Shown here one piece after another: positions 1 to 35,490 of a stretch of DNA of 35,490 bases; position 1 is the stretch's first letter; each line of letters starts with the position of its first letter. The notes under the pieces were generated by a model. That model had not been told where the DNA came from. It worked only from the letters and a program-made list of their open reading frames with translations, and made no database searches. Source of the DNA: Chloroflexota bacterium (GTDB lineage: Bacteria; Chloroflexota; Anaerolineae; UBA2200). The position numbers were made by a program, and so were the translations under genes. The stretch covers positions 1 to 35,490 of the forward strand of contig JACIWW010000030.1 in assembly GCA_014360905.1 (NCBI GenBank), written 5' to 3'.

Positions 1-49
1 CAGCCTCTGCCAATAGCTGCGCTTTGATCTCTGCACGGGTGCGTTTCAT
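1..49 (-). CDS. N-terminal 16 codons of an unidentified protein (runs off the window)
   Basis: On the minus strand an ATG at 49-47 opens a frame reading MKRTRAEIKAQLLAEA to the window edge. It is preceded by a plausible ribosome-binding site (AGAAAGGA, about 6 nt before the ATG). Only 16 residues are visible, so function cannot be assigned. The charged helical start resembles N-termini I associate with some transposase-type proteins (ISKra4-like), but this is a weak impression. It is transcribed away from rnpB. The AT-rich gap between them holds a short near-tandem repeat (GCCCCAAATTT / GCCCCCAAATT, about 92-114) that could be an element end, but nothing confirms this. Confidence 0.45.
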   Translation of the reverse strand, partial: MKRTRAEIKAQLLAEA

Positions 50-141
50 CTTAGATTCCTTTCTCTTGAGCTTCGATTCTTCCCTACATTATGCCCCAAA
101 TTTGCCCCCAAATTGAAATACACCCATTAGGATCTGCCAAG

Positions 142-170
142 TTGCTCAAAACCAATAAATATGTTATAAT
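142..170 (+). promoter_or_regulatory. Promoter of rnpB
   Basis: A -35 element TTGCTC (142-147) and a perfect -10 TATAAT (165-170) are separated by exactly 17 nt. The expected start point (about 177) coincides with the first paired base of RNase P RNA helix P1, so the transcript probably starts at or very near the mature 5' end. Confidence 0.75.
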
Positions 171-176
171 GTAAGC

Positions 177-619
177 GGTATCCGACCAGGTCGGGCAATC
201 GCGGGCCAGCGCTTGTCGGTAGATTCCTGCATTGCAGGTATGCCGAGACGGCTGGCTCGAGGAAAGTCCGAGCTCCATAGAGCACGATGCTGGGTAACAC
301 CCAGGCGGGGTGACCCGACGGAATAGTGCAACAGAAAGCAGGTCGCCCTGTGGCGTACTGATTACGCTGCGGGGTCAGAGTGCAACGGTGGTGTAAGAGA
401 CCACCAGCGGGCCAGGTGACTGGTCCGGCTAGGCAAACCCCATCGGGAGCAAGGTCAAACGGAGGGCGCCATGGCCTATGCCATGCCGGGGCTGCTCGTC
501 CCGTGACCCTCAGGTAGACCGCTAGAGACGGCAGGTAACTGTCGTCCCAGAGAGATGATTGCCGTCCTGCGCGATTTTGCCAGGATACAGAACTCGGCTT
601 ATAGACCTGGTCGGGTATC
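177..619 (+). ncRNA. rnpB: RNase P RNA (bacterial class A-like)
   Basis: This is the catalytic RNA of ribonuclease P, which matures the 5' ends of tRNAs. Diagnostic conserved blocks are present: GAGGAAAGTCCGAGCTCC (259-276, P4 5' strand region), the AGTGCAACAGAAAG block near 325-338, and ACAGAACTCGGCTTATAG (587-604, P4 3' strand region and J2/4). Helix P1 closes the molecule: 182-192 is perfectly complementary to 604-614, and wobble and Watson-Crick pairs extend it to about 177/619. Length of about 443 nt is normal for the type A fold. The 3' end is set by P1, so a few unpaired nucleotides may follow. It sits directly upstream of the dcw cluster. No convincing T-rich terminator is visible between 620 and 724. 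Confidence 0.95.
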
Positions 620-724
620 ACGTCAGTTCCAGGCCAAAAGGCAAGAGGCCATCTAGACCTCTCCCAGTGGCCCGAATTGTGTGGTCGAACCTTAAAATTT
701 AGCCTGCAATCCCCCTCTACCCAC

Positions 725-753
725 TTTACAAAAATGGAAAAATGTGGTAGAAT
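725..753 (+). promoter_or_regulatory. Promoter of the mraZ / dcw cluster
   Basis: TTTACA (725-730) and TAGAAT (748-753) with a 17-nt spacer form a strong sigma70-type promoter, predicted start about 760. It lies 83 nt before the mraZ ATG and overlaps the MraZ repeat array, the geometry expected for autorepression. It is the only clear promoter seen before the tightly packed 17-kb cluster. Confidence 0.7.
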
Positions 754-779
754 ATGGTAAGAAATGGGGCTTTGTGGGG
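735..779 (+). promoter_or_regulatory. MraZ operator: five TGG-type boxes at 10-bp period
   Basis: TGGAA (735), TGGTA (745), TGGTA (755), TGGGG (765) and TGGGG (775) begin exactly 10 bp apart, so they fall on one face of the helix. MraZ is known to bind direct repeats of the TGGGN type spaced at 10 bp upstream of its own gene and repress the dcw cluster. The two downstream boxes match that consensus and the three upstream ones are relaxed. The array covers the -10 element and the start site, so binding should block transcription. Confidence 0.7.
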
Positions 780-835
780 AATTGACCCTGCAAAATAGCC
801 CCAAAACGGAGCCCAGGTGGGGGGATTTAGAACAA

Positions 836-1273
836 ATGTTCTTAGGCCGGTTCGAACACACGATTGATGACAAAGGCCGATTGACCATCCCAAGCCGGTA
901 TCGTACTACTCTCTCCGCCGGAGTGGTGATCACACGCGGTATTGATGGCTGCCTGTTTATCTTTCCTATCGCCAGATGGGAGCAGTTATCGGAGAAATTG
1001 GAACAATTCCCTACCATTACTCAGGACGAATCCCGTTCTTTCGTTCGTTTTTTCTTCACTGAAGCCATTGATTGCCTGCCCGATAAGCAAGGCCGCATCT
1101 TAATCCCCACTTACCTCCGTGAATATGCTCAATTGCGCGACACGGTGATCGTCGCTGGAGTGCGCGACCATCTGGAAGTCTGGAACCCTGAGGCCTATGC
1201 CAAGGACAATGCCAGGCTGGAGAAGGACGTGCGCGCCTTCGCTACCACGCTGAGCCAACAGAGAATCCTATGA
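836..1273 (+). CDS. mraZ: Transcriptional regulator MraZ
   Basis: MraZ is a ring-forming DNA-binding protein with two SpoVT/AbrB-like domains that represses the dcw operon from direct repeats in its own promoter. The 145-residue length is typical. The start is set at ATG 836 ([20 protein letters not shown]), the canonical MraZ N-terminus, with a G-rich ribosome-binding site (about 819-826). An upstream in-frame ATG at 764 would add 24 non-homologous residues and lies inside the operator. The second conserved AbrB half is seen at [20 protein letters not shown]. The stop overlaps the rsmH start in an ATGA junction, indicating translational coupling. The five-box array upstream is its likely target. 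Confidence 0.95.
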
Positions 1274-2187
1274 ATGGCCACGAGCCAGTGCTCTATGCGG
1301 AGGCGATGTCCCTTCTTGCTCCGCATCCAGGAGGCGCGTACATTGATGGTACTGTAGGTGCCGGAGGGCATGCCAGGGGCATCTTGGAGCTCTCTGGCCC
1401 CGATGGCCGTTTGTTGGGCATTGACTTGGATGTGCAAGCCCTACAAAGTGCCCGCCAAGTGCTCGCAGGCTATGGTGCACGCGTTACGTTGGTGTACGGC
1501 AGTTTTGCCCAACTCAGCGCGATCGCCCATGAGCATGGTTTTTGCCCCGTGGACGGGGTGTTGCTGGATTTGGGACTTTCAACAATGCAATTAGCTGCAC
1601 CGGAGCGGGGTTTTTCTTTTCAGTTAGAAGGACCTCTTGATATGCGCTTTGATATGTCGGCAGATACGACGGCAGCCGACTTGATCAACATGCTGCCGGA
1701 AGATGAGTTGGCAGACATCCTCTACCGCTATGGCGAGGAGAGGATGTCCAGACGTATCGCACGTGCCATTGTCCAGGCGCGCCCGTTGCGCACAACGACC
1801 GAACTGGCGCAACTGGTCACACGGGTGGTCAGACGCAGAGGGCGTATCCATCCTGCTACTAGGACGTTCCAAGCGTTGCGCATCGCGGTCAACAACGAAT
1901 TGGAAGTGCTTGCCCAGGGTTTGGAGCAGGCGGTGGAAGTATTATCCCCCGGAGGGCGGCTGGTAGTGATTGCTTTTCATTCCCTTGAGGATCGCATCGT
2001 GAAGCATTATCTCCGTGAGCAGTCCAGAGGAGATCGCAGCGGTCACGGTCCGATATTGCGTATCCTGACGCCTCATCCCATTCGCCCTTCTCTAGCAGAG
2101 CAGGAGAGGAATCCGCGTAGCCGCAGTGCTCGGCTGCGCGCAGCGGAAAGGCTTCCTTCCGCCGGTAGCGGTAAGACAATGGGGTAA
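1270..2187 (+). CDS. rsmH: 16S rRNA (cytosine-1402-N4)-methyltransferase RsmH
   Basis: RsmH (MraW) transfers a methyl group from SAM to N4 of C1402 in the 16S rRNA decoding centre. The 305-residue protein opens with [12 protein letters not shown], followed by the SAM-binding glycine loop [10 protein letters not shown] (about residues 28-37). The family motif [12 protein letters not shown] and the C-terminal block [18 protein letters not shown] are also visible. Length and order match the family. Its ATG overlaps the mraZ stop by 4 nt. rsmH as second gene of a dcw cluster is the standard arrangement. Confidence 0.96.
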
Positions 2188-2193
2188 TAAGGA

Positions 2194-2742
2194 ATGGATA
2201 AGCGCAGGGTTGGTTCACATAGTGGGCATGTGCTGGAATGGGCTGCATCTCATAATGGCATAAGCAGATCTGTGCCGAACGCTCCTTCGGGCAGGGCAAG
2301 TTTGGAGCAATCACGTGACGTGACGCACTGGTTTTATGCGTTGGCTTTGTTGTGCCTCATCAGCCTATTGGCTTTCCTGTATCTAGCCCTGGCTAGTTAT
2401 GTGGCGAATGAGATGGATGCAACGGGGTCGTTGGAGGCGACGATTCAAGCTCTGAAGAAAGAGAACAACAAGCTACGCTTGGAGATTGTGTTAAAGGAAG
2501 ATCCGGCGCGAATCCAACAGGAAGCTAGAGCAATGGGTTTTGCCGAGCCACAGCACGTGGAATATGTGGAAGTGGTACTGAATGAGCCGGTTGTGTCATC
2601 ACCCGATGCTGCGAGCAACAGTCAGCAATCATCAGTGGCAGATGCCCCACCCGCGCCAGGTTGGTGGGCCAACATCCTACGTCAGTTCCGGGCTTGGATT
2701 GATGAAAGTGTCATACCAACTGAGCAACCCAATGAGCAGTAA
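2194..2742 (+). CDS. ftsL: FtsL/DivIC-like divisome membrane protein
   Basis: This is a 182-residue bitopic protein with a polar N-terminus of about 45 residues, one transmembrane segment (about 49-71, FYALALLCLISLLAFLYLAL) and a heptad-like coiled coil (about 78-100, around LKKENNKLRLEI). A Pro/Ser/Gln-rich linker and a short Trp-containing C-terminal tail follow. This is the architecture of FtsL/septum-formation-initiator proteins, which dimerise with FtsB/DivIC partners and activate FtsWI. Primary sequence is poorly conserved, so the call rests on topology and position between rsmH and ftsI. The C-terminal extension beyond the coiled coil is longer than in model FtsL proteins. Confidence 0.75.
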   Translation: MDKRRVGSHSGHVLEWAASHNGISRSVPNAPSGRASLEQSRDVTHWFYALALLCLISLLAFLYLALASYVANEMDATGSLEATIQALKKENNKLRLEIVLKEDPARIQQEARAMGFAEPQHVEYVEVVLNEPVVSSPDAASNSQQSSVADAPPAPGWWANILRQFRAWIDESVIPTEQPNEQ

Positions 2743-2761
2743 AGCAATGGCGGAGGAATAG

Positions 2762-4456
2762 ATGCACACGGATACCCCAGCAGAAACCCAGTTCTATCGC
2801 AGGGCATTTGCCCTGGCTGCGCTGTTGTTGATCGTGGTGGCGGCTGCCATAGGAAGGCTGGCCTACCTGCAGTTCCGGCGTCCACCTTGGGTTCGTCCGG
2901 ACGATGTAGTGCAACGCATTGACCTACCGGCACAACGCGGGAACATTTATGACTGTCACGGCTATCTATTAGCTGTAGATGCTACAGTTTATGACATTAT
3001 GGCGATCACGGATCAGATTACGGACACACGCCGCGTCGCGGACAAGTTGGCGCCATTGCTGCAAGAACAAGCAGAAAAGTTGCAGGGCTTGCTGCGAGAG
3101 AAAAGCGCCCATGTACACCTGAAGCGCGTATTCAGAGAAGAGGTGGTGAAAAGCATTGAGGCTTTGGGCATGGATGGCTTGATGGTTATCCCAAGGCTAG
3201 GCCGCGTCTATCCCCATGAGGAGCTGGCTGCCTCGGTGCTGGGCTTTGTCACAGATGATAAGCAGGCTTGCTATGGCGTAGAAGCGTATTACGATCGCTT
3301 CCTAACCGGTGAGGCAGGTTTGCGCGAGATAGAGCGCGATGCAATAGGCAGCCTGATGTACAAAGTTAACCCTGCGCGCGATGGCGCAGATTTATATTTG
3401 ACTCTCGATCGGAACATGCAACAGATCGTGGAGGAAGTTCTGGCCAAGGCTGTGGATACGAACAAAGCCCAAAAGGGCGTGGCCATTGTGATGGACCCCA
3501 AGACGGGTGCCATCTTGGCCATGGCTGTGTATCCTACCTATGATCCGAATACCCGTGCTGTGACCGACCAGAATGTCTATGTGAACAGTGCTATCAGCGA
3601 GCTTTACGAGCCGGGCTCTGTGTTCAAAATCGTTACCATTGTTTCCGCCTTGGATGCTGGGATGATTACCCCGTCGAGCACATACTATGACCAAGGACAG
3701 ATTGTCGTAGGGGGCCGCGTGATCCGTAACGCGAATGGCGTAACCTATGGCCAGACGACCATGACGGACTTGCTGGCCTATTCCTTGAACGTGGGTGCAG
3801 CGCACGTCAGCACAAAACTGGGAGCGCGCACGTTCTATGACTATGTGCGCCGCTTCGGTTTCGGCCAACTGACTGGTGTTGACCTGGCCTATGAACTTTC
3901 AGGATGGGTGCGGCTACCGGGTGACAGGGAATGGCATGAGTCAGATTTGGGAACCAATTCTTTTGGGCAGGGTCTTGCTGCAACCCCACTACAGATGCTC
4001 TGCGCAGTGGCAGCAGTGGCTAACCAAGGGGTCATGATGCGGCCGCGCATAGTGTCGCGCATCGTAGATGGCGACCGGGTGACGGAAGTCCCGCCGCAAA
4101 CGATAGGGCGCGTCGTCTCGGCTGAGGCAGCCGCGCAGGTAACGCAGATGCTCGTATACGCTGTGGACAATGTGTTGACCTTAGCTGCCATTCCGGGTTA
4201 CAAGGTGGCCGGGAAAAGCGGTACCTCACAGGTGGCTAGGCCCACTGGGGATTATGACCCGGAGCAGACTATCGCTTCTTTTGCCGGCTATGTGCCGGCA
4301 GATGATCCAAGGCTGGCGATACTCGTTGTCATATATCGCCCCCAGAAGGAGCATTGGGGCATCAGGGCCGCAGCGCCAGCCTTCCAGGAGATAGCTCAAC
4401 GGCTTCTGGTTTTGCTCGCTGTACCGCCCGATCATGTGCGGCTGAGCAGGCAGTAG
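2762..4456 (+). CDS. ftsI: Peptidoglycan transpeptidase FtsI (class B penicillin-binding protein)
   Basis: This is the septal D,D-transpeptidase that crosslinks peptidoglycan with FtsW. The 564 residues comprise a short cytoplasmic tail, one transmembrane helix (about 15-36), a PBP dimerisation domain (about 45-200, opening with PAQRGNIYDCHGYLLA) and the transpeptidase domain. Catalytic motifs are intact: SxxK as S286-V-F-K (in YEPGSVFK), SxN as S341-L-N343, and KTG-type as K485-S-G-T. No PASTA repeats follow, unlike many Firmicute/Actinobacterial division PBPs. A GGAGG ribosome-binding site precedes ATG 2762. murE usually follows, but here murF starts 19 nt later. Confidence 0.94.
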   Translation: MHTDTPAETQFYRRAFALAALLLIVVAAAIGRLAYLQFRRPPWVRPDDVVQRIDLPAQRGNIYDCHGYLLAVDATVYDIMAITDQITDTRRVADKLAPLLQEQAEKLQGLLREKSAHVHLKRVFREEVVKSIEALGMDGLMVIPRLGRVYPHEELAASVLGFVTDDKQACYGVEAYYDRFLTGEAGLREIERDAIGSLMYKVNPARDGADLYLTLDRNMQQIVEEVLAKAVDTNKAQKGVAIVMDPKTGAILAMAVYPTYDPNTRAVTDQNVYVNSAISELYEPGSVFKIVTIVSALDAGMITPSSTYYDQGQIVVGGRVIRNANGVTYGQTTMTDLLAYSLNVGAAHVSTKLGARTFYDYVRRFGFGQLTGVDLAYELSGWVRLPGDREWHESDLGTNSFGQGLAATPLQMLCAVAAVANQGVMMRPRIVSRIVDGDRVTEVPPQTIGRVVSAEAAAQVTQMLVYAVDNVLTLAAIPGYKVAGKSGTSQVARPTGDYDPEQTIASFAGYVPADDPRLAILVVIYRPQKEHWGIRAAAPAFQEIAQRLLVLLAVPPDHVRLSRQ

Positions 4457-4475
4457 GGTTAGTAGGGTTTTGGAC

Positions 4476-5903
4476 ATGGCATTGACGCTTGCTGATGTAT
4501 GGAGTGCATTGGGCCAGGGCCCTTGGCCCTGGGAAGAGATGGCTCGTCTGCCGTTTACCGATGTGGTCATTGATTCGCGTGCTGTCGTGGAAGGCAGCTT
4601 GTTCGTAGCCTTGCCAGGCGAGCATACCGATGGGCACTTGTTTGTCGGCGATGCTTTCCGTCGTGGAGCACGGGCAGCGCTCGTGCATCGCGCAGTAGAT
4701 GATGCTGGCACTCTGGTAGATGTCAGGAAGCCGCTCGATGCTGAGGTGCCAGTCCAATTGCCAGTGTGCTTTGTGGTACCCAATACCTTGGCCGGCCTGC
4801 AAACTCTGGCTGCTTACTGGCGCAGGAAACACGCAAAATGCCGAGTGGTCGGCATCACCGGCAGCGTAGGGAAGACCACGACGAAAGAACTGATCGCTGC
4901 GGTGCTACGGCAGCGTTTCTGTACTTTGAAAAGCCCAGAGAATTACAACAATGAGGTGGGACTACCGCTGTCTGTGCTGCGCCTGCATCAAGATGTGGAG
5001 TGGCTGGTACAGGAGATGGCGATGTATGACCTAGGTGAGATCGCGCTCCTATCACGGATCGCTTTGCCAGAAGTGGGCGTGGTGACTAATGTTGGCCCTA
5101 CGCACCTGGAGCGCCTGGGCACGATCGAACGCATCGCCCAGGCAAAGGCCGAGTTGGTGCAGGCTTTGCCGCCAGAGGGACTGGCGGTGCTGAATGGAGA
5201 CGATGCACGCGTGCGTGCCATGGCCTCCTTGACTTCGGCGAAAAGCGTGCTCTACTATGGCCTGGAGCCGCACAATGATCTCTGGGCAGATGAAATTCAA
5301 ACGCGCGGCTTGGAAGGGCTATGGCTGCGCTTTCACTTTCGAGGGCAGTCTGTGTCTGCGCACTTGCCTCTGTTGGGGCAACACAGCGTGCACAGTGCTT
5401 TGGCTGCGACTGCTGTGGGCCTGAGTCAAGGGTTGATCTGGGAGGAGATCCTCACTGGCTTACAGGACAAATCGGCGCAAGTGCGGCTGATCGTAGTCCC
5501 AGGCGTGCGCGGCACTACTATTTTGGACGATACCTACAATGCCAGCCCCGCTTCCACTTTGGCTGCGCTCAACCTCCTGGCTGAGATGGATGGGCGTAAG
5601 GTCGCAGTTCTTGGAGGGATGCTGGAGTTGGGCAGTTATGAGACAGAAGGACACCGCCTAGTTGGGCGACGAGCAGCAGAGGTAGCCTCTGTGTTGGTTA
5701 CAGTTGGCCGACTGGGGCATCTGATTGCAGAGGAAGCAATCACTACAGGCATGCCCTCTTCTGCTGTGCATGCTGTTGCGGACAACGATGAGGCGGTGCA
5801 GGTTCTGCAGCAGATTCTGGTTGAAGGCGATTTTGTCCTGGTCAAGGGGTCGCGGGGGATTGCGATGGAGAATATCGTGTCCAGACTAGCGAGAGGTGAG
5901 TGA
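4476..5903 (+). CDS. murF: UDP-MurNAc-tripeptide--D-Ala-D-Ala ligase MurF
   Basis: MurF adds D-Ala-D-Ala to UDP-MurNAc-tripeptide in the cytoplasm, using ATP. The 475-residue protein has an N-terminal substrate domain (VVIDSRAVVEGSLFVALPGE, typical of MurE/MurF), the ATP P-loop GITGSVGKTTT with K133, and the ligase C-terminal domain containing ILDDTYNASPAS, a MurF signature. ATG 4476 is preferred to an in-frame TTG at 4470 because AGGG at 4464-4467 is well spaced only for the ATG. Its stop TGA overlaps the mraY ATG (TGATG). Domain content is MurF only, so it is not a MurE-MurF fusion. Confidence 0.94.
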   Translation: MALTLADVWSALGQGPWPWEEMARLPFTDVVIDSRAVVEGSLFVALPGEHTDGHLFVGDAFRRGARAALVHRAVDDAGTLVDVRKPLDAEVPVQLPVCFVVPNTLAGLQTLAAYWRRKHAKCRVVGITGSVGKTTTKELIAAVLRQRFCTLKSPENYNNEVGLPLSVLRLHQDVEWLVQEMAMYDLGEIALLSRIALPEVGVVTNVGPTHLERLGTIERIAQAKAELVQALPPEGLAVLNGDDARVRAMASLTSAKSVLYYGLEPHNDLWADEIQTRGLEGLWLRFHFRGQSVSAHLPLLGQHSVHSALAATAVGLSQGLIWEEILTGLQDKSAQVRLIVVPGVRGTTILDDTYNASPASTLAALNLLAEMDGRKVAVLGGMLELGSYETEGHRLVGRRAAEVASVLVTVGRLGHLIAEEAITTGMPSSAVHAVADNDEAVQVLQQILVEGDFVLVKGSRGIAMENIVSRLARGE

Positions 5904-6862
5904 TGGCCCAGGCACTTTTGTGGGGCAGTGTGTCTTTTCTGTTGGCCGTGCTCAGCGGCGGGCCGCTCATACGTCTGCTGCGCCGCTACCGAATTGGCAA
6001 GACCATCCGCATAGACGGGCCAGCCAGGCATCAGGTCAAGATGGGGACGCCAACCATGGGCGGGTTGATGATACTCGTCCCTGTGCTCTTGGTCACCGTG
6101 CTGACCAACCTGATCGGGCGATATTCGATTTTGATGCCTTTGGGAGTGATGATTGCCTATGGCCTGCTGGGTCTATATGACGATTGGCGCGGCATCCACG
6201 ACCGCTTAGGGGTGGGGATGTTGGCCCGGCTCAAGTTTCCGTGGCAAGTTGTGATTGGCTTGCTAGCGGCATTAGGACTGCGTTTTGTCCTGGATTTGGG
6301 TGGCATGGCCGTGCCCACCTTTCCCAAGGAGTTCGACATTGGCTGGTGGTATCTGCCGATTGCCACTTTCTTGATCGTTGGCACTGCAAATGCCGTCAAC
6401 CTAACCGATGGCCTGGATGGCTTAGCAGGTGGTACGAGTGCCATTGCCTACATCGCCTATGGGGTTATTGCTTATTTGCAGAACCAGATCTATCTAGCTA
6501 CCTTCTGCTTCACAATGGTCGGTGCCATCCTGGCTTTTCTGTGGTACAACGCTTACCCAGCGGAACTGTTCATGGGCGATGTTGGTTCGATGGCCATCGG
6601 GGCAACGCTAGCCACGGTGGCCTTGATGACCGAGCAATGGCTTTTGTTGGCGGTGGTCGGGGTCGTCTTTGTGGCAGAAGCAATGTCCGACCTATTGCAA
6701 GTGGGGTATTTCAAATTGACCCATGGCAAGAGGTTGTTCAGGATGGCTCCCTTGCATCACCATTTCGAGTTGCTAGGCTGGTCGGAGGTGCAGATTACAC
6801 AGCGTTTCTGGCTGATTGCGATTCTGGCGGCGATGGTGGGCATTGCCCTGGCGTTGTGGTAA
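5903..6862 (+). CDS. mraY: Phospho-MurNAc-pentapeptide transferase MraY
   Basis: MraY is an integral membrane enzyme that moves phospho-MurNAc-pentapeptide from UDP to undecaprenyl phosphate, forming lipid I. The 319 residues form about ten transmembrane helices. Signatures visible: GTPTMGGLMIL near residue 49, GLYDDW (first aspartate motif), NAVNLTDGLDGLAGG (catalytic/Mg-binding loop), ELFMGDVGSMAIG, and APLHHHFELLGW near the C-terminus. ATG 5903 is chosen over a GTG three bases upstream. AGAGGTGAG just ahead serves as ribosome-binding site, and the start overlaps the murF stop by one base. Confidence 0.96.
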   Translation: MAQALLWGSVSFLLAVLSGGPLIRLLRRYRIGKTIRIDGPARHQVKMGTPTMGGLMILVPVLLVTVLTNLIGRYSILMPLGVMIAYGLLGLYDDWRGIHDRLGVGMLARLKFPWQVVIGLLAALGLRFVLDLGGMAVPTFPKEFDIGWWYLPIATFLIVGTANAVNLTDGLDGLAGGTSAIAYIAYGVIAYLQNQIYLATFCFTMVGAILAFLWYNAYPAELFMGDVGSMAIGATLATVALMTEQWLLLAVVGVVFVAEAMSDLLQVGYFKLTHGKRLFRMAPLHHHFELLGWSEVQITQRFWLIAILAAMVGIALALW

Positions 6863-6905
6863 GTCAAAACCCAGCCAGGATTCATGCTTCGGGATGAGGT
6901 ATAGC

Positions 6906-8384
6906 GTGAGCACAGGACAATCTGATGTGCGCGACGAATGGAATCTGAAGGGCAAGCGGGTTACGGTGCTTGGACTTGGCCGTGAGGGCACCGCTCTGAC
7001 GCGCTTTCTGGTCGAGCAGGGCGCTCATGTCACCGTCAGCGATCTGAAAGATGCCTCGCAGTTGCAGCCGGTTCTGGCGCAACTGAATGGCATGCCCGTG
7101 CGCTACTTCCTGGGCGGCCATCCGCAGGAGATTTTGGATTGCGCTGTGCTCTTCGTCAGTCCAGGAGTGCCATTGGATGCACCGATTGTGGTGGAGGCCA
7201 GGCGGCGTGGCCTGACGCTGAGCAGCGAGTCGCGCTTGTTCTGTCGCCTATGCCCGGCACTCATTGTTGGGATCACCGGGTCGAGTGGCAAGACAACGAC
7301 TTCCACTCTGGTTGCCAAGATGTTGGAGAAAGGTGGGCACACTGTGCACCTGGGCGGCAATATCGGCAATCCGCTCATCAACCGCTTGCCTCTGATACGC
7401 CCAAGCGATATAGTGGTGATGGAACTATCCAGCTTCCAGTTGGACTTTTTCGACCCATTGTTCGGTGCGCAGCCGCACGGCGATTTGGTCAGCCCGCTTT
7501 TCCCACCTGGTGGCTGGAGCCCACCCATTGCAGCGGTGCTGAATATCACACCGAACCATCTAGACCGGCATCCAACCATGGAGGACTATATTGCGGCTAA
7601 GCAGAAAATCGTGCGCTATCAACGGCCACGGGATCATGCCTTGCTCAATCTCGATGACGCAGTGGCGCAGAGCTTTGCTACCCATTGCCTGGGTCGCATC
7701 GCCTTCTTCAGCCTGAGCAGGCAAGTCCCGCTTGGGGCTTACCTGAAGGGGGACAGCCTGGTGCTGCGCAGTGAGGGCCGCGAGACTGCAGTGTGCTCCG
7801 TTGGCGAGATACGCTTGCGCGGGCGGCATAACGTGGCCAACATGCTGGCTGCCTGCGCCATTGCCAACCTGCTCAGTGTGCCCGTGCAGGCAATGGCTGA
7901 GGTGGCAAGGACTTTTGCGGGAGTGGAGCACCGCCTGGAACTGGTGTGCAAGTGGCGCGGCGTATGGTACTACAACGATTCGATTGCCACATCACCGGAG
8001 AGGGCAATAGCAGCGCTCAATTCTTTCGCTGAGCCGATCGTGCTGCTCGCTGGCGGGCGCGATAAGCATCTACCATGGACAGATTGGGCCGACCTTGTCC
8101 GGCAGAAAGTGGTACATGTCATTGTCTTTGGCGAGGCTGCGGCATTGATCGAGAGGGAGTTATATAAATTGGGCGGCCAGGTACCGCCGGTGCATCACGC
8201 TGAGAGCCTGGCCCATGCTGTGCAATTAGCCGCCGAATTGGCAAAACCCGGCCAGGTAGTGCTCTTCTCACCTGGCGGAACGAGCTTTGATGCCTTCCGT
8301 GATTATGCGGAACGAGGAGAAACCTTCAAGCGCCTGGTTCATGCTTTGTGCCATCCGTGCTGCACAAATCAGGGTGGAGCGTGA
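6906..8384 (+). CDS. murD: UDP-MurNAc-L-alanine--D-glutamate ligase MurD
   Basis: MurD adds D-glutamate to UDP-MurNAc-L-Ala. It has a Rossmann-like N-domain (KRVTVLGLGREGTALTRFL), an ATP loop GITGSSGKTTTS (K129 with this start), VMELSSFQLD, NITPNHLDRH, and a C-domain with YNDSIATSPE. About 18 extra residues, rich in Pro/Gly, separate SSFQLD from PPIAAVLNITPNHLD compared with model MurD proteins. GTG 6906 is preferred because GAGGT lies 5-6 nt upstream. ATG 6894 in the same frame is the alternative, and a further upstream ATG would overlap mraY. It is followed 7 nt later by ftsW. Confidence 0.92.
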   Translation: MSTGQSDVRDEWNLKGKRVTVLGLGREGTALTRFLVEQGAHVTVSDLKDASQLQPVLAQLNGMPVRYFLGGHPQEILDCAVLFVSPGVPLDAPIVVEARRRGLTLSSESRLFCRLCPALIVGITGSSGKTTTSTLVAKMLEKGGHTVHLGGNIGNPLINRLPLIRPSDIVVMELSSFQLDFFDPLFGAQPHGDLVSPLFPPGGWSPPIAAVLNITPNHLDRHPTMEDYIAAKQKIVRYQRPRDHALLNLDDAVAQSFATHCLGRIAFFSLSRQVPLGAYLKGDSLVLRSEGRETAVCSVGEIRLRGRHNVANMLAACAIANLLSVPVQAMAEVARTFAGVEHRLELVCKWRGVWYYNDSIATSPERAIAALNSFAEPIVLLAGGRDKHLPWTDWADLVRQKVVHVIVFGEAAALIERELYKLGGQVPPVHHAESLAHAVQLAAELAKPGQVVLFSPGGTSFDAFRDYAERGETFKRLVHALCHPCCTNQGGA

Positions 8385-8391
8385 GGAAACT

Positions 8392-9579
8392 ATGGGTACC
8401 AAACAAAGAGCAACGATGAGGATAGACTATCCGCTACTGTTTGTGGTTTTAGTGCTGGTTATCCTGGGATTGATGATGATCTACAGTGCGACCTTCACCT
8501 GGGAAGACCAGGTTGCTATCCTGAGTAAGCAGGCAACGTGGGCAGTGCTGGGATCGGTTTTGCTCCTATTCACAGCGCGACTGGACTATCGCATCTGGCG
8601 CCGTTTGGCTTTGCCTCTCATGGGTCTTGCAGTTCTGGCCCTTATCGCAGTGCTGTTCCTAGGAGACAATCAGGAGGGTGTGGGCGCTGCGAGCTGGTTT
8701 CACGCAGGTTCCATTCAGCCCAGCGAATTCGCCAAGCTGGCCTTCATCATTTACATCGCGGCTTGGCTGGCTTCGAAGGGGGATAAGATTCGCGACATCA
8801 CGTACGGCTTGATTCCCTTCTCTGTGCTGTTGGGAATTGTGGCCGGGTTGATCCTGCGGCAGCCAGATCTGGGCGCAGCCATTCTCGTCGTAGCCATTGC
8901 CGTCGCCATGTTTTTCATCGCTGGCGCTGAGGTTGTGCAATTACTCATTAGCCTGGTTGCTGGTGGGGCAGCTTTTTATCTCATTATCAAGAATTCGGAA
9001 TATGCTTATAGACGGATACAGACATTCCTGAATCCAGCTGCCGACCCGCAAGGCGATGGATATCAGATTTGGAGGAGCTTGTCAACTCTGAGCTCGGGAG
9101 GCATAGCAGGACGCGGCCTGGGTTCCGGCATGGAAAAGTACATTTTACCCCTTTCGCACACGGATACTATTTTCTCGGTAATTGGCGAGGAACTGGGTTT
9201 GCTGGGTGCTCTCATCGTCATTGGCCTGTTCTTGTTTATTGCCTATCGCGGACTAGTCATTTCTTTTCGGGCGCCTGATACGTTCAGCACCTTGCTTGCT
9301 TTTGGCATCACTTGTTGGATTTTGTTCCAGGCGATTATCCACATCGCAAGCAATACCAATACGTTGCCTTTCACAGGCATTACTTTGCCTTTTTTGAGTT
9401 ATGGTGGATCATCGCTCACGATGTGTATGAGCGCGATGGGAATTTTGCTCAGTATCTCACGGGTAGGTGTGGAAAAGGAGCGCAGAACCAGTGCGGTGTT
9501 TGCTTTCGGGCGGCGGAACCGGCGGCCATATCTATCCCGCTCTCGCCGTCGTGGAAGAATGGAAAAGCGCCAGCATTAG
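8392..9579 (+). CDS. ftsW: Lipid II polymerase FtsW (SEDS family)
   Basis: FtsW is the septal SEDS glycosyltransferase that polymerises lipid II with FtsI. The 395 residues contain about ten transmembrane helices. Family signatures are seen: GLMMIYSAT in helix 1, GSIQPSEFAKLAFIIYIA, PDLGAAILV, DTIFSVIGEELGLLG, and TGITLPFLSYGGSS near the end. ATG 8392 is chosen (GAGGA at 8383-8387); an in-frame start farther upstream would lie inside murD. The terminal arginine-rich tail of about 30 residues is encoded in the region shared with the murG start in another frame, so it may be a by-product of that overlap. Confidence 0.94.
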   Translation: MGTKQRATMRIDYPLLFVVLVLVILGLMMIYSATFTWEDQVAILSKQATWAVLGSVLLLFTARLDYRIWRRLALPLMGLAVLALIAVLFLGDNQEGVGAASWFHAGSIQPSEFAKLAFIIYIAAWLASKGDKIRDITYGLIPFSVLLGIVAGLILRQPDLGAAILVVAIAVAMFFIAGAEVVQLLISLVAGGAAFYLIIKNSEYAYRRIQTFLNPAADPQGDGYQIWRSLSTLSSGGIAGRGLGSGMEKYILPLSHTDTIFSVIGEELGLLGALIVIGLFLFIAYRGLVISFRAPDTFSTLLAFGITCWILFQAIIHIASNTNTLPFTGITLPFLSYGGSSLTMCMSAMGILLSISRVGVEKERRTSAVFAFGRRNRRPYLSRSRRRGRMEKRQH

Positions 9580-10609
9580 TGGGGATCTCCCGGAGCTAGA
9601 AGCTGTGCTCTACGTCGGGACGGCAGGGGGACTGGAGTCCAAGATTGTCACCAGAGCGGGAGTGGAGTTCCGTGCGGTGCAAGCCGGGGCTCTGCGTGGT
9701 CTGTCGCCCTGGCGGACGCTAGTCAACAGTTGGGCATTGCTAAAGGGCATAGTCCAAGCTTGGCGCATCCTACGTGCTTTCCAGCCAGATGTCGCGCTGG
9801 CGACAGGGGGCTATGCTTCTGTACCAGTGGTGATGGCTGCCTGGCTGCAAAGATGTCCGGTGTTGATCTATTTGCCGGATATATTGCCAGGTCTGGCCAT
9901 TCGCTTTCTCGCCCATCTGGCGAGACGGGTGGCAGTATCTTTCGATGCTTCGCTGTCTTATTTTGCGTCGGACAAAGCAGTGGTCACGGGCTATCCCGTG
10001 CGCCAAGCATTGTACGCGGGGAATCGAGCAGAAGCGCGAAAGCGCCTGGGTCTGGTTCCTGAAGGACGGGTGGTATTGGTGCTGGGCGGCAGTCGGGGTG
10101 CGCATAGCATCAATCAGGCAGTTGCAGGGGTATTGGAACGGATGCTGAGCATGGCACAGGTTATCCATGTGGCTGGGGAGACGGATGCGGCTTGGCTGCG
10201 AGAGCGATGGGATGCGTTACCGGTAGACCTGCGCCAGCATTATCATCTACACGCATACCTGCATGAGGGAATGACCGATGCGTTGTTGGCCGCAGACTTA
10301 GCCGTCGCACGTGCGGGTGCGGCGACAATGGGCGAATTCGCAGCGGTTGGATTGCCAAGCATTCTGGTACCTTATCCGTATGCCGGACGGCATCAGGAAG
10401 CCAATGCTGATTTCATGGTTGACCATGGCGCTGCGCTGAAGGTCCCCGATCACAGTTTGGCGGAAGGGGCATTGTGGCCTCTGCTAGAAAACCTGTTGGT
10501 TGATGAGGAAAGGTTGCGGGCTATGTCGGATAATGCCAGAAAGCTGGCTAGACCGGGCGCAGCGCGGGCTATTGCGCAGCAGCTTGTACTGCTGGCGGGA
10601 GGGTTTTAA
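9491..10609 (+). CDS. murG: UDP-GlcNAc--lipid I GlcNAc transferase MurG
   Basis: MurG is a peripheral GT28 glycosyltransferase that adds GlcNAc to lipid I to make lipid II. GTG 9491 gives VRCLLSGGGTGGHIYPALAV, where the glycine loop sits at the position expected for MurG. AAGGAG lies 10 nt upstream (9475-9480). Other signatures: GGYASVPVVMAAW, VLGGSRGAHSINQ, and the donor-binding block RAGAATMGEFAAVGLPSILV with PYPYAGRHQEANA. The 372-residue length is normal. The first 89 nt overlap the 3' end of ftsW in a different frame. A GTG at 9467 is a less likely start. The stop overlaps the next start as TAATG. Confidence 0.93.
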   Translation: MRCLLSGGGTGGHIYPALAVVEEWKSASISGDLPELEAVLYVGTAGGLESKIVTRAGVEFRAVQAGALRGLSPWRTLVNSWALLKGIVQAWRILRAFQPDVALATGGYASVPVVMAAWLQRCPVLIYLPDILPGLAIRFLAHLARRVAVSFDASLSYFASDKAVVTGYPVRQALYAGNRAEARKRLGLVPEGRVVLVLGGSRGAHSINQAVAGVLERMLSMAQVIHVAGETDAAWLRERWDALPVDLRQHYHLHAYLHEGMTDALLAADLAVARAGAATMGEFAAVGLPSILVPYPYAGRHQEANADFMVDHGAALKVPDHSLAEGALWPLLENLLVDEERLRAMSDNARKLARPGAARAIAQQLVLLAGGF

Positions 10610-11277
10610 TGGGTACTCCGTTCACGGTAGTGATACCATTTGACCACTTGCTACTCTTGTTGATGGGACTGTTCATGGTCGTCGGAGCCATGCGTGGTTT
10701 TTATCGCGAAGTGATTACAACGGTCGGTCTGGTAGCGTTGCTTGTCTTGCTGTTGCAACCCGGACTAGCAGCACCGATTATCAACTATGCCTCCAAATTG
10801 GTGCGCTTGATCCTGGCTTTCTTTGCCAGTCATGGCAGCGTGGACCTGCCAACACTGATGTCTGTTTATGAAAAGATCAGTGTGCCCTTTGACGGCCGCA
10901 ATCCGTATGCCTTTCTCATCGTGGTTCTGGTGGGGTTTGTCCTGTTGTCCTATGGCACGCACAACGGTAAAGACGTGACGATGCTCAGTCGTATCCTAGG
11001 CGGTGTATTGGGTTTGTTGAATGGTTATCTGGTCATCAACTTGTTCAAAGAGTACGTCGTGAAATACATTCAGGAGAAATATCGGGCGCAAGGCGTAATA
11101 GCGATGGCGGAAACATCGCCAGAGCAAGTCTCGGTGGCTTTGCAGGATTTGCCCACGGGTGGACTGCTGGCAGGGGATCGCTGGCAGATTTTGCTCATCC
11201 TATTGGGAGTGATCGCTGCGTTATTGTTCATAAGCACGGTGACAGGTCTGTCTCTAAAGAAGAAGGAAAAGAAATGA
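10609..11277 (+). CDS. CvpA-like multi-pass membrane protein of the dcw cluster
   Basis: A 222-residue membrane protein with about five hydrophobic segments (roughly residues 12-28, 35-60, 100-118, 125-145, 188-208) and a lysine-rich end (SLKKKEKK). The start, GAMRGFYREVITTVGLVALL, resembles the first helices of CvpA/colicin-V-production-type proteins (G-x-x-R-G-F-x-R-E). I cannot assign a biochemical role. Start and stop are tightly linked to murG (1-nt overlap) and murC (10-nt gap), so it is co-translated with cell-wall genes. Between murG and murC no such gene exists in the model dcw clusters I know. A role in envelope assembly is inferred from context only. Confidence 0.7.
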   Translation: MGTPFTVVIPFDHLLLLLMGLFMVVGAMRGFYREVITTVGLVALLVLLLQPGLAAPIINYASKLVRLILAFFASHGSVDLPTLMSVYEKISVPFDGRNPYAFLIVVLVGFVLLSYGTHNGKDVTMLSRILGGVLGLLNGYLVINLFKEYVVKYIQEKYRAQGVIAMAETSPEQVSVALQDLPTGGLLAGDRWQILLILLGVIAALLFISTVTGLSLKKKEKK

Positions 11278-11287
11278 GGGAACAACT

Positions 11288-12691
11288 GTGCTGCTGAGCA
11301 AAGAACGGGTGAGACGCGTGCATTTCGTAGGTATTGGAGGCATTGGCCTCAGCGCCATTGCTCGTGTCTTGCACGAAGATGGCTATCAGATTTCGGGTTC
11401 TGATAAGCAGCAGACAGCGCTCACGGCTGAGCTCGCGAATTTGGGCATGGAAATCCATCGTGGTCATCACCCTCAGAACGTCGCAGGTGCTGACCTAGTG
11501 GTTGTCTCCTCAGCGGTGGCAGAGGACAACCCAGAGGTTGTGGCCGCCAGGGAGGCGGGCATACCGGTAGTCAAACGTGCAGATCTTCTCGGTGAGATGA
11601 TGGCCAACAAGTTTGGCATCGCTGTGGCAGGCACTCATGGCAAAACGACGACGACCGCCTTTATTTCTTTCGTGCTGACCAAGATGGGGTTTGATCCTAC
11701 ATTTATCGTTGGTGGTATCTTGGAAGACCTGGGGACCAATGCCCGCCATGGCCAAGGACCGCATTTCATCATCGAGGCGGATGAGTACGATTACATGTTC
11801 CTAGGTCTGCGCCCACGTTTGGCCGTGGTCACGGTCATCGAGATGGATCATCCTGATTGTTTTGCGGATATCGAGGACATGATGCAAGCCTTTCGGCGCT
11901 TCGTGAATTTGCTGCCAGATGGAGGCACGTTAATCGGTTGTGCGGATCAGCCTAGGGTGTTGCAGCTAATCCAGCAAGTGGGGCAGGAACAAGCGATAGA
12001 TTTGATTACGTATGGGTTGAAAGATGGTGCCTGGCAGGCTCAGGACATACGCAGCAATGAATTCGGAGGCAGTGACTTTGACGTGTGGCATGGTGGTCAG
12101 GTCGCAGGGCGATGCTGCTTGCGTTTGCCAGGCCTGCACAACGTCTCCAATGCCCTTGCTGTGCTGGCAGTCATGGATCGTTTGGGCCTAAACACGGAAG
12201 AGGTACTGCCACTGTTGACCCAGTTTCGGGGCGTACGTCGGCGCTTTGAGATCAAGGGCGAGGCCAAGGGCATCGTGGTGATTGATGATTATGCACACCA
12301 TCCGACTGAAATCCGGGCCACATTGGCAGCAGCTCGAAGGCGCTATGGCAATAGACGCTTGTGGGTGTTTTTCCAGCCCCATACCTACAGCCGCACCAAA
12401 GCATTGTTGGATGAATTCGCCACTAGTTTTGGCGATGCAGATCATGTCCTGATCTCCGATATTTACGCTGCTCGTGAAACCAATAACCTAGGCACGAGCG
12501 CGCGGGAATTGGTGCTGCTCATGCACCATCCCGACGTGCACTATGTGCCTACTTTGCAGGAGGCCAGCGCCTATTTGCACAAAGCGCTGCAACCTGGTGA
12601 TGTCCTGCTTACCTTGGGCGCAGGGGATGGCTACTTGGTTGGTGAGACCATCCTGCGTGCTCTGAGTGGAGATGAGGGTACAACAAGATAG
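11288..12691 (+). CDS. murC: UDP-MurNAc--L-alanine ligase MurC
   Basis: MurC attaches the first amino acid, L-Ala, to UDP-MurNAc. The 467 residues show the N-terminal UDP-binding loop HFVGIGGIGLSAIARVL, the ATP loop AGTHGKTTTTAF (K119), an IIEADEYD motif, the central-domain NVSNALAVLAV and the C-terminal DDYAHHPTEI and FQPHTYSRT, all hallmark MurC blocks. Start is GTG 11288 with GAGGG 7 nt upstream. It ends in TAG sharing its G with the murB GTG. Confidence 0.95.
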   Translation: MLLSKERVRRVHFVGIGGIGLSAIARVLHEDGYQISGSDKQQTALTAELANLGMEIHRGHHPQNVAGADLVVVSSAVAEDNPEVVAAREAGIPVVKRADLLGEMMANKFGIAVAGTHGKTTTTAFISFVLTKMGFDPTFIVGGILEDLGTNARHGQGPHFIIEADEYDYMFLGLRPRLAVVTVIEMDHPDCFADIEDMMQAFRRFVNLLPDGGTLIGCADQPRVLQLIQQVGQEQAIDLITYGLKDGAWQAQDIRSNEFGGSDFDVWHGGQVAGRCCLRLPGLHNVSNALAVLAVMDRLGLNTEEVLPLLTQFRGVRRRFEIKGEAKGIVVIDDYAHHPTEIRATLAAARRRYGNRRLWVFFQPHTYSRTKALLDEFATSFGDADHVLISDIYAARETNNLGTSARELVLLMHHPDVHYVPTLQEASAYLHKALQPGDVLLTLGAGDGYLVGETILRALSGDEGTTR

Positions 12692-13617
12692 TGGGACTTG
12701 CTGAATTGAGCACTGCTCTGGGGGATAAAGCAATAGCAAATGAGCCGTTGTCTAGGCACACGACCTTTGGCATTGGCGGCCCGGCCGACCTGTTTGTCGT
12801 AGCGCATACGTTGTCGGAATTGCGACGCTATGTTCGCTTGGCGTGGGAGCAGGGTGTGCCCTATTTCATCCTGGGCAGTGGCGCGAATTTGCTGGTGTCC
12901 GACAAAGGCATTCGTGGCCTGGTGATCCACAACCAGTGCCAAGACGTGCAGATTCTGCCTGGAGGGGAAGAACAAACGGGATTGGTCATCGCAGAGTCAG
13001 GAGCCGCAATCCGCGCCGTTGCCCGGCAGACCATCGCTCAGGGATTGGCCGGGCTAGAGTGGGCAGTGGACGTACCCGGCACGGTGGGCGGTGCAGTAGT
13101 GGGCAATGCAGGGGCTTATGGCGGCTACGTGAGCGATAGCCTGCGCGGTGTCACCGTCTTCTCACCGAAGGATGGAGAACGCTGGTGGCGAGCAGATGAG
13201 CTTGATCTCGGTTACCGAACCAGCCGCTTTAAGCGGAGTGAGCATGCTGGTGACCCTTCACCGGTGATCTTGTCGGCTACCTTCGCCTTGCGCCGAGAAG
13301 ACGCCGCGTGGATTCAGCAACGCGCTGCAGAATACAGCCAACGCCGTGCTGAAAGCCAGCCTACTGGCCTCAGCGCAGGCAGCGTCTTCAAGCGCACGGA
13401 GAAATATCCAGCGGGTTTCTTAATCGAGAACGCGGGTCTGAAGGGCAAGCAAATCGGCGGCGCGGTGGTCTCTCCCCAGCATGCCAATTTCATCATCAAC
13501 CTGGGCACAGCAACAGCACGTGATGTGCAGCAATTAATTGAGTTGATTCGAGAGACGGTCTATGCCAAGTTCAAAATTCAACTCGAACTGGAGATACAAC
13601 TGGTAGGAGAGTGGTAA
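12691..13617 (+). CDS. murB: UDP-N-acetylenolpyruvoylglucosamine reductase MurB
   Basis: MurB is an FAD enzyme that reduces UDP-GlcNAc-enolpyruvate to UDP-MurNAc using NADPH. The 308-residue protein shows [20 protein letters not shown]-binding [32 protein letters not shown], and [10 protein letters not shown] containing the serine that protonates the intermediate in characterised MurB proteins. The GTG start overlaps the murC stop by 1 nt; GAGGG lies about 12 nt upstream, which is wide. It supplies the substrate that MurC uses, so the murC-murB adjacency is functionally sensible. Confidence 0.94.
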
Positions 13618-13664
13618 CTCTTTGCATGGGAGAGGCTTTCTGAAGTGCCTCAAGGGATAAAATC

Positions 13665-14783
13665 ATGCGCAAGATCAGAGTAGGAGTGGTCTTTGGAGGA
13701 CGTTCTGGCGAGCACGAGGTCTCGTTGATGTCTGCTAGGTCCGTCATGGATGCTCTTGACAAGAAGCGATATGAGGTAGTGCCATTGGGCATTACCCGCC
13801 AAGGCCGGTGGGTGACTAGTGGAGACCCATGGCAGACGTTACAGGCTATGCTACGAGAAACTGAGAGCGTCCAAAGGAACGCCGCAAACAGAGGACAGAG
13901 TGCTCACCCCACCCAACGCGAGTTGGTGCCAGGAATTGGAGCGGAGGGTATCCCTTACGTGGATGTGATTTTCCCCGTGCTGCATGGTCCCTACGGCGAG
14001 GATGGAACGCTGCAGGGCTTGCTAGAGATGGCAGATATCCCCTATGTGGGGGCAGGCGTCCTTGGCTCAGCACTGGGCATGGATAAAGCGGCGATGAAAG
14101 CGATTTTCCGAGCGGAAGGACTACCGATTGCGGATTATGTGCTGGTCATGCGTTGGGAGTGGGAAGGGCATCGTGCTGAGGTTTTGCGGCGGATTGAGCA
14201 AGGCATTGGCTATCCGTGTTTCGTCAAGCCAGCGAACTTGGGCTCGAGCGTGGGCGTATCAAAGGTCCACGAACCAACTGAACTGCCCGCTGCCCTGGAT
14301 ATTGCCGCGCGCTACGACCGCAAAATGCTGGTAGAGAGAGCGATCGATGCGCGCGAAATCGAGTGCAGTGTGCTGGGCAATGACCATCCCATCGCTTCGC
14401 TGCCAGGCGAGGTCATACCCAGGCGCGAATTCTACGATTACGAAGCCAAGTACCTGGATGAGGCAACGCAATTAATTGTCCCAGCCGATTTGCCTCCGCC
14501 AAAGGCGGCTGAGGTTCAGGAACTGGCCATACGGGCGTTTATTGCACTGGACTGTGCGGGCATGGCACGCGCCGATTTCTTTCTCGACCGTCGTTCAGGT
14601 CAGCTCTACATCAACGAACTGAATACCATACCAGGCTTTACCGCGGTCAGCATGTACCCCAAGATGTGGGAGGCCAGCGGTATCCTGTATCCCGAATTGC
14701 TCGACCGGCTGATACAACTTGCTTTTGAACGTCACAGGGATAGAAGGCGCATTTCGACATCGTATAAGACAGATGACCATTAG
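13665..14783 (+). CDS. ddl: D-alanine--D-alanine ligase
   Basis: An ATP-grasp ligase that makes the D-Ala-D-Ala dipeptide consumed by MurF. The 372 residues contain [17 protein letters not shown] at the N-terminus, [22 protein letters not shown]-grasp [14 protein letters not shown], and [19 protein letters not shown] at the Mg site. The omega-loop region has FYDYEAKY, with the tyrosine typical of D-Ala-D-Ala rather than D-Ala-D-Lac enzymes, so no intrinsic vancomycin-resistance-type specificity is suggested. An insert around residues 63-90 lengthens the first domain relative to DdlB. ATG 13665 has AAGGGA 8-9 nt upstream. Confidence 0.94.
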
Positions 14784-15582
14784 GAACAGGCAAAGCTCAA
14801 GACGAAGAAAACAGGGTGCAGTGCGTCGCCGCAGGCCAGCTCATCGCCAGTATGGCCTCATCATTGCGATGCCCAGGCTGCGCGTGGGAACTGCCAGCAT
14901 CAGTGGCAGCCATGTGCTGGCCATGATGATATTCCTGGCGATGGTGGCTTTGTTGATCTGGTTCTGGGTTGATTTGCGCTTTTACGTCTTTGAGGCAGAG
15001 ATAGAGGGGAATACATTAGTCAGCACTGATGAAATCTACCAGGCCAGCCTATTGGAGGGCATGAGCATCTTCTATGTGTGCCCTGCTGATGTGGTCAAAA
15101 ACATCCGCAAGGCGATTCCTGGAGTGGTCGGAGTACATGTCAAGTGCCAATTGCCCAACCGCGTGCATATCTCCATCCGTGAGCAGGATGTGCACTTTAT
15201 TTGGCACACGGCAGGCGCTGCTTTTCTGGTGGATGACGAGGGGTTGGTGCTGAAAATGTATGATGGCAGGGATGGAAGCCTGATCACAATCCGTGATTTG
15301 GATAACCGGCCACTTAAGCCGGGAGATCACGTGGAGCGCGTACCTTTGAGTACAGCGAGCCGTCTGCGTGAACTGCTTCCTGGTGTCAAAACCTTTGAAT
15401 ATGCTCAAGCGATAGGAATTATTTTGACGGATGCACGTGGCTGGCGTGTGTACTTTGGCGATGACCAGCGCTTATCGGAGAAAGTAGCGACAATGTATGC
15501 TATGCTGGATAAGTTAGCGAAAGAGGGGCGTGCGGTCAGGTTAATTGACCTGCGCTTTGTGTCTAGTCCTTACTATGAGTGA
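14773..15582 (+). CDS. ftsQ: Cell division protein FtsQ/DivIB-like (POTRA domain)
   Basis: A bitopic divisome protein, 269 residues from ATG 14773: a very basic cytoplasmic tail (about 45 residues, many Arg), one transmembrane helix (about 52-72, VLAMMIFLAMVALLIWFWV), then a POTRA domain (YVFEAEIEGNTLVSTDEIYQ onward, to about residue 140) and the FtsQ beta domain ending near LIDLRFVSSPYYE. FtsQ scaffolds the FtsL/FtsB and FtsWI complex. The start overlaps the ddl end by 11 nt. The ribosome-binding site is weak, and ATG 14869 is a possible shorter start but would remove the basic tail. Position ddl-ftsQ-ftsA-ftsZ is canonical. Confidence 0.88.
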   Translation: MTIRNRQSSRRRKQGAVRRRRPAHRQYGLIIAMPRLRVGTASISGSHVLAMMIFLAMVALLIWFWVDLRFYVFEAEIEGNTLVSTDEIYQASLLEGMSIFYVCPADVVKNIRKAIPGVVGVHVKCQLPNRVHISIREQDVHFIWHTAGAAFLVDDEGLVLKMYDGRDGSLITIRDLDNRPLKPGDHVERVPLSTASRLRELLPGVKTFEYAQAIGIILTDARGWRVYFGDDQRLSEKVATMYAMLDKLAKEGRAVRLIDLRFVSSPYYE

Positions 15583-15661
15583 CCAGCGATGAGCCATTGG
15601 ATTATATGCTTGCTCGAATCACTTATCGCGGGTCGCTCTGCACGCCTATGGGAGGTATGCA

Positions 15662-16894
15662 TTGGAAAGAACCATTGTTGGAATTGATGTAGGCACGACC
15701 AAGGTCTGCACGTTGGTTGGCGAACTGGATGAGCAGGATCGTCTCTGCATCCTGGGTGTAGGGGTTGCTCCCTCTCACGGGCTGAACAAGGGCGTCGTGG
15801 TGAACGTAGAAGAAGCATCCAAGTCTATTGCCGCCTCTATCGAAAAGGCAGAACGCGTTTCTGGCTATACCATCGAGTCTGCCTACCTTGGGCTAGCAGG
15901 CAAACATATCTCTTCGGTCAACAGCCGGGGTGTGGTAGCGGTTGGGCGTGGCGAGCGCTACATTACCGAGGACGATGTGGCACGCGCATTGGAAGCTGCC
16001 CAGGCCATTGCCGTGCCCCATAATCGGGAAATCGTGCACGTGATCCCACGCAGTTTCACCCTAGATGGGCAGGAAGGAGTACGGGATCCAGTAGGCATGG
16101 CTGGCTTTCGTCTGGAAGTTGAAGCGCACATTGTCACAGGTGCAGTGACTGCCATACGCAACCTAGTGCAATGCGTAGAGAGCAATGGCATTCAGGTCAA
16201 TGAACTGGTTCTACAACCCTTGGCCTCCAGTGAGGCAGTGCTCACACCTGAAGAACGCGAAACCGGCGTTGTGTTGGTGGATGCTGGTGGAGGAACGACG
16301 GATGTCGCCATCTTTGTGGATGGTGGCATCTGGCATAGCGTCGTCTTGCCTGTGGGAGGGAATAATTTCACGAACGACATTGCCATCGGGCTGCGCACGT
16401 CCTTCAACACGGCCGAAGCGTTGAAAATCCAGCATGGGCATGTCCTGCCAGAGGCAATCGACCCGGAAGAGGTCATCCAGGTGGAGGTTTTTGGAGAGGG
16501 TGAAGCGCAAGTCGTCCCGCGCCAGGAGTTGGTCAAGATACTGGAGGCACGTGCGGAGGAATTGTTCGCCATGATCCAGCAAGAAATCAAACGCTCTGGT
16601 TATGAGGGTCTTCTGCCGGCCGGCGTGGTGCTTACAGGGGGAACGGCAGAACTACCGGGATTCAAGGAACTGGGACGTGAAATGTTGGAACTGCCGGTGA
16701 GAATTGGCCGCGTACGCGACATCGGTGGCCTAGCGGATACGGTCAGTAGTCCGGCTTATGCGACAGCGGTGGGATTGCTGCTGTGGGGATTACATCACGA
16801 GCCGTCCGAAAGGAGGTTGAGAAAGCGTGAAAGTCGTTGGTCGGATTTATACAAGCGATTTGTAGATATTTTGAGGGCATTCTTACCCCATTGA
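15662..16894 (+). CDS. ftsA: Cell division protein FtsA
   Basis: FtsA is an actin-like ATPase that tethers FtsZ to the membrane. The 410 residues show the phosphate-1 loop GIDVGTTKVCTLVGEL, an SHS2/1C-type region after about residue 80, phosphate-2 VLVDAGGGTTDVAIF, and the adenosine motif VVLTGGTAELPGF. The C-terminal WSDLYKRFVDILRAFL is a clear amphipathic membrane-targeting helix. The start is TTG 15662, set by a strong GGAGG 6 nt upstream; no in-frame ATG precedes it. It is 79 nt after ftsQ and 15 nt before ftsZ. Confidence 0.95.
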   Translation: MERTIVGIDVGTTKVCTLVGELDEQDRLCILGVGVAPSHGLNKGVVVNVEEASKSIAASIEKAERVSGYTIESAYLGLAGKHISSVNSRGVVAVGRGERYITEDDVARALEAAQAIAVPHNREIVHVIPRSFTLDGQEGVRDPVGMAGFRLEVEAHIVTGAVTAIRNLVQCVESNGIQVNELVLQPLASSEAVLTPEERETGVVLVDAGGGTTDVAIFVDGGIWHSVVLPVGGNNFTNDIAIGLRTSFNTAEALKIQHGHVLPEAIDPEEVIQVEVFGEGEAQVVPRQELVKILEARAEELFAMIQQEIKRSGYEGLLPAGVVLTGGTAELPGFKELGREMLELPVRIGRVRDIGGLADTVSSPAYATAVGLLLWGLHHEPSERRLRKRESRWSDLYKRFVDILRAFLPH

Positions 16895-16909
16895 AAAGGA
16901 GAGAAACAA

Positions 16910-17977
16910 ATGGTAGGTAAAAGGGAAGAGTTGGAGAATTTTGCTCAAATTAGGGTCGCTGGCGTTGGCGGTGGTGGATGCAATGCAGTCAACCGCATGT
17001 TGGAAGCAGGCGTGCAGGGTGTGGATTTCATTGCCGTGAATACAGATGCCCAGGCGTTGATGCTCTCGCGGGCGCCAATGCGTGTGCGCATCGGCGAGAA
17101 ATTGACGCGCGGCCTCGGCTCTGGTGGCAATCCCACCATCGGTGCCAAAGCGGCTGAAGAGTCCCGCGATGAACTCTACGAAGTCCTGAAGGGCTCCGAC
17201 ATGGTGTTTATCACCGCCGGCATGGGTGGTGGAACGGGCACAGGAGCCAGTCCGGTGATTGCGGAAATCGCCAGGGAGCTGGGTGCGCTGACCATTGGCG
17301 TAGTTACCCGGCCGTTTACGTTCGAGGGCGTCCAACGCGCCAAAGCGGCTGATGAAGGCATTGCCAAACTCAAGGAAAAAGTGCACACTCTAATCGTCGT
17401 GCCCAACGATCGACTGCTGCAGATTGTGGACAAGAAAGCCTCGATAGAAACCGCTTTTCGCGTGGCCGATGACGTCTTGCGGCAAGGGGTACAGGGCATC
17501 TCCGAAATCATCACCGTGCCTGGCCTGATCAATGTGGATTTCGCCGATGTGCGTTCGGTGATGGCAGAGGGCGGATCCGCACTGATGGGTATTGGCCGGG
17601 CTAGCGGGGATAACCGCGCAGTGGAGGCGGCAAAGCAAGCCATTTCCAGTCCATTGCTGGACGTGACTATTGATGGCGCAAAGGGCGTATTGTTCAATGT
17701 CTGTGGCGGCCCCAGTCTCACGCTCTTTGAAGTGGACGAGGCTGCTGCCGTAATCCGGGAGCGCGCTGACCGCGAGGCCAATATCCGCTTTGGCGCAGTG
17801 ATTGATCCGAGCATGGATGACGAGATTCAACTGACCGTTATTGCCACTGGGTTCAATGCCGAAGCGCGTGTCCAAGCCAAGCCATATGCAGTCCACTCCA
17901 GAAAGACCATTGACTTCCCAGTGCGTTCTTTCGAGAGCGAAGACTTGGACATTCCAGCCTTCTTGAGGCGGCGATAG
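16910..17977 (+). CDS. ftsZ: Cell division GTPase FtsZ
   Basis: FtsZ is the tubulin-like GTPase that polymerises into the division ring. The 355-residue protein starts its GTPase core with [13 protein letters not shown] and has the tubulin signature GGGTGTGA (G106-A113). The T7 loop [11 protein letters not shown] is complete. The C-terminal linker is short, and the last residues [12 protein letters not shown] form the conserved C-terminal peptide that binds FtsA and other partners. A strong AAGGAGAG ribosome-binding site precedes ATG 16910. It is the last dcw gene, followed by a hairpin. Confidence 0.98.
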
Positions 17978-17984
17978 ATCAGAG

Positions 17985-18040
17985 GTTAGGCAGCGAGTAG
18001 GGGATCGTTTCTGGGTCGCTACCCTTACTCGCTGCTTAAC
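17985..18040 (+). terminator. Hairpin after ftsZ, likely end of dcw transcription
   Basis: Arms 17985-17999 and 18026-18040 pair over 15 bp with one G-U, and GGG/CCC extends the stem. The loop is about 20 nt. It starts 8 nt after the ftsZ stop. There is no long T-tract, so it may be a rho-assisted terminator or an mRNA-stabilising structure. Confidence 0.5.
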
Positions 18041-18210
18041 TGGTAGGTAGGCTTACTGTTTTGTACCACGTGTTGCGTGCGGCGTATTTCACGCTGCATG
18101 GGGAGCAGCTCGCAAGTTCTGCAAGGAGCAGGAAGAGCTGTGCAGCGAGCTACTCGTTACTCATTGACAGAACAAATCTTAAAAAATCCCCATTTTTAAG
18201 TCTTTTCCAC
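18041..18210. other. Gene-free spacer between ftsZ and the nrd promoter
   Basis: No coding signal is seen. It contains short inverted repeats (AGCTCGC near 18109 with GCGAGCT near 18145; CTTAAAAA with TTTTTAAG around 18178-18200) and the 12-mer ACTCGTTACTCA (about 18152-18163), which recurs before nrdG. The A/T-rich hairpin at 18178-18200 could end leftover transcription. Confidence 0.4.
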
Positions 18211-18239
18211 TTGCCATTCTGCTGATTCTATGCTAAACT
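18211..18239 (+). promoter_or_regulatory. Probable promoter of nrdR-nrdD
   Basis: TTGCCA (18211-18216) and TAAACT (18234-18239) with a 17-nt spacer give a moderate sigma70-type promoter. The predicted start (about 18246) is immediately upstream of the palindromic candidate NrdR boxes. The resulting leader to nrdR would be about 180 nt. Confidence 0.45.
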
Positions 18240-18247
18240 ACATGCTT

Positions 18248-18296
18248 GCTACTAGATATAGCCCTACATCGCAGTTTCTCTACTACATCTAGTAGT
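18248..18296 (+). promoter_or_regulatory. Candidate paired NrdR boxes
   Basis: Two A/T-rich imperfect palindromes, GCTACTAGATATAGC (18248-18262) and ACTACATCTAGTAGT (18282-18296), have centres 34 bp apart. Each carries the same 8-mer in opposite orientation (CTACTAGA 18249-18256, TCTAGTAG 18288-18295). NrdR classically binds two 16-bp palindromes about three helical turns apart at nrd promoters. These fit in placement and symmetry but only loosely in consensus. Confidence 0.4.
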
Positions 18297-18428
18297 CACT
18301 CCGTTTTTCTCTTTCATTTCCTGTACGGTGTGATAAGGCTATAGTGCTCGTCCAGTGCCAGCAGGCGTATCCATATGCGCGCTAGGTGATCGCACCGCAG
18401 ACCGATCATGCTTGGAAGGAGAAATACA

Positions 18429-18938
18429 ATGCGCTGTCCCTATTGTCAGGAAGGTGATTCTCGCGTCATTGACACCCGCGAGGTGGGGAATACGATCCGC
18501 AGACGCCGTGAGTGCACGCGGTGCAGACAACGGTTCACTACCTATGAGCGTCTCTCTCCGGTTAGCCTTTTTGTCGTCAAGCGCGATGGACGCCGTGAGC
18601 CATTCGATCGTGAGAAACTGTACCATGGCATCTACAAAGCCTGTGCTAAGCGTCCTATCTCCGAGGAGCAGATTGAGAAACTCGTGAGCCATATCGAGAG
18701 CGAACTCTTTGCCTTGGGCAAAGCTGAGGTGGAGAGCAAGGTCATTGGCGAGATGGTCATGGAGCGTTTGCGCGATCTCGATGACGTTGCCTACGTGCGC
18801 TTTGCCTCCGTCTACCGACGCTTCAAGGATGTTGATGGGCTGGTGGAAGAGATCAAGGAGTTCAAGAAATGGAAGCAGCGCGGTGAGCCTGATGCAGCGA
18901 AAGAGAGCAAACGCACCAGGCGAACGCCACAACAATGA
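18429..18938 (+). CDS. nrdR: Transcriptional repressor NrdR
   Basis: NrdR senses ATP/dATP and represses ribonucleotide reductase genes. The 169 residues start with the zinc ribbon (C3-P-Y-C6 and C29-T-R-C32, with the basic IRRRREC between them), then an ATP-cone domain from about residue 48 (VVKRDGRREPFDREKLY) to about 138. The C-terminal tail is Lys/Arg-rich. ATG 18429 is chosen because MRCPYC is the invariant family start and AAGGAG lies 8 nt upstream; an ATG at 18408 would add seven residues. It is directly followed by nrdD, its presumed target. Confidence 0.95.
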   Translation: MRCPYCQEGDSRVIDTREVGNTIRRRRECTRCRQRFTTYERLSPVSLFVVKRDGRREPFDREKLYHGIYKACAKRPISEEQIEKLVSHIESELFALGKAEVESKVIGEMVMERLRDLDDVAYVRFASVYRRFKDVDGLVEEIKEFKKWKQRGEPDAAKESKRTRRTPQQ

Positions 18939-18983
18939 CAGATATTCCCAGAGGTGGAGAAGAATTGGGGATACGGAGAAGCG

Positions 18984-21053
18984 ATGATGGATATAGCTGA
19001 CTCAGCAGTACAAGAGGACCAACAAGCCACTACTGGCATTGCCTTTGTGCAAAAAAGAGATGGGCGTATTGTCGTCTTCGACCAGAAACGCATCGATGCT
19101 GCGATACTGCGCGCATTCAAAGCTGTTGGCTTGGGTGAGCCCAAGGAGCGTGTTCAAGCACTCTCGCAGCAGGTTGTCGAGCTCCTAGTGCAGCGCTTTG
19201 GCTCCGATGCTTGCCCTCATGTAGAGCAGATACAGGACATCGTGGAAGAAGTGTTGATCCTGGCCGGTGAGGTCAAGGTCGCCAAGGCCTATATCCTGTA
19301 CCGCCAGCAACGCTCCCAGGTACGCGACACTTCCCGGCTTTTGCTGGATGGCATGAAACTGGTGGACGATTACATTGATCGGGTCGATTGGCGGGTCAAC
19401 GAGAACGCCAATATGAATTATTCGCTGCAGGGATTGAACTTTTACATAGCATCGAGCATCGCGGCTAAGTACTGGTTGGACAAGATCTATCCTTTGGAGG
19501 TGCGCCAGTACCATCTGGAGGGAGACTTTCACATCCACGACCTGGGCATGTTGGCAACCTATTGCTGTGGTTGGGACATGCAGGATCTATTGCTCAGAGG
19601 GTTTGGTGGAGTACCAGCAAAACTGGAAAGCAAACCGCCCAAGCATCTGCGTACTGCTCTGGGGCAATTGATCAACTTTTTCTACACTGTACAAGGTGAA
19701 TCTGCAGGGGCGCAGGCCATCTCCAATTTCGATACACTCCTGGCGCCCTTTGTGCGCTATGATGACCTCTCGTACCCTGCTGTGAAGCAGGCCATGCAAG
19801 AATTTGTCTTCAATATCAATGTGCCTACACGGGTAGGTTTTCAGACTCCCTTCACCAACGTTACCCTGGACCTCACTCCGCCCAGTACCTTGGCAGACGC
19901 GCCTGTTATTGTGGGGGGTAGGCTTGGCTCCGAAAACTATGGCGATTTCCAGCACGAGATGGGCCTCATCAACCGTGCCTTTGCCGAGGTACTGTTGGAA
20001 GGTGATGCCCGAGGACGCGTATTCACTTTTCCCATCCCGACCTACAATATCGCGAAGGATTTCGACTGGGATAATCCAGTGCTCGAACCACTATGGCGCG
20101 TGACGGCCAAGTATGGCATTCCTTACTTCGCCAACTTTATCAACAGCGACCTGAAGCCGGAAGATGCGCGCTCCATGTGTTGTCGCCTGCGACTTGACAA
20201 CCGGGAGTTACGCAAGCGGGGCGGGGGACTTTTCGGTGCCAATCCGCTCACTGGCAGCATCGGTGTGGTGACCATCAACTTGCCGCGCATTGGCTACCGT
20301 GCCACAAGCGAGGATGATCTGTTCTATCGTCTCGCCCATGTCATGGAGGTCGCCCGCACTTCGCTGGAAATCAAGCGGAAAGTGCTGGTGCGGCACACCG
20401 AACAGGGTCTCTATCCGTACAGCAGGTACTATTTGCAACCGGTGTACGAGCACTTTGGTTCCTATTGGGCCAATCATTTCTCCACTATTGGCATCGTGGG
20501 CATGAACGAGTGTTGCCTCAATTTTTTGGGCGTGGGGATAGGGCATCCGGAAGGGCGGGATCTGGCCATCCGCGTGCTGCGGTTCATGCGCCAAAAGCTC
20601 CAGGACTTTCAGAGTGAAACGGGGCATCTGTACAATTTGGAAGCCACGCCGGCAGAGAGCGCCAGTTACCGTCTGGCCAAAGCAGACCGCAAGCAATATC
20701 CGGATATCATTACTGCTGGGACAACCGAGACACCCTACTATACCAATTCCACACATCTGCCGGTTGGGTTTACCGATGACTTGTTCGAAGCGCTGGAGCA
20801 TCAGGATGAACTGCAGACTTTGTATACCGGCGGAACGGTTTTCCATGCTTTTCTTGGTGAGCAGATAGATGACTGGCGCCAGGCGCGGCTGCTTGTGCGG
20901 CGCATAGCGGAGCGTTACCATATGCCTTACTTTACGCTGACGCCCACATTCAGCATTTGTCCCGTGCATGGGTATCTGCCCGGTGCCCATCGCTATTGTC
21001 CGTATGAACACACCGCTGCCGAGTTGGAGCGCTGGGGCGTGGTGTGCGCTTGA
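18984..21053 (+). CDS. nrdD: Anaerobic (class III) ribonucleoside-triphosphate reductase, large chain lacking the glycyl-radical segment
   Basis: It reduces ribonucleotides to deoxyribonucleotides without oxygen, using a glycyl radical. The 689-residue chain has an N-terminal ATP-cone (about 20-110, FVQKRDGRIVVFDQKRI) and the ten-stranded barrel with SMCCRLRLDNREL (C399/C400, the region of the active-site cysteine). TGSIGVVTINLPRIGY, TPYYTNSTHLPVGF, and a Cys-rich end (FSICPVHGYLPGAHRYCPYE) follow. It stops 21 residues after HRYC, without the R-x-x-G-Y glycyl-radical motif that ends single-chain NrdD proteins. That motif is in the next ORF. ATG 18984 is chosen (GGAGA 5 nt upstream); GTG 18954 is an alternative start. 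Confidence 0.93.
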   Translation: MMDIADSAVQEDQQATTGIAFVQKRDGRIVVFDQKRIDAAILRAFKAVGLGEPKERVQALSQQVVELLVQRFGSDACPHVEQIQDIVEEVLILAGEVKVAKAYILYRQQRSQVRDTSRLLLDGMKLVDDYIDRVDWRVNENANMNYSLQGLNFYIASSIAAKYWLDKIYPLEVRQYHLEGDFHIHDLGMLATYCCGWDMQDLLLRGFGGVPAKLESKPPKHLRTALGQLINFFYTVQGESAGAQAISNFDTLLAPFVRYDDLSYPAVKQAMQEFVFNINVPTRVGFQTPFTNVTLDLTPPSTLADAPVIVGGRLGSENYGDFQHEMGLINRAFAEVLLEGDARGRVFTFPIPTYNIAKDFDWDNPVLEPLWRVTAKYGIPYFANFINSDLKPEDARSMCCRLRLDNRELRKRGGGLFGANPLTGSIGVVTINLPRIGYRATSEDDLFYRLAHVMEVARTSLEIKRKVLVRHTEQGLYPYSRYYLQPVYEHFGSYWANHFSTIGIVGMNECCLNFLGVGIGHPEGRDLAIRVLRFMRQKLQDFQSETGHLYNLEATPAESASYRLAKADRKQYPDIITAGTTETPYYTNSTHLPVGFTDDLFEALEHQDELQTLYTGGTVFHAFLGEQIDDWRQARLLVRRIAERYHMPYFTLTPTFSICPVHGYLPGAHRYCPYEHTAAELERWGVVCA

Positions 21054-21100
21054 TGTCTACTTCGCTCTAGCAATGACATTGATGGAGGCTAATAGAAGAT

Positions 21101-21280
21101 ATGGCAAACGATAGAGAGGAGAAGACACCCGAGCCAAAGAAGCGGGTGCCATGTGAAGTCTATTCGCGCATCGTGGGCTATTTGCGTCCCGTACAGAACT
21201 GGAATAAAGGCAAGCAGCAGGAATTCGCTGAGCGCAAAACGTATGTATTGCCAGAGATAACTGCGCTGGAAAATCATTGA
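21101..21280 (+). CDS. Separate glycyl-radical subunit of class III ribonucleotide reductase (59 residues)
   Basis: This 59-codon ORF encodes a charged N-terminus (MANDREEKTPEPKKR), then VPCEVYSRIVGYLRPVQNW and the end GKQQEFAERKTYV. That is the C-terminal glycyl-radical segment normally fused to NrdD: G26 in S-R-I-V-G-Y is the expected radical glycine, and C18 may complete a zinc site. It lies 47 nt after the nrdD stop in another frame, with GGAGG at 21084-21088 (12 nt from the ATG), and 112 nt before the activase gene nrdG. With the truncated NrdD chain it should form the complete enzyme. The sequence is intact, arguing against it being a broken tail. Confidence 0.88.
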   Translation: MANDREEKTPEPKKRVPCEVYSRIVGYLRPVQNWNKGKQQEFAERKTYVLPEITALENH

Positions 21281-21319
21281 GGGCTGCTAAAGGAACTTCG
21301 TTTCCCGTGTTGTTTGGGT

Positions 21320-21354
21320 GATGAGTGCTTTTTAGCCACTGTGAAACACTCATC
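21320..21354 (+). other. Hairpin between the glycyl subunit gene and nrdG
   Basis: GATGAGTG (21320-21327) and CACTCATC (21347-21354) pair perfectly over 8 bp with a 19-nt loop containing a T5 run. It could attenuate or separate nrdG expression. The 12-mer ACTCGTTACTCA follows at about 21362-21373. Confidence 0.35.
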
Positions 21355-21392
21355 GCTCTCCACTCGTTACTCACGATCATGCCGTAAGTTGT

Positions 21393-22124
21393 GTGGACAT
21401 AAAAGCAGTTTTACCCACTTCCCTAATCGAATACCCTGAGCACATCTCCACCGTCCTGTATGTCGGTGCCTGCAACTTCCGTTGTCCTTATTGCTACAAC
21501 GTAGATTTGGTGTTGCGTCCCGCCCAGTTGCCCGACCTCGAGCCAGCCCAGGTGCTGCAAGAACTGGAGGCACGGCGCGGATTTGTTGACGGCGTCGTCA
21601 TCACTGGCGGTGAACCCACTCTGCAGCCAGATTTGCCTGCCTTCCTGTCCCAAGTCCGCCGATTGGGACTGGCTATCAAGCTGGATACCAACGGTTACCG
21701 GCCGGATGTGTTGAGCGAATGCCTACAACGGAGTTTGGTGGACTATGTGGCGATGGATATCAAAAGTAGCCTAGCAAAATATGAGCAGGCTGCGGGTGTG
21801 GTGGTGGATGCAATGCGTCTGTTGCAATCCATCCAACTCCTCCTCCGTTCGGACATCGAGCACGAATTCCGCACGACAGTAGTCCCTGGTCTGGTGGATT
21901 TGTCAGATGTGCAAGCCATTGTGCAACTTATCGCAGGCGCCAAGAGGTATTACTTGCAGTATTTCCGCCCCGGGCCGACGGTTGGTTGGGGCGAGAACGC
22001 CCCTGTCGGTCCTCCTTCTCAGGACTTGATGCAGCGCATGGCCGAAATAGCGGCGCGTGCAGTGCCAGAAGTGGGCATCCGTGGGCAGCCGATGGGTGAG
22101 CACGGCGACGCTCTCCTCATGTAG
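21393..22124 (+). CDS. nrdG: Anaerobic ribonucleotide reductase activating protein (radical SAM, NrdG2-like)
   Basis: This radical SAM enzyme uses a [4Fe-4S] cluster and SAM to generate the glycyl radical on class III reductase. Of 243 residues, the first 20 (LPTSLIEYPEHISTVLYV) match the NrdG2-type start. The cluster motif is C27-N-F-R-C31-P-Y-C34. GVVITGGEPTLQPDL is the SAM-binding GGE block, followed by DTNGYRP and VDYVAMDIKSSL. The start is GTG 21393; no clear ribosome-binding site is visible. Its substrate here should be Gly26 of the small subunit encoded just upstream. It is longer than short NrdG1 proteins (about 150-180 residues). Confidence 0.9.
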   Translation: MDIKAVLPTSLIEYPEHISTVLYVGACNFRCPYCYNVDLVLRPAQLPDLEPAQVLQELEARRGFVDGVVITGGEPTLQPDLPAFLSQVRRLGLAIKLDTNGYRPDVLSECLQRSLVDYVAMDIKSSLAKYEQAAGVVVDAMRLLQSIQLLLRSDIEHEFRTTVVPGLVDLSDVQAIVQLIAGAKRYYLQYFRPGPTVGWGENAPVGPPSQDLMQRMAEIAARAVPEVGIRGQPMGEHGDALLM

Positions 22125-22206
22125 GCCAAATTGCCTGGCTGTGCTACAGTCCTACGGACGCACTGGGCTGTGCATACTAAACAGATCAACATCCTAGCAG
22201 ATGTAG

Positions 22207-22434
22207 ATAAAAGCACTCCATCAGGGAGAATATATCCTTGGAACTCGGCAGCGCTGCCAGAACTCGCACCAGGCCAAGCATATTTGCTTCGTCTACGAAT
22301 CTGAGGAAGAATACCGTGCCATGATCGCGTTTTTCCTACGCCAGGGATTGGCACGTAGTGAGAGAGTGCTGTCAGTTAAGCAGGAATGCGCACGGGGCGG
22401 CGCTACTATTCGTTATATTTCACGTCTTCCTTAG
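22207..22434 (+). pseudogene. Remnant of a MEDS-type sensory domain (no start codon)
   Basis: After a TAG at 22204, an open frame without a usable start reads through HQAKHICFVYESEEEYRAMI and AFFLRQGLARSERVL, then degenerates and ends at TAG 22432-22434. The H-I-C-F-V-Y-E-S-E-E-E-Y pattern resembles the N-terminal strand and helix of MEDS (DcmR sensory) domains. The rest of that domain (about 100 more residues) is absent. It lies 124 nt before a response regulator gene, possibly the residue of a sensor once linked to it. The identification is by eye from about 35 residues. Confidence 0.4.
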
Positions 22435-22558
22435 TGAGCGTGTTTTGAGCCGTTTCGTAAAGGGATTTGAGGAAGAAAGCGTCTTTGGCTACAATTGTGG
22501 CAATATCTTGCCCGTGTGCGGTCAATCAGCCAGGATCACACAGGAGAGGAGGTTCGTG

Positions 22559-23260
22559 ATGCAGAATAGCAAGCGGATACTGGTTGTAGATGACCACGTC
22601 GAAGTGGCGAATCTGTGCAAACGCGCCTTGTTATCCGAAGGCTATCAAGTTTCCGTGGCCTATAACGGCGTGGAAGCCCTGCAATGCGCGGAACGGGAAA
22701 GACCTGATTTGGTGATTCTAGATATCTTAATGCCAGGGATAGATGGTATTGAGTTGTGCAAATCGCTGCGTGCTACCCCAGGCCTCTCGGATCTGCCTAT
22801 TCTCTTTTTAACCGGCAAACAGGACATCACAGATAAGGCAGTAGCCTTTTATGCTGGCGCTGACGATTATCTCACCAAGCCGTTCGATGTCCGCGAACTG
22901 CTCATGCGCGTGCGCGCGCTGTTGCGGCGGGCATCGCCAACCTGGCCTAAGTCTCAGCCTCGCGAGTTAGTGGTAGGCAATTTGCGCCTGGATTGTCATT
23001 CGTTTCGCCTCAGTACTCCGGAGAAGACCGTGTTGCTCACGCCCGTGGAGTTCGAATTGCTGTACTATATGATGAGCCGTCCTGGACAGGTATTCTCGTC
23101 GGAGAGGCTCTTGCGCGAGGTGTGGGGTTATCCCCCAGGCATTGGCTCTAGCGATCTTGTGCGCGCACATATTAAGAATATCCGGGATAAAATCGAGCCG
23201 AATAGCGCTCAACCCCGCTACATCCGCACTGTGGGACGACACGGCTATATTCTGAACTAG
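22559..23260 (+). CDS. OmpR/PhoB-family response regulator
   Basis: A 233-residue two-domain regulator. The receiver domain (about 4-120) has the acidic pair D11-D12 in ILVVDDHVE, the phosphoacceptor D55 in LVILDILMPGIDG, the switch threonine in LFLTGKQD, and the lysine in YLTKPFD. A winged-helix DNA-binding domain follows (about 138-232: LTPVEFELLYYMMSRPGQVF, VRAHIKNIRDKIE, YIRTVGRHGYIL). ATG 22559 is set by GAGGAGG 6-8 nt upstream and by the receiver start; the frame is open farther upstream but that part is not homologous. No histidine kinase gene is adjacent, so its signal is unknown. A bidirectional terminator follows. Confidence 0.92.
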   Translation: MQNSKRILVVDDHVEVANLCKRALLSEGYQVSVAYNGVEALQCAERERPDLVILDILMPGIDGIELCKSLRATPGLSDLPILFLTGKQDITDKAVAFYAGADDYLTKPFDVRELLMRVRALLRRASPTWPKSQPRELVVGNLRLDCHSFRLSTPEKTVLLTPVEFELLYYMMSRPGQVFSSERLLREVWGYPPGIGSSDLVRAHIKNIRDKIEPNSAQPRYIRTVGRHGYILN

Positions 23261-23329
23261 CACCTTGTCGCATGGAGAAGCCCGCAAGGAGACCCGTTCG
23301 GCCTCCTCACATGGCAGCGGAAGAAACCA

Positions 23330-23363
23330 AAAACCCCAAGGCCTCAAGAAGCCTTGGGGTTTT
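23330..23363. terminator. Bidirectional intrinsic terminator
   Basis: AAAACCCCAAGGC (23330-23342) and GCCTTGGGGTTTT (23351-23363) form a perfect 13-bp stem with an 8-nt loop, flanked by A-run and T-run. It lies between the convergent response regulator (stop 23260) and DsbA-like gene (stop at 23366), so it can serve both. Confidence 0.9.
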
Positions 23364-23365
23364 GA

Positions 23366-24640
23366 CTATTGTGTCAAAGAATCCATTGCTTCCAACAATT
23401 CTTCTAGGAGCACGAGGTAACTCTGACTCCCCCGTATGAGCACAAACTGCGGTGCAGGCGGCAATTGGTTCCATTGTGCAATCATGACATCCTGTTCCAC
23501 CTTAGCCCGCATCTGTCCTTCGTCTAGACAAGCGGAGAAAGCATCCGCATTCAGCCCCAATTCAGTCGCATACCCTTTCAACAACGGTAGGAAATCCTCG
23601 GCGTGGTTCCATTCCTGCTGCCGCTGGAAAAGCAGATCGTGCATGGCCCAGAAAGCTCCCTGCTCCCCAGCGCATTCCGCTACCTCGGCTGCTCTGTACG
23701 CTTGATCCGTCTCCGGAAAATGCTTGACCACCACCCGTACCTTGCCTGCGTCCACGTATTTCTTCAGTTTGGGCCAGGTTTCCAAAAAATAGCGGTAATT
23801 CGTCTCGCTTGCAAAATCAACGAACTCGAGCAACAACAGGGGCGCCTCGGGTGCACCCAGGGTAATATCGCCGCTGTAGGTATAGCCTGGGTGCTCTGGA
23901 TTGGCAGCAAAGGGCACAGGAGTTGGCACTGGATGCTCGTTGCGCAGCGCTGCTTCGATCACCTGTTGGAATGTCGCAAAGGATTTGGCACCAGACAGAA
24001 ACCAGTCGTTGATGAAAAAGGCAGGGATTCCTGTGACTCCCATGGCTAGACCCTGCTCCGTTTCCGTCTGGACTTGAGCTGCCGTCTCCCCCGACTCCAG
24101 ACACGCTGCAAAAGCCTCTGCATCGAGACCTAGCTCGGTAGCATACTCCACAAAGCGGGTGGTCGCATCTGGCAATTCGTTCCATTCCTGCATCCGTGAA
24201 AAGAGCAGATCGTGCATAGCCCAAAAAGCAGCAACGCTTTGCCGGGCAGCGCATAGTGCTGCTTCAGAAGCCTTTTGTGCTTTGGGATGGACCAAGTAAT
24301 TGCGGAAGACTTGCTTGACCTTGCCAGTGGCAATGTATGCTTCATACAGAAGCGGACCCGTCTGGATGGCATGACGGGCACAATATGGTCAAAGGAATTC
24401 TCCGTACTCGAGCAACGTCACCGGTGCATTGGGATTGCCCCGGTAAGGTGCACCGTCTGCCGTGAATCCCATGGGAACCTCGCCGCTCGGCGTAGGCGAA
24501 GGCGTGACAAGAGTTGCTGTTGGCCTAGGAGTTGCTGTGGGGGAGGTGGCTGTGGAACCAGGTGCGGCAGGTGCGCTACAGCCAGCTATAAGCAATGCCG
24601 CTAGGAGCAACCCCAAGCACTTCAGGAATTTGTATTCCAT
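23366..24640 (-). CDS. Two-domain DsbA-like lipoprotein with in-frame TGA at the redox cysteine (candidate selenoprotein)
   Basis: Read through one TGA (24391-24389), the frame gives 424 residues. Residues 1-21 are a lipoprotein signal (LIAGC, lipid Cys21), then a Thr/Pro-rich linker. Domain 1 (about 65-210) is DsbA-like: LLEYGEFL-[TGA84]-P-Y-C87-ARH and the cis-Pro GIPAFF. Domain 2 (about 230-420) is a second DsbA fold in which the active site reads S-E-T-N, so it lacks CXXC. The two domains share FWAMHDLLF and YATELGL, indicating duplication. ATG 24640 has GGGAGG 4 nt upstream, and the gene ends in TAG. TGA replaces exactly the first cysteine of CPYC, so selenocysteine (U-P-Y-C) is plausible; a nonsense mutation from TGC/TGT is the alternative. 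It probably acts outside the membrane in thiol redox chemistry. Confidence 0.75.
24356..24379 (-). promoter_or_regulatory. SECIS-like hairpin just after the in-frame TGA
   Basis: In the mRNA, CCCGUC (24378-24373) pairs with GACGGG (24362-24357), extended by one G-U, with a 10-nt loop. The stem begins 9 nt after the TGA and the loop starts 16 nt after it, the placement needed for a bacterial SECIS read by SelB. The loop begins A-U-G, so a guanine is at its third rather than first or second position, which is not canonical. Confidence 0.4.
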
Positions 24641-24688
24641 AGTACCTCCCAGTAGTTGAGAAACCGCATTGCTAGTTTCTAGCCTCGA

Positions 24689-24717
24689 AATGTATACCTA
24701 TTCGCCTACCCTGTCAA
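24689..24717 (-). promoter_or_regulatory. Promoter of the DsbA-like gene
   Basis: On the minus strand, a perfect -35 TTGACA (24717-24712) and TACATT (24694-24689) are 17 nt apart, giving a start near 24682 and a 5' leader of about 42 nt. A small perfect palindrome, GCTAGTTTCTAGC (24671-24683), overlaps the start point. A functional promoter argues for an expressed gene. Confidence 0.6.
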
Positions 24718-24729
24718 ATAAGTACATCT

Positions 24730-25029
24730 CTAGCACAGCAGGTGCTTGGCAGCGCCTACCGTGTCCATTTGCAGACCGATGGCCCGCCCGCTGCATTGCT
24801 GGAAGCCCTACGACGCCTCTCTGATGTGGTCGAAGTTAGGCAAGACAATCATAGCCGCTACCAGGTGGCTGCTAGGAACGATGTGCGTGCCGAAGCGGCC
24901 AATGCTGTCGTGACCGCTGGCGGACGGCTGTTATCCTTGGACGTAGAAGCGCCAAGCCTGGATGACATCTATGCCCGCTACTTCGAGGAGGTAGAACATG
25001 TCGCTGCGGCTGAAGGAGCAAAGAACTGA
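24730..25029 (+). pseudogene. 3' remnant of an ABC transporter ATP-binding protein
   Basis: The open frame encodes only the end of a NatA/CcmA-type ABC ATPase: LAQQVLGSAYRVHLQTDGPP through VEVRQDNHSRYQV to LLSLDVEAPSLDDIYARYFE. Walker A, the signature motif and Walker B, about 200 residues, are missing. The homology starts abruptly near 24730, next to the -35 box of the divergent DsbA-like gene, so the 5' part was lost by a deletion or by insertion of that gene. The frame runs 32 nt into the permease start (24998), the usual ATPase-permease overlap. A GTG at 24742 could start a 95-residue peptide, but it would have no ATPase activity. Confidence 0.75.
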
Positions 25030-25983
25030 AGCAATCCGCGAGGGATCGCCCTGGACAGGACTGTGGGCAGTCGTTGCCAAAGAAATGGCTGACCACCTGA
25101 CCAGTGCGCGCATGCGCATTCTGGAAATACTGATGCTGGTGACTGCGGCAGGCACGGTGTATGCCGCCACGATGAATCTGCGCACCACTGTAGGCGAGGA
25201 TCCGTTCCTGCTGCTCAGGCTGTTCACGACTGAGTACGAACCACTTCCCGCTTTTGTTGGTTTTCTCGGGTTTCTGGTGCCACTTGTCGCTATTGCCTTA
25301 GCGTTCGATGCAGTCAACAGCGAATTCAACCGGCGGACGATGTCGCGCGTTCTGGCTCAACCATCTACCGGGATGCATTGCTGCTGGGCAAGTTCCTGGC
25401 TGGGCTCTTCACTCTAGCCTTGATTCTCACTGCGATCTGGCTGTTGATCATCGGCCTGGGCATCGTAGGGTTAGGAGTACCGCCCAGCGGAGAAGAAGTG
25501 GCGCGCAGTCTCTGGTTCTTGCTGGCCTCCATTTTCTTCGGCGGCATCTGGCTAGCATTGGCATTGGTGTTCTCCATCGTCTTTCGTCAACCGGCGACGG
25601 CAGCGTTGGCTTCCATTGCAGTGTGGCTCTTCTTCATGATTTTCTGGAGCATCATTGCGAGCTTGCTGGCGCAGACTTTGCAGCCGGTGCAGTACGGTTT
25701 TGCCAGTGAATTCTTGGCCCAAGCACAGTTGGAGTTGGCACTCAGCCGATTGTCACCCAACACACTCTACACCGAGATCATGCTCGCCCTGATGCATCCC
25801 TCGGTGCGTTCCGTCGGTCTGATCCTGCCCATCCAACTCCAAGGTGCTATCTTGGGCTCGACGTTGCCCCTCCATCAGAGCTTGCTGCTTATCTGGCCGC
25901 AATTGACGGGATTGATCGCAGCCCCTATTCTGCTCTTTGCCTTAGGCTACGTGCTCTTTCAGAGGCAGGAGATACGAGCCTAA
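24998..25983 (+). pseudogene. ABC-2 type permease, broken by a single-base frameshift
   Basis: The first part (from ATG 24998) reads into a hydrophobic permease N-terminus ([18 protein letters not shown], then [20 protein letters not shown]) up to [11 protein letters not shown] at 25362. The protein then continues in the next frame as [20 protein letters not shown] to the end FQRQEIRA at 25983, with four to five more transmembrane segments. Restoring one C (CAACCATC to CAACCCATC at about 25361) gives an uninterrupted ABC-2 permease of about 328 residues. Frameshift by a natural deletion in a C-run or an assembly error are both possible. With its ATPase partner truncated, natural decay is more likely. 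Confidence 0.8.
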
Positions 25984-26019
25984 GTAGATTAATTCGTCAC
26001 CCGCTAGAAAACCTCGGAA

Positions 26020-26056
26020 CGAGCTCCCACGCTACATGCCAGGGGGTGGGAGCTCG
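26020..26056 (+). terminator. Hairpin after the ABC permease remnant
   Basis: CGAGCTCCCAC (26020-26030) and GTGGGAGCTCG (26046-26056) form a perfect 11-bp stem with a 15-nt loop. A second small hairpin (CCTAG...CTAGG, about 26057-26073) and TTTTT (about 26093) follow. It probably ends transcription of the permease locus. In the rest of 26074-26333 I see no gene. Confidence 0.5.
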
Positions 26057-26347
26057 CCTAGCTTAGTTCTAGGTTCAGTCCCCGCTTCATCTTTTTATAC
26101 AATTTCCCCACTTCTTTCATGTTCCATTCACTAACAATGCCGATTGTTTTCGTACACTATGAGTTGCCTGACTCTCTGCGGAAACGAGTTGCCCAATGGA
26201 CAGGGCAGTTTTCACTCCAGGCATTGGAGCGAGGTGAGAGCAACCGTTGTTGTCTGCTTCTGAATACTCTTTGCAGCGCACAGATGCATTGGCCACCCTT
26301 AGCCAGGGAATGATGATTGGATATCGCGAACAGGGAGGAGGATCTGA

Positions 26348-26929
26348 GTGAAGTCGAACTCTCTTACCATCAGAGATGTAGCACAGTACTGTCGTGTCAG
26401 CCAATTCACAGTGCTGAAATGGATACAGCAAGGAAAACTCGAGGCATGTCAGACCGCCGACGGCCAACTTTTTGTGCCCTTCCAGGAATTTCAAGCCTTC
26501 CTGCGGATACACGGCATGCCCATTGACGGCTTTTACTTTCGGGTCAAGGGGAATCCCAAGCGCATTCTGGTGATCAGCGCTGAGGATGAAATCACCGAGT
26601 CCCTCGTGCGCACCCTCTGCCAGATGAGCGTAGTCCTTCAGGTCTTTTCCGTGCGTAACTGGAGCGAGGCCCGTTGCCAGATCGTTGCTCTGAAACCTGA
26701 CCTGATCATACTCGATCTAAGGCATCTCGGTCTGGATGGAACGGAGATGCGACATTGGCTGAGGCAAAATCCCGCTCGTGCGCACATTAAGCTGTTGGCT
26801 ATTGTGGATGCAGATGAGTCAGAGGATCTGCAGCGCCTTTCGGAGAAAGGAGTTGACGAGGTAGTCCAACAGCCGTTGGATGCCGCCACTCTGCAGAAAA
26901 AGATACACGCTTTGCTGATGGACACGTAG
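26348..26929 (+). CDS. HTH domain fused to a degenerate receiver domain
   Basis: A 193-residue protein from GTG 26348 (GGAGG about 8 nt upstream). Residues 5-58 form a MerR/excisionase-type helix-turn-helix (LTIRDVAQYCRVSQFTVLKW, then a wing GQLFVPFQEFQAFL), of the kind that reads DNA as a small winged domain. Residues 70-190 form a receiver-like fold: RILVISAEDE, then LIILDLRHLGLDG with D123 at the phosphoacceptor position. The conserved lysine is replaced (VVQQPLD, Q175 before P176) and the switch threonine by valine (LLAIVDAD), so normal phosphorylation signalling is doubtful. The order (DNA-binding domain first) is the reverse of ordinary response regulators. Target and signal are unknown. 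Confidence 0.8.
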   Translation: MKSNSLTIRDVAQYCRVSQFTVLKWIQQGKLEACQTADGQLFVPFQEFQAFLRIHGMPIDGFYFRVKGNPKRILVISAEDEITESLVRTLCQMSVVLQVFSVRNWSEARCQIVALKPDLIILDLRHLGLDGTEMRHWLRQNPARAHIKLLAIVDADESEDLQRLSEKGVDEVVQQPLDAATLQKKIHALLMDT

Positions 26930-26991
26930 TATGACGGCATGAGAACCGCTTCTGCAGAATGGCAGCGTGGGCTTCCATGTTCAGATCATGT

Positions 26992-27050
26992 ACCGCTGAG
27001 AACACCGAGTGAATCATGATATGCTCCGCGTACTCGGCGCTCTCGGCGGT
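26992..27050. repeat. Imperfect inverted repeat in a gene-free spacer
   Basis: ACCGCTGAGAACACCGAGT (26992-27010) and ACTCGGCGCTCTCGGCGGT (27032-27050) pair at 17 of 19 positions, counting one wobble, around a 21-nt loop. It is not followed by a T-run. It looks like one copy of a dispersed GC-rich palindromic repeat of the CTCGGCGGT type. The spacer 26930-27237 otherwise contains no gene I can support. Confidence 0.5.
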
Positions 27051-27124
27051 GATATATCTGGCGACATACGAGTTGCCTCTGTGAACTCTAGCGTGCTTTT
27101 GCTTCGCTCCCTCTCCCATATCAT

Positions 27125-27153
27125 TTGGTCTTTTACACTACTTTCTGTATACT
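27125..27153 (+). promoter_or_regulatory. Possible promoter of the flavodoxin-like gene
   Basis: TTGGTC (27125-27130), a 17-nt spacer and TATACT (27148-27153) give a moderate sigma70-type match, with a start near 27160 and a leader of about 78 nt. Confidence 0.35.
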
Positions 27154-27237
27154 TGGTGCAGCGACGAATTATCTCGCCAAACAAGCAGTTGACTATTCAT
27201 CTCCGCTATCTCGAGATCATCGGGAAGAAAGGGCAAT

Positions 27238-27741
27238 ATGAGCGGCAAGAAAGTACTGGTCGTATTCCATTCATCGTCTGGAAACACAAAGAAGGTGGGG
27301 CAGGCTATTGCAGAAAGATTGTCCGCCGCGGTCGAGGAAATTCAAGAAGTCAATCCACGACCTGTGGACATCCGGGGTAAGGGCTTGCGTAACTTTTTGA
27401 ACATGGGGTTTGTTGTTTTTCATGCCCTCACCAATCGTACCGTGCCCATTAAGGCAGCGCAGCACGACCCGGCGGACTATGACTTGGTGGTCATTGGCAC
27501 ACCGGTCTATGCCTCGTCGCTCTCGGCGCCGGTGCGAGCGTATCTTCGTCAATATAGCAGCAGGTGCAAAGAGGTCGCTTTCTTCTCCACAGGGTTGGAT
27601 CCAAATCCAGCGCCAAGGGTTTTCCAGCAGATGGAGCAGGTTTGTGACAAGACTCCAAAGGCGGTCTATGCTTTTCAAGCTCAGCGCATCCTCGCAGAGG
27701 ACTTCCCCTCCCAGCTTCAGGAGTTCATTTCCCGACTCTAA
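27238..27741 (+). CDS. Flavodoxin-fold protein
   Basis: A 167-residue cytosolic protein with the flavodoxin phosphate-binding loop near the N-terminus (VLVVFHSSSGNTKKVGQAIA, residues 6-25), the second flavin-loop region YDLVVIGTPVYASSLSAPVR (about 82-101), and the strand-plus-loop VAFFSTG (about 113-119). It probably binds FMN and carries electrons or acts as a small quinone-reductase-like enzyme; the partner is unknown. The sequence resembles flavodoxin/NADPH-dependent FMN family members rather than the long electron-transfer flavodoxins. AAGGG precedes ATG 27238. It is 239 nt upstream of rpoB and separated from it by the rpoB promoters. Confidence 0.82.
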   Translation: MSGKKVLVVFHSSSGNTKKVGQAIAERLSAAVEEIQEVNPRPVDIRGKGLRNFLNMGFVVFHALTNRTVPIKAAQHDPADYDLVVIGTPVYASSLSAPVRAYLRQYSSRCKEVAFFSTGLDPNPAPRVFQQMEQVCDKTPKAVYAFQAQRILAEDFPSQLQEFISRL

Positions 27742-27788
27742 AAGTGGCAACAGGTTGGGCTGCATCTTTTGCACGCTATTCGCAAAAT

Positions 27789-27849
27789 TTGACAATTTTG
27801 AAAATCCATGTAAAATTAAAATTTGGCATTTATACGGCCAAAATATAAT
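27789..27849 (+). promoter_or_regulatory. Two candidate promoters upstream of rpoB
   Basis: P1: perfect TTGACA (27789-27794), 16 nt, TAAAAT (27811-27816). P2: TTGGCA (27823-27828), 15 nt, perfect TATAAT (27844-27849). The surrounding A/T-rich tract could act as an UP-element. From P2 the leader to the rpoB ATG is about 125 nt and includes a GAGACGCTTGTGTCGTC stretch of unknown role. Confidence 0.65.
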
Positions 27850-27980
27850 AGAAGCCTCCATGCAAACTGATTGACTTTGTTGATGATCGAGACGCTTGTG
27901 TCGTCAGCAATGGGGGCAATTCTATTTTTTCGGTGTGAATGTTGGATGTTTTTAGATGTGAACTAAGGAGATAAGGTCAA

Positions 27981-30900
27981 ATGACAACAACTGCCGCGCC
28001 TGTGGTGCAAGGCTGTGGTGACCTCGGTCTCAATAATATAAAGTCCTACGCACGCATTCCAGAAGTGTATCCGCTGCCCAACCTCGTTGAGATTCAATTG
28101 AACTCGTACGAGTGGTTTAAGAAAGAGGGGCTAGCTGAGCTTTTCGAGGAAATTTCGCCCATTGTCAGCTATGGCGGAGACCTCGAAATGTACTTCTTGG
28201 ATTACTGGTTCGAGGAACCAAAGTACAGCGAGGAAGAGTGCCGTGCTCGTGACATGACCTTGGCGGCTCCTTTGTACGTCCGCGTGCGCCTGAAGAACAA
28301 CGCAGCGGGTGGCGAAATCACGGAGCAGAATGTCTATCTGGGCGACTTCCCGTTGATGACGCCGCAAGGGACCTTTGTCATCAACGGGGCAGAGCGAGTA
28401 GTCGTGAGCCAGCTCATTCGCTCGCCGGGAGCCTATTTTACGGTAGAAGAGGATCATGTCACTGGCCGCCGTTTGTGCATGGCCAAGCTAATCCCCAACC
28501 GCGGTGCCTGGCTGGAATGCGACACCAGTAGGCGGGATGTGCTCTCGGTCAAAGTGGACCGCAAGCGCAAGCTCCCCATCACGGTATTGCTCAGAGCGAC
28601 TGGCGCGATTCATGGTGTGGAAGGGGATGAACTCATTCGTGAGGGCACGGATGAGGAACTGCTTCAACTCTTTGCGGCGATGGATACCTCCAGTGAGCAC
28701 TCCTACCTGGCCAAAACTATCGAACGCGATCCAACCAAGGATACCCGTTCGGCATTAGAAGAGTTTTACCGAAAAATGCGCCCTGGCGATCCGCCGACTT
28801 TTGAGAACGCTCGAAATTACCTAGAAGCATTGCTGTTCAATGCTCGACGCTATGACCTGGGCAAAGTGGGACGCTACAAACTGAACCGCCGTTTGCAGCT
28901 CGATATACCGATGCAAACGCGCACTCTGACTAAACTAGACCTGGTCAAGATCGTAGAGCGCATGATCCTAGTCAACAATGGTGTGGCAGATCCAGACGAC
29001 ATTGATCACCTGGGGAATCGCAGGATCAAGACAGTTGGTGAGCTGATTCAAAACCAGTTACGCATCGGTCTCCTGCGCATGGAGCGCATGATCCGCGACC
29101 GCATGAGCACGCGTGGCCCTGAACAACTGACGCCTGCTGCTCTGATCAACATCCGTCCCGTGATTGCCGTGCTGCGCGAGTTCTTTGGCGGCAGTCAGCT
29201 TTCGCAGTTCATGGACCAGACCAATCCTTTGGCCGAGTTGACGCACAAACGTCGTTTGTCAGCCCTTGGTCCTGGTGGGTTGCGCCGTGAACGCGCGGGT
29301 TTCGATGTGCGCGATGTACACCACAGTCACTATGGACGCATCTGCCCTATCGAAACGCCCGAAGGTCCGAATATTGGTTTGATTGGGTCGTTGTCCACCT
29401 ATGCTCGTGTCAATGAATATGGCTTTATCGAGACGCCCTACCGCGTGGTACGGCGCTTTGTGCCTAATCAGCGCGAGGTGATGCTGGGCAAGGTGCTGCG
29501 CGAACAGATCGTAGATCCAAATAGCGGCGAAGTCATCGCCCGTGCGGGTACGGAGATTGATGAAGAACTGGCGCTGCAGCTCGAGTCTCTGCCTTTGCAA
29601 GAGATCCCCATCGTGCCAGAGGTTACCGACCAAGTGGTGTACCTCACTGCCGATGAAGAAGATCAGCACATCATCGCCCAGGCCGGCACCCGGCTAGATG
29701 AACACGGCCACTTTGTGGACAAACGCGTTTCGGTGCGCTACAACCAACGCTTCCTGATCGAGTCGGCGGACAGGGTAGAGTACATGGATGTATCGCCGAA
29801 GCAAATCGTGAGCGTCTCCGCTGCATTGATTCCTTTCTTGGAACACGATGATGCTAACCGAGCCCTCATGGGTTCGAACATGCAGAGGCAGGCTGTACCG
29901 CTGTTGCAACCCGAGGTGCCGCTGGTGGCAACCGGCATGGAAAAGCAAGCCGCGCTGGATTCTGGACAGGTAGTCATCGCTCAAGAGGATGGCGAGGTGG
30001 TCAGCGTTACCGGACGCGCCATCGTCATACGCACGCCACAAGGTCTGAAGACATACAACCTGCGCCGTTATAACCGCTCCAATCAGAGCACATGCCTGGA
30101 TCAACGCCCCATTGTATCCAAAGGGGATATTGTCAAGCGCGGTCAACCTATCGCGGACTCTTCCTCAACCGACCAGGGAGAGCTGGCTTTGGGTCAGAAC
30201 GTCCTGGTGGCTTTCCTATCTTGGGAAGGAGGGAACTATGAGGACGCTGTTCTCATCAGCGAAGACCTTGTGCGCAAGGACAAGTTTACCTCCATCCATA
30301 TCGAGAAGCATGAAGTAGAAGCCCGCGATACCAAGTTGGGGCCAGAGGAGATTACCCGCGACATCCCCAATGTAGGTGAGGATGCTCTGCGCAATCTGGA
30401 CGAAGATGGCATCATTCACATCGGAGCGGAAGTTGGCCCCGGTGATATCCTGGTGGGCAAGATAACGCCAAAGGGCGAGACGGAATTGAGCCCTGAGGAA
30501 AAATTGCTCCGAGCCATTTTTGGTGAAAAGGCTTGGGAGGTCAAGGATTCTTCCTTGCGTCTGCCCCATGGTGAGCGGGGCAAGGTGGTGGACATCAAAG
30601 TCTTTTCCCGGGATGAGCATCGGGATATGTCCGCGGGCGTGGATAAACTGGTGCGTGTCAGCATAGCCCAGCAACGCAAAATCAGCGAAGGGGATAAGAT
30701 GGCTGGGCGACATGGGAACAAAGGTGTGATTTCCCGCATTGTGCCTGTCGAAGACATGCCCTATCTGGAGGATGGTACTCCCGTGGACATTATCCTGAAC
30801 CCGCTGGGTGTACCCGCCCGTATGAATGTGGGGCAGATTCTGGAGACGCATCTGGGTTGGACGGCGCATCGCCTTGGCTTTCGCACGATCTCCCCGGTCT

Positions 30901-31883
30901 TTGACGGTGCTGATGAGGAAGAAATTTCGGCTGAGCTGGCGCGTGCCTGGATGATGGACAGGGCCTGGCGTGAACTGAACCAAAGGGTGTGGCCTTGGTT
31001 TAACGAGATGGGCATAGATGGCGAAAGCCTAGAGGACGATTGGGAGGCGCAACAGATTTATTTGCGCGAGCATCTGCCAGGAGAAATCCATGATCTTGAG
31101 GAGTTGCTCCGTGACTATACGCGCGCGCGGTGGGCCTGGCTGCGGCAATGGCTGGCAGAGCAAGGCTATGATTTGGACGAACTCTGCGTGGAAAACGGCA
31201 AGTCGGTCAGCCCGGAGGAAAACTCCGCTATCAACAAGAAGGCAATAGCTGCCTGCTTGCGCTTGTGGCTGAAGGACCTAGGATACGATGCTTCCCACAT
31301 CGCGGATCAAGACTTGGAGGCAGAAGCCAGGCGCATTGGCACGCAACACAAGTTGCCTTTGCCTATTTCGGGCAAGATGATCCTGTACGATGGGAAAACA
31401 GGTGAGCCGTTTGATCGTCCGGTGACGGTGGGCATCATTTACATGATGAAACTAGCGCACTTGGTGGAGGATAAGGTTCATGCCCGTTCCACAGGACCTT
31501 ACTCACTGGTGACGCAGCAACCTTTGGGTGGTAAGGCACAGCAGGGAGGACAGCGCTTTGGCGAGATGGAAGTGTGGGCTTTGGAAGCATATGGCGCTGC
31601 GCATACTCTGCAAGAGATGCTGACGGTCAAGTCGGATGACGTGACCAGCCGCGTCAAAGCCTACGAGGCCATTGTGAAAGGGGAGCGCATCCAGGAACCG
31701 AGTGTGCCCGAGTCCTTCCGCGTGCTGGTTAAGGAGTTGCAGGGTCTGGCCCTGTCCGTGCAGGTCTTGAACGAGAATGGTGAGTTGGTCCAGTTTGGCC
31801 GTGAGGAGAGCGAGGAAATATTGCCCAAACTGGGATTGGGGCTGGGCCTACCTGGCTTTGCCCGGCGCCCGCGTGTGGGGTAA
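27981..31883 (+). CDS. rpoB: DNA-directed RNA polymerase subunit beta
   Basis: The 1300-residue beta subunit forms half of the RNA polymerase active-centre cleft. The N-terminus [20 protein letters not shown] and the rifampicin region ([40 protein letters not shown]) are visible, the latter with wild-type-like residues. [34 protein letters not shown] and [20 protein letters not shown] are also visible. Between [10 protein letters not shown] (about 974-983) and [12 protein letters not shown] (about 1134-1145) there are about 157 residues, where Bacillus has about 27: a Trp- and acid-rich insertion of about 130 residues. rpoC does not follow; the next gene is rpsL. GGAG/AAGG precede ATG 27981. 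Confidence 0.98.
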
Positions 31884-31904
31884 GTATTCACACACCCCAT
31901 TGAA

Positions 31905-31933
31905 TTGACAAATTCGATGATTTTGTTTATACT
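31905..31933 (+). promoter_or_regulatory. Strong promoter of the rpsL-rpsG-fusA operon
   Basis: Perfect TTGACA (31905-31910), exactly 17 nt, TATACT (31928-31933); start about 31940. It lies 22 nt after the rpoB stop, so the str-type operon is transcribed from its own promoter rather than only from rpoB. Confidence 0.85.
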
Positions 31934-31998
31934 AAAATTTTGTAGGTTAAATACCTCAGGAAAAGTCTTAACACAGACATTGTACTGGAAGAGACAAG

Positions 31999-32036
31999 AT
32001 ACCGAGGCGCTGTTCCCGCAAGGACGGCCTCGGTAT
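31999..32036 (+). promoter_or_regulatory. Hairpin in the rpsL leader
   Basis: ATACCGAGGC (31999-32008) and GCCTCGGTAT (32027-32036) form a perfect 10-bp stem with an 18-nt loop, followed by ATTGTG. It lies 47 nt before the rpsL start within the roughly 143-nt leader. It could be an attenuator or an autoregulatory protein-binding site; there is no T-tract to support a strong terminator. Confidence 0.5.
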
Positions 32037-32082
32037 ATTGTGCCTAGAAGTGGCACAGGGTTCAATAGGACGGGAGGATAAG

Positions 32083-32502
32083 TTGCCGACCATCAATCAG
32101 TTAGTACGTAAAGGGCGCAAGCCCATCCAAAAGAAAACAAAGGCTCCGGCGCTGCGTTTCACACGGAACGCGCTGAAGGGCAGGGTCATCCGTGGCAAAG
32201 GCTCGCCTCAGAAGCGCGGGGTATGCACGCAGGTCAAGACCATGACGCCGAAGAAGCCCAACTCGGCGCTGCGCAAAATCGCCAGGGTTCGTCTGACGAA
32301 TGGCATTGAAGTCACGGCATACATTCCCGGCGAGGGTCATAACCTGCAGGAACACTCGGTGGTGCTCGTGCGCGGAGGCCGGGTCAAGGACTTGCCCGGT
32401 GTGCGCTATCACATCGTACGCGGCGCTCTGGATTCGGCAGGGGTCGAGAACCGGCAGAAGGCCCGCTCGAAGTACGGCGCCAAGCGCCCCAAGACTGCCT
32501 AG
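32083..32502 (+). CDS. rpsL: 30S ribosomal protein S12
   Basis: S12 lies at the decoding centre and controls accuracy. The 139 residues start [14 protein letters not shown] and contain [12 protein letters not shown] (the lysine whose mutation gives streptomycin resistance elsewhere is wild type) and [20 protein letters not shown] with the conserved aspartate in VKDLPG. The end is SKYGAKRPK. An insert of about 15 residues ([15 protein letters not shown]) precedes the QKRGVC motif, comparable in place to the longer Firmicute form. Start is TTG 32083 with GGGAGG 5 nt upstream; an in-frame upstream start would add non-homologous residues. Confidence 0.97.
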
Positions 32503-32553
32503 CCGGACGACTGCCGTCGCTGTGCACTGTTCTGAGCAAGGGACGCCGTCCGG
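32503..32553 (+). promoter_or_regulatory. Structured rpsL-rpsG intercistronic region
   Basis: CCGGACG (32503-32509), directly after the rpsL stop, pairs with CGTCCGG (32547-32553). The remaining spacer (to 32643) has a CTGTGCGCACAG palindrome (about 32575-32586). In E. coli, S7 binds the rpsL-rpsG spacer to regulate translation. A similar S7 target here is possible but is not shown by sequence match. Confidence 0.4.
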
Positions 32554-32643
32554 TTCGTGGGGCGGGTTGTTTTGCTGTGCGCACAGTGACGGGCTTGAGG
32601 AATTATTGGACTCTTTTCGGTAATTGCTGTAGAGGAGTAGGAT

Positions 32644-33114
32644 ATGCCAAGACATGGCCGAGTGGTCAGGCGTGAGATAGACCCTGATCCCAAATATGGA
32701 AAAGTGATGGTAGCCCAATTCATCAACAAGTTGATGCAACGTGGCAAGAAAAGTCTTGCACAGCGCATTTTCTATGACTGCTGTGAAATCATTGAACAAC
32801 GTACGCACAAAAACCCATTGGAAACGTTCGAGCAAGCGGTCAAGAATGCAATGCCTGTGTTGGAAGTAAAACCTCGTCGCGTGGGTGGAGCTACCTATCA
32901 GGTGCCCGTAGAGGTACCGGAATACCGTAGTGTAGCGCTGGCCATGCGCTGGTTGATCCAGTCGGCTCGTGCACGCCCTGGCAAGTCCATGGCCGAGAAA
33001 CTGGCTGATGAACTGATGGATGCTGCGAAGGGTATTGGCAACACGATTAAAAAGCGCGAGGATACGCACAAAATGGCAGAGGCCAACCGCGCCTTTGCCC
33101 ACTATCGCTGGTAA
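32644..33114 (+). CDS. rpsG: 30S ribosomal protein S7
   Basis: S7 nucleates assembly of the 30S head by binding the 3' major domain of 16S rRNA. The 156-residue length is standard. Conserved stretches: MPRHGRVVRREIDPDPKYG, QFINKLMQRGKKSLAQRIFY, VKPRRVGGATYQVPVEV, and TIKKREDTHKMAEANRAFAH followed by YRW. GAGGAGTAGGAT lies just upstream of ATG 32644. The 141-nt spacer from rpsL is structured. Confidence 0.98.
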   Translation: MPRHGRVVRREIDPDPKYGKVMVAQFINKLMQRGKKSLAQRIFYDCCEIIEQRTHKNPLETFEQAVKNAMPVLEVKPRRVGGATYQVPVEVPEYRSVALAMRWLIQSARARPGKSMAEKLADELMDAAKGIGNTIKKREDTHKMAEANRAFAHYRW

Positions 33115-33182
33115 GAATTGGGGTGGAGCGCAGACGCAGTAGATGATATCTCGTGTACCGCGTATTCTAGTCGGAGAAACCT

Positions 33183-35279
33183 ATGTCCGGCGCAGTCCCA
33201 TTAGAACGGACAAGAAACATAGGCATTATTGCCCATATAGATGCAGGCAAGACGACGACAACGGAACGCATCCTGTTCTATACAGGCCGTACTTACCGTT
33301 TGGGGAATGTGGACAACGGTACTACGGTGACCGATTGGATGGAGCAGGAACGCGAACGTGGTATCACGATTACGGCTGCGGCCATCACCTGCTACTGGCG
33401 CGATTGTCAGATTAACATTATTGATACTCCAGGCCACATAGATTTCACGGCCGAAGTACAACGCAGTCTACGCGTGTTGGATGGCGGGGTAGTTGTTTTG
33501 GATGCGGTGGCTGGGGTCGAGCCACAGTCCGAAACAGTGTGGCATCAGGCCAATCGCTTTGGAGTCCCGCGCATCTGCTTCGTTAACAAGATGGATCGCA
33601 TCGGCGCCAATTTCTGGCGCACGGTTGACATGATCCGCGAGCAACTACGCGCTCGGCCGGTCGTGTTGCAATTGCCAATTGGCCGCGAAGCTTCGTTCGC
33701 GGGCGTTGTGGATTTGATTGAAAACAAAGCTATTACGTGGGCCGATGAGCTAGGGACGGTGCTGCAGATACAAGAAGTCCCTCCTGAGTTGCACGATGAG
33801 GCTCAGCATTGGCGCGAAGTTCTGATCGAACGTATTGTCGAAACAGATGAGACCTTGACAACAAAATATCTCGAGGGCGAAGCAATCACCGCTCAGGAGC
33901 TGCGGATAGCGCTACGGCGGGCAACCATACACAGTGAATTGATCCCGGTTTTGTGCGGGGCAGCGCTACGGAACAAGGGGGTTCAGCCTTTGTTAGATGC
34001 AATCGTTGATTATCTTCCCTCCCCAGTAGATATCCCGCCGATAACAGGCATCAATCCATATACTCAGCGTGAAGAAACCCGCCCCGCTAGAGAAGATGCT
34101 CCCCTGGCTGCTCTCACCTTCAAAATTGTGTCCGACCCTTTTGCAGGGCGCCTTGCCTATGTGCGGGTTTATTCGGGCGTTCTTACGGGTGCTAAGCCGG
34201 TTCTGAATGCCACCAAAGCGCGCAAAGAACGAGTAGGCCGGCTGCTGCGCATGCATGCTAATCAACGCGAGGACATTGATGTCATCCGCGCGGGAGACAT
34301 TGGTGCGGTCGTGGGCTTTCGCTTCACGTTCACCGGGGATACGATCTGCGATCTGCAGCATCCCATTGTGCTCGAATCTATCAAGTTTCCCGAGCCGGTC
34401 ATTTCTGTGGTGGTCGAACCCCGCACAAAGGCTGACCAGGACAAGCTCAGCGATGCCTTGCAGCGCCTGGCCGAGGAGGATCCAACATTCAAAGTCCGAA
34501 TGGATGAAGAGACAGGCCAAACGCTTATCTCCGGCATGGGCGAACTGCACCTGGAAGTGCTCGTTGAGCGCATGTTGCGCGAGTTCCGGGTCCAAGCCAA
34601 TGTGGGCAAACCCCAGGTCTCTTATCGCGAGACTATTACACGGCCGGTACGGGTCGAAGGGCGTTTTGTGCGCCAGGCAATGGGGCGCGGGCAGTATGGT
34701 CATGTATGGCTGGAACTGGAGCCGCTTCCACGTGGCTCAGGCTTTGCCTTCGAGAATCGTCTGGCTCCGGGTAAAATACCCGAGGAGTATGTGCGTGCTG
34801 TCGAACAAGGCGTGCGTGAATCCATGGAAAGCGGTGTGCTCGCTGGGTATCCGCTGGTGGATTTGAAAGTCTCCTTGGTGGATGGCTCTTACGACGTGGA
34901 AAACTCGTCGGAACCGGCTTTTAAGGCAGCCGCTTCCATTGCTATGCGCAAAGGGATCACGCAAGCGGCACCGACTCTGATGGAGCCGATTATGCGTGTG
35001 GAAGTGGTGGCTCCAGAGGAATTTGTGGGAGAAATCATCGGTGATCTGAATGCACGCCGGGCGCACATTGAGAGCATGGATTTGCGTGAAGACGGCTTCC
35101 AAGCGGTGCGTGCTACGGTGCCATTGGAGGAGATGTTTGGATACGCCACTGACCTGCGCTCCATGACGCAAGGGCGGGGCACATTTACCATGGAGTTTGA
35201 CCATTATGCGGAGTTGCCGGAGGCCCGGCTTCAGGAGCTGATAGGAGGCTATAAAATCGGGCCGGACGTTTTGCCTTAG
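33183..35279 (+). CDS. fusA: Elongation factor G
   Basis: EF-G is the GTPase that drives tRNA-mRNA translocation. Of 698 residues, the G domain shows the P-loop [17 protein letters not shown] (about 15-31), switch [15 protein letters not shown], and the guanine specificity motif FVNKMDR. Domains II-V follow, including [20 protein letters not shown] and the domain IV block with [19 protein letters not shown]. Length and motif set are those of the canonical bacterial fusA. Its ATG has GGAG 6-7 nt upstream, 68 nt after rpsG. Confidence 0.98.
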
Positions 35280-35290
35280 GAAAATAAAAT

Positions 35291-35318
35291 TTGCCTAAAT
35301 TCGGTTTTTGTGTATAAT
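35291..35318 (+). promoter_or_regulatory. Promoter of tuf
   Basis: TTGCCT (35291-35296), 16 nt, perfect TATAAT (35313-35318), start near 35325 and a leader of about 40 nt. It allows tuf to be transcribed independently of fusA. Confidence 0.65.
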
Positions 35319-35320
35319 AA

Positions 35321-35490
<170 letters not shown>

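Follow-up and report, generated by a model that had tools for sequence, protein, structure and literature searches.

A DsbA-like lipoprotein gene of a Chloroflexota bacterium with an active-site TGA, probably decoded as selenocysteine through a two-hairpin RNA signal

A single in-frame TGA on the minus strand of the 35,490-nucleotide stretch of Chloroflexota DNA analysed here (the window) raises the question of whether this codon ends translation or is read as selenocysteine (Sec) and, in the latter case, which RNA signal directs the reading. The frame in question runs from ATG 24640 to 23366 and translates as 424 codons followed by TAG, its sole internal stop being the TGA at 24391-24389. The codons around it read LLEYGEFL-TGA-PYC-ARH, with the TGA (codon 84) occupying the position of the first cysteine of the DsbA C-P-Y-C motif, and the 340 open codons downstream include a cis-Pro motif, TGIPAFF, whose Pro codon lies at 24025-24023. 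An earlier note on this DNA had described such a frame, open but for one TGA and with a cis-Pro motif, and the translation reproduces it exactly. If the TGA encodes Sec, the gene (23366-24640) specifies a lipoprotein of 424 residues with a U-P-Y-C nucleophile, at the same codon as in its homologues.

Both Thioredoxin_4 (PF13462, 174.3 bits) and DSBA (PF01323, 79.8 bits) match this protein above their Pfam gathering scores, each in two stretches; it therefore consists of two DsbA-like domains in tandem. Domain 1 (residues 63-229; 23954-24454, minus strand) carries the UPYC site together with the cis-Pro at 24025-24023 and is the only one to possess a CxxC/UxxC active site. Domain 2 (23381-23896, minus strand) lacks active-site cysteines, with FASETN in place of CxxC; it has probably lost its redox cysteines and would then serve a structural or substrate-holding role. 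Cysteine 21 of a lipobox, LIAGC (24578-24580, minus strand), can be read from the translation, and together with the Pfam matches it agrees with the earlier description of a DsbA-like lipoprotein. Further elements can be read from the sequence of the minus strand: a Shine-Dalgarno element, gggaggt, stands immediately upstream of ATG 24640, a probable sigma-70-type promoter, TTGACA-17-TACATT, is predicted at 24689-24717 with the same promoter-like spacing found upstream of the gene of a congener, and an intrinsic terminator hairpin with a 9-bp stem and a run of five Ts (23329-23359) follows the TAG.

Profile searches of the genome from which the window derives, a 2.83-Mb draft that is 96% complete, located selA (583.8 bits), selB (347.6 bits), selD (377.1 bits) and a tRNA-Sec with anticodon UCA (70.3 bits), so that all four genes for which the earlier note had proposed a search, selC among them, are present. 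In the GTDB family, selA occurs in all six genomes examined. The selD gene (L019 109-1212, contig G000:C38, minus strand) likewise contains an in-frame TGA (AAGUAAK), and the genome thus holds at least two selenoprotein candidates. Near selD, on the same strand, lies a frame whose translation resembles an enzyme of the cysteine-desulfurase type. Two contig ends, at window positions 35402-35476 (plus strand) and at G000:C12:79915-79989, match the selB profile over its first 25 positions with equal scores, as one would expect from a break of the assembly at a duplicated translation-factor gene, probably tuf.

A scan of contigs for relatives returned one alone, the congener (G001; the same gene as MAG-37, L021), which has TGC at the active-site codon and is the only Cys case in the GTDB family. 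Three other genomes of the same family (G003, G004 and G005) contain tandem genes of the same build with TGA at that very codon. Beyond the family, the family profile, applied to 298 genomes of the class, detected dozens of copies that each hold a single TGA, which in the extracted ones falls at the UxxC position. The alignment of homologues at codon 84 that the earlier note had called for hence gives TGA in three same-family genomes and across the class, and Cys (TGC) in the congener. From these comparisons the TGA is not a product of chance, since it recurs at the same active-site codon in three genomes of the family and in many more of the class. In a tree of 124 domains, domain 1 of the window lies inside a clade of 12 rows, 11 Sec and one Cys (support 100/95), in which the congener supplies the lone Cys row. 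Because the presence of a TGA was among the grounds for selecting rows, the number of Sec changes in the tree is not used as a result; on the simplest reading, Sec would be ancestral in the clade of the window and the congener would have reverted to Cys.

Sec is also found in other repeats of multi-domain DsbA proteins, namely in domain 2 (L095), in domain 3 (L080 and L097) or in domains 1 and 3 (L066), the other repeats of these four proteins having either Cys or no cysteine. One further frame (L083, G018:C24) has two in-frame TGA codons in its neighbouring DsbA domains 1 and 2 (UPFC and UPAC) and is a candidate double-Sec DsbA.

In the subgroup to which the window belongs, the DNA downstream of the TGA is much more similar between copies than the protein demands, and covariation, RNAalifold and folding all point to a two-hairpin, SECIS-like element that spans 24338-24391 of the minus strand, TGA included. 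Hairpin H1 (24357-24378) has arms at 24378-24373 and 24362-24357, and hairpin H2 (24338-24354) has arms at 24354-24349 and 24343-24338 around the loop UGUAU at 24348-24344. Numbered from the T of the TGA, the arms of H1 are 14-19 and 30-35 and those of H2 are 38-43 and 49-54, the latter enclosing UG[GU]AU, an apical loop that begins after 40 nt from the UGA in this subgroup; in the window itself H2 has C.A in place of its outermost pair, which leaves UGUAU on 5 bp. The window element folds into both hairpins at -18.5 kcal/mol (z -3.4), and none of 200 shuffled sequences was as stable. A covariance model, R1, matches the window at 24335-24391 with an E-value of 3e-20, the window being among the sequences from which the model was built. 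An Rfam scan of the region returned no relevant curated family.

Among 25 distinct sequences, 97.0% of paired cells are complementary, as against 89.6% after shuffling and 34-44% when slid, changes on both sides occur in nine of the 12 pairs, and RNAalifold predicts exactly these 12. Compensatory changes are seen at all six H1 pairs, and several lineages (L109, L113-L117) have unrelated stems in place of H1, in exactly the same register. The covariation in H2 comes from one sequence, L066 domain 3, in which CATCTC-TGTAT-GAGATG is fully compensated with three compensatory pairs; H2 is otherwise nearly invariant, a conservation that is partly by construction as most sequences of the set were picked by the H2 pattern. 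The synonymous-codon comparison draws on a separate set of domains, found by protein profile. At codons encoding the same residue, identity in Sec copies reaches 0.75 over codons +1 to +18, compared with 0.45-0.52 elsewhere, and is 100% at codons +10 and +12 to +16; in Cys homologues it is flat, at 0.43-0.46 throughout.

Which of the two hairpins SelB would recognize is a separate matter. In the published bSECIS model the apical loop has 3-9 nt, with a G in its first two positions, and lies 16-37 nt from the UGA (PMC13188914). Sec could be inserted with H1 alone as the SelB signal, H2 being conserved for other reasons such as ribosome pausing or the protein sequence: H1 stands at the usual distance from the UGA, its loop within the published norm of 16-37 nt (PMC13188914), and shows the stronger covariation. 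This arrangement is nevertheless unlikely, because the H1 loop of 10 nt is unconserved and without a constant G, and the stem sequence is freely replaced, whereas the H2 loop is always UG[GU]AU, in keeping with the published G[G/U] rule, even though the residue encoded there alternates between Tyr and Asp, and the codons of H2 are frozen in Sec copies only. In-range candidates in the window are confined to 4-bp stems not common to the group, and across the group such alternatives are mostly short and unshared. With H1 folded out, 18 nt remain between the UGA and the H2 loop, close to the 17 nt of a related set of single-domain proteins, the UxxCRxxV group; on this anatomy H1 is most likely a spacer and H2 likely the SelB ligand.

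The earlier note had also weighed against its own candidate a simple TGC-to-TGA nonsense mutation amid decaying neighbours. The decay itself is real for the adjoining ABC transporter, remnants of which occupy window positions 24742-25983 on the plus strand: the match to the ABC-2 permease profile is divided over two frames (24998-25414 and 25378-25980), and of the DrrA-like ATPase next door a C-terminal piece alone remains. The syntenic stretch of the congener (L021 2585-4760) has long frames where these genes are broken and, as its selenoprotein counterpart has TGC, a recent change of TGC or TGT to TGA that made a pseudogene and now ends translation would fit both observations. Set against this, dN/dS relative to the congener amounts to 0.15 upstream of the TGA, to 0.085 in the part of domain 1 downstream of it and to 0.108 in domain 2. 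These values are rough because dS exceeds 1; by this measure, the sequence after the TGA is under purifying selection (dN/dS about 0.09-0.11). The covarying RNA element downstream of the TGA, the complete Sec machinery, the recurrence of TGA at this codon across genera of family and class and the nesting of the window in a Sec clade argue in the same direction, so that a pseudogene is very improbable and already contradicted at the level of the clade; post-TGA selection and the RNA element in particular tell against the simple nonsense mutation. Less credible still is a leaky codon, at which general readthrough or near-cognate suppression would insert Trp or Cys in place of Sec: UGA codons with a C after them are sometimes leaky, but the analysis found no evidence in support, SelA/B/C/D are present and the TGA holds the exact position of the redox nucleophile in many genera.

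When 396 genomes of the class were searched for the pattern TGA-N35-GCTTCTGKATGAAGC, it matched 26 times, always in a DsbA-like UPxC frame, and its reversed control never did. The idea that the element might serve other genes found no support, as a search with the covariance model in 400 genomes of the phylum and 30 chosen genomes gave strong matches only at DsbA-like sites; among the weak matches one lies in a RecF-like frame and another was read as DNA only. Two Cys homologues keep most of the element, which means that its retention alone is no proof of current use. In L154 (1501-1560), one of the strong model matches, a TGT codon is accompanied by an almost intact element, and in the congener (L021 6247-6303) a TGC codon is followed by a near-intact pair of hairpins; both are probably fossils of Sec-to-Cys reversion. 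The congener, with its decaying signal, may then represent such a reversion caught early.

Taken as a whole, the internal TGA of this gene is almost certainly read as Sec. The candidate U-P-Y-C selenoprotein of the earlier note is upheld by the Sec machinery and by same-codon TGAs in family and class. We infer Sec insertion itself from what the sequences show, namely the position of the TGA, the machinery, the conservation of the codon, purifying selection and RNA covariation. The product would be an exported, lipid-anchored thiol oxidoreductase of two DsbA-like domains, in which UGA codon 84 is decoded by the SelA, SelB, tRNA-Sec and SelD of the genome, the active site of domain 1 thereby becoming Sec-Pro-Tyr-Cys. 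H2, with its G[G/U]-containing loop UG[GU]AU, would be the likely SelB ligand, and H1 would fold out 22 nt (positions 14-35), bringing H2 to a normal effective distance of ~18 nt, which resembles that of the one-hairpin signals of related genes (17 nt in the UxxCRxxV group). We consider this complete reading, an exported Sec-PYC lipoprotein decoded via a two-hairpin signal with H2 as ligand and H1 as spacer, highly probable on the sequence evidence.

A wider proposal, which we favour with some reserve, is that these genes define a distinct bacterial SECIS class. The first of its two hairpins would be a spacer of free sequence that folds out 22 nt and so gives SelB access to the second, 40 nt from the UGA; tandem and triple DsbA selenolipoproteins of one Chloroflexota class would use such signals, and genes that reverted to Cys would retain them as fossils. 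A 2026 review noted that some bacterial selenoprotein genes misfit the bSECIS model and suggested that distinct classes exist (PMC13188914), and it is on this point that the recoding signal bears. Because one protein family in related genomes displays three signal geometries, with loops at 17, 29 and 40 nt, the spacing rule and the spacer hairpin become testable on close sequences; searches under the 16-37 nt rule can miss genes of this kind. A search of the open-access literature found no account of a bacterial SECIS with two hairpins, and the signal is apparently a new variant.

The selenoprotein itself belongs to an already catalogued family and adds one more member to it. Its two domains together score 296.5 bits against NCBIfam NF041057 (Rcas_1661 family thioredoxin-like (seleno)lipoprotein), above the curated cut-off of 190, and singly 179.8 and 110.4 bits, each below that cut-off. 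The family is listed as 'DsbG-like protein, UxxC' in the same review (PMC13188914); open-access papers naming the family by locus tag were not found. The shared features are a DsbA-like domain, a lipoprotein nature and Sec as the first residue of UxxC. However, the NF041057 model describes one domain of 247 positions, whereas the window protein has two, the second without cysteines, and the single-domain UxxCRxxV members form a tree clade (100/99) separate from that of the window, grouping in the tree being our own criterion of membership and not that of the curators. Their RNA signal also differs from the window's. A CGUGN loop at 17 nt is present in almost every member of the UxxCRxxV group, and the majority of the single-domain UxxCxxF group have a loop at 29 nt, GUU for example; both arrangements fit bSECIS. 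Other DsbA-like selenoproteins (PMC1794560, PMC13188914) share Sec in a DsbA-type active site but may represent another subfamily, and the text consulted describes no tandem with an inactive second domain.

With the bSECIS consensus, the window element has in common a hairpin after the Sec-UGA inside the coding sequence, a small loop with an early G[G/U] and a stable stem, its -18.5 kcal/mol for both hairpins together passing the published threshold of MFE <= -7.5 kcal/mol. The two part company in distance, the H2 loop lying 40 nt from the UGA and so outside 16-37 nt, and in the additional covarying hairpin between the UGA and H2. The selD gene of the same genome provides a contrast, as it likewise has an in-frame TGA beside the full Sec machinery, but its fold has a hairpin with a GUU loop at 33 nt, within the published range, as opposed to 40 nt for H2 of the window.
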